Part shown: positions 1 to 64,000 of the stretch, one piece after another | Numbering within the stretch: position 1 is the first letter of the stretch | How the letters are laid out: the number at the start of each line of letters is the position of its first letter | Source: Rhodospirillaceae bacterium SYSU D60007 | GTDB lineage: Bacteria; Pseudomonadota; Alphaproteobacteria; Reyranellales; Reyranellaceae | Length of the DNA stretch: 64,000 nucleotides | NCBI GenBank assembly: GCA_003574685.1 | Contig: QOCQ01000014.1 | Coordinates: forward strand, 62,001 to 126,000 | Reading direction: 5' to 3' | Translations under genes and position numbers: made by a program | Notes under the pieces: model-generated | What the model was told of the DNA's origin: nothing | Database searches by the model: none | The model's input: the letters and a program-made list of their open reading frames with translations, nothing else

Positions 1-1139
1 GAATGCGTCAGATAGAGGATGGCGCGGAACAGCACCGGCCACACCACCGGGCCGAGGAAGACGAACAACGAGGTGGCGCCGACAAACTCGCCGGCGCGTC
101 CCGGCGGGGCACGCCGCGCGCATTCGGAGATGAAGACGCCGTTCCAGCCGATGGCCGAGCCGCCCAGCGCCACCGCCACGGCATGGAGCAGCCAGGACGG
201 CCAGCCCGGCTCCGCCGCTGCCAGCGCAAACCCGCCGGCTGTCATGGCCAGGCCCAGCACCGCCAGCATTGTCAGGGGTCGCCGGGTGAGGTCGGCCAGC
301 GCACCCCAGAACACGCGGCCGAACATGCCGGCCGCGGTGGCGAAGGCGAGCACGATGCCGGCCGCGACGTAGTCAAGCTGATGGCCGTTGATGCCGTAGA
401 GGATCATGAAATTCACGATCGTCGCCTGCATCGAGGAGAACGAGATCGCCGCGAGACACAGCCGTCGCAGCACGGGATCGGCCCATGCCAGCTTCAGGGG
501 ATCGATGATCTGGTACAGCGTCGGCAGCAGGCGGCCGCGCCGGGAGGCGCCGGTGTCGTAGAGCGGGCGCAGCGGCTGCAGCGCCAGCGCGGTCGCGACG
601 CAGATGACACCCACGCCTGCCGCGACCGCCTGCCAGCCATAGCGCTCGACGCTCATCGGCACCAACGCACCGCCCAGCGCAAAGCCCAGCGGCACGCCGC
701 TCTGTTTGATGGAAAAGGTGATGTTCGACAGCCGCGAGGGCGTGACGCGCGCCAGGATCTGCGAACTCGCCGCCGTCAGCGGGCCGCCGCCCAGGCCGAC
801 AATCAGGGCCGAGAGGATCGCGAGCGCAAGCTGGCCTGAGGCCAGTGCCATGCATCCGATCGCCGAAACCGCCAGCGCGCACTGCGTCAGCCGTACCGCG
901 CCCAGCCGCAGTGCCATCGGCCCGCCCGCCATCGCGGCACAGATCGAAACCAGATAGACCAGTGCCACGTAATAGGCGACGTCATCCGCGGCCACGCCCA
1001 GCGCCGGCGCGGCGGCTGGCGCCAGAACGGCCGCGATGTTGAAGGCGACGGTCGACAGCATCTGCACCGCGGTGAGCGACAGTAGTGCGATGATGTAGAG
1101 ACGCGTGTTGGTTTCGGCAGGAATTGCGGTCGTCGTCAT
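1..1139 (-). CDS. MFS transporter (3' end cut by window edge)
   Basis: Reading leftward from an ATG at 1139, the frame stays open for 379 codons to the window edge, so the stop and the last residues are missing. The translation begins MTTTAIPAETNTRLYIIAL and is a chain of hydrophobic segments of the size of one 12-helix major facilitator. Features include an early membrane segment (LLSLTAVQMLSTVAFNIAA), a charged loop after the sixth helix (LYDTGASRRGRLLP) and a basic loop ALADLTRRP in the second half, a typical MFS loop motif. It should act in the inner membrane as a secondary carrier. The substrate cannot be told from sequence. uvrB lies about 155 bp upstream on the same strand, with no visible link in function. 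Confidence 0.85.
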   Translation of the reverse strand, partial: MTTTAIPAETNTRLYIIALLSLTAVQMLSTVAFNIAAVLAPAAAPALGVAADDVAYYVALVYLVSICAAMAGGPMALRLGAVRLTQCALAVSAIGCMALASGQLALAILSALIVGLGGGPLTAASSQILARVTPSRLSNITFSIKQSGVPLGFALGGALVPMSVERYGWQAVAAGVGVICVATALALQPLRPLYDTGASRRGRLLPTLYQIIDPLKLAWADPVLRRLCLAAISFSSMQATIVNFMILYGINGHQLDYVAAGIVLAFATAAGMFGRVFWGALADLTRRPLTMLAVLGLAMTAGGFALAAAEPGWPSWLLHAVAVALGGSAIGWNGVFISECARRAPPGRAGEFVGATSLFVFLGPVVWPVLFRAILYLTH

Positions 1140-1294
1140 GCGACGTTGCGGCTCAAGATCGCGAACCCTACCGGCGCCCCGCCGCCCGCGCAGCCATGAA
1201 CCACGCAAGCCAGCCGTGCAGGAGCCTTGGTGTCCATGAACTCGCCCTGCGCTTGCGCTACGGGCGTCTCGCCCGCTCTTGTCGCTGCGAAGTG

Positions 1295-3505
1295 TCAGCG
1301 GCGGGCGCTGCGGCGGGCGGGTTTACCGCGCGAGCCGGAGCCGGTCTTCACGCCGCGGAAGGTGCGCGAGTTCTGGACCTTGCCGTAGGGCGTTTGCGCA
1401 CTGTTGCCCGCAGCCCCGGCGGTCGAGCGCGGCCGGATACTGCCGGGCGGCAGGCCGAGATCGTTTTCCTCCAGCCGGCGGATCTCGTCGCGCAGGCGGG
1501 CCGCTTCCTCGAACTCGAGATTGGCGGCCGCTTCGCGCATGCGCTTCTCCAATGCCGTGATATGGGCCTGCAGGTTGTGGCCGATGAGCTGGATGTCGCC
1601 GGAGACACCGGTATCCACGGTGAAGTGGTCGCGCTCGGCGACCGACTGCAGCACCTCGTTGATGTTCTTGCGGATCGAGGCCGGCGTGATGCCGTTGGCG
1701 TCGTTGTAAGCCTGCTGCTTGGCACGGCGGCGCTCGGTTTCGCCGATGGCGTATTTCAGCGCATCGGTCATGCGGTCGGCATACAGGATCACGCGGCCGT
1801 CGACGTTGCGCGCCGCCCGTCCGATGGTTTGAACCAGCGAGGTGGGCGAGCGCAGGAAGCCTTCCTTGTCGGCGTCAAGGATGGCGACCAGCGCGCATTC
1901 CGGGATGTCGAGGCCCTCGCGCAGCAGGTTGATGCCGATCAGCACGTCGAAAGCGCCCAGCCTCAGGTCGCGGATGATCTCGATGCGCTCCAGCGTGTCG
2001 ATGTCGGAATGCAGGTAGCGGCAGCGTATGCCTGCCTCGTGCATGTATTCGGTGAGGTCTTCCGCCATGCGTTTGGTAAGCGTCGTGACCAGCACGCGCT
2101 CGCCGCGCTTCGCGCATTCGCGGCACTCGGCCAGCAGATCGTCGACCTGCTTCTCGACCGGCCGCACGATGCAGACCGGATCGATGAGGCCGGTGGGCCG
2201 GATCACCTGCTCGACGAAGACGCCGCCGGTGCGCTCCATCTCCCACGGCCCCGGTGTGGCCGACACGAACAGCGTGTGCGGCCGCATCGCGTTCCATTCT
2301 TCGAACTTCAGCGGCCGGTTGTCGATGCACGAGGGCAGGCGGAAGCCGTACTCCGCCAGCACGCTCTTGCGGTTGAAGTCGCCGCGGAACATGCCGCCGA
2401 TCTGCGGCACCGTCACATGGCTCTCATCGACGATCAGCAGCGAGCCCTCGGGGAAGTACTCGAACAGCGTCGGCGGCGGCTCGCCCGGCTTGCGGCCCGT
2501 CAGGTAGCGCGAGTAGTTCTCGATGCCGGCGCAGGAGCCGGTGGTTTCCAGCATCTCGAGATCGAACTGGGTGCGCTGCGCCAGCCGCTCGGCTTCCAGA
2601 AGCCGCCCGGCACGGGTGAACTCGTCAAGCCGTTTCGCCAGATCCTCGCGGATCTTCTGGATGGCTCCCGTCATGGTCGGGCGCGGCGTCACATAGTGGC
2701 TGTTGGCGTAGACCACGATGTCCTGCAGGCTGGTGGTCTTCTCGCCGGTCAGCGGATCAAACTCGGCGATGGCGTCGATCTCGTCGTCGAACATCGAGAT
2801 GCGCCAGGCGCGATCCTCGTAGTGCGCCGGGAAGACTTCGATCGAATCGCCGCGTACCCGGAACGCGCCGCGGGCAAAGGCCTGGTCGTTGCGCTTGTAC
2901 TGGATCTCGACCAGCCGCCGCAGCAGCTCGGCGCGGTTGATCCGGTCGCCCACCGTCAGGCGGAAAGTCATCGCCTGGTAGTTCTCCAGCGGGCCGATGC
3001 CGTAGATGCACGACACCGAGGCCACGATCACCACGTCGTTGCGCTCCATCAGCGCCCGCGTTGCGGCGTGCCGCAGCCGGTCGATCTGCTCGTTGATGGA
3101 GGAGTCCTTCTCGATATAGGTGTCGCTGCGCGGCACGTACGCTTCGGGCTGGTAGTAGTCGTAGTACGACACGAAGTATTCGACCGCATTGTCCGGGAAG
3201 AAGCCCTTCATCTCGCCGTAGAGCTGCGCCGCAAGCGTCTTGTTGGGCGCCAGCACCAGCGTCGGCCGATTCACTGCGGCGATCACGTTGGCCATGGTGA
3301 AGGTCTTGCCGGACCCGGTAACGCCCAGCAGCACCTGGTCGTGCTCGCCTTCGCCCAGGCCCTGGATGAGTTGGCGGATCGCTTCGGGCTGGTCGCCGGC
3401 CGGTTGGTAATCCGAAACAACCCTGAACGGCCGTCCCTCGCCCTCAATGGTCGGGCGCCGCTGCAGCCACGGCATGGAGAGGGGTGCGATATGGGTGTCT
3501 GGCAT
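1295..3505 (-). CDS. uvrB: UvrABC excinuclease subunit B
   Basis: UvrB is the damage-verifying helicase-like subunit of nucleotide excision repair. It is loaded by UvrA and recruits UvrC. Visible signatures are [17 protein letters not shown] at the N-terminus, Walker A GVTGSGKT near residues 61-68, the Tyr-rich beta-hairpin [12 protein letters not shown] that is inserted between DNA strands, the helicase motif [20 protein letters not shown], the motif [12 protein letters not shown], and a C-terminal UVR coiled coil ([20 protein letters not shown]) that contacts UvrC. The start chosen is the ATG at 3505 (MPDTHIAPL). An upstream in-frame ATG at 3547 would add 14 residues, and neither has a convincing ribosome site. 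The basic C-terminal tail ([10 protein letters not shown]) extends past the UVR domain. I saw no clear LexA-type GTTC-N7-GTTC box upstream. Confidence 0.97.
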
Positions 3506-3598
3506 CGCCGCTATATGGCGCCGCCAGCGCGGTCGCGCCAATCCCATTCAATCCACCGCATCGAAGAAGTATAAAGTGAGCGGTCGCCACAATTTTCA

Positions 3599-4141
3599 TT
3601 GACTCTGTGCTTGAAAAGTATAAAAGACGTACTTTATGGTTTGCATGTGGTCCGAAAGCGCAAAAGCGATCTGGGCGGGTTCATTCGCCTTCGGCTGGAG
3701 CCCGACGCGGCCGGTTCCGCGGCGCTGGAGGGACTCGCCGAAAGCTACGCTGCGCTGGCGCGATGGCTCGATAACACCATTCCCGCCGATCATTCAGCCG
3801 ATCACGTGGCGCTGCACCGGAACTTCTATGAGCGCGCGCGGCAGGCCGTGGGATTGCCGGCCCAGCTCACGACGCTGGCCTTGCGCGATTGGGCAACGCG
3901 GCGTCGCGGGTTGGTGGTCGAGGGCGTGCCGCTGGACGAGCGGCTGTACTCGGTCCGCGGCATTGCCAGCGTTTCCATCGCCACGCCCGAGGGCCGGATC
4001 AGCGTGCCCTTCGCCGTGGCCGGCTATGGGCGGGTGTGGCCGGGCGGCGCGCCGGCACGGCTGCTGCGCCAGGCGAGTGGCTGGGAGTTGAGCATCGAGT
4101 CTGATCGCGACATCGCCCGTCTGGGGCAGAAGGAGCAGACC
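3599..4141 (+). pseudogene. TnpB-like N-terminal (REC/WED) half, no RuvC domain, in frame with pspA
   Basis: An open frame from a TTG at 3599 (alternative GTG at 3647) runs without a stop straight into pspA. Its roughly 180 residues do not resemble PspA. They follow the N-terminal pattern of IS200/IS605-IS1341 TnpB proteins: a beta strand FIRLRLEPD, a helix ending NFYERARQAVGLPAQL followed by ALRDWATRRRG, then a WED-like barrel with PLDERLYSVRGIASVSIAT, GRISVPFAVAGYGR and WELSIESD. In TnpB the RuvC nuclease follows directly. Here the frame meets the pspA start instead, so no catalytic residues exist. It could be a transposon relic, a domesticated RNA- or DNA-binding domain, or an N-terminal extension of PspA. 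The strong ribosome site in front of the inner ATG argues for separate translation of pspA. The family assignment is by pattern only. Confidence 0.5.
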
Positions 4142-4804
4142 ATGGCTACCGAGACCGTTGTCACCCGTATTGGCCGCGTCATCGCCGGCATGACTCACGC
4201 CGCCATCAACGTGGCGGAAGACGTCAACCCGGAAGCGGTGATGGAACAGGCCATCCGCGAGATTGACGGTGCCGCTGACGAGGTGCGCGGCGAGCTGGGC
4301 AAGGCGATGGCCGAGAAGGCGCGGCTCGACCTGCGGCGCAAGGAGCTGGAACGCGAACGCGGCGAGCTCGACGAGAACGTCAGGGTCGCGGTCGGCAAGG
4401 GGCGCGACGATCTCGCCGAGGCCGGCATCGACCGTCAGCTGGATATCGAGGCACAGCTCGGCGTGCTGGCGCGGCTGGCGGCCGATGCCGACGAGAAGAT
4501 CGCGCAGCTCAATCAGACGCTGGATGCCGTGCGCGCCAGCCGACGCGAGGCCGAGACGCGGCTCGCTGATCTCAGGCGCACGCGGCAGACCGCACCGGAC
4601 GGCTCCGGTGCGGCGGCGGGCGACACGCGCGTGGCCAGGGCCACCGGCAAGGTCGAGCGCGCGCAGGCGGCGATCGAGCGGCTGACGGGCGTGCCGGCGG
4701 GCACACCGGCCAGCGACGGCAAGGCGCTCGACGAGCTCAACGATCTGGCGCGCAAGCATGCCGTGGCCGAGCGGTTGGCGCGCTTGAAAGCCGGGCAGGG
4801 CTGA
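4142..4804 (+). CDS. PspA/IM30 family membrane-stress protein
   Basis: This is a member of the PspA/IM30/Vipp1 (ESCRT-III-like) family, peripheral inner-membrane proteins that polymerise on stressed membranes and limit proton leak. The 220-residue chain starts MATETVVTRIGRVIAGMTHA, contains NPEAVMEQAIREIDGAADEV, and is almost entirely charged alpha-helical coiled coil, as expected for the family. The start is set by AAGGAG at 4130-4135, six bases before ATG 4142, although the frame is open upstream through a TnpB-like segment. The following genes encode an OB-fold membrane protein and a flotillin, the YqiJ/YqiK set that accompanies the YjfJ type of PspA in many proteobacteria. I infer that all three are cotranscribed and act together on membrane integrity. 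Confidence 0.88.
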   Translation: MATETVVTRIGRVIAGMTHAAINVAEDVNPEAVMEQAIREIDGAADEVRGELGKAMAEKARLDLRRKELERERGELDENVRVAVGKGRDDLAEAGIDRQLDIEAQLGVLARLAADADEKIAQLNQTLDAVRASRREAETRLADLRRTRQTAPDGSGAAAGDTRVARATGKVERAQAAIERLTGVPAGTPASDGKALDELNDLARKHAVAERLARLKAGQG

Positions 4805-4823
4805 TGCGATCCTCGGTGCGCCG

Positions 4824-5567
4824 ATGCTGGATTTCTTCACCCATCCGGACGTCGCACCCTTCTCGGTGGCGGCGCTGGTCCTGTTCGGCCTGCTGCTGAT
4901 CGAGATCGGCACCCTTCTGGCAGGCAAGCCGCTGTCGGCGCTGATCGATCATGCCGTAGGGCATGATGGCATGTCTGTCGACGCCGGCCATGGAGAACTC
5001 GGCACGGCGCTGGATCATGCCATTGACCACGGCCCGCACGGCGCCAAGCCAGACGGTCAGCACCAGGGCGCATTCGGTACGGCACTGGACTGGCTGAATG
5101 CCGGCCGCGTGCCGCTGCTGGTGCTGATCATCGCCCTGCTGGCCGCCTTCGCCGGGCTGGGCATGGTGTTGCAGACTGCCACCAGCGCCATCGGCTTCTA
5201 TGTGCCGGCACTGCTGGCGATGGTGCTGGTGATCGTGCCGGCGGTGGTGCTGACCCGGCATGTTTCGCGGGCCGTGGCCAGCGTGGTGCCGCGCGACGAG
5301 AGCTACGCGCAGACCGGTGCGGATTTCGTCGGCCTGGTGGGCGAAGTGACGGTCGGCCCCGCAAAGAAGGGGGTTGTCGCGCGCGCCCGCATCCGCGACC
5401 GCCACGGCAATCTGCACTGGCCGCGGGTCGAGCCGGCGGATTCGGAGCAGATCATCGCTGCGGGCAGTCCGGTGCTGGTGATCGAGGTGCGTACCGGCGG
5501 CGTGCTGGCCGTGACACCGGCCGATGCACGCCTGACGGAGGATGTTGTGGGGCGGCGTACGGGCTGA
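4824..5567 (+). CDS. YqiJ-like OB-fold inner-membrane protein (DUF1449-type)
   Basis: The 247-residue protein has a first membrane segment near residues 12-35 (FSVAALVLFGLLLIEIGTLL), a hydrophilic His/Asp-rich loop (HDGMSVDAGHGELGTALDHA), two more membrane segments near 94-116 and 120-145, and a C-terminal soluble beta domain (DFVGLVGEVTVGPAKKGVVA through VLVIEVRTGGVLAV). The last part has the NfeD/OB-fold pattern found in YqiJ proteins. These are encoded next to flotillins and are thought to partner them at the membrane. The gene lies 19 bp after pspA, and its end overlaps the earliest open reading of the flotillin frame. The family is well supported by pattern and neighbours. The molecular role is inferred. 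Confidence 0.85.
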   Translation: MLDFFTHPDVAPFSVAALVLFGLLLIEIGTLLAGKPLSALIDHAVGHDGMSVDAGHGELGTALDHAIDHGPHGAKPDGQHQGAFGTALDWLNAGRVPLLVLIIALLAAFAGLGMVLQTATSAIGFYVPALLAMVLVIVPAVVLTRHVSRAVASVVPRDESYAQTGADFVGLVGEVTVGPAKKGVVARARIRDRHGNLHWPRVEPADSEQIIAAGSPVLVIEVRTGGVLAVTPADARLTEDVVGRRTG

Positions 5568-5634
5568 GAGCCCGATCGTCACGGGGGCTTGCGCCGGCGC
5601 CTGTTGTGCACCGGCAACGGGAGGGGGATGCAAG

Positions 5635-7380
5635 ATGTTCGACGCGCTGCTGACGCTGGCGGTTCCGGCCGTTATCGGTCTCGCCGCCTTGCTGGCCATC
5701 GGCCTGGTGATCGCGCGGCTCTACGTCCGCGCCGAGAAGGACCGCGCCTATGTCCGCACCGGTCTGGGCGGGCAGAAGGTGGTGCTCGATGGCGGCTCCA
5801 TCGTCCTGCCGATCTTTCAGAGCATCGCCTGGGTCAACCTGCAAACCCTGCGTCTTGAGGTGAAGCGCGACAATGCCGACGCCATGATCACGCGCGACCG
5901 CATGCGCGCCGATATCGGGGTCGAGTTCTATGTGCGCGTGAAGCCTGACTCGCCGTCAATCGCGCTGGCAGCCCAGACTCTGGGCGACCGCACCAACGAG
6001 GCCGAGCAGTTGCGCGCGCTGGTCGAAGCCAAGTTCGTCGACGCCCTGCGCAGCGTCGCGGCCACCATGGCGCTGGCCGAGCTGCAGGAGCAGCGCGCCA
6101 CCTTCGTGCAGTCGGTGCAGACCGCTGTTGCCCGCGACCTTGAGCTGAACGGCCTGGAGCTGGAGAGCGCATCGCTCACCAAGCTCGACCAGACCGACAC
6201 CAAGTATTTCAACCCCAACAATGCCTTCGATGCCGAGGGCCTGACCGCGCTCACGCGCATCACCGAATCGCGCCGCCAGGAGCGCAACCTCACGGTGCGC
6301 AACACCGAAGTGGCTATTGCCCAGCAGGATCTCGAAGCGCGCCAGCGCACGCTGGACATCGAGCGGCAGAAGAAAGAAGCCGAGCTGACGCAGCAGCGCG
6401 ACATCGTCAACAAGAGCGCGGAAACCCGTGCCGCCGCCGCGCAGAAGGAAGCCGAAGCGCGCCAGGCCGAGGAGGAGGCGCGCATCATCGCCGAGCAGGC
6501 GATCGCGCAGCGCACCGCCACTGCCAAGCAGGCGCAGGAGACAACCCGCATCGAGGCCGATCTCGCCATCCGGCAGCGGCAAATCGACTCGGAGCGCACG
6601 GCCGAGACGCTGGCAATCGCCAAGAAGCGCGACGTCGAGATCGCCGACCAGGATCGCGCCATCGCCGTGGCCGACAAGAGCCGGGCCGAGAGCGAGGCGC
6701 GCGCCCGCGCCGAGGAAGCACGTGCGCTTGCGACGTCGGCCACCGAAAGTGTCGAGACCGCACGCCAGGTGGCGATCGCCGAGCGCGAGCGGCAGACGGC
6801 CGTCATCAGCGCCCGGCAGATGGCCGAGCAGGACGCGGCCAAGCTGACCATCGCCGCCCAGGCCGAGAAGCAGGCGGCGGAAGACAAGGCCGATGCCGTG
6901 CGCACCGAGGCACAGGCCGACGCCGACGCCGCCAAGATCAAGGCCGAGGCCCAGGCCAAGACCTACGAGGTCGAGGCCGACGGCCAGCGCAAGATCAACG
7001 AAGCGCGCAATGCGCTGTCGCAGGCCGTGATCGAGTTCGAAGTCAGCAAGGAGCGACTGCGCATCGTGCCGCTGGCGCTGGCCGAGGCGGTCAAGCCGCT
7101 GGAGAAGATCGGCGACGTGCGCATCATCGACATGGGCGGCGGCCTCCCGGGCGGAGCGGCCAACGGCGCGGGCGGTGGCGGCCAGTCCGATTCGCTGCTC
7201 AACGCGCTGCTGGCCTATCGCGCCAACGCGCCGGTGATCGACAAGCTGCTGGCCGAGGCGGGCTTCGCCGGTGGCGCCAATCCGCTGCAATCGCTGCTGG
7301 CCGCAACCGCCAAGGACGGCGTTTCGCCCACCGGCGCGCAGTGGACCGTAGCCGCCAAGCCCGCCGACAGGGACGACTGA
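5635..7380 (+). CDS. Flotillin family protein (YqiK-like)
   Basis: A 581-residue SPFH/Band 7 protein of the YqiK flotillin type, a scaffold of ordered membrane microdomains. It has one N-terminal membrane segment ([20 protein letters not shown]), then the SPFH core with [35 protein letters not shown] and [19 protein letters not shown], a long Ala/Glu/Arg-rich coiled coil from about residue 240 to 480, and a Gly-rich tail ([16 protein letters not shown]). The start at ATG 5635 is chosen because the hydrophobic anchor follows it directly and a GAGGGGG tract at 5621-5627 sits seven bases ahead. The frame is open upstream from 5542, but that part overlaps the preceding gene and looks non-coding. 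It is the third gene of the pspA operon. Confidence 0.93.
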
Positions 7381-7465
7381 TTCCACCAAGGCGAGGCCGG
7401 CTGCCCTTCCGTCCCTCGTGCCGCCTCCCCACTTTCATGTGGGAGACGCCGCGACGGAGGCAGGC

Positions 7466-8752
7466 ATGGCCGAGGACCGCAGTCATACGGACAGGATCGG
7501 CAATCGCCGGCTGCGGCCGGAAACGCTGATGCTGGGCTACGGCTACGACCCGGCGCTGTCGGAAGGTTCGGTCAAGCCGCCGGTGTTTTTGACCTCGACC
7601 TTCGTTTTCCGTTCCGCCGAGGAGGGGCGCGATTTCTTCGACTACGTCGCCGGCCGCCGCGAGCCGCCGACGCGCGGCTCGGCCGGCCTCGTCTACTCGC
7701 GCTTCAACCATCCCAACAGCGAGATCGTCGAGGACCGGCTGGCGATCTACGAGGGTGGCGAGAGCGCGCTGGTGTTCTCCTCGGGCATGTCGGCCATCGC
7801 CACGACGATTCTCGCCTTCGCGCGGCCAGGCGATGCTATCCTGCACAGCCAGCCGCTCTATGGCGGGACCGAGACGCTGCTGGCGCGCACCTTCGCGCCC
7901 TTCGGTATCGCCGCCGAAGGCTTCTCCGACGGCACCAGCGCGGAGCAGATCTCGGCTGCCGCCGACCGCGCCATGGCGCGCGGCAAGGTCAGCGTGATCA
8001 TCATCGAGACGCCGTCCAACCCGCTCAACACGCTGGTCGATTTCACCCTGGTGCGCGAGACAGCGGATCGTATCGCGGCGGCGCAGGGACAGCGCCCGGT
8101 GACGCTGTGTGACAATACACTGCTGGGACCGCTGTTCCAGAAGCCGCTGGCGCATGGCATCGACATTTCGCTGTACTCCCTCACCAAGTATGTCGGCGGC
8201 CACAGCGATCTGATCGCGGGCGCCGCCATCGGTAGCGCCGAGCGGCTGCGGCCCGTGCGTCTGCTGCGCGGCGCCATCGGCACGCAGCTCGATCCGCATT
8301 CGTGCTGGATGCTGGGTCGTTCGCTGGAGACGCTGTCGCTGCGCATGACGCGCGCGGCGCAGAGTGCGGCGGCCGTAGCGGCGTTCCTTGCCGGCCATCC
8401 CCGCGTCTGGAAGGTACATGCGCTCAGCCACCTGTCGCCGGAGGGTGCGACGGCCCGCGTCTACGATGCGCAGTGCACCGCCGCGGGCTCCACCTTCAGC
8501 ATCGATATCGCAGGCGGCCAGCCCGAGGCGTTCCGCTTCCTCAATGCGCTACGCATTTTCAAGCTGGCGGTGAGCCTGGGCGGGACGGAATCGCTGGCGA
8601 GCCATCCCGCGACCACAACGCATTCCGGCGTGCCGGCGGAGGTGCGGGCGCAGAGCGGCGTGCTCGACAGCACCATCCGCCTCAGCATCGGCATCGAGGA
8701 TGCCGACGATCTGATCGCCGACCTGACCCAGGCCCTGGCGCAGGCGATGTGA
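7466..8752 (+). CDS. Cystathionine gamma-synthase family PLP enzyme
   Basis: This is a PLP-dependent enzyme of the Cys/Met metabolism family (MetB, MetC, MegL, MetZ). The 428-residue protein shows [20 protein letters not shown], the Tyr/Arg pair in [10 protein letters not shown] that contacts cofactor phosphate, [13 protein letters not shown], the Asp in [14 protein letters not shown], the PLP lysine at about residue 241 in [12 protein letters not shown], and the late [17 protein letters not shown] block. These fix the fold but do not separate gamma-synthase from gamma-lyase or sulfhydrylase activity. The start at 7466 follows a GGAGG at 7456-7460. An earlier in-frame ATG at 7418 lies over a small hairpin and is less likely. 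The next gene is convergent, so this one is probably monocistronic. Confidence 0.9.
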
Positions 8753-8763
8753 GGAGTTCGGCC

Positions 8764-9327
8764 TCAGCCCACCCACTCGCGGACGGGGCCGGTATCGACG
8801 TGCACGAAGCCCTCGGCGTAGATGCCGACGCCGCCCGCACCGCACTGGCGGGCGATGTCACCCAGCCGCTCCGCCGACAGGCCGGCCACCATGAAGTCGA
8901 TGGCCATGCCGCGGGTGTGAAAGCTGTGCTCGGCGACACCGGCCGGATCCGCCAGACGCAGCCTGAGATTGGTCAGTGGCGAGCGATAACCGCTCAGTGC
9001 CTGCAGCGGCTGCCGCGTCTTCGACTGGATGCGCACCAGCAGCTCGATCAGGGCCGGATCGATCGGCTTGATGGCCCCGGAGTGGTGGTCGCGCAGCAGC
9101 CGGCTCAGCATGGCCATGGTGATGGTCCCTGGCCGCTTGCCGGCAATGAACAGAGCCGAGAACTTCTCGCCTGAGTGAGCCGATACGATGTTCAGCGGGT
9201 GAAGGCCCGGCGTCAGCAATCGTGCGGCCGGACGCTGTTGCGCCACCGCCGCGCCAGTCGCGGCGGTCGAAAATGCCGTGCCCGCCATAGTCGCCAGCGC
9301 CGTGCGCCGCGTCAGGGGTCGAATCAT
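8764..9327 (-). CDS. Tat-exported DUF882/YcbK (M15-like) peptidoglycan endopeptidase
   Basis: The 187-residue protein begins with a twin-arginine-type signal (MIRPLTRRTALATMAGTAFS) ending near AVAQQ, so the mature part is periplasmic. The mature region matches the DUF882/YcbK group of LAS-type zinc peptidases, with LSGYRSPLTNLRLR, the metal-binding SFHTRGMAIDFMV (His and Asp ligands) and the final FVHVDTGPVREW (His ligand). E. coli MepK of this family cleaves 3-3 peptidoglycan cross-links. The same activity is plausible here but not shown. The ATG at 9327 is preferred over a GTG at 9357 because the Arg-Arg signal follows it directly. The gene is convergent with the PLP enzyme and divergent from the TauE-like transporter. 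Confidence 0.85.
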   Translation of the reverse strand: MIRPLTRRTALATMAGTAFSTAATGAAVAQQRPAARLLTPGLHPLNIVSAHSGEKFSALFIAGKRPGTITMAMLSRLLRDHHSGAIKPIDPALIELLVRIQSKTRQPLQALSGYRSPLTNLRLRLADPAGVAEHSFHTRGMAIDFMVAGLSAERLGDIARQCGAGGVGIYAEGFVHVDTGPVREWVG

Positions 9328-9422
9328 CGAAAATCCAATTACTTGACCCGCCCCCACTCTGACAGGTCGCTCACTTATTGTGGCAATCTCTCATTGTTCG
9401 GGCCAAAGATCAATATTTAAGC

Positions 9423-10145
9423 ATGAATATGCAAATTCTGATTGCGGCCGGGGCCGCTGCGCTGTTGGCGGGGATTGTGCGTGGCTTCGCGGGATTTGGC
9501 GCGGCCATGATCCTGACACCCGTGCTATCGGCGCTGTATGGCCCCACAACGGGCGTGCCGCTGTGCCTGTTGTTGGAGTTCTGCATTGCCTTGCCGCTGC
9601 TGCGTAGCGCGGCGACGCTGGTGGATTTCCGGCGGATCGGCATGCTGCTGGTGTCCGCCAGCCTTGCGGTACCGTTGGGCATCGCCGTGCTGCTGGCGCT
9701 TGATCCGGAGCCGCTGCGCTGGACCATCTCGGGGATCGTGCTTGCGGCCGTGCTGCTGCTGGCGACGGGCTGGCGCTTCAGGGGAAAGCCGACGCCGCCT
9801 GCGACGCTGGCGGCGGGTGCGGCCAGCGGGTTTCTCAATGGCCTGTGCGGCATGGCCGGTCCGCCGGTCGTCTTCTATTATCTGGCGGGCAGCGAGGGCG
9901 CCGCCATCGTACGCGCCAGTTTGATCGTCTATTTTGCGGCGGTCGATCTCGTGGCGCTGGCTGGGCTCGGCCTGCGCGGGCTGATAACGTGCGATATCCT
10001 GGTGCTGGGTATCATGCTGGTGGTGCCCTACATCGCCGGCGGACTGGTCGGCGACCGGGTATTTCCGCTAGCCAGTGAAGCTTTCTTCCGTCGATTGGCG
10101 TTCATCATTCTGACCACCGTCGCACTGATGGCACCCCTACTCTGA
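9423..10145 (+). CDS. TauE/SafE family sulfite/organosulfonate exporter-like permease
   Basis: A 240-residue integral membrane protein with seven or eight hydrophobic segments. It carries the repeated TauE/SafE half-motifs: GIVRGFAGFGAAMILTPVLS in the first helix hairpin and GAASGFLNGLCGMAGPPVVF in the second. The length is usual for the family. Members are proposed to export sulfite, sulfoacetate or other anions, and the substrate here cannot be told. The start is taken at ATG 9423 (MNMQILIAAG), with an alternative ATG at 9429 two codons on. The ribosome site is weak. The upstream region to 9327 is AT-rich and serves as a divergent promoter region with the DUF882 gene. Confidence 0.88.
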   Translation: MNMQILIAAGAAALLAGIVRGFAGFGAAMILTPVLSALYGPTTGVPLCLLLEFCIALPLLRSAATLVDFRRIGMLLVSASLAVPLGIAVLLALDPEPLRWTISGIVLAAVLLLATGWRFRGKPTPPATLAAGAASGFLNGLCGMAGPPVVFYYLAGSEGAAIVRASLIVYFAAVDLVALAGLGLRGLITCDILVLGIMLVVPYIAGGLVGDRVFPLASEAFFRRLAFIILTTVALMAPLL

Positions 10146-10155
10146 ACCAGCGTTC

Positions 10156-10177
10156 ACGTGCAGGCTGGCCTGCACGT
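10156..10177. other. Perfect 10-bp inverted repeat after the TauE-like gene
   Basis: ACGTGCAGGC at 10156-10165 and its exact reverse complement at 10168-10177 are separated by TG. It lies 11 bp after the transporter stop and 35 bp before the DjlA-like start. There is no T-run after it, so it is not a classic intrinsic terminator. It could be a processing or termination hairpin, or an operator for the downstream gene. Confidence 0.5.
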
Positions 10178-10211
10178 TGCATCGCCGGGGAGGCACGGCT
10201 AGAGGACCCGG

Positions 10212-11000
10212 ATGAGCGTATGGGGAAAGATCGTGGGCGGTGCCGCCGGGCTGGTCATTGGCGGACCGATCGGTGCCCTGCTGGGCGCCGCGGCCGGCCA
10301 TGCCTACGATGCATTGGCTGAAGATGCCGGTGGCGAGGCGCCGGCGAATGGCGCCGCCAGCGACGGGCAGGACCGCCCGGCGGCGACGCAGCATATCGCA
10401 TTCACCATCGGCGTGATCGCGCTTGCGGCCAAGATGGCCAAGGTCGATGGCGTGGTAACCCGGCGCGAGATCGACGCCTTCCGTTCCTTTTTTCATGTCC
10501 CGGCCGAGGAGCTCGACAATGTCGGCCGGTTCTTCGATCTCGCCAAGCGCGATGCCAGCGGCTTCGAGGCCTACGCCCGCCAGGTTGCGGGGCTGTTCCC
10601 GCGCAATCCCGAAGTGCTCGAAGAGGTGCTGGCCGGCCTCTTCCTGATCGCCGCCGCTGACGAAGGAAAGGTCGACGAGGCGGAACTGGCCTATCTGCGC
10701 GCCGTCTCAGCCATCTTCGGGCTCGGCGAGGCGAGCTTCCGCCGTGTGGCGGTCGCCGCCGGGGTGGAGCTTCACGACGATCCCTATGCCATTCTCGATG
10801 TCATGCCCGATGCCAGCGACGAAGACATCAGGCGGGCGCACCGGCGCCTTGTGCGGGCCCATCATCCTGACCGGCTGATCGCGCATGGTCTTCCGCCGGA
10901 GGCGGTGGCGCTGGCCAACCGCAAGCTGGCCGCGATCAACGCTGCCTATGACCGCATCCGCAAGCTGCGCAAGGCTGCACGGCCGCTCGCCGCGACATGA
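10212..11000 (+). CDS. DjlA-like TerB and J-domain co-chaperone
   Basis: A 262-residue protein in three parts. The Gly-rich N-terminus (GGAAGLVIGGPIGALLGAAA) is a likely membrane-associating segment, as in DjlA. A central TerB-like helical domain carries two acidic repeats (KMAKVDGVVTRREIDAFRS and AADEGKVDEAELAYLRAVS). A C-terminal J domain (DPYAILDVMPDASDEDIRRA) has the HPD tripeptide at about residues 218-220, which stimulates the ATPase of DnaK. The order matches DjlA. The stop codon overlaps the start of the amidase gene (ATGA), so the two are translationally coupled. That pairing hints at, but does not prove, a shared envelope role. Confidence 0.88.
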   Translation: MSVWGKIVGGAAGLVIGGPIGALLGAAAGHAYDALAEDAGGEAPANGAASDGQDRPAATQHIAFTIGVIALAAKMAKVDGVVTRREIDAFRSFFHVPAEELDNVGRFFDLAKRDASGFEAYARQVAGLFPRNPEVLEEVLAGLFLIAAADEGKVDEAELAYLRAVSAIFGLGEASFRRVAVAAGVELHDDPYAILDVMPDASDEDIRRAHRRLVRAHHPDRLIAHGLPPEAVALANRKLAAINAAYDRIRKLRKAARPLAAT

Positions 11001-11755
11001 TCGACCTGCCCTCGAACAATCACGCCGAACGGCCAGCGGGTGTCGCGATCAATACGCTGGTGTTGCATCACACTGCGCAGCCGCTTGACGTCTCGCTGGA
11101 GTTGCTGCGCTTCGGCCAGGTGAGTTCGCACTACCTCGTGGATGAAGAGGGCGACATCTACCGGCTGGTCGATGAAGACCGGGTCGCCTGGCACGCGGGG
11201 CTGTCCTGGTGGGGCGACAGGCGCAGCCTGAACGCGTGCTCGATCGGCATCGAGATCGTCAACCTGGACGGCAACTGCCATGCCTATCCGGCTACCCAGC
11301 AGGCGGCCGTTATCGGGCTGTGCCGTGAGATCCTCGGTCGGCATCCCGGCATCCTGCCGCGCAATGTCGTGGCGCATTCCGACATCGCGCCGCAGCGCAA
11401 GGATGATCCGGGCATACGCTTCTTCTGGCGCGAACTGGCGGCCGCCGGCGTCGGCCTGTGGTCGGACGCGTGCGCGACCATGCCAGCCGGCGAGATTGCC
11501 GCGAACCGGCTGCATGTACTGCTGCGGCGCTACGGGTATCCACCGCCGCATTGCTACGGGCGCAAGGACGGGCGGTTCGTCTATGTTGACGACCCGCTGG
11601 ATGACATCTCGGAGGTCGTCGCGGTCGGCTTGCAGGACATTGTCGCGGCTTTCCAGCGCCACTATCGGCCCGCGCGGGTCGATGGTATTGCCGACGGTGA
11701 AACACTGGCCCGGCTGTGCGATGTGCTTTATCAGGCCGGCGAGTCCAGTGATTGA
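10997..11755 (+). CDS. N-acetylmuramoyl-L-alanine amidase (AmpD-like, Amidase_2)
   Basis: A 252-residue zinc amidase of the Amidase_2/AmpD fold, which cuts the bond between MurNAc and the stem peptide in peptidoglycan turnover. The zinc site can be read: His in TLVLHHTAQ, His in NVVAHSDIAPQRKDDPG and the Asp of the same block. Other family marks are VSSHYLVDEEGDIYRLV, AWHAGLSWWGDR and CSIGIEIVN. There is no signal peptide, so a cytoplasmic recycling role like that of AmpD is likely. The C-terminal region (LHVLLRRYGYPPP through VAAFQRHYRPARVDG) resembles a peptidoglycan-binding helical domain. The gene starts inside the stop codon of the DjlA-like gene. Confidence 0.92.
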   Translation: MIDLPSNNHAERPAGVAINTLVLHHTAQPLDVSLELLRFGQVSSHYLVDEEGDIYRLVDEDRVAWHAGLSWWGDRRSLNACSIGIEIVNLDGNCHAYPATQQAAVIGLCREILGRHPGILPRNVVAHSDIAPQRKDDPGIRFFWRELAAAGVGLWSDACATMPAGEIAANRLHVLLRRYGYPPPHCYGRKDGRFVYVDDPLDDISEVVAVGLQDIVAAFQRHYRPARVDGIADGETLARLCDVLYQAGESSD

Positions 11756-11786
11756 CGCCAGCGCCGGCACAACCTAGCTAGATGGT

Positions 11787-12180
11787 GCGTCAGACGGCCG
11801 GGCGGCTGCGGCGGGCGGCGCAAGCCGGCCCGTCGAGGAAAGTCCGGGCTCCACGGAAACACGGTGCCGGCTAACGGCCGGCGGGGGCAACCCCAGGGAA
11901 AGTGCCACAGAAAGCAGACCGCCGAACGGGCTTTGGCCCGTGGCAAGGGTGAAAGGGTGCGGCAAGAGCGCACCGCGGGACCGGCAACGGGACCGGCACG
12001 GTAAACCCCACCGGGAGCAAGACCAAATAGGGATGGCGCGGGCCGGGAAACCGGTCCAGACGCGTTTCCGCGTTGCCGTCCGGGTCGGTCGCGCGAGGCG
12101 TCCGGCAACGGGCGTCCCAGAGGAATGGCCGCCGCCCGCGCAAGCGGTGCACAGAACCCGGCTTACAGGCCGTCTGACGC
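11787..12180 (+). ncRNA. rnpB: RNase P RNA, bacterial type A
   Basis: This is the catalytic RNA that matures tRNA 5' ends. The 5' strand of helix P1 (GCGTCAGACGGCC, 11787-11799) pairs exactly with its 3' strand at 12168-12180. The universally conserved core is present in order: GAGGAAAGTCCGGGCTCC soon after P1, CCACAGAAA, GTAAACCCCACC, AGACCAAATAGGG, and the 3' ACAGAACCCGGCTTACA. The length of about 394 nt and the added helices fit the A-type RNA of alphaproteobacteria. No intrinsic terminator is obvious, and the converging ABM gene ends 20 bp beyond P1. Confidence 0.96.
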
Positions 12181-12200
12181 TCTTCGAAGGTCGCAGAGGT

Positions 12201-12530
12201 TCAGCGCGAGCTGGCTTCCATGACGTGCGCCACCTCGTAAAGGTGCGGATCGATGTCGTCGGTCAGCCTGTCGAACCGGTCCCATTCCTTGCGGAAATCC
12301 GGCGCACGATGCGCCTTCTGCAGCAGATCGCGGTTCTGCCACTGCACGTAGTTGACGATCCGCCGTCCGTCGAGGCTGCGGTGGATGTTGATCGAGATGC
12401 ACCCGGGCTGGCGCGACATGAACCGGGCGCGGTCGGTCATCAGCGCCAGCGCCTCGGCCTGCTTGCCGGGCTCCGCTTCGACGACGGTGATCTGGGTCAC
12501 GGGCTGGTTGTCGGTGTGAATGTGCGACAT
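12201..12530 (-). CDS. Antibiotic biosynthesis monooxygenase (ABM) domain protein
   Basis: A 109-residue single-domain protein with the dimeric ferredoxin-like ABM pattern: TQITVVEAEPGKQAEALALM, PGCISINIHRSLDGRRIVNY and VQWQNRDLLQKAHRAPDF. Members include cofactor-free monooxygenases, heme-degrading enzymes and many small proteins of unknown substrate. No residue seen here fixes the activity. It reads toward rnpB and is divergent from the DUF3175 gene. A GAGG-type ribosome site precedes the ATG at 12530. Confidence 0.85.
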   Translation of the reverse strand: MSHIHTDNQPVTQITVVEAEPGKQAEALALMTDRARFMSRQPGCISINIHRSLDGRRIVNYVQWQNRDLLQKAHRAPDFRKEWDRFDRLTDDIDPHLYEVAHVMEASSR

Positions 12531-12656
12531 GGCGGCCTCGCTTCAGGGCGCTGCTAGACGGAGAAACTCGCCGGCGCGGCCAGGGTTGCAGCGTTCTGTG
12601 GCAACTGGCCATGGAGGCGCACGTTTCTCTTTCGGCTTTGGTACTGGAGGGCAGCC

Positions 12657-12980
12657 ATGGCGCGCAAACCGTCAGGCAGCAAACGGTCAGACAGCAAATC
12701 GTCAGGCAAATCACGGCGCTGGTCCGGGGGGGTCACGGCCCATAGCCATGCGCTGGACCTGGACGAGGGCGTTTTCACATGGAGCGATCCGGCGCGTATC
12801 GCGCGATCGCTGAAGCGGTCCGCCGAGCACAGCCGGCGACGCAAGGCGGATCCTTACCGCTCCGCGCTCTCGATGCTGACGTTCTATATCAATCGCGCCG
12901 GCAAGAACCTGCCGGCCCGGCGGCGGCGAACGCTGCTGTCCGCGAAGGATGAATTACGTCATCAATTCGGACGCGCCTGA
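12657..12980 (+). CDS. DUF3175 family protein
   Basis: A 107-residue basic protein with a Ser/Lys-rich lead (ARKPSGSKRSDSKSSGKSRR) followed by the DUF3175 core: VTAHSHALDLDEGVF, DPARIARSLKRSAEHSRRRK and SALSMLTFYINRAGKNLP. It is found in many soil alphaproteobacteria. Function is unknown. The high basic content suggests nucleic-acid contact, which is inference only. An ATGGCGCGC start at 12657 follows a GGAGG element at the usual distance. The following gene is convergent. Confidence 0.85.
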   Translation: MARKPSGSKRSDSKSSGKSRRWSGGVTAHSHALDLDEGVFTWSDPARIARSLKRSAEHSRRRKADPYRSALSMLTFYINRAGKNLPARRRRTLLSAKDELRHQFGRA

Positions 12981-12988
12981 TGCGCTTG

Positions 12989-14020
12989 CTATGTCCGCGC
13001 CCGTGAACGTGCCGCGGTCGCGCGGCGCGGGGGGCTCGTCTTCGCAACGGGGCTGGGCGCGGCATAGAGCGCGGCAAGCCGTTGCGCCGTGTCGGCCAGC
13101 CGCTCGCGCAGTGCCGGCGGGGCCAGCACCTCAGCTTCGGCTCGCAGCCGCAGCAGGTCGTGCGCGGCATATTCGACCGATTCGATCGGAATGACGACCC
13201 GCACCCAGCCCTGCGCGTCGGGCGCTTCGGCGGTTCGCGTCGCAGCCTCGGCGATAGCCGGCGGCATGCGCTGCAGGTGCTTCAGCCCCTGTGGCGAGAC
13301 CCGCAGCACGGCGCTGTCGCGATAGATTCCGGCCTCGAAGCGCTGCGCCGACTGCACCCAGTATTGGGCAAGGTTGAAGTCCGGCGGCCGCTTGAAACCG
13401 GTTTCCAACACCGTGAGCTTCTGGATGCTGGACAGCCGGAATGTGCGCAGCTTCCCCTCGCTCAATGCGGCTAGGTACCAGTTGCCGGCCTTCAGAACCA
13501 GCCCGAGCGGCTCCACCTCGCGATCGCGAACGTCCTTCCAGCTTTCGTAACGCACCCTGATGCGCCGGTCGGTCCACACTGCCTCGGCGATGGCGGGCAG
13601 ATGGTTGACGGGCGTCGGGGCGTTGAACCAGCCCGCCGGATCCAGGTGGAAACGCGAACTCACGCGCCGTACATCGGCTTGCCATTCTGCCGGCAGCGCG
13701 GCCAGAAGCTTGAGCTGGGCCGCCTGCATCACATCGCCCAGCCCGAGCTCGGTCGCCGGACCGGGCAGGCCAGCCAGGAACAGTGCCTGCGCCTCGGGCG
13801 CCGTCAGGCCGGTCAGCCGGGTGCGCCACCCGTCGAGCAGGGCGAAGCCGCCGTCACGTCCGCGTTCGGCATAGACCGGCACGCCAGCGGCACTGAGCTG
13901 GTCGATGTCGCGATAGATCGTGCGGATCGACACCTCCGCCTCCGCCGCCAGCGCCGGCGCGGTCATGCGCCCGCGCGTCTGCAGCAGCATCAGGATCGAA
14001 AGCAACCGGCTCGCGCGCAT
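12989..14020 (-). CDS. YafY family transcriptional regulator (HTH plus WYL domain)
   Basis: A 343-residue regulator. The N-terminal winged helix-turn-helix (RASRLLSILMLLQTRGRMTA through SIRTIYRDIDQLSAAGVPVY) has the RTIYRDI recognition helix typical of YafY/DeoR-like proteins. A WYL effector domain follows (VRYESWKDVRDREVEPLGLV, AGNWYLAALSEGKLRTFRLS) and a WCX-type C-terminus. WYL domains often sense small ligands or nucleic acids. The ATG at 14020 is chosen because RASRLL is the usual start of this family. A GTG at 14059 would add 13 residues and would lie across a palindrome at 14044-14058. The gene is divergent from the DUF1579-like gene, its likely target. Confidence 0.93.
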   Translation of the reverse strand: MRASRLLSILMLLQTRGRMTAPALAAEAEVSIRTIYRDIDQLSAAGVPVYAERGRDGGFALLDGWRTRLTGLTAPEAQALFLAGLPGPATELGLGDVMQAAQLKLLAALPAEWQADVRRVSSRFHLDPAGWFNAPTPVNHLPAIAEAVWTDRRIRVRYESWKDVRDREVEPLGLVLKAGNWYLAALSEGKLRTFRLSSIQKLTVLETGFKRPPDFNLAQYWVQSAQRFEAGIYRDSAVLRVSPQGLKHLQRMPPAIAEAATRTAEAPDAQGWVRVVIPIESVEYAAHDLLRLRAEAEVLAPPALRERLADTAQRLAALYAAPSPVAKTSPPRRATAARSRART

Positions 14021-14043
14021 GGCGCCAGCGTAGCAGAAATAGC

Positions 14044-14058
14044 TGACAGCGGATGTCA
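14044..14058. promoter_or_regulatory. Candidate YafY operator (TGACA-N5-TGTCA)
   Basis: The 15-bp dyad TGACA GCGGA TGTCA lies 24 bp before the YafY start and 44 bp before the divergent DUF1579-like start. That is where an autoregulating winged-helix dimer would be expected to bind. The assignment as operator is inference from symmetry and position. Confidence 0.5.
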
Positions 14059-14101
14059 CCTAAACCGCCGTACGGTCCGTCGCTCGGGCAGGAGGTCGGC
14101 C

Positions 14102-14581
14102 ATGGCCACAGAGATCCCCACGGGTGACATGCACGATTTCGACTTCCTGGTCGGGCACTGGCATGTCGCGAGCCGGCGGCTGAAACGCCGGTGGGTGGGT
14201 AGCGACGCGTGGGACGCGTTTTGCGGTACCTGCCACTGCGTGGCGTATCTGGGCGGCCTCGCCAACGTGGATGAGTTCGTGTTCCCGACGAAGGGCTTTT
14301 CGGGGATGACCGTGCGTTTGTTCGATCGCGTACGGCGACGCTGGTCGATCTACTGGAGCAACAGCGACGGGGCGGTGCTCTCTCCGCCGGTGCATGGCGG
14401 CTTCGCGGGAGAACGCGGCGAGTTCTTTGGCGACGATCGCGACGATGGTCAGCCGGCGAAGGTCCGGTATTTGTGGACGCGCCAGGGCACCGAGCACGCG
14501 CGCTGGCAGCAGGCGTTTTCGCGCGACTGCATCGACTGGGAATGGAACTGGGTGATGGATTTGACCCGCGTCGCGGCGTGA
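14102..14581 (+). CDS. DUF1579-like (lipocalin-type) hypothetical protein
   Basis: A 159-residue soluble protein starting MATEIPTGDMHDFDFLVGHW. The FDFLVGHW start, the repeated Gly/Trp/Thr beta-strand pattern (GFSGMTVRLFDRVRRRWSIY, ERGEFFGDD) and the end WQQAFSRDCIDWEWNWVMDL resemble DUF1579 and related lipocalin-like proteins. Function is not known. AGGAGG lies just ahead of the ATG at 14102. The frame is open much further upstream, but that part is antisense to the regulator and is not credible coding sequence. The divergent YafY regulator is a likely controller, and the GST gene follows after 10 bp, so the two probably form an operon. Confidence 0.75.
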   Translation: MATEIPTGDMHDFDFLVGHWHVASRRLKRRWVGSDAWDAFCGTCHCVAYLGGLANVDEFVFPTKGFSGMTVRLFDRVRRRWSIYWSNSDGAVLSPPVHGGFAGERGEFFGDDRDDGQPAKVRYLWTRQGTEHARWQQAFSRDCIDWEWNWVMDLTRVAA

Positions 14582-14591
14582 GGAGAGAGCG

Positions 14592-15242
14592 ATGAAAATC
14601 TACTCCGGACCCTTGAGCATGTTCGGCGCCAAGGCTGAGATCGCAGCTCATGAGAAGGGCATCGCCTTCGAGCTGGAGATGGTGCCGTTCGACATGCGGC
14701 GGCTCTACGAGCCCAGGCATCCGGTGGTGCTGCGGGTCAATCCCAAGCGCCAGGTGCCGGTGCTGATCGACGGCGATGTGGAGATCTTCGATTCCACGCA
14801 GATCTTCGAGTACTTGGAAGACCGCTGGCCCATGCCGCCGCTCTGGCCCGCGGCGCCTGCGGATCGGGCACGCGCCCGGTTGCTGGAATTGAAATCCGAC
14901 GAGGTGTTCTTCCCCCATGTCATCCGGCTGATGGGAGTGCAGGACAAGCCTGATCATCCCGACTGGGCGCCTGCGCGCGCCGGTATCGAGAGCTACTACA
15001 GGCAGATGGACACACTGCTGGATGGCCGGGACTACCTTGCGGAGCCATACAGCTACGCTGACATTGCGTTCTACATGGCCCAGTTCTTCGCGGCCCGCAT
15101 GGGTGCGCCCATGACATCTGCCTTCCCACACCTGTCCGCCTGGCGCATTCGGGTCGGCGAGCGCCCCGCGGTGGCGCGCGTCGTGGGCGCCATGAGCGAC
15201 TTCCTGCGCCGCTCAAACCGCCCGGTGCCGGTGTTCACATAG
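14592..15242 (+). CDS. Glutathione S-transferase family protein
   Basis: A 216-residue protein with an N-terminal thioredoxin-like GST domain (MKIYSGPLSMFGAKAEIAAH). The cis-proline is in KRQVPVLIDGDVEIFDST, which also holds the Ser of the glutathione-binding turn (DSTQI). An all-helical C-terminal domain follows, with YSYADIAFYMAQFF corresponding to the conserved N-capping motif. It would conjugate or reduce with glutathione in the cytoplasm. The class is not clear. AGGAGAGAG precedes the ATG. It lies 10 bp after the DUF1579-like gene. Confidence 0.9.
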   Translation: MKIYSGPLSMFGAKAEIAAHEKGIAFELEMVPFDMRRLYEPRHPVVLRVNPKRQVPVLIDGDVEIFDSTQIFEYLEDRWPMPPLWPAAPADRARARLLELKSDEVFFPHVIRLMGVQDKPDHPDWAPARAGIESYYRQMDTLLDGRDYLAEPYSYADIAFYMAQFFAARMGAPMTSAFPHLSAWRIRVGERPAVARVVGAMSDFLRRSNRPVPVFT

Positions 15243-15289
15243 CAGGCGGCCAAAAGCATCCGCTGTCCTCTCGTAAGGCTCGCTGCACC

Positions 15290-15721
15290 TCAAAGCGGAT
15301 CAACGACCTGCAGGAAAGGGAAGCGGTGGAAGTCGGTGTCACGCGTCACGATCTGGTATACGCCGTGCTCGCGCATGAGAATGGCTGTGTGCGCGTCGTG
15401 AACCAGATTGCCGGCCAGGAAGGGGAGTTCACTGATCACCTGCCCGGCAACAGCCGCATGCCGCTCTGTCGGCACAAGCAGCCCTAGTCCGGGCGAGCCA
15501 AGCAGGGCGGAAACGAAAGCCCATGCCTGAGGTGTGCTCCACGGCCGTCTCATCACCCGCGGATGCGTGGTCACCCGCATGAACTCGTAGAGTATTGGCC
15601 AGGTCGTGTACCACGCATCGGGGCGGCCTCGCTGGCCGTCAAGCCAGGTTCTCGCCCGGCTGTGTTGCGCTGCATCTGCGTCCGCCGCATACACCAGGAT
15701 GTTGGTGTCTACGACGAGCAC
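15290..15721 (-). CDS. vapC: PIN-domain toxin, VapC family
   Basis: A 143-residue PIN-domain ribonuclease, the toxin of a type II pair. The acidic metal site can be read: Asp5 in VVDTNILVYAAD, Glu46 in LYEFMRVTTHPRV, Asp109 in LVHDAHTAIL and Asp128/Asp130 in VTRDTDFHRF. Members cleave tRNA or rRNA, and the target here is unknown. It lies four bases after the antitoxin stop on the same strand, so both are expressed from the promoter ahead of vapB. Confidence 0.92.
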   Translation of the reverse strand: MLVVDTNILVYAADADAAQHSRARTWLDGQRGRPDAWYTTWPILYEFMRVTTHPRVMRRPWSTPQAWAFVSALLGSPGLGLLVPTERHAAVAGQVISELPFLAGNLVHDAHTAILMREHGVYQIVTRDTDFHRFPFLQVVDPL

Positions 15722-15725
15722 CCGC

Positions 15726-15953
15726 CTACCGTCCTTCCATGGCCTGATACAGCGAGTCGCGATCTGAAATATCGAGCATCGCGCCGCCGCTATGGAACGC
15801 GGGCAGTGGCTCGAGGTTCACGGCCTGCTTCTGTGCGCGAAACAGGTTGCGCAACGCCGTTTCGACAAGCTCTGACATTGTCCTGCCCTGACGTGCAGCC
15901 TCGCGCCTGAGCTGGTCCATAACCCGGTCGTCGATCTGAAGCGTAGTCTTCAT
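15726..15953 (-). CDS. vapB: Ribbon-helix-helix antitoxin, VapB type
   Basis: A 75-residue protein starting MKTTLQIDDRVMDQLRREAA. The short beta strand plus two helices (GRTMSELVETALRNLF) are a ribbon-helix-helix DNA-binding domain. The C-terminus (LEPLPAFHSGGAMLDISDRD) is the flexible part that normally wraps and blocks the toxin. The ATG at 15953 is favoured because the ribbon starts directly and because a near-consensus promoter ends just upstream. A start at 15989 would put the promoter inside the gene. Confidence 0.88.
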   Translation of the reverse strand: MKTTLQIDDRVMDQLRREAARQGRTMSELVETALRNLFRAQKQAVNLEPLPAFHSGGAMLDISDRDSLYQAMEGR

Positions 15954-15968
15954 ATGGGAATCCATATG
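15951..15968. promoter_or_regulatory. vapBC operator palindrome
   Basis: CATATGG (15951-15957) and CCATATG (15962-15968) are perfect inverted arms around GAAT. The dyad covers the -10 element and the antitoxin start codon, where a VapB dimer or VapBC complex would repress its own transcription. The binding assignment is inferred from position. Confidence 0.65.
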
Positions 15969-15989
15969 GGCTGTATGGCAGTATGTCAA
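15961..15989 (-). promoter_or_regulatory. vapBC promoter, probably leaderless
   Basis: On the minus strand TTGACA (15984-15989) and TATGGA (15961-15966) are separated by exactly 17 bp, close to sigma-70 consensus. Transcription would begin around 15953-15955, at the vapB ATG itself, so the message may lack a leader. This is the best promoter by eye in the window. Confidence 0.7.
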
Positions 15990-16250
15990 GGTAGCCGGTG
16001 CAGCGGGACTGCCCGGTCCCTTAGGGCGCGGAGCTCATCGGACGATGGTGCTAAGGGACTGCAATTGCCCACCGCGACTTGTGGAAAAAATGCTCCCCAA
16101 GCGTATGCTCGAATCCGGATGCCGTATGCCTTCCATGCTTTTGCAGCATATTGGGGTGCTACGAACAAATTTGCCCTGTGCCTTGGGTACCTGAAACGTC
16201 CCTCGAACATCTAACCATCGGAAAATACTTTCCACTTTGGACCGGTTTCA
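15990..16250. other. AT-richer intergenic stretch between vapB and mraZ
   Basis: About 260 bp with no gene I can support. It is less GC-rich than the surroundings. It holds a 9-bp inverted repeat, GTCCCTTAG at 16016-16024 against CTAAGGGAC at 16051-16059, and small dyads near 16130-16150, but no T-run that would make a terminator. Short open frames on both strands here have no family signature. It is probably the leader and promoter region for the cell-division cluster, perhaps with remains of an older insertion. Confidence 0.5.
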
Positions 16251-16292
16251 TTGACGTCCCATGATTTCCCATGATATCCCATACAAGCCCGT
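16251..16292 (+). promoter_or_regulatory. MraZ operator: phased TCCCAT repeats over a candidate promoter
   Basis: TCCCAT occurs at 16257-16262, 16267-16272 and 16277-16282, with a weaker GCCCGT at 16287-16292. The repeats start exactly 10 bp apart. On the other strand they read ATGGGA, matching the TGGGN boxes with 5-bp spacers known for MraZ. A TTGACG at 16251-16256 just ahead could be the -35 element, which would put the repeats over the promoter, as expected for autorepression of the dcw operon. The repeats are seen. MraZ binding is inferred from the family. Confidence 0.8.
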
Positions 16293-16372
16293 AAGCCGCG
16301 GCAAGAGCGGCGGGGTGCCGCTGGTCCGCGTGGGGCGGAGGGGGCGATCAAGCAGGCGCGTGGGGGAACAGC

Positions 16373-16846
16373 ATGTTCCTGTCCACATTCATGATGAAGA
16401 TGGACAAGAAGGGGCGGATCTCCGTGCCTGCGTCCTGGCGCGCCCAGTTATCGGGCCAGGGCTTCGACGGCTTCATCGCTTTCCCGTCCATCGCCGGTGA
16501 TGCGATCGATGCCCGTAGTCTGACCGCCTTCCAGACTCTGATGGACCAGTTGCGGGCCGACACCAAGGCACGCAGCGGCACGTTCGAGGCCGAGCTTTTC
16601 ACGGATGCCGACAATCCTGCGGCGCATCTTTCCAGCATCGCTGTCGAGGTCGGTTTCGACAGCGAAGGCCGCATTTCCTTGCCGCCGCCGTTGAAGGCGG
16701 TGGTCGGCGAATGCGAACAGGTGGCCTTCGTCGGCCGCCATGAATTTTTCCAGATCTGGGGCGAGCAAGCCTGGACGCGCCAGGCGCAGTCGGAACGCGA
16801 GGCCTTCCGCAGCCGCGTGCTGGCGCGCCGGGGAGGGGCCTCATGA
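16373..16846 (+). CDS. mraZ: MraZ transcriptional regulator of the dcw cluster
   Basis: A 157-residue protein with two SpoVT/AbrB-type swapped-hairpin DNA-binding domains: [19 protein letters not shown] near the N-terminus and [19 protein letters not shown] around residues 95-115. MraZ forms a ring-shaped oligomer that binds TGGGN repeats and represses its own operon. The matching repeats lie about 90 bp upstream. The ATG at 16373 ([14 protein letters not shown]) fits the family start. The stop overlaps the rsmH start by 4 bp, beginning a chain of coupled genes. Confidence 0.96.
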
Positions 16847-17844
16847 TCGCCGCCAGCAAGCCCGCCGCCGCTGCCGGCATGCCCGCGCCGCACATCCCGG
16901 TGATGTGCGAGGAGGTGGTGCGGCATCTCGCGCCGCGGCCGGGCGGCACGTATGTCGATGGCACCCTTGGCGCCGGGGGCTACAGCCGGGCCCTGCTTGC
17001 GGCGGCCGACTGCCGGGTGTTCGGCATTGATCGCGATCCGGAGGCCATCAGCGCCGCGCGTCGCCTGGAAGCGGCGTCGGAAGGCCGGCTCACGCTGGTC
17101 GAAGGGCGTTTCGGCGACATGGCCGAGCTGCTGGGCGCGCGCGGTGTTTCCGCCGTAGCCGGCGTGGCGCTCGATCTGGGCGTGTCCTCCATGCAGGTCG
17201 ACACGCCCGCGCGCGGCTTCTCCTTCCGCCATGACGGGCCGCTGGACATGCGCATGTCGGGCGACGGCCCCTCTGCGGCCGATGTGGTCAATGCCGCGTC
17301 TGAGAGCGAGCTTGCCGACATCCTCTTCACTTACGGCGAGGAACGCCAGTCCCGCCGTATCGCCCGCGCCATCGTGCGTGCCCGCGCCAATGGACGAATC
17401 GAGCGCACCGGGCAGTTGGCCGATATCGTGCGCCGTGCCCTGGGGCCGGCGGCGGCGCGCGAGAAGATTGATCCGGCCACGCGCACCTTCCAGGCGCTGC
17501 GCATTCACGTGAATGACGAGCTGGGCGAGCTCCAGCGTGGACTGGCGGCGGCCGATACCCTGCTGGCACCGGGCGGACGTCTCGCGGTGGTGTCGTTCCA
17601 CTCCCTGGAAGACCGCACCGTGAAGGAGTTCCTGCGGGCCCGCGCCGGCGAAGGTCCGCGTCCTTCGCGCCATGCCCCCGGTGCACACAAGGACGACGAT
17701 GCTGCGCGCCCTGGGTGGCGCATCGTTACGCGCCGTCCGGTGACGCCCGGCGCTGCCGAGTGCGCCGTCAATCCGCGGGCGCGCTCGGCGCGGCTGCGTG
17801 TCGGCGAGAAGCTCGGCGCCGTGCCGACGGGAGAGGCCGCATGA
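16843..17844 (+). CDS. rsmH: 16S rRNA (cytosine-1402 N4) methyltransferase
   Basis: RsmH (MraW) methylates N4 of C1402 in the ribosomal decoding centre, using SAM. The 333-residue protein has the family opening [19 protein letters not shown], the SAM-binding [43 protein letters not shown], and the late block [17 protein letters not shown]. Length is normal. It overlaps mraZ and ftsL by 4 bp each. Confidence 0.97.
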
Positions 17845-18407
17845 TCAATCGCGGCATCCTCTTCTGGGTCATGGCCGCGATCTGCACCGGCATCGGCCTG
17901 TTCATGGTCAAGTACCAGGTGCAGACGCTGGAGGAGAAGATCGAGGCCATCAACCGCCAGATCGTCGAGAACCAGCGCGCCACCCATGTGCTGAAAGTCG
18001 AATACGCCCATCTCGGCGAAGTGCACCGCATTGAGCGTCTGAACCAGAAATACCTTCACCTCCAGCCGGTCACGTTGCGCCAGATCGGCCGGATCGACCA
18101 GGTCCCCCTGCGGCGGGACGACGGAGCGTTCGTCACGACCAACAAGACGACGCCAGAAAAAGGGCCGGGAACCGGTGCCCCCTCGTCTACCGACGCCCCC
18201 TCAGCGTCGGCGACGCTCCGCCCTGCCGCCAAGCCGGAGGCCGGCGCTCGCGCGCCGGCCTCCGTAGCTCAACGTCCGCGCGGGCCGGCAACGCCCCGCG
18301 CACCAGCCGTCGAGGAGCCGGTCACCGCGGCCCCCGGCGACGATGCCGAGCCGCCCGCCGGCGCAGCACCGGGGCCGCCGGGGCGCGGCCGGGGAAGCAA
18401 CCGGTGA
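17841..18407 (+). CDS. ftsL: Cell division protein FtsL
   Basis: A small bitopic divisome protein that with FtsB and FtsQ activates FtsW/FtsI. The 188-residue chain has a short cytoplasmic start (MINRG), one membrane helix ([18 protein letters not shown]), a periplasmic coiled coil ([20 protein letters not shown]) and the conserved segment [15 protein letters not shown]. It is longer than the usual 90-130 residues because of a roughly 90-residue Pro/Ala-rich tail. The start at 17841 is set by its 4-bp overlap with the rsmH stop. Identity rests on position and topology, since FtsL sequences diverge widely. Confidence 0.9.
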
Positions 18408-20287
18408 TCGGCGAGCTGTTCCGCCGGCGTGATGCGTCGGAGGACTTCCCGCCACGGGACGTGCATCAGCGGTTGGCGGCAAAGAAACTGCCAGGCCGCG
18501 ATGCGCTGGAGATCGCGCGCACGCGGCTGACCGTCGGCGCGGTTCTCTTCACGGTGCTGTTCGCCGCCGTGGCGGTGCGCATGACCTATATCTCCCTGTT
18601 GCGGGACGACAGCGAACCTGGTCTGGCGCGGGCCGCGCATCCCTCGCAGCTCCGTGCGGAACGCGCGGATATCGTCGATCGCAACGGCGTCGTGCTCGCC
18701 ACCTCGCTGCCGGTCGTCTCGCTCTTTGCTTCGCCGCAGCTGGTGCTGGACGTGGAGGAGGCGGCACAGAAAGTCTCCCGGGTCCTTCCCGACATTCCGG
18801 CCGATGAGATCCGCGACAAGCTCACCTCCGGCCGCAGCTTCGTGTGGATCAAGCGCGGCATGAGCCCCCGCGAGCACGCTGCCATCATGCGGCTTGGCTT
18901 GCCGGGATTCGAGTTCCAGAACGAGGAGCGGCGCATCTATCCGCAGGGCGCGCTGGCGCCGCACATTCTTGGATACACCGGCATCGACAATGTGGGGCTG
19001 GCGGGCGTCGAGAAGCGCTTCGACGAATCCCTGCGCCAGGGCGAGGCGCTGGTACTCTCGATCGACCTGCGTCTGCAGCGCTTCGTTGAGCAGGAGCTGG
19101 CGCGCGCCATCCAGCGCTTCTCGGCAATCGGTGCGACTGCGGCTGTGATGGACGTTGCCTCGGGCGAGCTGCTCGCGCTGGCGTCGCTGCCCGCCTATGA
19201 CCCCAACGTGCACAAGACCATCAGCAACGAGGCGTTGTTCAACCGCGCCACGCTGGGCGTTTACGAACAGGGCTCGACGTTCAAGATCTTCAACACGGCC
19301 ATGGTTCTGGATACCGGCCGCTTCACCACGGCATCGGTGTTCGACGCCAGCGCGCCGCTCAAGATCGACCGCTTCACCATCAACGATTTCCACGGGCAGC
19401 ATCGCCCCCTCACGGTCGCGGAAGTCTTCAAGTACTCGTCGAACATCGGCTCGGCGAAGATGGCGCTGGAGGTTGGCGTCGAGGGGCAGCGGGCGTTCTT
19501 CGAGAAACTCGGCATGCTGGCGCCGGTGCAGGTCGAGTTGCCGGAGGTGGCGCAGCCGCTCTATCCTCGCCACTGGCGGAAGATCAACACGGTGACGATC
19601 GCCTTCGGGCATGGCATGTCGGTGACGCCGCTTCATGTCGTGACCGGCACCGCGGCCGTGGTCAATGGCGGTATCTACTATCCGCCGACGCTGGTGCGTC
19701 GAACGGCGAAGGGCCATGCCGAGGCGGGGCGCCGGGTGATCAGCCCCAGGACGTCGCAGCAGATGCGCGACCTCCTGCGGCTGGTCGTGGCCGAGGGTAC
19801 CGGCCGCAATGCCGACGTGCCGGGCTACGAGGTCGGTGGCAAGACGGGCACGGCCGAGAAGCCGGGCCGGCACGGCTATCGGGACAAGGCCCTGATCAGC
19901 TCGTTTGTGGGCGTTTTCCCGATGCGCGATCCGAAGTACGTGATCATGGTGTCGATGGACGAGCCGAAAGGGATCAAGGAAACTGGCGGCTACGCCACCG
20001 GCGGTGCCGTGGCGGCGCCATCCGTGCGCGCCATCATCGAGCGCATCGTGACGCTGTACGGCATCCAGCCCGTCGATCCGATGGCTGCGGCCAAGTATCT
20101 GGCGGCGCTGCCGCCGCCCCCCTCACCCGCGACGCCTGCCGCGTCTGCGCCCGCTCCGACGCCAGCCGCCCCGCAGCAACGCCCGTCCGGCACGGCGGCG
20201 GCAGCGCCGCCGACCCTGTCGCAACTGGTGGAAGCCGCTACCGGCAACGCCGCCGTACCGAAACCGCCTGCGCCGGGAGGCCGCTGA
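18404..20287 (+). CDS. ftsI: Septal peptidoglycan transpeptidase FtsI (PBP3)
   Basis: A class B penicillin-binding protein that cross-links septal peptidoglycan with FtsW. The 627-residue protein starts at a GTG overlapping the ftsL stop. It has one membrane anchor (VGAVLFTVLFAAVAVRMTYI), a non-catalytic pedestal (ERADIVDRNGVVLATSL) and the transpeptidase domain with STFK around residues 291-294 (active Ser), SSN at 345-347 and KTG at 480-482. The final 60 or so residues are Pro/Ala-rich and low in complexity. Confidence 0.97.
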   Translation: MIGELFRRRDASEDFPPRDVHQRLAAKKLPGRDALEIARTRLTVGAVLFTVLFAAVAVRMTYISLLRDDSEPGLARAAHPSQLRAERADIVDRNGVVLATSLPVVSLFASPQLVLDVEEAAQKVSRVLPDIPADEIRDKLTSGRSFVWIKRGMSPREHAAIMRLGLPGFEFQNEERRIYPQGALAPHILGYTGIDNVGLAGVEKRFDESLRQGEALVLSIDLRLQRFVEQELARAIQRFSAIGATAAVMDVASGELLALASLPAYDPNVHKTISNEALFNRATLGVYEQGSTFKIFNTAMVLDTGRFTTASVFDASAPLKIDRFTINDFHGQHRPLTVAEVFKYSSNIGSAKMALEVGVEGQRAFFEKLGMLAPVQVELPEVAQPLYPRHWRKINTVTIAFGHGMSVTPLHVVTGTAAVVNGGIYYPPTLVRRTAKGHAEAGRRVISPRTSQQMRDLLRLVVAEGTGRNADVPGYEVGGKTGTAEKPGRHGYRDKALISSFVGVFPMRDPKYVIMVSMDEPKGIKETGGYATGGAVAAPSVRAIIERIVTLYGIQPVDPMAAAKYLAALPPPPSPATPAASAPAPTPAAPQQRPSGTAAAAPPTLSQLVEAATGNAAVPKPPAPGGR

Positions 20288-20288
20288 C

Positions 20289-21797
20289 GTGCGCCTGAGC
20301 GAGCTGGTGCGACTGTCGGATCCCCGGCCCCGAGCGGCGCTACCGGCGCTGCCGCGCGACCCGGAGATTGCCGGCATCACCGCCGACTCGCGCGCCGCCC
20401 GCCGTGGCTGGCTGTTCGCCGCGCTGCCGGGCAGCAAAGCGGACGGCGCAGTCTTTGCGCCCCAGGCTGTGGCCGCCGGGGCCGTCGCGGTGCTGGCCGG
20501 TGAAACCGCGAAGCTCGCAACGCTTCCGCCGTCGGTCATGGTGATCCGCGACGCCGAACCGCGCCGCCGGCTGGCGCGCATGGCGGCGGCCTTTGCCGGC
20601 GCGCAACCGCGCGTGACGGTGGCGGTTACCGGCACCAGCGGCAAGACGTCGACCGCCGAGTTCGCGCGGCAGATGTTCGCGGGTGCTGGCTTTCCTGCGG
20701 CCAGCATGGGAACGCTTGGCATCGTCTCGCCGGCGCGCGTGACGCCGCCCGGTCTGACCACGCCCGATCCGGTGCTGCTGCACCGCGATCTGGCGCAACT
20801 GGCGCAGGATGGCGTGCACTATCTGGCGATGGAGGCGTCAAGCCACGGCCTCGACCAGTACCGCCTGGATGGCGTGCATTTTTCGGCCGCCGCCTTCACC
20901 AACCTCTCGCGCGATCATCTCGACTACCACCCCACGATGGACGCTTATCTCGCGGCGAAGCTGCGGCTTTTCAGCGAGCTGCTTTCGCCGGGCGCGACGG
21001 CGGTGGTCAATGCAGACAGCGAGCACGCCCCGCCCTTCGTCGAGACCAGCCTGCGACGCCAGTTGCGACTGTGGCGATACGGTCGGGGCGGCGAGGATCT
21101 GCGCCTGGAGTCCGCGGTGCCGCACGGTGAGGGCCAGCACATCGCGCTCACGCTCTTCGGCCGCCGGTATGAGGTCGACCTGCCGCTGATCGGCGGTTTC
21201 ATGGCCGGCAACGTGCTGGCCGCCATGGGATTGGCCGTAGCGGTGGGCGTGCCCGTCGATTCGGCGATTGCAACCATGGCGCGGCTAAGAGGCGCACCGG
21301 GCCGGCTGGAGCGCGTCGCCGCCCATCCGCTGGGGGCGCCGGTGCTGGTCGATTACGCGCACAAGCCCGATGCGCTGGAGCAGGTGCTTCTTGCCCTGCG
21401 GCCACACACGCACGGACGGCTGATCGTCGTGTTCGGCTGCGGGGGCGATCGTGATGCCGGCAAGCGGCCGATCATGGGTGGCATCGCCGCACGGCTGGCG
21501 GATCTGGCGATCGTCACGGACGACAATCCGCGCAGCGAGGATCCGGCGGCGATCCGGGCGGCCATCCTGTCGGGCGCGTCCGGGCATGAGGGCAAGGTGG
21601 TGGAAATCCGCGAAGGCCGGCGGGCCGCGATCCGCACGGCTCTCGAGGCGGTACGCTCCGCCGATGACCTGGTAGTGGTCGCGGGCAAGGGCCATGAACG
21701 CGGCCAGACGATCGCCGGCGTGACCCATCCCTTTGATGATGCAGGCGTCGTGCGCGAGCTTGTGGCGCCGCCGCCGGCGCGGGGAGCGGCGGCATGA
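20289..21797 (+). CDS. murE: UDP-MurNAc-L-Ala-D-Glu:meso-DAP ligase
   Basis: MurE adds the third residue of the stem peptide. The 502-residue protein shows the ATP loop in VAVTGTSGKTSTAEFARQM near residue 115, MEASSHGLDQYRLDGV, the Mur-ligase C-terminal VDYAHKPDALEQVL, and DNPR at residues 412-415. DNPR is the signature for meso-diaminopimelate rather than lysine, as expected in a Gram-negative. It uses a GTG start one base after the ftsI stop and overlaps murF by 4 bp. Confidence 0.97.
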   Translation: MRLSELVRLSDPRPRAALPALPRDPEIAGITADSRAARRGWLFAALPGSKADGAVFAPQAVAAGAVAVLAGETAKLATLPPSVMVIRDAEPRRRLARMAAAFAGAQPRVTVAVTGTSGKTSTAEFARQMFAGAGFPAASMGTLGIVSPARVTPPGLTTPDPVLLHRDLAQLAQDGVHYLAMEASSHGLDQYRLDGVHFSAAAFTNLSRDHLDYHPTMDAYLAAKLRLFSELLSPGATAVVNADSEHAPPFVETSLRRQLRLWRYGRGGEDLRLESAVPHGEGQHIALTLFGRRYEVDLPLIGGFMAGNVLAAMGLAVAVGVPVDSAIATMARLRGAPGRLERVAAHPLGAPVLVDYAHKPDALEQVLLALRPHTHGRLIVVFGCGGDRDAGKRPIMGGIAARLADLAIVTDDNPRSEDPAAIRAAILSGASGHEGKVVEIREGRRAAIRTALEAVRSADDLVVVAGKGHERGQTIAGVTHPFDDAGVVRELVAPPPARGAAA

Positions 21798-23233
21798 CCG
21801 TGATGCCCGTCCGGGATGCGCTGTGGACCGGGACCGACGCGGCGACGGCCTGCGGCGCGCAGACGCCGGGCGGGGTGGATTGGGTCGCCGCAGGTGTCTC
21901 GATCGACACACGCACGCTGCGCGCCGGCGATCTGTTCGTGGCCCTCAAGGGCGAGGCGGCGGACGGGCACGCCTATGTGCAGGCGGCGTTCCGCAAGGGC
22001 GCTGCCGCCGCGATGGTCTCGGCTGATGTGGCCGAAGCCGGCGGGCCCCTGCTGGTTGTGGCAGACACGCTGCGGGGACTGGAGGACCTGGGCCGCGCGG
22101 GCCGCAATCGCAGCCGGGCGCGGATCATCGCGGTGACCGGCAGTGTCGGCAAGACCAGCACCAAGGAGGCGCTGCGCCATGTGCTGGCGGCCCAGGGCAG
22201 CACGCACGCCGCGGACGCAAGCCACAACAACCACATCGGGGTGCCGCTGACGCTGGCGCGGCTGCCGCCCGAGGCGAGCTACGCCGTGTGCGAGGTAGGG
22301 ACCAACCATCCCGGCGAGATCGAGCCGCTGGCACGGCAGGTGCGCGCGCATCTCGGCATCGTGACCAGCATCGCCGCCGTGCATATCGGGCATTTCGGCT
22401 CGGTCGATGCCATCGCCGAAGAAAAGGCCCGGCTGTTCGCCGGTATGGCAGGCGGCACGGCCATTCTGCCGCGGGACAGCGACTGGTTTTTCCGGTTGGC
22501 GGAATTCGCCCGCGCCGAAGGCGTATCGGAGATCATCGGCTTCGGCGAGCACCCCGATGCCGAGTTTCGCGTCCTGGCCTGCGACTCCGACGACACCGGC
22601 AACACCGTCTCCGCGCTGGCACAGGGCCGCGAACTTCGCTATCGCCTCGGCGCGCCCGGCCGGCACTGGGCGCTCAACAGCGTGGCGGTGCTGGCCGCGG
22701 TGGCGGCAGTGGGCGCCGATATCGAGCAGGCGGCAGCGGGCTTCGCCGGGGTAACCCCCGCGGCCGGGCGTGGCGCGCGCCGGCAGGTGATGCTGGCGGG
22801 CGGCAGCGTCGAGTTGATCGACGACAGCTACAACGCCAGCCCGCCTTCCGTGCGGGCATTGCTGTCGGTGCTGGCCGGTGCGCGGCCGGGACCAGGCGGG
22901 CGGCGCGTGCTGGTGCTGGGCGACATGCTGGAACTGGGCCCCGACAGCGAGTCCCTGCATGCCGCGCTGGCGCCTGACGTGGAGTCCAGCGGCGCCGAGC
23001 TGGTATTCACGGCCGGTCCGGCGATGGCCGCCTTGCACCAGGCGCTGCCGGCTCGCCTGCGCGCGGCGCACGCGCCGGACTCGGCGCGCCTGGCGCAGCG
23101 TGTGGTGGAGGCCCTGCGGGCGGGGGATGTGGTGGCGGTGAAGGGATCGCTCGGATCGAAAATGAAGGTGATTGTCGACGCCATCCTCGCGCTGGGCGAG
23201 ATCCGGTCCGACCGCGGCACGAGGAGGGGGTGA
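21794..23233 (+). CDS. murF: UDP-MurNAc-tripeptide:D-Ala-D-Ala ligase
   Basis: MurF adds D-Ala-D-Ala to complete UDP-MurNAc-pentapeptide. The 479-residue protein has the MurF N-terminal substrate domain ([20 protein letters not shown]), the ATP loop [20 protein letters not shown] near residue 116, [16 protein letters not shown], and the C-terminal [20 protein letters not shown] and [13 protein letters not shown]. Length and motif order are normal. It begins inside the murE stop and ends one base before the mraY start. Confidence 0.96.
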
Positions 23234-23234
23234 A

Positions 23235-24326
23235 TTGCTGTTTCATCTCCTCGCGCCGCTGGCCGACCAGTTCACGCCGCTGAACCTCTTCCGCTACATC
23301 ACCTTCCGCTCCGGCGGCGCTTTCCTGACGGCACTTGTCGTCTCGTTCCTTGTCGGTGGCCGGCTGATCGAGTGGCTGCGCAGCAAGCAGGGTCGCGGCC
23401 AGCCGATCCGCGACGATGGGCCGGAGAGCCACCTGCTGACCAAGAAAGGCACGCCCACCATGGGCGGCTTTCTGATCCTGATCGCGCTGGTGGCCGGCAC
23501 GTTGCTATGGGCCGACCTGAGCAACGCCTATGTCTGGATCGTGCTGCTGCTGACCTTGGGCTTCGGCGGCATCGGCTTCATCGATGACTACCTCAAGGTC
23601 ACCAGGCGCAATTCGCGTGGCCTTCCCGGCCGGCTGAAGCTGCTAGTGGCCGTGATCTTCTCGCTGATCGCCGCCGCCTTCGTCGCGGACAGCTCGCCGG
23701 CCGCGCTACGCTTCCAGCTTGCAGTGCCGTTCCTGAAATCGGTGCTGGTCCCGCTGGGCGTGATCGGCTTCCTCGTCTTTGCTGCCTTTGTAATGGTCGG
23801 CGCCTCCAATGCCGTCAATCTGACCGACGGGCTGGACGGGCTGGCGATCGGACCTGTGATCATCGCCACGGGTGTGTTCGGCGCGATCAGCTACATCGTC
23901 GGCCATGCCGGGCTCACCACCTATCTTCAGATCCATGCCGTGCCGGGTGCGGGCGAGCTCAGCATCCTGTGTGCCGCGCTGATCGGCGCCGGGCTGGGAT
24001 TTCTCTGGTTCAATGCACCGCCGGCCATGGTGTTCATGGGCGACACGGGCTCGCTCGCCATGGGCGGCGCGCTGGGCGCGATTGCCGTCGTGATCAAGCA
24101 CGAGATCGTACTGGCCATCGTCGGCGGGCTGTTCGTGCTGGAGACAGTGTCGGTAGTGGTCCAGGTGCTGTCGTTCCGGCTGACCGGCCGGCGCGTCTTT
24201 CGCATGGCGCCGCTGCACCATCATTTCGAGAAGAAGGGCTGGGCAGAGCCGACCATCGTGATCCGCTTCTGGATCATTGCCATCGTGCTGGCGATCTGCG
24301 GCCTCGCCACCCTGAAGCTGCGGTGA
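23235..24326 (+). CDS. mraY: Phospho-MurNAc-pentapeptide translocase (lipid I synthase)
   Basis: MraY transfers phospho-MurNAc-pentapeptide to undecaprenyl phosphate, giving lipid I at the inner membrane. The 363-residue polytopic protein has the family motifs [71 protein letters not shown] and the cytoplasmic [12 protein letters not shown]. The start is a TTG at 23235 ([13 protein letters not shown]), chosen because MraY proteins begin with this block and a GAGGAGGGGG tract sits just ahead. Upstream in-frame starts would lie within murF. Confidence 0.97.
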
Positions 24327-24332
24327 CGCGGG

Positions 24333-25718
24333 ATGATCGACCTGGCGCCGCTTAAAGGATCGCGGTTTGCCGTGCTGGGACTCGCGCGCAGCGGGCTGGC
24401 GGCGGCACGCGCCCTGCGGCAGGCGCAGGTCGACTTCGCCGTCTGGGATGATGATGCCAGTCGGCGCAGCAAGGCAGAGGAAGACGGCTTCTCTCTTGCC
24501 GATCCCTCGGCGCTCGACTGGAACCACTGGGATGCGCTGGTGCTGAGCCCCGGCATTCCCCACACGTTTCCCCGGCCGCACCCGGCCGCTGCCGCGGCGC
24601 GCGCCGCGGGCAAACCGGTGATCGGCGACATCGAGCTTCTGGCGCGCAGTGGTCCGCGTGCGCGCATCGTCGGCATTACCGGCACCAACGGCAAGTCAAC
24701 CACCACCGCCTTGGTCGGCCACATCCTGAAGAGCGCCGGAATTGATTGCGAGGTCGGCGGCAATTTCGGGCCGGCGGCGCTCGACTTCCGCACGCTGGAC
24801 GCTGACGGCGTCTACGTGCTGGAGCTCTCCTCCTTCCAGCTTGAGCTGGTGCAGAGCCTGCGCTGCCACGTTGCGGGGTGGCTCAACATCACCGCCGACC
24901 ACATCGATCGCCACGGCGATCTGGCGGGCTACATCGCGGCCAAGCGGCACATCTTCGATAACCAGCGCGCGCGCGATGTCGCCGTGGTCTCCGTCGATGA
25001 CGTTTACTCTCGGCAGGTGGCGGATGCGCTCCGCGGTTCATCGCGCACCTTGGTGCGGGTGAGGATCGGGAACGCCGCGGACGTGAGCGTTGTAGACGGC
25101 CAGTTGCGCGATGTGCGCGAGGACAGTCGGCTCGATCTCAGGCCGATCAAGACTTTACCAGGCGCACACAACTGGCAGAACGCCGCCTGTGCCTGGGCGA
25201 TCTGTCGCGCGCTTGGTCTGTCGGCCGAACAGGTCGTCGATGGGCTTGCGAGCTATCCCGGGCTGGCGCACCGCCAGGAGCGGGCGGCGGTGGTGAACGG
25301 CATCGTCTATATCAACGACAGCAAGGCGACAAATGCCGACGCCACCGAGAAGGCGCTGGCCGCCTATGACACGATTTACTGGCTGGTCGGCGGTACGCCC
25401 AAGGCGGACGGCATCGCGCCGCTGGCGCCGCTGTTCGGTCGCGTCGTGCATGCCTTCCTGATGGGGGCGTCCAGCGATGCCTTCGCCGCCACGCTGGAGG
25501 GCAAGGTGGCCTACACGCGCTGCGGCGATCTTAAGACGGCCCTGATGCGCGCGCACGAGATGGCGCAGCGCGAGCGGCGGGCAGACGCCGTGGTGCTGCT
25601 GTCTCCAGCCTGCGCCTCCTACGACCAGTGGCCGAATTTCGAAGTGCGCGGCGATGCCTTCCGCGCCATGGCGCGTGCCCTGCCGGGCGCCGTGGTCGAG
25701 CAGGGAGGCGCCGCATGA
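24333..25718 (+). CDS. murD: UDP-MurNAc-L-alanine:D-glutamate ligase
   Basis: MurD adds D-Glu, the second stem residue. The 461-residue protein has an N-terminal Rossmann-like domain (RFAVLGLARSGLAAARAL), the ATP loop IVGITGTNGKSTTTALVGHI, VLELSSFQLELVQSL, ITADHIDRHG, YINDSKATNADATEKALAAY and the closing LLSPACASYDQWPNFEVRGD. All are typical of MurD. It follows mraY by 6 bp and its stop overlaps the ftsW start. Confidence 0.97.
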   Translation: MIDLAPLKGSRFAVLGLARSGLAAARALRQAQVDFAVWDDDASRRSKAEEDGFSLADPSALDWNHWDALVLSPGIPHTFPRPHPAAAAARAAGKPVIGDIELLARSGPRARIVGITGTNGKSTTTALVGHILKSAGIDCEVGGNFGPAALDFRTLDADGVYVLELSSFQLELVQSLRCHVAGWLNITADHIDRHGDLAGYIAAKRHIFDNQRARDVAVVSVDDVYSRQVADALRGSSRTLVRVRIGNAADVSVVDGQLRDVREDSRLDLRPIKTLPGAHNWQNAACAWAICRALGLSAEQVVDGLASYPGLAHRQERAAVVNGIVYINDSKATNADATEKALAAYDTIYWLVGGTPKADGIAPLAPLFGRVVHAFLMGASSDAFAATLEGKVAYTRCGDLKTALMRAHEMAQRERRADAVVLLSPACASYDQWPNFEVRGDAFRAMARALPGAVVEQGGAA

Positions 25719-26842
25719 TCAGCGTCCCGCGCAATGACATGTCGGTCGTGGGCCGGTGGTGGTGGACGGTTGATCGCTGGTCGCTGGGCACGGTGCTGCT
25801 GATCATGGCTGCCGGCGTGATGCTGACGCTCGCGGCGTCGCCGCCCGCGGCCGAGCGCATCGGCGCCGATTCCTTTCATTTCGTGCGCCGGCAGTTGGTG
25901 TTCCTGCCGCTGGCGCTGACCATCATGCTCAGCATCTCTCTGGCGCCGCCGCGCCTGGTGCGGCGTCTGGCGTTGCTGGTATTTGCCGGTGGTCTGGTGG
26001 CGCTTGCCGCGACACTGGTCATGGGTACGGAGATCAAGGGGGCGCGCCGCTGGATCTCGCTGCCCGGTTTCGGCACGTTGCAGCCCTCGGAATTCGTGAA
26101 ACCCAGTCTCGCCGTGATCTCCGCCTGGCTGTTTGCGCAGAAGAAGCTCAATCCGCGCTTTCCCGGCTACCTGCTGGCGACCCTGCTGTTTTCGACGGTG
26201 CTGGGCCTGCTGATGATGCAGCCGGACCTCGGCATGGCCCTCGTGGTGTCTGCCGTATGGGCCGGCCAGTTCTTTCTGGCGGGCCTGCCGATCTGGCTGG
26301 CGGGCCTGGGTGGTGGTCTGGCGGTGGCGGGGCTCGTGGGCGCCTATATGACGTTCTCGCATGTCCAGCACCGCATCGACCGCTTCCTCGATCCCGATGC
26401 CGGTGACAACTACCAGGTCAATACCGCTCTGGAAGCGTTCATGAATGGCGGCCTGTTCGGTCGCGGCCCGGGCGAGGGGACGGTGAAAGCGCAGCTCCCC
26501 GATGCGCACACCGACTTCATCATGGCCGTGGCCGGCGAGGAATTCGGCCTGATCGCCTGCCTGGTCGTGCTGTTGCTGTTCGCATTCGTTACCCTGCGCT
26601 CCATGTCACGCATTGCCAGCGATACCAGCCTGTTCATCATGCTGGCGGCGGCGGGGCTGGTGATCCAGTTCGGCCTGCAGGCGTTCGTAAACATCGCCTC
26701 GACGGTGCAGCTCATTCCCGCCAAGGGCATGACCCTGCCGTTCATTTCATACGGCGGCTCCTCGGCTATCGCCATGGCCGTGACGGTTGGCATGATGCTG
26801 GCCCTCACGCGCGAGCGCGCGGGGCTGGGAGAGTCGGCATGA
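25715..26842 (+). CDS. ftsW: Lipid II polymerase FtsW (SEDS family)
   Basis: FtsW is the SEDS glycosyltransferase that polymerises septal glycan with FtsI. The 375-residue protein has about ten membrane helices and the SEDS marks TEIKGARRWISLPGFGTLQP, EFVKPSLAVISAWLFAQKK, MQPDLGMALVVSAVWAGQFF, QVNTALEAFMNGGLFGRGPG and the end TLPFISYGGSSAIAMAVTVG. The start at ATG 25715 overlaps the murD stop and follows a GGGAGG. The open frame upstream of it lies within murD. Confidence 0.96.
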   Translation: MISVPRNDMSVVGRWWWTVDRWSLGTVLLIMAAGVMLTLAASPPAAERIGADSFHFVRRQLVFLPLALTIMLSISLAPPRLVRRLALLVFAGGLVALAATLVMGTEIKGARRWISLPGFGTLQPSEFVKPSLAVISAWLFAQKKLNPRFPGYLLATLLFSTVLGLLMMQPDLGMALVVSAVWAGQFFLAGLPIWLAGLGGGLAVAGLVGAYMTFSHVQHRIDRFLDPDAGDNYQVNTALEAFMNGGLFGRGPGEGTVKAQLPDAHTDFIMAVAGEEFGLIACLVVLLLFAFVTLRSMSRIASDTSLFIMLAAAGLVIQFGLQAFVNIASTVQLIPAKGMTLPFISYGGSSAIAMAVTVGMMLALTRERAGLGESA

Positions 26843-28218
26843 AGGCGTCAGGCCGGCCCGTACTCCTGGCTGCTGGTGGCACCGGTGGCCATGTCTTTCC
26901 CGCCGAAGCGCTGGCCGGCGAGCTGATGCGCCGCGGTGTGCCACTGGCCCTGATCACCGATCATCGCGGCCACAAATGGCAGGGCGCGCTGGCCGGCCTG
27001 CCGGTGTATCCCATCCATGCCGGCAGTCCCGGCGCCGGCGGACCGCTGCAGCGCTTGCGCAATGTCGCCTCGCTGGGCATCGGCACCCTTCAGGCCGCAA
27101 GATTGCTTGGCCGCCTCGCGCCCGCCGCCGTGGTGGGCTTCGGCGGCTATGCCTGCGTACCGCCCCTGCTGGCGGCGCGCCTGCGGCGGCTGCCGACGCT
27201 CATCCACGAGCAGAACGCGGTGCTGGGCCGTGCCAACCGGCTGGTGGTCGGGCGCCGCACGACCATCGCCACCGCGTTTCCGACGGTACGCTATCTCGCC
27301 TCCGACGACCCGCGCGTGCGCCTGGTGGGCAATCCCGTGCGCGAGGCCATCCGCTCGCTGCGTGATGTGGCCTACATGCCGCCGACTGCCGATGGTGCGC
27401 TGCGCATGGTCGTGATCGGCGGCAGCCAGGGCGCCGCTTCGTTCGGCATCGTCATTCCCGAAGCGGTGGCGGCGCTTCCCGAGGACTTCCGCCGCCGGCT
27501 GAAGCTGGCGCAGCAATGTCGGCCCGAGGATCTCGAGCGCGTGCGCGCCTTCTATGCCGCGCGCGGCATCGATGCCGAGTGCCAGCCGTTCTTTTCAGAC
27601 TTCCCGGCCCGTCTGGCCGGGGCCCACCTCGTCGTCGCGAGGGCGGGAGCGTCGACAGTCGCCGAACTCACAACATCAGGTCGGCCAGCGGTCCTCGTCC
27701 CCTTCCCCCACGCAACCGAGGACCATCAGCGCGCGAACGCCACGGCGGTCGACGAGGTGGGCGCCTCCATCCTGCTGCCACACGAGCAGTTCACCTCCGA
27801 TGCGCTACGGTCTCACCTTGAGGTGCTGTTCGGCGAGCCGGCGCGGCTGTCACGCATGGCCGCCGCTGCATATGCCGCCGGCCGCCCCGATGCCGCCCGC
27901 GATCTCGCGGACCTGGTGGTGGAGCTGATCGCAGGCCGGCCGTTGAAGGCACATTCGGACCTTCCCACCGAGGGAGAAGGCGGTGCGGACCCCTTCTACC
28001 GACGAAGGCCAGAGGATTCGCAAAGGGCACCAATCCGCGCCACGGCACTGCTGTCATCCCGAGCGCAGCGAGGGATCTTTCAACCAGCCTCAAGATCCCT
28101 CGCTGCGCTCGGGATGACAGATGGTCCATATGCGAAAGCCTTGGCCTTTGGAGGCAGCGGAGCGACCGAGGAATACCAACGGACGGACATCGGTGCGAGA
28201 GAAGGAGTCGCGGCATGA
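26839..28218 (+). CDS. murG: UDP-GlcNAc:lipid I N-acetylglucosaminyltransferase, with repeat-derived tail
   Basis: MurG (GT28) adds GlcNAc to lipid I to form lipid II on the cytoplasmic face of the membrane. The core shows [68 protein letters not shown] and [20 protein letters not shown]. At 459 residues it is about 85 longer than usual. The extra tail after about residue 373 (VVELIAG) has low complexity and includes [11 protein letters not shown] and [11 protein letters not shown]. These are translations of the two arms of a palindromic repeat at 28051-28120. The frame stays open, so the 4-bp overlap with murC is kept. Confidence 0.95.
28051..28120. repeat. Palindromic repeat (family 1) inside the 3' end of murG
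   Basis: Two perfect 29-bp inverted arms, 28051-28079 and 28092-28120, surround a 12-nt loop. The left arm begins CTGTCATCCCGAGCG and ends GAGGGATCTT. Weaker pairing continues outside, with AAGGCCAGAGGATTCGCA upstream against TGCGAAAGCCTTGGCCTTT downstream. The motif is related to the repeats at 38590-38714 and 57052-57083. It is read through in frame as part of murG. Confidence 0.9.
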
Positions 28219-29684
28219 GGGCGTTGCCGCTCAGTATCGGCATGATCCATTTCGTGGGCATCGGCGGCATCGGCATGTCGGGCATCGCCGAGGTCCTGCA
28301 CAATCTTGGCTACAAGGTGCAGGGCAGCGACATCGCCGACAACGCCAACTGCAAGCGGCTGGCGGCGCTGGGCATCCGCATCATGATCGGCCATCGTGCC
28401 GACAACGTCGGCAACGCCGAGGTTGTGGTCGTGTCGTCGGCCGTGAAGCCGGACAATCCCGAAGTGCTGGCCGCGCGCGCCCGCTTCGTGCCGGTGGTCC
28501 GTCGCGCCGAGATGCTGGGCGAGCTGATGCGGCTGAAATGGTCGGTGGCGGTGGGCGGCACGCACGGCAAGACCACGACCACATCGATGATCGCCTCGCT
28601 GCTCGATGCGGCGCATTTCGACCCCACCGTCATCAACGGCGGCATCATCAACGCCTACGGCACCAACGCGCGGCTGGGCGGCGGCGACTGGATGGTGGTT
28701 GAGTCTGACGAATCGGACGGCTCGTTCCTTCGGTTGCCGGCGACCATCGCGGTGGTCACCAACATCGACCCCGAGCACCTCGACCATTACGGCAGCTTCG
28801 ACTCCGTTCGCGAGGCTTTCGTTACCTTCGTCGAGAACATACCGTTCTACGGCTTCGCTGTGCTCTGCTTTGATCATCCCGAGGTGCAGGCCATCATCCC
28901 GCGCGTGTCGGACCGGCGCATCGTCACCTACGGGCTTGGCGCCAATGCCGATGTGCGTGCCGTGGACCTGCGGCTCGACCGGGAAGGCGCGGACTTCAAC
29001 GTGGTCGTGACCAACCGCGCCACCAACGAGGAGCGTACCATCCGCGACCTGCGCCTGCCGATGTTCGGCCAGCACAACGTGCAGAACGCGCTGGCCGCCA
29101 TCGCCGTGGCGGTCGAAATGGGCATCGAGGACGACACCATCCGCAGCGGTCTGGGCAATTTCTCCGGCGTGCGGCGGCGCTTCACCAGGACTGGCGAGGC
29201 CCACGGTATCACCGTGATCGACGATTACGGCCACCACCCGGTGGAGATCGCCGCCGTCCTGCGCGCCGCGCGTCAGGCCTATGGGGGCTCAGGCCAGGTG
29301 ATCGCCGTGGTGCAGCCACACCGCTTTACCCGCCTGCGCGACCTGAAGGACGAGTTCGCCCGCTGCTTCGGCGACGCTGATCTGGTCATCGTGGCCGATG
29401 TCTATCCGGCCGGCGAACAGCCGATCGAGGGCGTCAGCAAGGAGATGCTGATCGAGCGCATGTTGCGCGCCGGCCATGGCAGGGTGATGGCCCTGTCCTC
29501 GCCCCAGGAACTGCCGGATCTGATCTGGAGTGTGGCGCGGCCGGGCGATGTCGTGATCTGCCTGGGTGCGGGCAACATCACCGGCTGGGCCTATGCCTTG
29601 CCGGGGCAGTTGCGCGAACGGGCAGTAGCGCGCCCCGTGCCGCGTATCGTGGTGCATAACAGTCCGGGGAGCCGCCCGGGATGA
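28215..29684 (+). CDS. murC: UDP-MurNAc:L-alanine ligase
   Basis: MurC adds L-Ala, the first stem residue. The 489-residue protein has the N-terminal [33 protein letters not shown], the ATP loop [48 protein letters not shown] and the C-terminal [20 protein letters not shown], all characteristic. GAAGGAG lies ahead of the ATG, which overlaps the murG stop by 4 bp. The murC stop in turn overlaps murB. Confidence 0.97.
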
Positions 29685-30634
29685 CCGCGCTGGCCCAGAA
29701 AGGCGCGCACCTGATCGACCGGTTGCCGCGTGTGCGCGGCCGGCTGACGGCTGACGCGCCGCTGGCGACCGTCACCTGGTTCCGTGTCGGCGGTCCTGCG
29801 GAAGTCTTGTTCCGGCCGGCGGACGCCGACGATCTCGCGGCCTTCCTCGCCGGCACGCCCCCCGACGTGCCGGTAACCGTCCTGGGCGTCGCCTCAAACC
29901 TGCTCGTGCGCGACGGGGGCATTCCTGGCGTGGTGATCCGGCTGCTGCGTGGCTTCACGGACATCCGGGTCGAGGGCGAGCGCATCGTCGCCGGCGCCGG
30001 CGCCCTTGACCTCAACGTGGCGCTGAGCGCACGCGAGCACAGCATTGCCGGGCTGGAGTTCCTGAGCGGCGTTCCCGGTACCATCGGCGGCGCGCTGCGC
30101 ATGAATGCCGGAGCGTATGGCGGCGAAATGAAGGACGTGGTCGAGCGCGCCGAGGCGATCGACCGGCAGGGACGACGGCTCGACTTGTCGCCGACCGAGC
30201 TTGGCTTCACCTATCGCCACTGCGCGCTGCCGCCATCCGTGGTCTTCACTTCGGCCACGCTGCGGGGCCGCACAGGCGCGCCGGGCGAGATCGCGGCGCG
30301 CATCGCCGAAATTGACCGGACGCGCGGTGAGACGCAGCCGCGCAGCCGCACGGGGGGTTCGACCTTCACCAATCCGCCTGGCGACAGTGCCTGGCGGCTG
30401 ATTGACGCTGCTGGCTGCCGCGGGCTCAAGGTGGGCGGTGCGCAGGTTTCCGAGAAGCACTGCAATTTCCTCATCAACACTGGCGAGGCGACGGCGCGCG
30501 ACATCGAGGCCCTCGGCGAAGAGGTGCGCCGCCGCGTCTACGAGGCATCCGGCATCGCGCTGCACTGGGAGATCATGCGGGTTGGCGTCGCGCGCGCCGG
30601 TGAAGCACCCGTCGTATCCGGAGCGCCGTCATGA
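29681..30634 (+). CDS. murB: UDP-N-acetylenolpyruvoylglucosamine reductase
   Basis: MurB is the FAD/NADPH enzyme that makes UDP-MurNAc. The 317-residue protein shows [20 protein letters not shown], the FAD-binding [39 protein letters not shown], and [20 protein letters not shown] with the Ser proton donor of this MurB type. The ending [16 protein letters not shown]-like block ([11 protein letters not shown]) is also typical. It overlaps murC and ddlB by 4 bp each. Confidence 0.96.
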
Positions 30635-31563
30635 GCAAGACGGTAGCGGTTCTCAAGGGTGGCTGGTCGCCCGAGCGGGAGGTGTCGCTGACCACGGGGC
30701 GTGCCTGTGCCGATGCCCTGCGCGAGGCCGGTTACACCGTGGTGGAGCTGGATGTCACGCGGGACCTGCGGGCGCTGGTCGATGCGCTGCGGCCAACCGG
30801 TAGCGGCGGGCCTGACGTCGTCTTCAATGCCCTGCACGGCAAGTGGGGCGAAGATGGCTGCGTACAGGGCGTGCTGGAGATTCTGGCCATCCCTTATACC
30901 CATTCGGGCGTGCTGGCGTCGGCGCTGGCGATGGACAAGCCGATGGCGCGCAAGGTGTTCACCGATATCGGGCTACGTTGTCCCGAGGGTGTCGTGGTGG
31001 AGCGGCGCACGCTGCTGTCCGGCGATCCCATGCCGCGCCCCTATGTCGTCAAGCCGGTCGATCAGGGCTCAAGCGTCGGGGTGCATATCGTCGGGCAGGG
31101 CGACAACCTGGCGGCGGTGGAGGCCGCGGAGGCGCGGTTCGGCGAGCGTGTCCTGGTCGAGCGCTACATTCCCGGGCGTGAGCTGACCGTGGCGGTGATG
31201 GGCGATCGTCCGGTTGCGGTCACGGAGCTGCGCCCGCGCGTGAAGTTCTACGACTACGAAGCCAAGTACACCGAAGGGATTACCGAGCATCTCGTGCCGG
31301 CGCCGATCGAACGCACCGTCTACGACGAGGCGATGCGGTGGGCGCTGGCGGCCCATCAGGCGCTGCGCTGCGAAGGCCTCACACGCGCCGACTTCCGCTG
31401 GGATGATTCGCAGGCCGGCACCGAGGGGCTCTACATCCTGGAGCTCAATACCCAGCCGGGCATGACGCCGCTGTCGCTGGCGCCCGAGCAGGCGAAGTGG
31501 TCGGGCATGTCGTTTCCTCAGCTTATGCGCTGGATGGTGGAGAACGCGCGATGTCCGGCGTGA
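30631..31563 (+). CDS. ddlB: D-alanine--D-alanine ligase
   Basis: An ATP-grasp ligase making the D-Ala-D-Ala used by MurF. The 310-residue protein has [94 protein letters not shown] and the catalytic, metal-binding [20 protein letters not shown]. Its last 13 bp overlap the start of ftsQ, so the two are coupled. Confidence 0.96.
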
Positions 31564-32573
31564 GCTCCACCCATGGCCGCGACATCGATGTGCGGCCCCG
31601 GCGCGGCAGCAGCCGCCGTCCCGGTTCGCCGCGTCCCGGCACCGCGCGCCCGGCGACGCGCAAGGGGCGCGCGGCGCGGCATCCGGCGCCACCCTGGCGC
31701 GCGGCCTTGTTGCTGGGCATCGTGGTCGCCGTTTTGGGCGCGGGGGCCATCGGCGGCTATGTGCTGTGGCGGGGCGGACATGTGGAGAATGTGCGTGCCT
31801 GGGCCGAGTCCGTGCTGGATGGCGTTGCGGGCTTCGCGCCCTTTCCGTTGCAGGACGTGACGGTCGAGGGCCGGCGGCATGTCACCAAGGATGCGATCCT
31901 GAAGTCGCTGGACGTGCGCCGCGGCCAGTCGCTGATGTCCATCGACCTGCAGGCGGCGCGCGAGCGGCTGGAGCAGATCGAATGGGTCGAGCACGCCGCG
32001 GTCGAGCGGCGTTGGCCGGATACCATCCATGTCACCCTGCGCGAGCGCAGCGCTGTTGCGCTCTGGCAGAACGAGGTGGTCGCCGCGAACGGCACGCGGA
32101 CCACCGAGTACGTCCTGATCGACCGCCTCGGCCGCAAGGTACGCACCGTCGATCCCGCCGAGTCGCAGGTCAGGCTGCTGCTGGCTGGCCGGGGCGCCCC
32201 GGAGCACCTTGCCGAACTGCTGCTGTTGCTGCAGGACGCCCGGCCGATCCGGCAGCGCCTGCGGGCGGCCGTCTATGTCGGCCAGCGCCGCTGGAACCTG
32301 ATGCTGGAGGACGGCCTCACCATCAAGCTGCCGGCCGACGATGCCGGAGCGGCCTTGCAGCGTCTCATCGCGCTGGACAAGAGCGATCGCCTGCTGGCGC
32401 GTGACCTGTCGGTCGTGGATCTGCGCCTGCCGGGCATGCTCATCCTGCGCCGCGCCGGCCTGCCCGATCCGCTCCAGTCGGCCGGCGAGGGGTCGCCCGC
32501 TGCGGTGCCCGCCGTGAAGCCGGCCGACGCCAACCGCAAGGCCGCGACGGGGAACAGCAGCCATGGGCGCTGA
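31551..32573 (+). CDS. ftsQ: Cell division protein FtsQ
   Basis: A bitopic divisome protein linking early and late components through FtsB and FtsL. The 340-residue protein has a long basic cytoplasmic region (DVRPRRGSSRRPGSPRPG), one membrane helix (LLLGIVVAVLGAGAIGGYVL), then a periplasmic POTRA domain (FPLQDVTVEGRRHVTKDAIL) and the FtsQ beta domain (VERRWPDTIHVTLRERSAVA, DLSVVDLRLPGMLILR). The start at ATG 31551 is preferred to ATG 31497 because the earlier start would overlap ddlB much more. A 114-bp gap follows before ftsA. Confidence 0.93.
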   Translation: MSGVSSTHGRDIDVRPRRGSSRRPGSPRPGTARPATRKGRAARHPAPPWRAALLLGIVVAVLGAGAIGGYVLWRGGHVENVRAWAESVLDGVAGFAPFPLQDVTVEGRRHVTKDAILKSLDVRRGQSLMSIDLQAARERLEQIEWVEHAAVERRWPDTIHVTLRERSAVALWQNEVVAANGTRTTEYVLIDRLGRKVRTVDPAESQVRLLLAGRGAPEHLAELLLLLQDARPIRQRLRAAVYVGQRRWNLMLEDGLTIKLPADDAGAALQRLIALDKSDRLLARDLSVVDLRLPGMLILRRAGLPDPLQSAGEGSPAAVPAVKPADANRKAATGNSSHGR

Positions 32574-32687
32574 CGCTCCGGGGCTGTCCGGGGAACGCTC
32601 GTTACCCTCTCCGCGCCTTCGCGGGAAGAAGGCATGAAGTGACAGGATTTGGGGTAGTCTGCGTCAACGATAAAGAAGTGTGGTGGA

Positions 32688-33935
32688 GTGCGTACCGTGG
32701 CAAAGACAAGAAACGGCATCGTGGCGGCGCTCGATATCGGGACGAGCAAGGTCGTGTGCTTTGTGGCCCGCATCGATGGCGCCGGGGTGCGGGTGATCGG
32801 CATCGGGCATCATGCGGCGGCGGGGCTGCGGGCCGGCAACATCGTGGACATGGAGCAGGCCACGCGGGCCATTTCGTCGGCCGTCAGCGCTGCCGAGGAG
32901 ATGTGCGGGGAGACCATCCGCGAGGTGATCGTCGGCGTGGGCGGCGGCCAGCCGGCCTCGCACAACCAGTCGCTGGAGGTGCAGGTCGGCCATCACGAGA
33001 TCGGCGAGCGCGACGTGCGCCGCCTGCTGGCGCAGATCCACCTGCCGGCCGAAACCTCGGACCGCGACCTTATCCACACCCTGCCGGTCGGCTATGCCAT
33101 TGACGGCAACCCCGTGCTGGAGCCGCGCGGCATGTATGGCGAACGGCTGGGCGTCGATATCCATCTGGTGACGGCGGCGAGCGGCGCGATGCGCAACCTC
33201 GCCGTCTGCATCAAGCGCGCCCATCTCGATATCGCCGACCGGGTGGTCACGTCCTTTGCTGCTGGACTCGCCACCCTGGTGCCCGACGAGCGCAAGCTCG
33301 GCGCCACGGTGATCGACATGGGCGGCGGCACCACCTCCATCGCGGTGTTCCACGAGGACCACCTGGTGCACGTCGATTCGATCCCGATCGGCGGCAACCA
33401 TGTCACCAGCGACATCGCGCGCGGCCTCTCCACGCCGCTGGCCGATGCCGAGCGCATGAAGACCCTGATCGGCCGGGCGCGGGCGCGGCCGAACGACGAA
33501 TATGACATTATCGACGTGCCGCTGATCGGCGAGCAGGAACGCACCACGCCCAACCACGTGCCGCGCTCGATCCTGGTCGGCATCATCCGGCCGCGCATCG
33601 AGGAGACCCTGGAGCTGGTCCGCAGCCGCCTGGAGGCCAGCGGCATCGGCCGACTCGCTGGCGGTCGCGCGGTGCTGGTCGGCGGCGCCAGCCAGCTTGA
33701 CGGCCTGCCCGAAGTCGCCGGCGAAATTCTCAACAAGAAGGTTCGCCTCGGCGGTCCCCTGCGCATGCCCGGCCTCGCCGAGTCGCTGGCCGGTCCGCCC
33801 TTTGCGGGCTGCGCCGGGCTGCTGGTGCATGCCGCCCGGCAGATGCAGGCGGCAAGCCAGACCCAGAGCGCGCCGTCCGAAACGCCAACCAGCCGCTTCG
33901 GGCGAATTGGCAGTTGGATAAGGGATAATTTTTAG
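32688..33935 (+). CDS. ftsA: Cell division protein FtsA
   Basis: An actin-fold ATPase that tethers FtsZ to the membrane. The 415-residue protein has [20 protein letters not shown] (phosphate 1), [14 protein letters not shown], the FtsA-specific 1C region with [14 protein letters not shown], the second phosphate loop [37 protein letters not shown] and the C-terminal amphipathic helix [13 protein letters not shown] that binds the membrane. A GTG at 32688 is used, and a GTG at 32697 is an alternative. The 114-bp gap from ftsQ leaves room for a separate promoter. Confidence 0.97.
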
Positions 33936-34074
33936 TCTAGAATCGGGACTGGGACTGGCAATCCCCAACGGCCTTCAAGAACCAAGGCCGGTGTCGTCGA
34001 AGGTTCCAGAACATCAATGGGATCACGGCGGCTCCGACGCAGATAACCCCCTCGTCTTCGCCTGGAGAATGCCA

Positions 34075-35847
34075 ATGACAATCAGCCTGTCGCTCCCACA
34101 GTCGGAGTCCGACCTCGCGCCGCGCATAACCGTCATCGGCGTCGGTGGCGCCGGCGGCAACGCCGTCAACAACATGATCTCCTCGTCGCTGGAAGGCGTC
34201 GAGTTCGTCGTCGCCAATACCGACGCGCAGGCGCTCGGCCAGTCGCTGGCCGACCGCCGCATCCAGCTCGGCATCAGCATCACCCAGGGTCTCGGCGCCG
34301 GCGCCCGGCCCGCGGTCGGCAAGCAGGCCGCCGAGGAGGCGCTGCCTGAGCTGATGAAGGCGCTGGAAGGCTCGAACATGGTGTTCGTCACCGCCGGCAT
34401 GGGCGGCGGCACCGGCACGGGCGCCGCGCCGGTGATCGCCCAGGCGGCGCGAGACCAGGGCATCCTCACGGTCGGCGTGGTGACCAAGCCATTCCACTTC
34501 GAGGGCCGGCGCCGCATGGCGATGGCCGACGATGGGCTGATCGAGCTCGAAAAATACGTCGATACGCTCATCATCATTCCCAACCAGAACCTGTTCAAGA
34601 TCGCCAACGAAAAGACGACCTTCGCCGATGCCTTCAAGATGGCCGACGATGTGCTCTACTCGGGCGTGCGCGGTGTCACCGACCTGATGGTGATGCCGGG
34701 CCTGATTAACCTCGACTTCGCCGACATCCGCACGGTGATGGGCGAGATGGGCAAAGCGATGATGGGAACCGGCGAGGCCGAGGGCCCCGACCGTGCCCGC
34801 GCCGCGGCCGAGGCAGCGATCTCGAACCCGCTGCTCGAGGACGCCTCGATGAAAGGCGCCAAGGGCGTGCTGATCAATATCACCGGCGGCCTCGACATGA
34901 CGCTGCTGGAGGTCGACGAGGCGGCCAACCGCATCCGCGAGGAAGTCGACCCCGACGCCAATATCATCTTCGGCTCGACCTTCGATGCCGCCATGCAGGG
35001 CCGCATGCGCGTGTCGGTGGTCGCGACCGGCATCTCGGCCGCCGTGATGCACCAGCCCGAGCCGAAGTATCTCAACATCGACCGGGGGCTGCCGACCGGC
35101 CAGCCGCACCTTCAGCGGGTGGTGCCTCGCCCGCCGGCTGCCGTTGCCATGCCGCCTGCCGCCGTGACGGCGACCGCCGCGCCCGTGGCCGCGCCTGCGC
35201 CCGTGACCGCGGCAGCCGCGCCCGTGGCCGCCATGGCCGCCGCTGCGGAGCCTGCTCCGGAGCCAGCGCCGATGGTGTCGCCGGCAGCGCCGGTCGCCGC
35301 ACATGCGGCGGCGGCGGAAACCGAGCCCGCGATGCCGGCGGTGGCTGCCGCCGAGCCCGCCAGGCCCGCGGCACCGCCAGCCCCGGCGCATGCCGAATTG
35401 CCTTTGGCGCCGCCGGCACCGTCAGCAGCGGTGGAACCGGCGCCCGTCGTCGCCGCGCCGCCGCCGCCGCCGCCGATTCAGCCACCCGCCGTCAGCTCTC
35501 CCTCTCCGCATGGCTGGCGGGTGACGCAGCGGCCGTCAACGCGTCCTGCACCCGCGGCAGTGCGGGCCGCCGAGCCGGCACGGTCCCCCAACATCTTCCA
35601 GCGGATCACCGGCCTTGTCGGCGGCACCCGTCCGGCGTCGCCGACCGTGCCCGAGGCGATCGAGCCCGTGCTCGGCACGCGTGCCGCGGAACCGCCGCCT
35701 CCGGCGCCTGTCGCGCCGCCGACGCTGCGTCCGGTCGCCAGCTCGACGCAGCCCCGGATCGCCGGGCTTGATCCCGCAGAACGGAAGGTCGTGCGCGACG
35801 AGGATGATCTTCAGATCCCGGCCTTTCTGCGCCGGCAGGCGAACTGA
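34075..35847 (+). CDS. ftsZ: Cell division protein FtsZ
   Basis: The tubulin-like GTPase that forms the Z-ring. The N-terminal GTPase has [20 protein letters not shown], the signature loop [19 protein letters not shown] and [10 protein letters not shown]-like [20 protein letters not shown], then [20 protein letters not shown]. From about residue 330 to 575 there is a very long Pro/Ala/Val linker, giving 590 residues in total. The last residues [14 protein letters not shown] are the conserved tail that binds FtsA and other partners. The start at ATG 34075 follows TGGAGA. The 139-bp gap from ftsA probably holds its own promoter. A strong terminator follows. Confidence 0.98.
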
Positions 35848-35889
35848 GGCGTTCCCGGGCCATATCTCCAGGCAGGACGAGGATTTCTC

Positions 35890-35915
35890 GGGGGCCGCAC
35901 GGCCCCCTTTCTTTT
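35890..35915 (+). terminator. Intrinsic terminator after ftsZ
   Basis: GGGGGCC at 35890-35896, loop GCAC and GGCCCCC at 35901-35907 form a perfect 7-bp GC stem, followed by TTTCTTTT at 35908-35915. It lies 43 bp after the ftsZ stop and 71 bp before bamD. It should end the division-cluster transcript and separate it from bamD-recN. Confidence 0.85.
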
Positions 35916-35985
35916 GGCCCCAGGCTTTGCCGTGCGTAGTATAAGCCGCTACACCCTGTCTGAGCCCCAGCCGGAGCGCCCGTCC

Positions 35986-36834
35986 ATGAGCCTGCCGTAC
36001 GTCCCGATCCCAACCGTCCTGCGCGTCTGGCGTGCGGCCGTGCTCGGTGCCGTGTGCGCGCTGGCGCTGGCCGGATGCGGCAGCTCGGACGATGACGACT
36101 CGAACTATGTCGAGCAGCCGGTCGAACAGCTCTACAACAATGCACTCGACGCGCTGGGTGCCAGCCAGTACCGCACGGCCGCCAAGGGATTCGAGGAAGT
36201 CGACCGGCAGCACCCGTACTCCGTCTGGGCGACGAAGGCGCAGATCATGGCCGCCTTCTCGTACTACCAGGCCAACAAGTACGACGATGCGATCCTGGCG
36301 CTGGATCGCTTCATCCAGCTTCACCCCGGACACCGCGACATTGCCTACGCCTACTATCTGAAGGCGCTCTGCTACTACGAGCAGATCGCCGATGTCGGCC
36401 GTGACCAGCGCATCACCGAGCAGGCGCTGAATGCGCTCGCCGATGTGGTCAAGCGCTTCCCCGAGACGGCCTATGCCCGCGACGCACGCCTCAAGGTGGA
36501 CCTCGCCATCGACCATCTCGGCGGCAAGGAGATGGATGTCGGCCGCTTCTACCAGAAGCAGCGCCATTACGTGGCCGCGATCAACCGCTACCGCCAGGTG
36601 TTGGAAAAGTACCAGACGACGACGCACACTCCGGAAGCCCTGCACCGGCTGGTGGAGTGCTACCTTGCGCTGGGCGTGCGGGACGAGGCGCAGATGGCGG
36701 CCGCCGTGCTCGGCCACAACTATCCGGGCAGCGACTGGTATGCCGATACCTACTACATCCTGGAGGGCGTCGACCTGCGGCCCGAGCGCAACGAGGGCTC
36801 GTGGCTGAACCAGCTGTGGAACTCGGTCTTCTGA
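35986..36834 (+). CDS. bamD: Outer-membrane assembly lipoprotein BamD
   Basis: BamD (ComL) is the essential lipoprotein partner of BamA in outer-membrane protein insertion. The 282-residue precursor has a lipoprotein signal (VLGAVCALALAGC) with the lipidated Cys at residue 31. Tandem TPR-like helical repeats follow, with VEQLYNNALDALGASQYRTA, FEEVDRQHPYSVWATKAQIM, FIQLHPGHRDIAYAYYLKAL and VVKRFPETAYARDARLKVDL. The ATG at 35986 is chosen because it places the hydrophobic signal correctly. recN follows after 7 bp, so the two are cotranscribed, an order common in alphaproteobacteria. Confidence 0.96.
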   Translation: MSLPYVPIPTVLRVWRAAVLGAVCALALAGCGSSDDDDSNYVEQPVEQLYNNALDALGASQYRTAAKGFEEVDRQHPYSVWATKAQIMAAFSYYQANKYDDAILALDRFIQLHPGHRDIAYAYYLKALCYYEQIADVGRDQRITEQALNALADVVKRFPETAYARDARLKVDLAIDHLGGKEMDVGRFYQKQRHYVAAINRYRQVLEKYQTTTHTPEALHRLVECYLALGVRDEAQMAAAVLGHNYPGSDWYADTYYILEGVDLRPERNEGSWLNQLWNSVF

Positions 36835-36841
36835 GCGACCT

Positions 36842-38533
36842 GTGCTGCTGGGCCTGTCGATCCGCGACTTCGTCCTGATCGAGAAGCTTGATCTCGCGTT
36901 TCCCGCGCCGGCAAGGGCGGGTTCTGCCAGCGGGCTGGCCGTGCTGACCGGCGAGACGGGGGCCGGCAAGTCGATCCTGCTGGATGCGTTCAGTCTTGCG
37001 CTGGGTGGCCGGGCAGCCAGCGGTGTCGTGCGCGCCGGCGCGGCGCAGGCCGTTGTCGGCGCCGAATTCTCGCTTGCCGCCGATCATCCCGCCCATGCGA
37101 TCCTCGCCGAACAGGGCATTGCCGACGAAGGCGGCAGCCTGCTGCTGCGCCGGGTGGTCGGCGCCGACGGGCGCGGCCGCGCCTTCGTCAACGATCAGCC
37201 GGCCTCGGTGGGCCTGCTCAAGCGGCTGGGCGAGACGCTGGTCGAGATCCAGGGCCAGTTCGAGCAGCACGGCCTGCTGGTGCCGGTCAATCATCGCGCC
37301 ACCCTTGATGCCTTCGGTGGTCTGCAGGCGGAATGCGCGACCGTCGAGGGGGCGTGGCATGCCTGGCGCAGCGCCGAGGCGGCGCGTCTTGCCGCAGTGG
37401 CGGACTTCGAGCAGGCGCGGCGCGAGGAAGACTATCTGCGCCACGCCGTGGCCGAGCTGGAGCGGCTCGACCCGCGTGCCGATGACGAGGAACGGCTTGC
37501 CGCCGAACGCCAGCTCCTGCGCCATGGTGCGGCCGTCGGCGAGGCGGTGAGCGCCGCGCTGGCGGAGCTGGCGCGCGATCGTGGCGCGGCGGCCTCGCTG
37601 CGCCAGGCCCACCGGCTGATCGAGCGCCAGGCGGCGCAGGCCGGCGGCCGGCTGGACCCGGCATTGGCGGCGCTGGACCGGGCGCAGTCGGAGGCGACCG
37701 AGGCGGAGGCGCTGCTGGAGCAGGCGCGCGAGGCGCTCGATGCCGATCCGGTGCGGCTGGAGAAGATCGAAGAGCGCCTGTTCGCCCTGCGTGCCGCGGC
37801 GCGCAAGCATGGCACCACGGTCGAAGGGCTGGCGGGGCTACGCCAGCGTATGGCCGATCAATTGGCGGCGCTGGATGACGGCGAGGCGCGGCAGAAGGCG
37901 CTAGCCGCCGAGGCCAGGCGCACGCGCGAGGCCTTCCTGGCAGCGGCGCAGACCTTGTCGGCCGGACGGGGTCGTGCCGCAGCGCGGCTGGACAAAACCG
38001 TGGCCGCCGAACTGCCGCCGCTGAAGCTGGAGCGGGCGAAGTTCGTCACGCGCATCGAGGCGCAGAACGAGAAGGACTGGGGCGCGCACGGCATCGACAG
38101 GGTCGAGTTCCTGGTAGCCACCAACCCCGGCATGGCGCCCGGCCCCATCGGCAAGATCGCCTCCGGCGGCGAGCTGTCGCGCTTCATGCTGGCCCTGAAG
38201 CTGGCGCTGGCGAAGGTGGGCGATGCGCGGACGCTGGTGTTCGACGAGGTCGACAGCGGCATCGGCGGCGCTACGGCGGCGGCGGTCGGTGAGCGGCTGC
38301 GCCGGCTGGCGCGGCATCTGCAGGTGCTGGTCGTGACGCACTCGCCGCAGGTGGCGGCGCTGGCCGACCATCACTGGCTGATCCGCAAGACCACGGGCCG
38401 CAACCGGGCGGCGACCGAAATCGTGGCGTTGGACCCTGGCGCACGGCTGGAGGAGGTGGCGCGCATGCTTTCGGGTACCGCCATCACCGACGCCGCCCGC
38501 GCCGCCGCCCGCCAGCTCATGGCGGCGGAGTAG
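36842..38533 (+). CDS. recN: DNA repair protein RecN
   Basis: An SMC-like ATPase in recombinational repair of double-strand breaks. The 563-residue protein begins at a GTG with LGLSIRDFVLIEKLDLAF, then Walker A GETGAGKSILLDAFSLALGG near residues 37-50, the Q-loop region LVEIQGQFEQHGLL, long coiled-coil arms from about residue 170 to 370, the ABC signature IASGGELSRFMLALKLALA, Walker B TLVFDEVDSGIGG and VLVVTHSPQVAALADHHW. Length is normal. It is coupled to bamD by a 7-bp gap. Confidence 0.97.
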   Translation: MLLGLSIRDFVLIEKLDLAFPAPARAGSASGLAVLTGETGAGKSILLDAFSLALGGRAASGVVRAGAAQAVVGAEFSLAADHPAHAILAEQGIADEGGSLLLRRVVGADGRGRAFVNDQPASVGLLKRLGETLVEIQGQFEQHGLLVPVNHRATLDAFGGLQAECATVEGAWHAWRSAEAARLAAVADFEQARREEDYLRHAVAELERLDPRADDEERLAAERQLLRHGAAVGEAVSAALAELARDRGAAASLRQAHRLIERQAAQAGGRLDPALAALDRAQSEATEAEALLEQAREALDADPVRLEKIEERLFALRAAARKHGTTVEGLAGLRQRMADQLAALDDGEARQKALAAEARRTREAFLAAAQTLSAGRGRAAARLDKTVAAELPPLKLERAKFVTRIEAQNEKDWGAHGIDRVEFLVATNPGMAPGPIGKIASGGELSRFMLALKLALAKVGDARTLVFDEVDSGIGGATAAAVGERLRRLARHLQVLVVTHSPQVAALADHHWLIRKTTGRNRAATEIVALDPGARLEEVARMLSGTAITDAARAAARQLMAAE

Positions 38534-38589
38534 GCGGGCGGTGATGTGCCTTCCCCTCTGGGATGTGTCATCGCATATGGTGATCTACT

Positions 38590-40894
<2,305 letters not shown>

Positions 40895-40898
40895 CGCC

Positions 40899-40988
40899 GG
40901 GAGCGCGGGCTTCTTGCCCGCCTCGGCGCGAAGCGCCGACCATGACTTCGCCCTGCGCGCGAATGCGGGCGAGGATGCCCGCGCTCCC
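40899..40988. repeat. Composite palindromic repeat (family 2), left of the helicase gene
   Basis: GGGAGCGCGGGC at 40899-40910 pairs with GCCCGCGCTCCC at 40977-40988. Inside is a second hairpin, TCGGCGC-GAA-GCGCCGA, at 40923-40939. It starts 5 bp after the ligA stop. The same outer arms form a short hairpin at 45901-45930, just beyond the helicase gene. It may help end ligA transcription, although there is no T-run. Confidence 0.8.
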
Positions 40989-41065
40989 AGGAAGATCTGC
41001 GGCTTGTTGTGCATGGCGTCAGTCGTTTACCGTGCCACTATGACAAGCGCCGCGACCGAACCCGC

Positions 41066-44000
41066 ATGAGCCTCGACGTTGCTGGCGAGTTGCGTCGCGC
41101 GCGGCAGTCGTTGCTCGACCTCAGCACCTCCAACCGGCTGCTCAGCCTGCCCAAGCCTGGCGGCACCGCCCGGATCGTGGCGGTGCATGACGAGAAGGCG
41201 TCCGAGGTCTTCCGCCTGCTGGTCGACGAGAAGCGGGCACTGAGCTTCCTTGACGATCCGGCGCAGACGGCCGCTGAAACCGCACGCCAGCGCAGCAAGA
41301 CCGGCCCGTCCGGCGACATGACCGACGATCCTGACACGGACGGCGAGTCGCTGCCGCAGCCGCAGGAGAACGGCGAGGGTGAGGGTGCTGCGGCACGTCA
41401 TCGCGACACGCGTCTGCAGACGGCGCTGCCTTCTGGCCGGCTTCAGAAGCGGCTGTTCGATCTCGCCTACGACGCTCGCCTGTTGCTGGAGGAACAGGGC
41501 GTCAACATCCTCTATTTCGCGATGGGCGCGTTGCGCTGGCGCGAGGCCGATGCATCGGACATCGAACGTCGCGCGCCGCTGCTGCTGGTGCCGGTGCAAC
41601 TGGAGCGCCGGGGTGCGGGCAGCCGCTTCGCGATGTCGTGGACCGAGGAGGAGCTTGTCGGGAACATCTCCCTGCACCTGCGGCTGAAGAACGATTTCGG
41701 CATCGATCTGCCGCCGCTGCCGGCGCCGGAGGAATTCGACATCGTTGACTATTTCGCGGCCGTCAGCCGGGCGATCGAAAATCAGCCGTCATGGTCGGTG
41801 ACGCCCGACGAGATGGTGCTGGGCCTGTTCTCCTTCGCCAAGTACCTGATGTACCGCGATCTCGATGCCGACAACTGGCCGCCCGCGGCGGCGCTGGGCG
41901 CGCATCCCTTCATCGCTGCGTTGCTGGGCGAGGGCTTCCCCGGCGCCGAGCCCAGCTTCGCCGGTGAGGAACGCATCGACATCGAGCTGACGCCGGAACG
42001 GCTGGCGCATGTCGTCGATGCCGACAGCTCGCAGACCATTGCCATCGAACGTGTGCGGCGCGGCGAGAGCCTTGTCGTGCAGGGCCCGCCCGGCACCGGC
42101 AAGTCGCAAACCATCGCCAACATCATCGCCGCGGCCGTGTGCGACGGGCGCAAGGTGCTGTTCGTCGCCGAGAAGATGGCGGCGCTGGAGGTGGTGAAGC
42201 GCCGCCTCGATCAGGTCCATGTCGGTGACGCCTGTCTGGAGCTGCACAGCCACAAGGCCAACAAGCGCACGCTGCTGGCCGAACTGCGGCGGACTTTGGA
42301 GCTGGGACGGCCGGTCGGTGCACCCGATCATGGCTTCTTCGGTCGCCTGCAGGCAGTGCGCACCGAGCTCAACGCTGTGCCGGCGGGGCTCAACGAACCG
42401 CAGGCGCCTTCCGGCGTGACGCCGCAGGCAGCGATGGGCCACCTTTTCCGGCTGCGTGATCGTGCCATGGCATGCCGCGGCCTGCAGTTGCGCGGCGCCG
42501 AAAGCTGGACGGCCCGCGAAAAGGCCGATGCCGGTGGGATCATCCGCGACCTCGCGGCGCGTCTGGAACGCATGGGGCCGGCGGATCGCCACGCCTGGCG
42601 GGGCGTGGAGCGTACCGATCTCATCGCCAGCGACCGCGCCCATCTGGCCGCCGACATTGGCGAGGCGCGTGAGTCGCTTGATCGGCTGGTGGAGCGGGCT
42701 TGCGCCCTGGCCGCAAGCCTCTCGCAGGCAGCGCCGGCGTGCCTGGCCGATGTAGCGCGTCTCGTGGCGATGGCAGAGGCTGTCTCTGCTGCACCGGAGG
42801 CCGACACTGCAGCCCTGGCATCGCCTGTCTGGGCGGACAATCTGGCGGCACTGGAGCGGCTGATCGCCGTTGGGCATACGTATCATGATGCGCGGCGTGC
42901 CGTCGGTGATCGCGTGCCGGACGCAGCATGGACCACAGACCTGTCGATAGTACGCCAGGCGATCGCTGGCGCCGGCCACCCGCTGCTGGCGTTCCTGTTC
43001 GACAGCGGCTGGCGCCGCGCCGTGCGCGAGCTGGCGTCTCTGGTCAAGGAGAAGTTGCCTCGGGAGAAGGCACAGCGGCTGGCCCTGATCGATGTGCTCA
43101 CCAAGGGGCGCCAGGCTCTGACGGAGATCGACGGCGGCAGTCAGGCTGGCGCAACGGCGTTCGGCAAGCTGTGGGCGGGCGCGCACAGCGACTGGGCAAG
43201 GCTGGGCGCAATCTGCGATTGGGTCACGAAACTTCCGACCCTCGGATTGTCAGCGGAATTTCGCGCCATCTACGCGACGCTGTCCGACCGGCCGGCGGTC
43301 ATCGCGTTGGGCGCGCAGGCCGATGCAGCGTGCGCCGATATGATGCACCGCCTTGAGGGCCTTGCCGGGCTGCTTCAGCTCGATCTCGTCCGTGCCTTCG
43401 GTGCAACGTTGCTCAAGGACGTGCCGCTGGCCGATCTCGCCGCGCGGTTGGCGGCATGGCAAGGCGATCCCGAAGGGGTCGATATCTGGCGCGGCTACAG
43501 GCTGCAGGAGCGGCGTGCCATCGAGGCAGGTCTGGGCGACGTCGCTGGGCATTTGGCATCCGGTGCGCTCGAACCGGCGGCAGCGATCGATGTGCTCGAC
43601 TACCTCTACTATGATGCGCTGATCCGCGATTTCCGCCGCCGCCTGCCGGTACTGACGGCGTTCGATGGCGCGCTGCATGACGGCCGTATCGCCGCCTTCC
43701 GCGAGGCCGACCTCAAGCGCATCGGGTTGGCACAGCTCGAAGCCGCGCTGGCTCACTATGCGCTGATCCCGCGCGACGCTGGCGGCATCGGCCCGATGGG
43801 CATCCTGCGCCGCGAGATGGAGAAGAAGACACGCCATCTGCCGATCCGCCGGCTGATGCAGGAAGCGGGTGCGGCGGTGCAGGCGATCAAGCCGGTGTTC
43901 ATGATGAGCCCGCTGTCGGTGGCGCAGTTTCTGCCACCAGGCGCACTGGCCTTCGACCTGCTGGTGATCGACGAAGCCTCGCAGGTCGAGCCGGTCGATG

Positions 44001-45865
44001 CGCTGGGCGCCATCGCGCGCTGCAACCAGATCGTCGTGGTAGGCGACCAGAAGCAGCTCCCGCCGACGCGCTTCTTCGCGCGGGCCCTGGATGGCGGCGG
44101 TGGCGATGAGGAAAACGGCAGCGCCATGGCCGACCTGGAGAGCGTGCTGGGTTTGTGTGCCGCCAAGGGTCTGCCTTCGACCATGCTGCGCTGGCACTAC
44201 CGCAGCCGTCACCAGTCGCTGATCGCGGTTTCCAACAGGCAGTTCTACGACAACCGCCTGTTCATTGTGCCCAGCCCGGTGACAGGCGCTGCCGGCCGGG
44301 GCCTGCTGTTCCGCCACTTGCCGGAAGGTGTCTACGATCGCGGTGGCGCGCGTGACAACAAGATCGAGGCGCGCGCCGTTGCCGAGGCGGTGATCGCCCA
44401 TGCCCGCGCCCATCCCGACAAGTCGCTGGGCGTGGGTACGTTCTCGATCCCGCAGCGCCGCGCCATCCTTGACATGCTGGAGCTGCTGCGGCGGCAGAAC
44501 CCGGATGTCGAGCCGTTCTTCGCGCAGGCCGGTGCCGAGCCGTTCTTTGTCAAGAATCTGGAGAACATCCAGGGCGATGAGCGCGACGTGATCCTGATCT
44601 CGGTCGGCTACGGCCGGGACCGCGACGGGTATCTCGCCATGTCCTTCGGGCCGCTCAACGCCGAGGGCGGCGAGCGGCGGCTGAACGTGCTGATTACCCG
44701 CGCCCGTGAGCGCCTTGAAGTGTTCAGCGGCCTGCGTGCCGACGATATTGACCTTGAGCGCGCACGCAGCGCTGGCGTGGCGGCGTTCAGGCTGTTCCTG
44801 CAATACGCCGAGCGCGGCGTGCTCGACGTGGCGCTGCAAAGCGGCCGTGATGTCGAGTCGCCCTTCGAGCAACAGGTCATGGCGATGCTGCAGCGCGAGG
44901 GTTGGGAGGTCCATGCGCAGGTGGGTATCGCCGGATTCTTCATTGATCTCGCCATCGTCGATCCGAATCTGTCCAGCCGCTACCTGCTGGGTATCGAGTG
45001 CGACGGCGCCACCTGGCATTCCTCGCGCTCGGCGCGCGATCGCGACCGGCTGCGCCAGCTCGTGCTGGAACGGCATGGCTGGACGCTGTACCGCATCTGG
45101 AGCACCGACTGGTGGCAGCGCCCGGAAGAGCAGTTCCGCCGGCTCGTGGCCCGGCTGGAGGCGCTGAAGGCGGCATCGGCCGCCGAATGCGCGGAGATGC
45201 GCGCTGCGCGAGAGGCGGTGGATCCGGTACCGCCGCCGCGTCTGCACCGTATCGATGAGGAGCAGGAGGAGCCGAACGTTCCCATCTATGTGGAGAGCGC
45301 CTTTGCCGTCCCTGCCGGCGAGCTCACCGATATGCCGGCCGCGCGGCTGGCCGAATACGTGGGGCGCGTAATCGCCACCGAAGGCCCGATCGCACGCGAC
45401 GAGATCGTGACCCGCCTGCGTGACCTCTGGGGATACCGGCGCGCCGGCTCAGCGATCCGCGCCGCGGTCGAGGCCGCGACAGAAACGGTGCTGCATGCGG
45501 GCGGCTGCGCCACCGAAGGCGAGTTCCTCTGGCGCGCTGATCAGCCGGTGCAGGTCCGCGACCGCTCGGCCGTGCAGCAGGAGTCGCTGCGCCGGCCCGA
45601 GAACCTGCCGCCGCCCGAGATACGCGCCGCGGTCCTGCAGATCCTTGAGCGCAACCTCGGCGCTGGTGATGCCGAGCTGCCGCGCGCGGTTGCGACGCTG
45701 CTGGGCGTCTCATCGGCGCCGGCCGCGTTCCGGGAGCTGGTCACCGCCGCCATCGACTGTCTGGCCGGGGAAGGTCAGATCGAGCGCCACGCCGACCACT
45801 GGCGCCTTCGCGCGGCAAACGTCGCATCGGACGCAGGCGCGGAACGCGCGGCCAGCATTTCTTGA
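41066..45865 (+). CDS. Giant DUF4011 SF1 helicase with MTES_1575/Vsr-type nuclease and DUF3320
   Basis: A 1,599-residue cytoplasmic protein. The N-terminus (LRRARQSLLDLSTSNRLLSL) is the DUF4011 opening. An SF1 helicase is split by about 600 residues: Walker A VQGPPGTGKSQTIANIIAAA near 338-346, Walker B LLVIDEASQVEPVDALGAIA near 966, VVGDQKQLPPTRFF, LRWHYRSRHQSLIAVSNRQF, NIQGDERDVILISVGYGRD near 1170 and LNVLITRARERLEV. A PD-(D/E)XK/Vsr-like nuclease follows at about 1264-1385, with FFIDLAIVD and GIECDGATWHSS holding the Asp and Glu-x-Asp metal residues, then RIWSTDWW. The end (about 1405-1599) is DUF3320. All motifs look intact. Similar multidomain proteins occur in defence islands, and the role here is inferred. 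The gene stands alone. Confidence 0.9.
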   Translation: MSLDVAGELRRARQSLLDLSTSNRLLSLPKPGGTARIVAVHDEKASEVFRLLVDEKRALSFLDDPAQTAAETARQRSKTGPSGDMTDDPDTDGESLPQPQENGEGEGAAARHRDTRLQTALPSGRLQKRLFDLAYDARLLLEEQGVNILYFAMGALRWREADASDIERRAPLLLVPVQLERRGAGSRFAMSWTEEELVGNISLHLRLKNDFGIDLPPLPAPEEFDIVDYFAAVSRAIENQPSWSVTPDEMVLGLFSFAKYLMYRDLDADNWPPAAALGAHPFIAALLGEGFPGAEPSFAGEERIDIELTPERLAHVVDADSSQTIAIERVRRGESLVVQGPPGTGKSQTIANIIAAAVCDGRKVLFVAEKMAALEVVKRRLDQVHVGDACLELHSHKANKRTLLAELRRTLELGRPVGAPDHGFFGRLQAVRTELNAVPAGLNEPQAPSGVTPQAAMGHLFRLRDRAMACRGLQLRGAESWTAREKADAGGIIRDLAARLERMGPADRHAWRGVERTDLIASDRAHLAADIGEARESLDRLVERACALAASLSQAAPACLADVARLVAMAEAVSAAPEADTAALASPVWADNLAALERLIAVGHTYHDARRAVGDRVPDAAWTTDLSIVRQAIAGAGHPLLAFLFDSGWRRAVRELASLVKEKLPREKAQRLALIDVLTKGRQALTEIDGGSQAGATAFGKLWAGAHSDWARLGAICDWVTKLPTLGLSAEFRAIYATLSDRPAVIALGAQADAACADMMHRLEGLAGLLQLDLVRAFGATLLKDVPLADLAARLAAWQGDPEGVDIWRGYRLQERRAIEAGLGDVAGHLASGALEPAAAIDVLDYLYYDALIRDFRRRLPVLTAFDGALHDGRIAAFREADLKRIGLAQLEAALAHYALIPRDAGGIGPMGILRREMEKKTRHLPIRRLMQEAGAAVQAIKPVFMMSPLSVAQFLPPGALAFDLLVIDEASQVEPVDALGAIARCNQIVVVGDQKQLPPTRFFARALDGGGGDEENGSAMADLESVLGLCAAKGLPSTMLRWHYRSRHQSLIAVSNRQFYDNRLFIVPSPVTGAAGRGLLFRHLPEGVYDRGGARDNKIEARAVAEAVIAHARAHPDKSLGVGTFSIPQRRAILDMLELLRRQNPDVEPFFAQAGAEPFFVKNLENIQGDERDVILISVGYGRDRDGYLAMSFGPLNAEGGERRLNVLITRARERLEVFSGLRADDIDLERARSAGVAAFRLFLQYAERGVLDVALQSGRDVESPFEQQVMAMLQREGWEVHAQVGIAGFFIDLAIVDPNLSSRYLLGIECDGATWHSSRSARDRDRLRQLVLERHGWTLYRIWSTDWWQRPEEQFRRLVARLEALKAASAAECAEMRAAREAVDPVPPPRLHRIDEEQEEPNVPIYVESAFAVPAGELTDMPAARLAEYVGRVIATEGPIARDEIVTRLRDLWGYRRAGSAIRAAVEAATETVLHAGGCATEGEFLWRADQPVQVRDRSAVQQESLRRPENLPPPEIRAAVLQILERNLGAGDAELPRAVATLLGVSSAPAAFRELVTAAIDCLAGEGQIERHADHWRLRAANVASDAGAERAASIS

Positions 45866-45900
45866 CTCCGCACGGCGAAGCGATCCGATGACCGTGCACA

Positions 45901-45930
45901 TGGAGCGCGGGCGTCCCGCCCGCGCTCCCA
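45901..45930. repeat. Palindromic repeat (family 2), right of the helicase gene
   Basis: GGAGCGCGGGC at 45902-45912, loop GTCCC, and GCCCGCGCTCC at 45918-45928 form an 11-bp perfect stem. The outer arms match those of the repeat at 40899-40988. It sits 36 bp after the helicase stop and 26 bp before the converging GNAT stop. Confidence 0.8.
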
Positions 45931-45955
45931 GGGCCGAACGCGCCGGCGCTCCGCC

Positions 45956-46510
45956 TTATGAACGCTCGATGGTCATGTAGATGGCGGGGCCGTCAGGCGT
46001 GGCGATCGTCTCCCGGCGCGTGAAGCCGGCCTTTTCGAAGCAGCGCAGCGAGGCGGGGTTGTCCGGCGCGGGATCGCCCTGCACGCGCGCCACGCCCGGC
46101 ATGCCGAGCAGGTGCGCCGCCGCCACCGCGAGGGCGGCACTGCCCCAGCCGCGGCGCAGCGCGTCGGGTTCGCCGACGAACAGGTCGAGCCCGAAGGTTT
46201 CGTGCGGCAGGTCGTGCCCGTGCCAGAAGGGATCGCCGGTGGCCGCGTAGATCTGCAGGTAGCCTACGGGCTGGCCGCCGGCGACGATGATGAAGGGGGA
46301 GACATCAGGCGCCTCGACCTGGCCCGCGATCTCCGCCAGTGCAGCCGAGGCCGGGTGCCAGCGCGCGGCGACATGCGGCTGCGCCAACCAGCGCATCACC
46401 TGCCGCAGATCGCCCAGCGCCATGGCACGCAGCGCAACCTCGGGATGTTCGGGCCGGGCGATGCGCCGGTCCTTCAGCTTGCGCGGCGGAGCGGCTTGTG
46501 AAGCGGGCAT
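45956..46510 (-). CDS. GNAT acetyltransferase, AAC(6')-like
   Basis: A 184-residue GCN5-type acetyltransferase. The acetyl-CoA region reads DALRRGWGSAALAVAAAHLL, followed by VQGDPAPDNPASLRCFEKAG, the layout seen in aminoglycoside 6'-N-acetyltransferase-like and siderophore acetyltransferase-like GNATs. DLRQVMRWLAQPHVAARWHP and VGYLQIYAA near the start also fit. The true acceptor is unknown and drug resistance should not be assumed. It lies 11 bp after the aminopeptidase gene on the same strand, so the two are probably cotranscribed. Confidence 0.82.
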   Translation of the reverse strand: MPASQAAPPRKLKDRRIARPEHPEVALRAMALGDLRQVMRWLAQPHVAARWHPASAALAEIAGQVEAPDVSPFIIVAGGQPVGYLQIYAATGDPFWHGHDLPHETFGLDLFVGEPDALRRGWGSAALAVAAAHLLGMPGVARVQGDPAPDNPASLRCFEKAGFTRRETIATPDGPAIYMTIERS

Positions 46511-46521
46511 GTCTGGTGGCT

Positions 46522-48579
46522 TCAGATCGCCCGGGTCGCCTCATCGAGCCAGGCGCGGGTTTCGGCGTCAACCTGCGGTCCGATCTCCTGGCGCACGCGC
46601 AGGTGGTAGGCATTGAGCCAGGCGCGTTCGGCTTCGGTGAGCAGCGCAGGCTGCACGCAGCCGAGGTCGATCGGCGCCAGCGTCAGTGTTTCGAATTCGA
46701 GGTAGGCGCGGTCGGCGCCCTCGATGGCGGCCTCGCGGACTGCGACCAGGTTCTCGATGCGGATGCCCCAGGCGCCGGCCTTGTAGTAGCCCGGCTCGTT
46801 GCTGACGATCATCCCCGGCCTCAGCGCTACGGTGTTGGGCACCTTCGAGATGCGATGCGGGCCCTCGTGGACCGAGAGATAGGCGCCGACGCCATGGCCG
46901 GTGCCGTGGTCGTAGTCCAGCCCGGCCTGCCAGAGATGATAGCGCGCCAGCGCATCGAGCTGGCTGCCGGTCGTGCCGACGGGAAAACGCGCCATGGCCA
47001 GCGCGATATGGCCCTTCAGCACACGCGTGAAGCGATCGCGCATCTCATCGTCCGGCGTGCCGATGGCAACGGTGCGGGTGATGTCGGTGGTGCCGTCGCG
47101 GTACTGGCCGCCGGAGTCGACCAGATACAGCTCGCCTGGCGAGAGGCGGCGCGCGGTGCGCGGCGTCGCGTGGTAGTGCACGATGGCACCATTGGGTCCG
47201 GCGCCGCTGATCGTGTCGAAGCTGAGATCGCGGATCGCGCCCGTCTCCTCGCGGAACAGCTGCAGCCGGTCAGCGGCGGCGATTTCATCGAGCGTGCCCG
47301 CGGCTGCGTTCGCGGCCAGCCAGGCGAGATAACGCGTGACCGCCGCCCCGTCGCGCCGGTGCGCGGCGCGGATGCCCTGCAACTCGACATCGTTCTTGCA
47401 GGCCTTGGGCAGCGCCACGGGATCGGTGTCGCGCACGACCTTGGCATTGGGGCCGAGCCGGTCCAGCGCCCAGCGCGGCGCGGTGGCGGGATCGAGCCAC
47501 ACCGTGGCGCCGCCGTTCCCCAGCGAGGTCAGTGCATCGGCCAGTGCCTGCGGCGGGCGCAGCGCCACGCCATTGCCCAGATGCGCACGCAGGACAGACG
47601 TGAGCTTGCGACCATCAATGAACAGGTCGACCGCGCCGTCCTTGTGCAGCAGCGCGAAGCTGAGCGGGAAGGGTGTGCGCGGCACGTCGCCGCCGCGGAT
47701 GTTCAGCAGCCAGGCGATCGAGTCGGGTTGCGTCAGCAGCACGGCATCGGCGCCCTTGTCGGCCACCAGCTTCGCGATGCGCGTGCGCTTGGTCTCGGCC
47801 GCTTCGCCGGCAAGCTCCAGCGGATGGGGGATGACCGGCGCCAGCGGCGGCGGCGGCCGGTCGGTCCAGATGGCATCGACGGGATTGCTCTCGACGGCCA
47901 CCAGCTCGGCGCCGGCCCTGGCGCAAGCCTGGGCCAATCGCTCGGCGTCGTTCAGCGCATGCAGCCAGGGATCGAAGCCGAAGCGGGCCCCGCGCGGCAG
48001 GTTGGCGGCAAGCCAGGCGTCGGGTGTTGTTTCGGGATAGTGCTGCGGCGCGAACAGTTCCGTGTCGACCTGGTCCCGCACCTGCAGCGTGTAGCGTCCG
48101 TCGACGAAGATCGCGGCCTTGGCGGCCAGCACCACCGCCCAGCCGGCAGATCCGGTGAAGCCGGTGAGCCATGCCAGCCGCCGCGCCGCACGCGGCACGT
48201 ATTCACCCTGGTGCTCATCGGCACGCGGCACGATGAAGCCGTCGAGATTGCGTCGCCGCAGCTCGGCGCGCAGCCCGTCCAGCCGGGCGCGGGGCGGCAC
48301 CGCGTCCTCGATCCCGTCCGGGCGCGTCGCAAGCTCGGCCCGAAGCGCCAGCAGGTCCTGAACCACGGCGTTGCCCGTTGCGTCGTCCGCAGGCGGCAGA
48401 GACGTGCCGACATACGGCACCACCAGCTCCAGCCATTCCGGGCCGCCCAGACCCTCGGGTGCTGCGGCAATGCCCTGCATGAGCTGCTCGAGATCGGCCG
48501 CGGCACCGGCCGGCGCCTGCGCCGCCAGCCGTTGCAGCACGGTGCGAGCGCCATCGTCGGGTGTTGTCATGCCCTTCAT
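46522..48579 (-). CDS. Xaa-Pro aminopeptidase (aminopeptidase P, M24B) with extra N-terminal region
   Basis: A metallopeptidase removing the N-terminal residue before proline. The C-terminal pita-bread domain has the full metal set: two Asp in LYLVDSGGQYRDGTTDITRT near residue 488, His in HGTGHGVGAYLSVHEGPH, and two Glu in MIVSNEPGYYKAGAWGIRIE. The middle carries creatinase-like domains (ELRRRNLDGFIVPRADEHQG, RLAWLTGFTGSAGWAVVLAA). Before that lie about 100 residues not typical of the family (ADLEQLMQGIAAAPEGLGGP and on). The start at ATG 48579 is chosen. An ATG at 48570 is an alternative, and the frame is open to 48753, but those upstream codons cover a promoter-like region. Confidence 0.94.
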   Translation of the reverse strand: MKGMTTPDDGARTVLQRLAAQAPAGAAADLEQLMQGIAAAPEGLGGPEWLELVVPYVGTSLPPADDATGNAVVQDLLALRAELATRPDGIEDAVPPRARLDGLRAELRRRNLDGFIVPRADEHQGEYVPRAARRLAWLTGFTGSAGWAVVLAAKAAIFVDGRYTLQVRDQVDTELFAPQHYPETTPDAWLAANLPRGARFGFDPWLHALNDAERLAQACARAGAELVAVESNPVDAIWTDRPPPPLAPVIPHPLELAGEAAETKRTRIAKLVADKGADAVLLTQPDSIAWLLNIRGGDVPRTPFPLSFALLHKDGAVDLFIDGRKLTSVLRAHLGNGVALRPPQALADALTSLGNGGATVWLDPATAPRWALDRLGPNAKVVRDTDPVALPKACKNDVELQGIRAAHRRDGAAVTRYLAWLAANAAAGTLDEIAAADRLQLFREETGAIRDLSFDTISGAGPNGAIVHYHATPRTARRLSPGELYLVDSGGQYRDGTTDITRTVAIGTPDDEMRDRFTRVLKGHIALAMARFPVGTTGSQLDALARYHLWQAGLDYDHGTGHGVGAYLSVHEGPHRISKVPNTVALRPGMIVSNEPGYYKAGAWGIRIENLVAVREAAIEGADRAYLEFETLTLAPIDLGCVQPALLTEAERAWLNAYHLRVRQEIGPQVDAETRAWLDEATRAI

Positions 48580-48806
48580 GTACTCATTTCCGTCGGCGCG
48601 TGCCAATCCAGTCAGAATTCTGCGTCTTGGGCATCTCGCCGGATATTTTCTATCCGATGCATCTATTTGCATCCCGAATATGATCATCCCATGATTTCTA
48701 TGCATGGCTGGCCGGGAGATTTCTGCGATTTTCTGCCGAGCCAAAGCTCCCATATGTGAAGTGCGGCATTTGCCGCCAGGATCTTTTGAACAAGGAGTAC
48801 ATAGCT
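48580..48806. promoter_or_regulatory. Divergent control region with two adjoining dyads
   Basis: This AT-richer gap separates the leftward aminopeptidase from the rightward DUF1127 gene. It contains CGGATA-N5-TATCCG at 48640-48656 and, immediately adjoining, GATGCA-N6-TGCATC at 48656-48673. Both are perfect 6-bp inverted repeats. A good AAGGAG ribosome site for the DUF1127 gene lies at 48792-48797. The binding factor is unknown. Confidence 0.5.
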
Positions 48807-49187
48807 ATGCAGTCCCAGAAGCAGACCGTGCAGAACGCACCGGGCCGCGACGACGCGCCGGTCGGTACGGGCTTCGGGTCTTTCGTGTCGCCCGCCGACC
48901 TCTGGGCCATCGAGCGAAAGGCGCGCCGGGAGCGCGCTGTTGCCGTGGCCGGCTGGATCAGTGGCGGTGTGGCCAAATTGATCAACGCGATCCGCGCTGC
49001 GCATCGCCGGCGTGTAGCGATCGACGAGCTGAGCGCCCTCGACAACCGCATGCTGGCCGACATCGGCATCAGCCGCAGCGAGATTCGCGCCGTGGTGACG
49101 GGCGCCAGCGGCTTCGTGCCACGCGCGGTCAGCTCCGCGCGGATCGAGCGCTACCTGAACGACGACGCGCTGACCCGCGCAGCCTGA
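48807..49187 (+). CDS. DUF1127 domain protein
   Basis: A 126-residue protein whose C-terminal third is the DUF1127 motif: RRVAIDELSALDNRMLADIG then ISRSEIRAVVTG. DUF1127 proteins are small, abundant in alphaproteobacteria, and have been tied to RNA turnover and phosphate or carbon stress. Here the domain is preceded by about 80 residues with a short hydrophobic patch (AVAVAGWISGGVAKLINAIR). The ATG at 48807 follows AAGGAG by nine bases. A strong terminator follows, so it is monocistronic and probably well expressed. Confidence 0.88.
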   Translation: MQSQKQTVQNAPGRDDAPVGTGFGSFVSPADLWAIERKARRERAVAVAGWISGGVAKLINAIRAAHRRRVAIDELSALDNRMLADIGISRSEIRAVVTGASGFVPRAVSSARIERYLNDDALTRAA

Positions 49188-49216
49188 ACTTCCGAAGGTC
49201 TCCCTCGGCCTCGGTT

Positions 49217-49251
49217 TCGGCCGGCACCCCGGGGTGCCGGCCGATTTTTTT
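49217..49251 (+). terminator. Strong intrinsic terminator after the DUF1127 gene
   Basis: TCGGCCGGCACCCC at 49217-49230 is followed directly by its exact reverse complement at 49231-49244, then seven T residues at 49245-49251. The T-run is on the plus strand, so it serves the DUF1127 gene. It overlaps the stop codon of the converging prmA by two bases. Confidence 0.92.
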
Positions 49252-50158
49252 ACCGGCGTCTGAGCAACAGCGTCGGCCAGCACGCGCCGCCGGTTTCGTG
49301 GACAATCCGGTCCGACAGGGCGAATCCCTGCGCGCCATAGGCGGTGAGCACCTCGTCCTCCTGCTCCGCCAGCAGGCCCGCCAGCACAATCACGCCGTCG
49401 GGCGCGGTGGCCTGCGCGAAGCCAGGCGCAAGCGCGATCAGCGGCTGCGCGAGGATGTTGGCGATGATGCAGTCGCAGGGCGTCGCCGCGGCAAGTGCCG
49501 GCGCGTCCAGCCCTTCGGCGACATGGAAGGCGCACAGTTCTGCAACGCCATTCAGCGCCGCGTTGTCGCGCGCCACGGCAATGGCCTCCGCATCATTGTC
49601 GCTGCCCAGCACCGGCCGGCACCACAGCTTCGCCATGGCGATTGCGAGAATGCCGCTGCCGCAGCCGACGTCGATCGCGCGGCCGGGCGCGGCAGGCTCC
49701 AGTCGCGCGATCGCCTCGAGGCAGCCGCGGGTGGTGGCATGCGTGCCGGTGCCGAAGGCGAGGCCGGCATCGATGCAAAGCGCCACCGCGTTCGCCGGCG
49801 GCGTGCCGGGATCGTGCGAGGGATGCACCCAGAACGGCCCGACGGCAAAGGGCCAGAACGAGCGCTGGTTCTCCGCCACCCAGTCGGTGTCGGGCAGGAC
49901 GTCCAGCGTCCATGCCGGCGTCGCGATGCCCGCGATGCGCGCTGCCGCTGCGAACGCTGCCGCAATGCGCGCCTTCGTCCTTGCATCAGGGCCATCGTGA
50001 TCGCCGGCGCCGATGATCTCGCTGCGCCACGGCCCGTCGCGCGCCGTCTCGACCGTGGAGACCACCAGCGTGTCATCGACCAATGCGTCGGCCAGCGCCG
50101 CGTCGAAGGCGGTCGCCGCGTGCGCCGGCACAGTGGCGGAGGCTTTCCAGGCCGTCAT
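49250..50158 (-). CDS. prmA: Ribosomal protein L11 methyltransferase
   Basis: PrmA trimethylates ribosomal protein L11 using SAM. The 302-residue protein has the PrmA block ALCIDAGLAFGTGTHATTRG, the SAM motif RAIDVGCGSGILAIAMAKLW, GSDNDAEAIAVARDNAALNG and the catalytic-site CIIANILAQPLIALAPGFAQ. The N-terminal substrate-binding domain is shorter and more divergent than in E. coli. The histidine phosphatase gene lies 3 bp upstream on the same strand, so the two form an operon. Confidence 0.94.
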   Translation of the reverse strand: MTAWKASATVPAHAATAFDAALADALVDDTLVVSTVETARDGPWRSEIIGAGDHDGPDARTKARIAAAFAAAARIAGIATPAWTLDVLPDTDWVAENQRSFWPFAVGPFWVHPSHDPGTPPANAVALCIDAGLAFGTGTHATTRGCLEAIARLEPAAPGRAIDVGCGSGILAIAMAKLWCRPVLGSDNDAEAIAVARDNAALNGVAELCAFHVAEGLDAPALAAATPCDCIIANILAQPLIALAPGFAQATAPDGVIVLAGLLAEQEDEVLTAYGAQGFALSDRIVHETGGACWPTLLLRRR

Positions 50159-50161
50159 GCC

Positions 50162-50731
50162 TCAGCGCGCCGGCACCGGCAGGCGGCCGATCGTGCGCAG
50201 CGTGCCGTCGGACTGCGCCGTCACGACCACGATCTCGCCCGAGGCGGGGTGATGGCCGGTCAGCGCCAGGATGTTGGCGCCATGCGTCACGACCAGCAGC
50301 GTGCCCGGTCCTTTCCATGCTGCGATCACGTCGCGTGCCCGCTTCGTCAGCGAGTCGCGCTGGTCGCGCAGCACGAAGGCATTGCTGAAGGCCGGCTCGA
50401 TCGCGACCGCCCCCAAGTCCATCAGTTTCGCGGTATCGACGCACCGGCACCACGGTGAACTCAGGATCCGGCCGAGCTTCAGGCCTTGTGTCTTTAGCCG
50501 CGCGCCTACTGCCGCCGCATCGGCGCGTCCTCGGGCGCTGAGATTGCGCTGCGTCGAACAGTCGTCGAGCCGGAACTCCGGTGGATCGCCCACGACGCCC
50601 GGCGCATCGGCATGCCGCATCAGCGCGACATGGCCGTCGCCGCGCAACGCCGTCCACGCCGCCTCCTCGCTGGCCAAAGCCGGCGCCGCGAACAGCAGGG
50701 CGAGCAGGGCAGGCAGGATCCTGCGGAACAT
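50162..50731 (-). CDS. Exported histidine phosphatase family protein
   Basis: A 189-residue protein with a Sec signal peptide (FRRILPALLALLFAAPALAS), so it is likely periplasmic. The mature part has the phosphohistidine motif VALMRHADAP, LSARGRADAAAVGARLKTQG, ILSSPWCRCVDTA and the second catalytic His in TLLVVTHGANILALTG. The first motif is RHA rather than RHG, as in SixA-like and other periplasmic members. The substrate is unknown. It is translated just ahead of prmA. Confidence 0.88.
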   Translation of the reverse strand: MFRRILPALLALLFAAPALASEEAAWTALRGDGHVALMRHADAPGVVGDPPEFRLDDCSTQRNLSARGRADAAAVGARLKTQGLKLGRILSSPWCRCVDTAKLMDLGAVAIEPAFSNAFVLRDQRDSLTKRARDVIAAWKGPGTLLVVTHGANILALTGHHPASGEIVVVTAQSDGTLRTIGRLPVPAR

Positions 50732-50799
50732 GCCGCAATGATCGCCGATTGCCGCTCATCTGTCATCCCGAGCGCGCCAAGGAATGCGGCGGAAAAGCG

Positions 50800-50883
50800 C
50801 TTCATGGTGAGCCTGTCGAACCATGAAGCAACCGCACCGTCGGTGCTGCGAAGCCTTCATGGTTCGACAGGCTCACCATGAAG
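50800..50883. repeat. Palindromic repeat (family 3), perfect 29-bp arms
   Basis: Arms at 50800-50828 and 50855-50883 are exact reverse complements around a 26-nt loop. The left arm begins CTTCATGGTGAGCCTGTC. Each arm is itself partly palindromic, since CTTCATGGT and ACCATGAAG bound it. A second copy lies at 52100-52205, so the Fe-ADH gene is flanked by two copies. A lone partial family 1 arm (TGTCATCCCGAGCGC) sits just before it at 50761. Confidence 0.9.
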
Positions 50884-50892
50884 GCTTCTTGT

Positions 50893-52059
50893 TCAGTACG
50901 CAGCCCGCAGAATCTCCATCACCTGCTCGGGGCCGGAGATGGGGCGCGGGTTGGAGTAGGTCCAGTCGTCGAGCATGCAGTTCTGCGCCAGCCGCGGCAG
51001 GTCGGACTCGGCGATGCCCACCTCGCGCAGCGTACGCGGCATGCCGAGATCGCGGATGAGCTGGTCGAGCAGCGTTGCCGCCGGCACCTCCGGCCGGCCC
51101 AGCGCGGTCGCCACCTCGCGCTGGCGTTCGCCGTTCACCGACGCGTTGTAGTCGAGCACATACGGCAGCATCACGCACGAGGTATGGCCGTGCGGCACGT
51201 TGGCCGAACCGCCGAGGATGTGGCCGATGGCGTGGCTGGCGCCCAGCCGCGTACCCGAGACGATGCCGACCATCGAAAGCCAGGCGCCCATCATGCAACG
51301 CAGCCGCGCCTCCAGATTGGCGGGATCGGCTTTCACCGCCGGCAGGCCCGCGCCCAGCGTGCGCAGCGCCTGCAACGCCGTGGCGTCGGTATAGTCGTTG
51401 GCATCGAGCGACAGCAAGGTCTCGACCGCGTGGTCCACCGCGCGCACGCCGCTCGACAGCCACAGCCATTGCGGCGTGTGCACGGTGACGGCGGGATCGA
51501 GGATCACCGACTCCGGCACGATGCCACGGTGCATGAAACTCTGCTTCAGCTTCAGGCGCGTGTTGGTGATGCCGGCGCGGGCGTTGAACTCGCCGGCCGA
51601 CAGCGTGGTCGGCACCGCGATCTGGCGCACTTTGGGCGCGCGAAAATCCGGGATGCGCCGCTTGCCGCCTTCAACCACGCTGCGGAAGGGCTCCATGCCG
51701 TCGACATCGCTGATGTTGTGCTCCAGGCAGATCGTCACCGCCTTGCCGCCATCGGTCACCGAGCCGCCGCCCAGCGTCACCAGCAGGTCGGCGCCGGCCT
51801 CGCGCGCGGCATTGGCGCAGGCGATCACCGCCTCGCGCGGCGAATGCGCGGGCATGTCGTCGTGCACGCCGGCAAACCGCGCCCCCAGCGCCTGCCGCAC
51901 CCTGGCGATCTCCTCGGTGCGCTTGTTGAGCGTGCGGCCCGTCAGCACGAACACCCGCTTCGCCCCCAACCGGTCCGCCTCCCCGACGATGGCTTCGGCC
52001 GCCGGCTGGCCGAAGATCACCCGGTTCATCGCGGTAAACACCATCGTGCCTGACTGCAT
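50893..52059 (-). CDS. Iron-containing alcohol dehydrogenase (maleylacetate reductase-like)
   Basis: A 388-residue Fe-ADH family protein. It has the NAD(P)-binding first domain (LGAKRVFVLTGRTLNKRTEE), DLLVTLGGGSVTDGGKAVTI, and a second, metal-binding domain with GVRAVDHAVETLLSLDAND, GASHAIGHILGGSANVPHGH and SCVMLPYVLDYN supplying Asp and His ligands. The short form and the VPTTLSAGEFNARAGIT region resemble maleylacetate reductases, which reduce maleylacetate to 3-oxoadipate in aromatic breakdown. No other aromatic-pathway gene is nearby, so the substrate is open. Family 3 repeats lie on both sides. Confidence 0.88.
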   Translation of the reverse strand: MQSGTMVFTAMNRVIFGQPAAEAIVGEADRLGAKRVFVLTGRTLNKRTEEIARVRQALGARFAGVHDDMPAHSPREAVIACANAAREAGADLLVTLGGGSVTDGGKAVTICLEHNISDVDGMEPFRSVVEGGKRRIPDFRAPKVRQIAVPTTLSAGEFNARAGITNTRLKLKQSFMHRGIVPESVILDPAVTVHTPQWLWLSSGVRAVDHAVETLLSLDANDYTDATALQALRTLGAGLPAVKADPANLEARLRCMMGAWLSMVGIVSGTRLGASHAIGHILGGSANVPHGHTSCVMLPYVLDYNASVNGERQREVATALGRPEVPAATLLDQLIRDLGMPRTLREVGIAESDLPRLAQNCMLDDWTYSNPRPISGPEQVMEILRAAY

Positions 52060-52099
52060 CGGTCGGCCTCCTGGGCAGAGCCATCCGGTTTGGAAATCG

Positions 52100-52205
52100 C
52101 TTCATGGTGAGCTTGTCGAACCATGAAGCGGCCCGCACCTGCTGTGCAACGCCTTCATGGTTCGACCCGGTGGATGCGAAGCATCCACCTGTGCTCACCA
52201 TGAAG
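52100..52205. repeat. Palindromic repeat (family 3) with a second hairpin nested in one arm
   Basis: The left arm (52100-52128) begins CTTCATGGTGAGCTTGTC. The right arm starts with the expected complement CTTCATGGTTCGAC at 52153-52166, is interrupted, then resumes GCTCACCATGAAG at 52193-52205. The interruption holds its own hairpin, GGTGGATGC-GAA-GCATCCACC, at 52169-52189. It looks like one small palindrome inserted into another. Confidence 0.88.
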
Positions 52206-52251
52206 GCTGGACTAAAGATGTGTTTACGAGGCGCAAGGGTCCGCGCCGCTT

Positions 52252-53196
52252 TCAACCCTTCACCAGCGGCATCACTTCGGTGGCGAAGCGTTGCAGGCGG
52301 TCGAGGCTGTCGGCCAGCGACTCGGAGCGGAAGTCGAAGATCAGCTCGTGCACGCCGGCGGCGGCGAATTCGTGAATATCGGCGGCGATGTCGGCGGGGC
52401 GGCCGGAGAAGCTGCGGCGGCCGCCTTCGCGGTCGGCAATCGCCGAATCGTAAAGCGGCGCCTTGTAGGAGATGGTGAGCGCCGAAAAATCGCGCCCCTC
52501 GGCTTCGGTCAGCCGGCGCAGCGTCGCCAGATGCTGGCGCATTTCCCCGGGCGGCAGCGGCGAGGCGGCGATGGCGCCCACCGGGTGCCAGCCATCGCCG
52601 TGCCGCGCGGTGCGTCGCAACGCCGCTGGCGAATGGCCGCCCACCCAGATCGGCGGATGCGGCTTCTGCAGCGGGAAGGGCTCGCAGTGAATGTCGGCGT
52701 AGCGATAGAACCGGCCGTTGAAGCTGGCCGGCGAGGTGGTCCAGAGCTGCTTGAAGATCGCCAGCCACTCATCCGTGACGGCGCCGCGCTGCGCGAAATC
52801 GGGGCTGCCCAGCGCCTCGAACTCCTCCTTCAACCAGCCGACGCCCACGCCCAGCGTGACGCGGCCGCCCGACAGCACGTCCAGCGACGCCACCATCTTG
52901 GCCGTCAGCACCGGGTTGCGATAGGGCAGCACCAGCACCGACGTCACCAGCCGCAGCCGCTCAGTCGCGCCTGCCACCACGCCCAGCAGCGAGAAGGTCT
53001 CCAGCGCATCGCCGCCGCCGGGGAACTTGTGGTCCACGGTGTAGGGGTAGGCCGAATCGCTCTGCGCCGGGAACACGACGTGATCGGCGATCATGGCCGA
53101 GTGCAGGCCCAGGCGCTCGCCTTCGCGTGCCAGCGCAAGGATGCCGTCACGCGTGGCGGTGGGGCCGCGGGTGGGAAGATAGAAGCCGTAGCGCAT
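52252..53196 (-). CDS. LLM class flavin-dependent oxidoreductase
   Basis: A 314-residue luciferase-like monooxygenase fold (TIM barrel using FMN or F420). Marks are MRYGFYLPTRGPTATRDGIL, GLHSAMIADHVVFPAQSDSA, LVTSVLVLPYRNPVLTAKMV, SLDVLSGGRVTLGVGVGWLK, EEFEALGSPDFAQRGAVTDE and HPPIWVGGHSPAALRR. These fit the TIGR03619 F420-like group, but most alphaproteobacteria lack F420, so FMN is possible. The ATG at 53196 follows GAGG. The frame is open for 200 further codons upstream, which is antisense to the GH25 gene and not credible. Confidence 0.88.
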   Translation of the reverse strand: MRYGFYLPTRGPTATRDGILALAREGERLGLHSAMIADHVVFPAQSDSAYPYTVDHKFPGGGDALETFSLLGVVAGATERLRLVTSVLVLPYRNPVLTAKMVASLDVLSGGRVTLGVGVGWLKEEFEALGSPDFAQRGAVTDEWLAIFKQLWTTSPASFNGRFYRYADIHCEPFPLQKPHPPIWVGGHSPAALRRTARHGDGWHPVGAIAASPLPPGEMRQHLATLRRLTEAEGRDFSALTISYKAPLYDSAIADREGGRRSFSGRPADIAADIHEFAAAGVHELIFDFRSESLADSLDRLQRFATEVMPLVKG

Positions 53197-53222
53197 CGGG
53201 TGGCCTCCCGGGCGGGACCGGC

Positions 53223-54134
53223 TCAGGGCGACATGCGTTGCGCGATCTTGTCGCTGCCCGGGCGGGGTGCACGGCGTGGCGCGGATCCGCCGCTGCCGTT
53301 CCAGTAGCGGTAGAGCGCCTGCGCATCGCCCGCGAACAGGTTGCGGTCGCAGTGGCTCACCCCCTGCACCGCGCGCGAGGGGCTGCCGTAGGCCGCATCG
53401 TCCGGCCGCTCGTCGGCGACATACTGCCAGAAGCGCCAGCCGCGATCCGCCCACGCTGTGGGCACCTCGGGCACGTCGCGCCAGTGCCCCAGCCACAGAT
53501 CGCAGCGTGCCAGCACTGAGCCCCGCGTTATAGGACCCGACGGGTACTGGTTGGCGTGCGGCAGGCCGTTGGCCCAGTCGGGATGGACGTAGACCAGCGG
53601 TAGCCGGCCGGTCTGCCGGTGGATGGTCTGCACGAACGCCTCGGCCTGGTCCAGCCGCATGGTGTTGCGCGGATTGGGGCTCACCTCGTAGTCCAGCGCG
53701 ATCAGCGTCGCGGGCCCGGGCTGCGCCGCCGCGAGGAAGGCCATCGCCTGGTCCGCGCCCGAATACTGGCGCGTGCCGAAATGGTAGGCGCCCCACAGCA
53801 GCCCCGCCGCTTCGGCCTGGGACCGCCGCATGCCGTACGACGGATCGACCCAGTCGCCACCTTCGGTGGCCTTGTGGATGACGCCCAGGATACCGCTGTA
53901 GTGGCGCACCAGGCTGAAATCGTGGACATCGACCATGTGGCTGATGTCGATCACCGCATCCAGCCCGCTGGTGGCAGGCGCGGGCGCTGACGGCGGCGGC
54001 GCATAGGCGGGCGGCGGCGGGGCATAGGCCACGGCGGAAGCCGGCGGCGGGGGCGCGGCATGCCGACCGCCGCAGCCCGTCAGGGCCGCTGCCAGCCCGC
54101 TACCCAACCCGCCAAGCACCGTTCTCCGCAACAT
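53223..54134 (-). CDS. GH25 (lysozyme-type) muramidase lipoprotein
   Basis: A 303-residue secreted protein. The start (MLRRTVLGGLGSGLAAALTG) ends in a lipobox-like LTGC, suggesting a lipoprotein, followed by a Pro/Ala linker (PPPPASAVAYAPPPPAYAPP). The GH25 barrel shows DAVIDISHMVDVHDFSLVRH, GVIHKATEGGDWVDPSYGMR, GLLWGAYHFGTRQYSGADQA, the catalytic Asp/Glu in LIALDYEVSPNPRNTM and WRFWQYVADE. GH25 enzymes cleave between MurNAc and GlcNAc. ATG 54134 is preferred over TTG 54170. It lies 26 bp upstream of the LLM gene start on the same strand. Confidence 0.88.
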   Translation of the reverse strand: MLRRTVLGGLGSGLAAALTGCGGRHAAPPPPASAVAYAPPPPAYAPPPSAPAPATSGLDAVIDISHMVDVHDFSLVRHYSGILGVIHKATEGGDWVDPSYGMRRSQAEAAGLLWGAYHFGTRQYSGADQAMAFLAAAQPGPATLIALDYEVSPNPRNTMRLDQAEAFVQTIHRQTGRLPLVYVHPDWANGLPHANQYPSGPITRGSVLARCDLWLGHWRDVPEVPTAWADRGWRFWQYVADERPDDAAYGSPSRAVQGVSHCDRNLFAGDAQALYRYWNGSGGSAPRRAPRPGSDKIAQRMSP

Positions 54135-54342
54135 TGCGAGGAGTGTCGCTGAAGTCGCGACAAAAGACAATCGCGCAAGTGCTCGTTGTGCACGGCAAAT
54201 GTGCTCCCGCGCGTGCCGCTGCCGGGGGATCCGCTCATTTGAAAGTTTTATTGGCCGGGCCGCGGCTTCGGTTCTAGTCTTTCAACATTAAGTGAGTGAA
54301 TAGCCGATCAGTTCTGGCAGCCCGGCAGTGGGGGAGGGGCGG

Positions 54343-55455
54343 ATGTGGCGATCGGTTTTCCTGCACGAGTTCATCGATCACCGCATCACCAACTGCCAGG
54401 CGCTGGCGGGTAGGCCGACGCCCGCGTCGCTGGCGCTGGCGGCCGATGATACCGCTGAGTCGGGTACCAACGCCGCGCCCATTCGGCGCGGGTCCGGCTT
54501 CGAGTACGTGCTGGACGCGCCGCTGGGGCAGGTGATCGGCGTGAGCTGCCGCGTGCGGCTGATGTATCCCCTCAACCCGCAGCCCTTCATGTTCCCCGTG
54601 ATTCGCCTGGGCGCCGGCGCCGAGCTGCTGCTGTGGCCGCAGAGCCATCCGCTGCCCGATCTCAGCGGCACACTGGCGCTGGCCCGCCTCTGGCTGGGCT
54701 CGTCGTTCAAGAATCTGGGCAACATCGTCCTGCCGGCGCGGCGCTTCGTGGAGTTCCGCCTCGACTGGCACACCAGCGGACAGGCGCGCATCCTCGCCGA
54801 CGGCCAGCTCGTGGCCTATGCCAACGCCGTCGCGCCCGGCGCCATGCTGAGCGTCGATCGCGTCGCCTTCGGCATGCTGAACCTGCAGCCGGCCGCGACG
54901 CCGCCGGTCTATCACCTCTCGCGCGTATTCGTGCGTGTGCTGCAGCGGCCCGATGCGCTGGCGCATCTCTCGAAGCTCTTGCCCAGGGTGAAGGTGGCGG
55001 ACGAGAACCGCTGCCACGCGCGCGCCGTCGGCAATATCCTGGCGCAGGTCGATGCACTGCGGCAGTTCATGGCCCAGGTGCACCAGGCGCTGTCGCAGAA
55101 CTGGTCGGCACAGGCCGGCCCCGCCGCAGGGCCGTTCAAGCCTGAAGCGGTGGAAGCGCACGCGCTCTCCACCGAAGCCGTCGCCGCCCTGGTGGGCATG
55201 CTGCGCACGTCAGACTTTGCCGATACCGCGCGCTTCCTCGAGCCCTTCGAGAAGTTCCTGCGCATCCTGCATGCCACGCTGCCGCAGCAATTCGCGGCGC
55301 TGGCCGCCCAGATCGACGGCACGAAAATCGTGCCCGAGGATTGTCGCGCCGCTTACGAACAGGCGCTGAACGACAACAGTGCCGCGTTCGGGCCGCTCAT
55401 CAAGCTGATGACCGAAGCGTCCGACCGCGTGCGCGCTATCGCCGCCGGCAACTGA
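54343..55455 (+). CDS. Uncharacterised protein with a beta-sandwich-like N-terminal half
   Basis: A 370-residue protein I do not recognise. Residues 1-210 are beta-rich (GFEYVLDAPLGQVIGVSCRV, FVEFRLDWHTSGQARILADG, MLSVDRVAFGMLNLQP) and resemble a concanavalin/LamG-type sandwich, in which a ligand surface is followed by a strand giving distance and orientation. Residues 220-370 are helical, with LPQQFAALAAQI and AYEQALNDNSAAFGPLIKLM. There is no signal peptide or membrane segment. GGGGAGGGG precedes ATG 54343. The next gene starts 12 bp after the stop, so both are one transcription unit and may act together. The function is unknown, and the fold suggestion is a guess from pattern. Confidence 0.75.
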   Translation: MWRSVFLHEFIDHRITNCQALAGRPTPASLALAADDTAESGTNAAPIRRGSGFEYVLDAPLGQVIGVSCRVRLMYPLNPQPFMFPVIRLGAGAELLLWPQSHPLPDLSGTLALARLWLGSSFKNLGNIVLPARRFVEFRLDWHTSGQARILADGQLVAYANAVAPGAMLSVDRVAFGMLNLQPAATPPVYHLSRVFVRVLQRPDALAHLSKLLPRVKVADENRCHARAVGNILAQVDALRQFMAQVHQALSQNWSAQAGPAAGPFKPEAVEAHALSTEAVAALVGMLRTSDFADTARFLEPFEKFLRILHATLPQQFAALAAQIDGTKIVPEDCRAAYEQALNDNSAAFGPLIKLMTEASDRVRAIAAGN

Positions 55456-55467
55456 AGGGGGAGGGCC

Positions 55468-57036
55468 ATGGCCAACCTGCCAGCCCTGCAGCAATTCGCC
55501 GCCACGCACGGCTTCGGCCTGACCGCGCCGCTGCGCCATGCCCAGGTCAGGCGGCTGGCACAATACTGGCTGCCGCAGATGCGCTTCTATTGGGACGAGC
55601 GCTTCCATCCCGTGGCGCTGGACGACATTTTTGCGATGGTCGAGGACCAGTTCGCCGCCATGCCGCCCGCCGCGCAGGATGCGTTCCGGGTCAACAAAAT
55701 GGTGCGCACCGGGCCGCTCACGGGCGAGGTCCGCGGCTTCGATCCGCCGGTGGTGCATGTGCCCGACGGCGCGGTCCAGCAGGGCAATATCTTTGTGCCG
55801 GCCGTGCGCGTGCTGAACGAGGGCACGCCGGCGCGCGAGGCGCTCAGCCTGCCGGAGGTTGCCAGCAGCGCGATGGTGACGCACGGCGCCAGCTTCCGCG
55901 CCTCCGACCAGTTTTTCGGGCCGCTGGTGACGCTCTCCGGCGGCAACACCGCCGTGGCCGGCGATCCCTTCCTGCCGCGCGCCGACGAGCCGGATCCGGC
56001 GCATCCCGGTGAACGTCGTCCGCGCGTCACGGTGATGGCGGCGCTGCACAATCTGCTGGAGCTGCTGAAATACGAGCTGGCGGTGGACGCGGCCGGCGAC
56101 GACTATCCGCCCGACGCGCTGCGCGGCAACTTCAACATCGCCGGCATGCTGCTGCTTCGCACGTCGCCGCAGGTGCCGCCGCTTTCGGCCGAGGAGTTGC
56201 GCAATTTCGTGCTGGCGCTGATCGCCGCCCACGAATCCAACGGCGCCATGCCCGATCCGCCGCCGGGCTGGCGGCTCAACCGGCTGGCCTGGGATGCGGT
56301 GACGCGCTTTGCCTTCCTCGAATATTCGTTCTTCTACGCCTACAACGATTTCGAGCGCTACCAGACCGCGCTCTTCGACAACGAGCACGAGGGCGACGAC
56401 GAGGGCTGCTGCCTGGTGTTCGAGCGCAACGCCATCAACGTCGCCGCGTCCAGCAGCGATCCCGACGCGCTGCGCCGCGTCGTGCCGCACAGCATCATCA
56501 CCTCGGTGCACGAGGAGTACCAGGACGCCGACCTCTTGAAGTTCATCGCGCCGCCGCCGCCCGATCCCGACCGTCTGGCGCGCGACGCGGTGGATTTCAC
56601 GGTCTACATCGCTGGCGGCAGCCACGCGACCTACCTGACACCGGGCACGCACGATCTCGTGGATTTCCAGGACACCTGGGGCTTCGTCGACGAGAACGCG
56701 CCCATCCTCTACGTGATTGCGCCGGCCGTGCTGGCGCTGGCCATCATCCTCGCCATCATCGAGCATTTCGTGGACACCGAGGATTTCACCTCGGAGGAGG
56801 GCGTGCACGCCGGGCCGCACGACATCGTCGGCGGTGATCCCGCCGGCGTGGCGGCTCATGTGGTCATGCTGCCGATGTCGGCCAACAACCACGTCTACCG
56901 GCCGGCCAACGAGGCTTTGCTGCTGCTGCGTTCCTATGCCGGCAAATGGGGTGCCCACGACGGCATCGTCGACATCAGCCCGCCTTTCCCCACCAAGACC
57001 GCCCGCTACTTCCGCAAGCTGCTGAGCAAGCTGTAG
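55468..57036 (+). CDS. Vps62-like protein with one C-terminal membrane segment
   Basis: A 522-residue protein. The middle carries the pattern seen in Vps62-like and related secreted proteins: an Asn-x-His-Glu-Gly-Asp-x-Glu block near residues 305-312 (FDNEHEGDDEGCCLVFERNA), VPHSIITSVHEEYQ, and VYIAGGSHATYLTPGTH near 380-392, which lies next to the acidic block in that fold. A hydrophobic helix near 412-432 (ILYVIAPAVLALAIILAIIE) could anchor it. There is no signal peptide at the start. It is read 12 bp after the sandwich-like gene, with GGGGGAGGG ahead. Family similarity is by motif only. No enzymatic role is established. Confidence 0.72.
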   Translation: MANLPALQQFAATHGFGLTAPLRHAQVRRLAQYWLPQMRFYWDERFHPVALDDIFAMVEDQFAAMPPAAQDAFRVNKMVRTGPLTGEVRGFDPPVVHVPDGAVQQGNIFVPAVRVLNEGTPAREALSLPEVASSAMVTHGASFRASDQFFGPLVTLSGGNTAVAGDPFLPRADEPDPAHPGERRPRVTVMAALHNLLELLKYELAVDAAGDDYPPDALRGNFNIAGMLLLRTSPQVPPLSAEELRNFVLALIAAHESNGAMPDPPPGWRLNRLAWDAVTRFAFLEYSFFYAYNDFERYQTALFDNEHEGDDEGCCLVFERNAINVAASSSDPDALRRVVPHSIITSVHEEYQDADLLKFIAPPPPDPDRLARDAVDFTVYIAGGSHATYLTPGTHDLVDFQDTWGFVDENAPILYVIAPAVLALAIILAIIEHFVDTEDFTSEEGVHAGPHDIVGGDPAGVAAHVVMLPMSANNHVYRPANEALLLLRSYAGKWGAHDGIVDISPPFPTKTARYFRKLLSKL

Positions 57037-57051
57037 CGCCGCGTCCCGTTT

Positions 57052-57083
57052 CCGTCATCCCTCGCTGGCGCTCGGGATGACGG
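57052..57083. repeat. Short palindromic repeat (family 1 remnant)
   Basis: CCGTCATCCC at 57052-57061 and GGGATGACGG at 57074-57083 are inverted around TCGCTGGCGCTC. The core matches the family 1 arms in a collapsed form. It follows the Vps62-like gene by 16 bp and converges on the small basic-protein gene. Confidence 0.75.
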
Positions 57084-57100
57084 AGAAACGTGGCCCGATA

Positions 57101-57280
57101 CTACCGCTTGCGGTCGCCGCGGTCGCCCTGGCCGGACTTCACCTTGGTCTTCGCTGTCGTGCGCCGGTCCGCGGCCAGCGAACGGCTCACGTCAACGACG
57201 TCCTTGAACTGGCCCTTCTGGTTGCGCCGCACGTAGCGCTTGTCAGTCCCTGTGTCGATCAGCTCGCGTTTCGATGGCAT
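57101..57280 (-). CDS. Small basic conserved protein (59 aa)
   Basis: A 59-residue, highly charged protein beginning MPSKRELIDTGTDKRYVRRN and ending KVKSGQGDRGDRKR. This type is widespread and well conserved in alphaproteobacteria and some other groups, but has no assigned function that I know. It has no hydrophobic core and is likely nucleic-acid or ribosome associated, or disordered (inference). AAGGAG precedes ATG 57280. The longer open frame upstream to 57547 lacks family sequence and overlaps the divergent MFS gene. Confidence 0.85.
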   Translation of the reverse strand: MPSKRELIDTGTDKRYVRRNQKGQFKDVVDVSRSLAADRRTTAKTKVKSGQGDRGDRKR

Positions 57281-57445
57281 GCGATTGCTCTCCTTATGGC
57301 GATGGCCAGACACAACCGACGCAACACGAACGAACTGGCCAAAGGTACCATGAGCTCGCGACAACGACCACGCCGAACGTGCCAGGGGCGCGCCACTATA
57401 TGCGCTGGCCTTGGCCATTAGCCGCCGGCAACCTGCCCTGCTGTC

Positions 57446-58669
57446 GTGCGGCGCGGCGTGGTAGGAACTATCCAAAGCGCCATCACGAGACTCCCGCCCT
57501 TGCCCGCTGTTCCTGCCCGCATCCTGCCGGTGATCGTCATCTCGCAATTCGCCGCGACGTCACTGTGGTTCGCCGGCAATGCGGTGATGCCCGACCTGCA
57601 GCGCAGCGCCGGCCTGCCGGCGTCGGCCGTCGGCGACATCACGATCGCCGTGCAGCTCGGCTTCATCGCCGGCACGCTGGTCTTCGCCTGGCTGGCGATC
57701 GCCGACCGCTACTCGCCGCGCATCATCTTCTTCCTGTCCACGCTCGCCGGCGCGGCGGCCAATGCCGCGACGCTGGCAAGCGGCGGCGAGTTGCTGGCTC
57801 TGCTCGCGGCGCGGTTCGCCACCGGCTTCTTTCTCGCCGGCATGTATCCCGTCGGCATGAAGATCGCGTCGGGCTGGTACGACCGCGACCTCGGGCTGGC
57901 GCTCGGCTGGCTGATCGGGGCGCTGGTGCTGGGAACGGCATTTCCCCATCTCATCCGCGGCCTGGGCGGCGATCTGCCCTGGCAGGGCGTGATCCTGTCG
58001 GTCTCGGCGGTATCGATCGCCGGCGGTCTCGCGATGCTCTTTCTCGTGCCGGACGGGCCGCATCTGCGGGCGGGCGCGACGTTCGATCCGGCCGCCTTCG
58101 CGACGATCTTCCGCTCGGCCGAATTCCGCGCGTCGGCCTTCGGCTATTTCGGCCATATGTGGGAGCTCTACGCGTTTTACGCCTTCCTGCCGGTGCTGCT
58201 GGCGGCGCGGCTGGGCAGCGACGGCGCGACGGTCTCGCTGTGGAGCTTCGCGGCGATCGCCGCCGGCTTCTTCGGCTGCATGGCCGGCGGCTATCTTTCG
58301 CGCAGGATCGGCAGCGCGCGCGTGGCCTGGATGCAGTTGCTGGCGTCCGGCCTGTGCTGCCTTGTCTCGCCGCTGGCGTTTCTGGCGCCCCTGCCGGTGT
58401 TCCTCGCCTTCCTCTTGTTCTGGGGCATGGTCGTTGCCGGCGACTCGCCGCAATTCTCCGCCCTCAACGCCCGTTCCGCCCCGCCGAAGCTTGTCGGCTC
58501 GGCGCTGACGATCGCCAATTGCATCGGCTTTGCGATCACCATCGCTTCGATCGCGCTGCTCGCCCGGCTGATCGAAATCGCCGGCCCGCAATACGTTTTC
58601 CTGATGCTGGTGCCCGGCCCGGTGCTCGGCCTCGCGGCGTTGCGGCGCCTGGTGGCAAAGCCGGCGTAG
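57446..58669 (+). CDS. MFS transporter
   Basis: A 407-residue major facilitator with about 12 hydrophobic helices. Marks include TSLWFAGNAVMPDLQRSAGL, LAIADRYSPRIIFFLSTLAG in the loop between helices 2 and 3, ARFATGFFLAGMYPVGMKIA, and the second half with FFGCMAGGYLSRRIGSARVA and GDSPQFSALNARSAPPKLVG. Homologues are annotated as nitrate/nitrite-like or general MFS permeases, and the substrate is unknown. The GTG at 57446 is the longest start. A later internal start would lose little of the protein. It is divergent from the small basic-protein gene. Confidence 0.88.
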   Translation: MRRGVVGTIQSAITRLPPLPAVPARILPVIVISQFAATSLWFAGNAVMPDLQRSAGLPASAVGDITIAVQLGFIAGTLVFAWLAIADRYSPRIIFFLSTLAGAAANAATLASGGELLALLAARFATGFFLAGMYPVGMKIASGWYDRDLGLALGWLIGALVLGTAFPHLIRGLGGDLPWQGVILSVSAVSIAGGLAMLFLVPDGPHLRAGATFDPAAFATIFRSAEFRASAFGYFGHMWELYAFYAFLPVLLAARLGSDGATVSLWSFAAIAAGFFGCMAGGYLSRRIGSARVAWMQLLASGLCCLVSPLAFLAPLPVFLAFLLFWGMVVAGDSPQFSALNARSAPPKLVGSALTIANCIGFAITIASIALLARLIEIAGPQYVFLMLVPGPVLGLAALRRLVAKPA

Positions 58670-58685
58670 GATAGCGCACAAACTT

Positions 58686-58748
58686 CCTTCCCCCGGAGGG
58701 GGAAGGTGCCCGAAGGGCGGAAGGGCCACCTTCCCCTCCGGAGGAAGG
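58686..58748. repeat. GC-rich palindromic repeat (family 5)
   Basis: The segment 58686-58708 (CCTTCCCCCGGAGGGGG and on) pairs loosely with 58727-58748 (ending CCTCCGGAGGAAGG). Between them sits a small hairpin, GCCC-GAA-GGGC. It fills part of the 246-bp gap before the DUF2236 gene, which holds no other gene. Confidence 0.7.
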
Positions 58749-58800
58749 CAATGAAGACATGCCGGGGGCGCGCCTCCGGTGTTGGTAAAGCGAACACCGT

Positions 58801-58860
58801 TCCAGTGGCGCGTCTTCTATCGGCGCTGCGCATGACGCGTCACTGGAGTGACGCGCCCCA
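58801..58860. repeat. Palindromic repeat (family 4), copy A, left end cut
   Basis: This matches the 73-bp copy at 59815-59887 from TCCAGTGGCGCGTCTTCTAT through GACGCGCCCC, but lacks the outer GGGGGCGCGCC end. The inverted cores CCAGTGGCGCGTC and GACGCGTCACTGG bound a CGGCGCTGCGC spacer. It lies 56 bp before the DUF2236 start. Confidence 0.85.
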
Positions 58861-58915
58861 GCCTGTTGCGAAACCGTGTCGCGCTCACGACATTTCAGGA
58901 CCGAAGGAGTGCGAC

Positions 58916-59809
58916 ATGGGCGTCCTGGAAATGGTCGGGCGCGTCATCGACCCGATGGCCGGGATGATGCGGCCGCCGCCGGGCATGGAGTTCGATTTCT
59001 CGCAGCCCACGGGCGAGCCGGCGCTGGTCGAGCCGGAGTCGCTCTCGTGGCGCATCTTCAAGAACCCGGTGACGCTCTTCATCGGCGGTGTGGCCGCCGT
59101 GATCCTCGAGCTGGGGGAGCCATCCGTGCGCTCGGGCATCTGGGATCACAGCGCATTCCGGCAGAACGCCCCCTTGCGCCTGCGCCGCACCGGCGCGGCC
59201 GCGATGATGACCGTCTACGGGCCGCAGAGCGAGGCGCGCAAGATGATCGCGCGCGTGGTCAAGATGCATGAGAAGGTGAGGGGCACGACACCGGATGGCC
59301 GGCCTTACCAGGCCAATGACCCGCGCCTGTTGGACTGGGTGCAGGCCACGGCGGCCTGGGGCTTCATCGAGTCCTACAGCCGCTTCGCCTGCGCGCTCTC
59401 GCCGGAGGAACGATCGCGAGCTCTCGCCGAAGGAGCGGAGGCAGCGCGGCTCTACGGCGCGAAGGGCGCACCAACATCAACCGCGGAATGGGAGAACCTA
59501 CTCGCCGACACCCTTCCCCTGCTGGAACGCTCCGATATCGTTTTCGAGTTCCTTGCCATCATGAACAACGCGCCGCTGCTGCCGCGCGCGTTGCGGCCGC
59601 TGCAGCGCCTGATGATCCGGGCTGCCGTCGATCTCGCGCCGCCGGAAGTGCGATCGAAGCTCGGCCTCGATCACCCGACATTGTCAGGCGCCGAAGAGCA
59701 ACTCGTCACCGTCACGGCCCGGACGGCAGATCGCCTGCCGATCCGCAGCGCACCACCGGCCCAGGCGAGCATCAGAATGAACCGCGACCCTTCCTTCCTC
59801 TACCGCTGA
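58916..59809 (+). CDS. DUF2236 (MpaB/Lcp-like oxygenase) family protein
   Basis: A 297-residue protein of the DUF2236 family, related to MpaB and latex-clearing oxygenases. Signatures are NPVTLFIGGVAAVILELGEP, VRSGIWDHSAFRQNAPLRLR, RRTGAAAMMTVYGPQSEARK, RLLDWVQATAAWGFIESYSR and the C-terminal APPEVRSKLGLDHPTLSGAE. Members bind heme through conserved His and Arg residues. The His of HEKVRGTTPDGRPYQANDP is a candidate ligand. The substrate is unknown. AAGGAG precedes the ATG at 58916. Upstream in-frame codons are repeat sequence. Confidence 0.85.
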   Translation: MGVLEMVGRVIDPMAGMMRPPPGMEFDFSQPTGEPALVEPESLSWRIFKNPVTLFIGGVAAVILELGEPSVRSGIWDHSAFRQNAPLRLRRTGAAAMMTVYGPQSEARKMIARVVKMHEKVRGTTPDGRPYQANDPRLLDWVQATAAWGFIESYSRFACALSPEERSRALAEGAEAARLYGAKGAPTSTAEWENLLADTLPLLERSDIVFEFLAIMNNAPLLPRALRPLQRLMIRAAVDLAPPEVRSKLGLDHPTLSGAEEQLVTVTARTADRLPIRSAPPAQASIRMNRDPSFLYR

Positions 59810-59814
59810 GCGCT

Positions 59815-59887
59815 GGGGGCGCGCCACTCCAGTGGCGCGTCTTCTATCGGCGCTGCGCATGACGCGTCACTGGAGTGACGCGCCCCC
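59815..59887. repeat. Palindromic repeat (family 4), copy B, complete
   Basis: A 73-bp element running from GGGGGCGCGCCACTCCAGTG to CACTGGAGTGACGCGCCCCC, with imperfect inverted ends and a short central loop. It is nearly identical to copy C and to the kept part of copy A. It begins 6 bp after the DUF2236 stop and ends 18 bp before the stop of the converging LysM-like gene, so it could work as a two-way terminator. Confidence 0.9.
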
Positions 59888-59904
59888 GGCAGCGAGCCGT
59901 GCCG

Positions 59905-61243
59905 TTACAGGACGCTGGGAACGAAGACCTTCAGGCCGAACGGTACGGGGGCGTTCATGTCATCCCGGATGGTGCCGGGATTGGCGGTCACGATCAGGCG
60001 CCACTTCTTGCGGTCCTTGTAGACGGCCTCCGCGATCTTCGCCGGCGTGTCGCCCAGCTCTGCGACGTAGGTGTAGAAGCGGGTGGCCGGCATGCGATCC
60101 TGGGGCGGGACGGCAACCACGGTGCCCGGCACGAGGGGTCCGCCGTCCTGCGCGTTGCGGAACATGCCACCGTCCTTCGCCGGCATGGCATCGACGATCC
60201 AGCTCAGCGCGACCTGCACGGCGATAAAGCTCCAGATCGACGTCGCATCGGCGATCTGGTCCAGCTCCGTCACGAAGCGCGCATTGGGTACATGCACCAT
60301 CTCCGCGCGAAAGACGGCGCGCTCCATGCCGGCGTAGCCGGGGAAGGCTTTCGCCAGATCGGACAATGACGTGTAGACCTTGCGGCCGGTGCGATCGATG
60401 ATCTGCAGCCCTTGTGCTGCCGACCACCGCACGCCCACCATGTGGGCGAACTGCAGGTCGGGCCCCCAGAACATCGATGCGCCGTAGACTTCGTCCGGTG
60501 TCCAGCGTGCCAGCGCCGCCACGTCGTTGATGGTGAAGAACTCGCGCCGACCCGTCTTGCCATTGGCGCCCTTGTACGCATAGGAGATGCCCTTGCCCTG
60601 GATATTGACGATTTTGGACTCGACCTTGATCGCCTTCAGTCCTGCGACGATATCCTCCGGCTGGTTGCCGCCGAGCACTTTCGCCATGCCCGGGCCTCCC
60701 GGCGCCTTGCCGATGTCGTCGATGGTGGCGAACAGCGATTGCCCTGTCAGACGGGACGCGCGGGCGGCAAAGACATAGCCGCAGTTCGGCAACGTGCCGT
60801 TGCTGGCGTCGACGGCCGCGCGCATGCCGATCAGGGTCCGCGCCTTCGTCCCCAGCTTCGCCGCCGCCTTCAGCCCGGCATTGACAACGATCAGGGCCAC
60901 GCACGGCGTCCTCGCCCAGCGCCAGCACGCCGCCTTCGCCCCGGCGGAACTTTTCGAAACCCTCGCCGATGCGCAGCACGTCAATGACGCTGCTCGACAG
61001 CAGAAAGGAGGCGGTGTTGAACGCCGCCTTGTTGAACGATGTGAGTCCGACCAGCCGGCCGGTCTCGCGCACCGGTTCATAATCGATGTCCTGGTTACCC
61101 AGCTTCTTCTTCGCAACGTAAAGCGCCAGCTTCTCGCCCTCTTCGGCATCCATCGCCTTCATCTGCTGATCCGCGAGATAGCCACTGATCTCGGCAAGCC
61201 TGGCATCGGCCTTGTCGGCAAGACCCACCAGTATTTTCACCAT
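59905..61243 (-). pseudogene. LysM-like C-terminal protein, frameshifted
   Basis: Two overlapping frames together make one protein of about 445 residues. The first begins at ATG 61243 (MVKILVGLADKADARLAEIS) and keeps family-like sequence to EGGVLALGEDAV near 60905. The rest (VALIVVNAGLKAAAKLGTKA to the end) lies one frame over, stopping at 59905. One extra base in the GCCGTGCGTGGCC stretch (about 60895-60910) explains this. The C-terminus (YVAELGDTPAKIAEAVYKDR, VTANPGTIRDDMNAPVPFGL) is LysM-like, a peptidoglycan- or chitin-binding or injection-apparatus type fold. The remainder is not recognised. Sequencing error, a real mutation and programmed shifting are all possible. Confidence 0.8.
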
Positions 61244-61381
61244 GACGCGTTCCCCTGTGCAGCGAAGCCCGACGACGAACATCCCCGCCGCACCGATCTT
61301 CCCGGCCTCAACGCTTTTGTGATGGCTGTCTGTCGGCCTGCCTGGCGGCGACAAGGGATCACAGCCTGCGCCGCCGACGCT

Positions 61382-61455
61382 GGGGGTGCGCCACTCCAGT
61401 GGCGCGTCTTCGTTTCGGCGCTGCGCATGACGCGTCACTGGAGTGACGCGCCCCC
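61382..61455. repeat. Palindromic repeat (family 4), copy C
   Basis: A 74-bp element from GGGGGTGCGCCACTCCAGTG to GACGCGCCCCC, differing from copy B at only a few positions (CTTCGTTTCGG for CTTCTATCGG and one G/T change). It ends 6 bp beyond the uvrD stop codon, at the same distance that copy B keeps from the DUF2236 stop. Confidence 0.9.
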
Positions 61456-61461
61456 AGCCTG

Positions 61462-63909
61462 TCAGGCCGCCTGCACGAAGCTGTCGAGCACCTTCTTGGG
61501 GCCGGCCTTTTCGAACTCGATGTCGAGCTTGTTGCCGTCGATGCCGATGATTTTGCCGTAGCCGAATTTCTGGTGGAACACGCGCTGGCCGACGGCGAGC
61601 GCATCGGCGGGGCGGTCGCCGGCGGCGCGGCGGTCGTCGTACGTCTCCTCGCCGCCGAAGCGCGCGCGGCGGCGCGCGTTGCCGCGCTCGGCGAAGCTGT
61701 AGACGCTTGCGGCGCCCGGACGCGTGCCGGCGCCGAGCTTGCGCGCGCGTGCCCAGTCCGGACCCCAGTCGGCATCGGCGGTGTCAGTATCGACGTCGGT
61801 CAGGCCGGGGCGGCCTTGCGCGCCAAAGGGAATCGTACCCGGCAGGCGGCGGCCCATCGAGCCGAAATGGCCCATCGAGGCGGTGCCGTAGAGGCCGGCG
61901 TCGCTGGTGGCCTCGAGATGCGCTTCCGGCAGCTCGCCGATGAAGCGCGAGGGGATCGCGGCCTGCCACTGGTTGAAGACGCGGCGGTTGGCGGCGAAGG
62001 AGACGTAGACCCGCTTGCGCGCGCGGGTCAGCGCCACGTAGGCGAGGCGCCGCTCCTCCTCGAGGCCGGCGGTGCCCTTGTCGTCGAGCGCGCGCTGGTT
62101 GGGGAACAGACCTTCCTCCCAACCGGGCAGGAAGACGGTGTCGAACTCCAGCCCCTTGGCGGCGTGCATGGTCATGATGTTGACCATGTCGCCATCGGCG
62201 TTCTCGTTGCCCTCGGTGACCAGCGCCACGTGCTCGAGGAAGCCCTGGAGGTTCTCGAACTCCTGCAGGGCGTTGATCAGCTCCTTGAGGTTGTCGAGCC
62301 GTCCCGGCGCTTCCGGCGACTTGTCGCGCTGCCACATGCCGGTGTAGCCGGACTCGTCGAGCAGGGTTTCGGCCACCTCGACATGGCTGATGCCGTCGAG
62401 CATGGCGCGCCAGCGCTCGAAGCTCCTGATGAGGTCGCCCAGCGTCTTGCGCGCCTGCGGGCGCAGCTCGTCGGTTTCCAGCGCGCGGCGGGCCGCCTCG
62501 AAGAGGCTGACGCGCTGCGTCTTCTGGATGTCGCGCAGGATCTTCAGCGTCGAGTCGCCCAGGCCGCGCTTGGGCACGTTGTAGATGCGCTCGAAGGCGA
62601 GGTCATCGTCGGGCTGGGCCACGACGCGGAGATAGGCGAGCGCGTCGCGGATCTCCTGGCGTTCGTAGAAGCGCGGGCCGCCGATGACGCGGTAGGGGAC
62701 GCCCAGGGTCAGGAACCGCTCCTCGAACTCGCGGGTCTGAAAGGCGGCGCGCACCAGGATGGCGATCTCGCGCAGGCTGTGCTGCTCGCGCTGCAGGGCC
62801 TCGACCTCTTCGCCTGTGGCGCGCGCCTCCTCGTCGCCGTCCCAGATGCCGCGCAGGCGTATCTTCTCGCCGTCCTTCGCCTCGGTCCACAGGGTCTTGC
62901 CCAGGCGGCCCTCGTTGTGGGCGATCAGGTGCGAGGCGGCGGCGAGGATGTGCGGCGTCGAGCGGTAGTTGCGCTCCAGGCGCACGATGGCGGCGCCGGG
63001 GAAGTCCTTCTCGAAGCGCAGGATGTTGCCGACCTCCGCGCCGCGCCAGCCGTAGATCGACTGGTCATCATCCCCGACGCAGCAAATATTCCGTCCCCCC
63101 ACTCCCTGCGCCAGCAAACGGAGCCAGAGATACTGCGCGACATTGGTGTCCTGGTACTCGTCGACGAGGATATAGCGGAAGCGGCGGTGGTAGTCGGCGA
63201 GTACGTCGGGGTGCTGTTGGAACAGGCTCACGCAGTGCATGATGAGATCGCCGAAATCGGCGGCGTTCACCGCCGCCAGCCGCTCCTGGTACTGGCGGTA
63301 GATCTCGACGGCGCGGCCGTTGGCGAACTCGGCGGTCTCGTCGCCGGGGCTGACCTTGTCGGGCGTCTGCGCCCGATCCTTCCAACGCTGGATGATGCCG
63401 GAGAGCACCCGGGCAGGGAACTTCTTGTCGTCGACATTCTCGGCCTGCAGGATCTGCCTGATGAGCCGCACCTGGTCATCGGTGTCGAGGATGGTGAAGT
63501 TGCTCTTCAGTCCCACCAGCTCGGCGTGGCGGCGCAGGATGCGCACGCCGATCGAATGGAACGTGCCCAGCCACAGCCCGTCGGCTGCCTGGCCGATGGC
63601 GGCGCTGACGCGCTCCAGCATCTCGCGCGCCGCCTTGTTGGTGAAGGTGACCGCCAGGATCTGCCCGGGCCAGGCGCGACGCATGATCAGGATATGAGCG
63701 ATACGGGTGGTCAGCACCCGGGTCTTGCCGGTGCCGGCCCCGGCCAGCACCAGCAGCGGGCCCTCGGTGTGCTCCACTGCCTCGCGCTGTGTCGGGTTCA
63801 GCCCCTCCAGATGCGCCGTGGGCGCGGCGCACGGCACGTCCCGGCGTCCGCGCGGGGCAGGCGCAGGCGCGGGGTCGGGTTCGTCAGTCAGGTCGAACGG
63901 ATCGGACAT
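61462..63909 (-). CDS. uvrD: ATP-dependent DNA helicase UvrD/PcrA type
   Basis: An SF1A 3'-5' helicase acting in nucleotide-excision and mismatch repair. The 815-residue protein has a short acidic lead (SDPFDLTDEPDPAPAPAPRG), then LNPTQREAVEHTEGPLLVLA, Walker A AGAGTGKTRVLTTRIAHIL, VTFTNKAAREMLERV, GTFHSIGVRILRRHAELVGL, Walker B YILVDEYQDTNVAQY, VGDDDQSIYGWRGAEVGN, RLERNYRSTPHILAAASHLI, IMTMHAAKGLEFDTVFLPGW and EERRLAYVALTRARKRVYVS. The C-terminal Tudor-like domain (VFHQKFGYGKIIGIDGNKLD) is typical of the UvrD/PcrA group. uvrB, its partner in excision repair, is at the other end of the window. Confidence 0.95.
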   Translation of the reverse strand: MSDPFDLTDEPDPAPAPAPRGRRDVPCAAPTAHLEGLNPTQREAVEHTEGPLLVLAGAGTGKTRVLTTRIAHILIMRRAWPGQILAVTFTNKAAREMLERVSAAIGQAADGLWLGTFHSIGVRILRRHAELVGLKSNFTILDTDDQVRLIRQILQAENVDDKKFPARVLSGIIQRWKDRAQTPDKVSPGDETAEFANGRAVEIYRQYQERLAAVNAADFGDLIMHCVSLFQQHPDVLADYHRRFRYILVDEYQDTNVAQYLWLRLLAQGVGGRNICCVGDDDQSIYGWRGAEVGNILRFEKDFPGAAIVRLERNYRSTPHILAAASHLIAHNEGRLGKTLWTEAKDGEKIRLRGIWDGDEEARATGEEVEALQREQHSLREIAILVRAAFQTREFEERFLTLGVPYRVIGGPRFYERQEIRDALAYLRVVAQPDDDLAFERIYNVPKRGLGDSTLKILRDIQKTQRVSLFEAARRALETDELRPQARKTLGDLIRSFERWRAMLDGISHVEVAETLLDESGYTGMWQRDKSPEAPGRLDNLKELINALQEFENLQGFLEHVALVTEGNENADGDMVNIMTMHAAKGLEFDTVFLPGWEEGLFPNQRALDDKGTAGLEEERRLAYVALTRARKRVYVSFAANRRVFNQWQAAIPSRFIGELPEAHLEATSDAGLYGTASMGHFGSMGRRLPGTIPFGAQGRPGLTDVDTDTADADWGPDWARARKLGAGTRPGAASVYSFAERGNARRRARFGGEETYDDRRAAGDRPADALAVGQRVFHQKFGYGKIIGIDGNKLDIEFEKAGPKKVLDSFVQAA

Positions 63910-64000
63910 GTTGGGCCGGGGGGTGTGCCAGCGCCCGGTATAGCCGCTGGCGCCACCCCGCTCCAGCCCTTCGGCAAGGCGCTACGCCACGGCCTTCACG

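What the first reader, a model, noticed from the sequence alone, without database searches (positions are those of the whole stretch)
3599..4141. RuvC-less TnpB-like N-terminal half sits in frame ahead of pspA
About 180 residues directly before pspA follow the TnpB N-terminal layout (first beta strand, NFYERARQAVGLPAQL helix, then a WED-like barrel with LDERLYSVRGIASVSIAT and GRISVPFAVAGYGR) and stop exactly where RuvC should begin. The reading frame is intact, codon use looks coding, and it continues into pspA. A clean loss of the nuclease with the guide/DNA-binding part kept in an operon leader is unusual. It may be a domesticated TnpB-derived regulator of the psp-flotillin operon, or a fresh relic. 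What is seen is the open frame and the motifs. The regulatory idea is inference.
Basis: partly seen in the sequence, partly recalled or inferred. Interest (0 to 1): 0.75.

Follow-up and report, generated by a model that had tools for sequence, protein, structure and literature searches.

The report
TnpB half fused to PspA
The front half of an RNA-guided transposon nuclease (TnpB), stripped of its cutting half, has been permanently joined to a membrane-stress protein (PspA) at the head of a conserved bacterial operon, where it most likely serves as the operon's own switch, a use of TnpB parts not described in the papers searched.

Summary
The roughly 165 residues before pspA (window 3647-4141, probable start GTG 3647) are a true homologue of the TnpB N-terminal half (WED and REC, no RuvC). 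Profile-profile comparison gives probability 99.4% and E 1e-21; shuffled columns score at most 16.7 against 134.6. The AlphaFold model (pLDDT 84) matches ISDra2 TnpB at Z 10.4; the top 45 structures are all TnpB, Cas12, Fanzor or LaTranC entries, and the next unrelated one is Z 3.9.

It is not a fresh relic. It forms one clade across several alphaproteobacterial families, is under purifying selection, and is fused in frame to PspA in 22 of 23 loci, always ahead of YqiJ and flotillin. The 23rd locus keeps the half alone with YqiJ-flotillin and has lost pspA. A conserved internal Shine-Dalgarno predicts that PspA is also made on its own.

A 21-bp palindrome (AAAGnA-N9-TnCTTT) lies in the core promoter. 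It occurs once in the genome, its two arms change together between lineages, and it was found in all six held-out named loci. Sister operons without the TnpB half carry an unrelated ribbon-helix-helix-like gene in that slot.

Best explanation: a guide-free, TnpB-derived autoregulator. The identity is shown; DNA binding is inferred.

The parts
3611..3640 (+). predicted sigma-70-type promoter, TTGAAA (3611-3616), 18-nt spacer, TATGGT (3635-3640)
   Evidence: only promoter-like site in 3500-3760; equivalent TTGAAA-17/18-TATnnT sites 6-7 nt before the start codon in most relatives. In this genus an alternative TTGACT-16-TAAAAG reading overlaps it.
3615..3635 (+). 21-bp palindromic candidate operator AAAGTA-taaaagacg-TACTTT lying in the promoter
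   Evidence: unique in the whole genome; position and palindrome conserved in relatives with both arms changing together; found once per locus in 6 of 6 held-out loci
3647..3649 (+). probable start codon (GTG) of the fusion protein; no Shine-Dalgarno upstream, leaderless mRNA predicted
   Evidence: aligns with ATG starts of homologues; 0 of 23 homologues have a Shine-Dalgarno here
3647..4141 (+). TnpB-derived N-terminal half (WED + REC, no RuvC), 165 aa; core about 3680-4108
   Evidence: hhalign 99.4%, E 1e-21; AF2 model pLDDT 84 matches ISDra2 TnpB Z 10.4, 134 residues, and only TnpB/Cas12 superfamily entries in the top 45
4130..4135 (+). internal Shine-Dalgarno AAGGAG, 6 nt before the pspA ATG, inside the TnpB-half coding sequence
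   Evidence: conserved at all 22 fused junctions (21 of 22 scored by script, the other mis-located), background 10.8% of codon positions
4142..4804 (+). PspA/IM30 domain (220 aa), in frame with the TnpB half, with its own ATG
   Evidence: Pfam PF04012 E 2.3e-11; profile separates it from the classical PspA paralogue
4824..5567 (+). YqiJ-type OB-fold membrane protein, second gene of the operon
   Evidence: Pfam YqiJ_N 5.6e-19 and YqiJ_OB 7.7e-16; conserved in every context examined
5635..7380 (+). flotillin, third gene of the operon
   Evidence: Pfam Flot 2e-33 and Band_7; conserved in every context examined

Best explanation
An ancestral alphaproteobacterium captured the N-terminal half (WED barrel plus REC helices) of a TnpB of the IS200/IS605 group, without RuvC and zinc ribbon, as the leading segment of a pspA-yqiJ-flotillin operon, and it has been kept ever since, fused in frame to PspA. 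This much is shown. Inferred mechanism: the half now works without a guide RNA as a DNA-reading domain. A symmetric assembly of it (two copies, which PspA oligomerisation could help bring together) recognises the 21-bp AAAGnA-N9-TnCTTT palindrome in the operon's own promoter and represses transcription. Because the gene has two starts, the cell makes both the fusion (sensor and repressor) and PspA alone (effector from the internal Shine-Dalgarno). When PspA is drawn to stressed membrane the fusion is titrated away from the operator and the operon comes on. The half would thus have displaced a ribbon-helix-helix-type regulator found in the same slot of sister operons, or been displaced by it. 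The stated confidence is for the regulator mechanism; the TnpB identity itself is about 0.97.
For: Identity: hhalign 99.4%/1e-21 with shuffled and reversed controls far below; BLASTP to TnpB N-halves up to 34% identity, E 3e-15; the TnpB-half profile, run against whole genomes, finds this gene and nothing else in the window's genome (E 2e-11) and nothing in two genomes that carry the sister operon; structure Z 10.4 with a clean gap to Z 3.9. Retention: one clade, support 100/97; dN/dS about 0.08-0.18; operon order constant while outer flanks differ. Regulator: palindrome unique in its genome, in the promoter at a fixed distance from the start, arms covary, 95.8% paired, 0 of 500 shuffles, 6 of 6 held-out loci, never in 14 loci of the sister operon. 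The slot holds an unrelated ribbon-helix-helix-like gene in 11 alphaproteobacterial loci and in Vitreoscilla, with different palindromic repeats upstream in several of them. One lineage lost PspA but kept the half, the palindrome and YqiJ-flotillin. Dual start: internal Shine-Dalgarno.
Against: No DNA binding was shown. Net charge is near neutral (about -4 to +5), against mostly +3 to +19 in TnpB N-halves, and TnpB-typical basic positions in the REC helix are replaced (R to L at 77, K to D at 81). One member (L018) has no recognisable palindrome and three depart from the strict pattern. The slot gene of the sister operons is only ribbon-helix-helix-like: weak Pfam hits, no structural match. 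Some other factor could bind the palindrome.
Confidence: 0.5

Rival explanations
1. The TnpB half has lost nucleic-acid binding and serves as a protein-interaction or oligomer-control domain of PspA, like the partner domains PspAA or CesT/Tir; the palindrome is read by a separate, unlinked regulator.
For: Charge and REC basic residues largely lost; fused to PspA in 22 of 23 loci; other PspA partners fill similar positions in other bacteria (PMC11237479).
Against: In L058 the half persists without PspA, next to YqiJ-flotillin and with a perfect palindrome. The palindrome occurs only with the TnpB half and not in sister operons, and is unique in the genome, which is unusual for an unlinked regulator. 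It is replaced by a ribbon-helix-helix-like gene.
Confidence: 0.33
2. It remains RNA-guided: the half still holds a guide RNA encoded in trans and is steered to the promoter, a shortened TldR.
For: WED and REC contact guide RNA in TnpB and Cas12 (family knowledge), and TldRs show that TnpB relatives become RNA-guided repressors (PMC13418256).
Against: No RuvC or zinc ribbon, the other main guide contacts. Gaps between the operon's genes are short (about 20 and 70 nt), leaving no room for a cis-encoded guide scaffold; no RNA family in the region other than RNase P. A palindrome with covarying arms points to symmetric protein recognition rather than guide pairing.
Confidence: 0.06
3. A decaying relic of a TnpB insertion that happens to lie in frame.
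For: TnpB elements are common and often degraded (family knowledge).
Against: One clade across families, dN/dS about 0.08-0.18, frame and junction conserved in 22 of 22 fusions, no neighbouring transposon remains seen.
Confidence: 0.01
4. Not TnpB-related: a PspA-family extension or another barrel-plus-helices fold that resembles TnpB by convergence.
For: Single-sequence searches of Pfam, NCBIfam and PDB find nothing significant; Foldseek's own best E-value is only 0.009.
Against: Reciprocal profile significance end to end with shared positions (Y61, R65, L70, D97, T113, G116, R117) and top 45 structures all from the TnpB/Cas12 superfamily.
Confidence: 0.02

Closest known systems
TnpB (IS200/IS605 OrfB, RNA-guided endonuclease; e.g. 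ISDra2 TnpB, PDB 8EX9/8H1J)
   Same: Homologous N-terminal half: first strand, REC helices, WED barrel, collinear, shared key positions.
   Different: RuvC and zinc ribbon absent; much of the positive charge and the basic REC residues lost; no transposon, no visible guide RNA; fused to PspA.
TldR (TnpB-like nuclease-dead repressors)
   Same: Domesticated TnpB relative tied to host genes, likely transcriptional repressor.
   Different: TldRs keep the RuvC fold with mutated catalytic residues and are RNA-guided (PMC13418256); here RuvC is gone and a protein-type palindrome is the likely target.
PspA/IM30 systems with YqiJ and flotillin
   Same: pspA-yqiJ-flotillin operon is a known PSP neighbourhood (PMC11237479).
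   Different: Described partners are CesT/Tir, PspAA, PspAB and others; no TnpB-derived domain was found in the two PSP surveys, and a library search for TnpB with PspA gave no relevant paper.
PspF or ribbon-helix-helix regulators of psp operons
   Same: Occupy or serve the regulator role; sister operons have a ribbon-helix-helix-like gene in the very slot.
   Different: Unrelated in sequence, separate gene rather than fused, different operator-like repeats.

Membership tests
TnpB / OrfB superfamily (homology of the N-terminal half) | WED-REC N-terminal half homologous in sequence and fold | tested here: met
   hhalign 99.4%, E 1e-21; structure Z 10.4 to ISDra2 TnpB; reciprocal whole-genome profile hits
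TnpB / OrfB superfamily (as an RNA-guided nuclease) | RuvC nuclease domain with D-E-D residues and C-terminal zinc ribbon | tested here: not met
   The frame passes straight into PspA; no RuvC in any of the 23 members
TnpB / OrfB superfamily (as an RNA-guided nuclease) | Guide RNA (reRNA/omega RNA) overlapping or following the gene | tested here: inconclusive
   No known RNA family near the operon and no intergenic room; a guide in trans cannot be excluded
TldR (nuclease-dead TnpB-like repressors) | RuvC fold kept, catalytic residues mutated | tested here: not met
   RuvC is absent altogether
TldR (nuclease-dead TnpB-like repressors) | RNA-guided repression of a target promoter | not testable with these tools
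   needs RIP-seq, ChIP-seq or reporter assays
PspA/IM30 family (second half of the fusion) | PspA/IM30 coiled-coil domain | tested here: met
   PF04012 E 2.3e-11 over residues 7-179; TIGR02977 matched but far below its cut-off, so not classical PspA
Ribbon-helix-helix regulator (slot gene of the sister operons) | N-terminal strand-helix-helix with significant match to an RHH family or fold | tested here: inconclusive
   pattern and helices fit, weak hits to NikA-like, CB_ParB_C and DUF6290; no PDB fold match
Operon-specific autoregulator | Dedicated operator in its own promoter | tested here: met
   single palindrome in the promoter, unique in the genome, covarying arms, 6 of 6 held-out loci; who binds it is untested

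The most novel reading that the evidence does not exclude
A TnpB-derived transcription factor that works without guide RNA and without the RuvC half: the WED-REC half of an RNA-guided nuclease reads a fixed palindromic operator as a protein, and by being fused to PspA it couples membrane stress directly to control of its own operon.
Probability: 0.45. Interest if true: 0.9.

Novelty: new variant of a known kind. Interest (0 to 1): 0.8.

Why it matters
TnpB is the ancestor of Cas12, and its known domesticated descendants keep both halves and the guide RNA. A widely retained descendant made of the WED-REC half alone shows that this half is a separable, evolvable module, and would let one ask directly what it binds without RNA. 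It also reveals an unrecognised first component of a psp-YqiJ-flotillin membrane-stress operon in rhizobia, Agrobacterium, Bosea and Reyranellaceae, which public annotation hides under 'PspA/IM30 family protein'. The two-start gene (fusion plus free PspA) suggests a simple, testable sensing scheme.

Tried and rejected
Pfam, NCBIfam, PHROGs and single-sequence PDB searches gave only noise for the TnpB half (FCD 0.017); the FCD hint was dropped because only one of nine members shows it and the model matches TnpB. A profile of TnpB N-halves did not match ISDra2 in the PDB at E 0.001, so TAM-contact residues (Y52, S56, K76, F77, Q80, T123, N124; PMC11844463) could not be transferred reliably. An RNA hairpin in the 5' leader was considered for the inverted repeat and set aside because the predicted transcription start lies at or next to the start codon, so the repeat would not be transcribed; this rests on a predicted promoter. 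A regulon was looked for: the palindrome occurs once in the own genome, and a strict version only at the homologous promoters in the two genomes that matched, of eight searched. Viral contigs gave no homologue. Ribbon-helix-helix identity of the slot gene could not be confirmed by fold search.

Full report
What is there. The frame from TTG 3599 to 4804 is open and holds two domains: about 165 residues of unannotated protein and a 220-residue PspA/IM30 protein whose own ATG is at 4142. YqiJ (4824-5567) and flotillin (5635-7380) follow. UvrB lies divergently upstream. Homologues start with an ATG aligned to GTG 3647, so 3647 is the likely start.

It is TnpB. Nine homologues from related genomes gave an AlphaFold model of high confidence (pLDDT 84, strands and helices in TnpB order). 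Structural comparison ranks ISDra2 TnpB without its RuvC (8ex9) first, Z 10.4 over 134 residues at 3.2 A. The top 45 entries are all TnpB, Cas12, Fanzor or LaTranC, and the next is an unrelated protein at Z 3.9. Sequence profiles agree independently. A 23-member family against twelve TnpB N-halves gives probability 99.4% and E 1.6e-21 over 145 columns. Column shuffles reach 16.7 against 134.6, the reversed profile scores 11.2, and either half of the family alone still gives 99.0% (repeated with tool alignments). Scanned over whole genomes, the TnpB-half profile finds this gene and nothing else in the window's genome (E 2e-11), and finds nothing in two genomes that have the sister operon. The family profile, in turn, picks up a real 375-aa TnpB in another class.

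It is old and kept. It was found in 9 of 101 relatives, in scattered families of the class sample, and in 10 of 199 genomes of the order of G418. Named carriers include Reyranella, Vineibacter, Rhizobium leguminosarum, Agrobacterium fabrum, Shinella and Bosea. All members form one clade apart from TnpBs (support 100/97). dN/dS is about 0.08-0.18. In 22 of 23 loci the half is fused in frame to PspA, always followed by YqiJ and flotillin where the context was read, although the outer flanks differ. In the 23rd (L058, G444) the half ends in its own stop and YqiJ-flotillin follow directly; pspA is gone. That locus nests inside the fused clade, so PspA was lost there.

Two products. An internal Shine-Dalgarno (GGAG or GAGG) sits just before the pspA ATG in every fused locus (script 21 of 22, background 10.8%). 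The N-terminal start has none (0 of 23) and lies 6-7 nt after a predicted -10 box in most members (window promoter), which suggests a leaderless mRNA. Both points are predictions.

The promoter palindrome. Nearly all members carry a 21-bp palindrome, AAAGnA-N9-TnCTTT, inside the core promoter at a constant distance (usually 11-12 nt) from the start. The arms change together between lineages (T/A, G/C, C/G at position 5). Of the cells, 95.8% pair, no shuffle reaches this, and sliding the arms drops it to 35-59%. The strict pattern occurs once in the 64-kb window and never in 14 loci of the sister operon, and the window's version once in the genome. Six named loci fetched afterwards all have exactly one such site at the expected place. 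L018 lacks it.

The sister operon. pspA orthologues without the TnpB half (11 alphaproteobacterial loci with a readable upstream gene, and Vitreoscilla) have, in the same slot, a separate gene of about 170 aa with an N-terminal ribbon-helix-helix-like pattern and different repeats upstream in several. That identification is weak: low-scoring hits to NikA-like, CB_ParB_C and DUF6290 and no fold match.

How it most likely works. The three strands of evidence (own palindrome, replacement by a regulator-like gene, survival without PspA) point to an operon-specific DNA-binding regulator, fused to PspA so that membrane recruitment can relieve repression. Against it: the domain is near neutral in charge and has lost basic residues typical of the TnpB REC helix. 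A protein-interaction role with a separate factor on the palindrome is therefore the main rival. A guide-RNA role is unlikely: RuvC is absent, there is no room for a guide, and Rfam finds only RNase P nearby.

Relation to known systems. TldRs are the closest idea but keep RuvC and a guide RNA (PMC13418256). Known PspA partners do not include this domain (PMC11237479 and PMC9239133), and no relevant paper in the library joins TnpB and PspA. The library holds only open-licence papers.

Noticed in passing
window 11790-12181 (+): Complete class A bacterial RNase P RNA gene (283 bits).
   Followed up: no
L058 / L078 (genome G444): Only locus with the TnpB half as a stand-alone gene: stop codon, then YqiJ and flotillin, no pspA, with a perfect promoter palindrome AAAGCACCCGATCGGTGCTTT.
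   Followed up: partly
L097, L098, L108, L110-L117, L148: Family of about 170-aa proteins with a ribbon-helix-helix-like N-terminus ahead of pspA-type genes, not recognised by Pfam or NCBIfam; TGTATAC-type repeats upstream in several.
   Followed up: partly
L014, about 60 nt upstream of the start: Three overlapping AAAGCACC/GGTGCTTT half-sites around the -10 box and start codon instead of one palindrome.
   Followed up: no
L019, L062, L064 promoters: The palindrome contains GCACCAAAATGGTGC, which resembles the NtrC consensus (from memory); other lineages do not keep this, so probably coincidence.
   Followed up: no
G098, G322, G394: These genomes carry a second, weaker-scoring PspA-family gene besides the TnpB-PspA fusion, so the fusion is a paralogue.
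   Followed up: no
L117 (G269): pspA orthologue appears split into two frames (99 and 181 aa), possible frameshift or assembly error.
   Followed up: no
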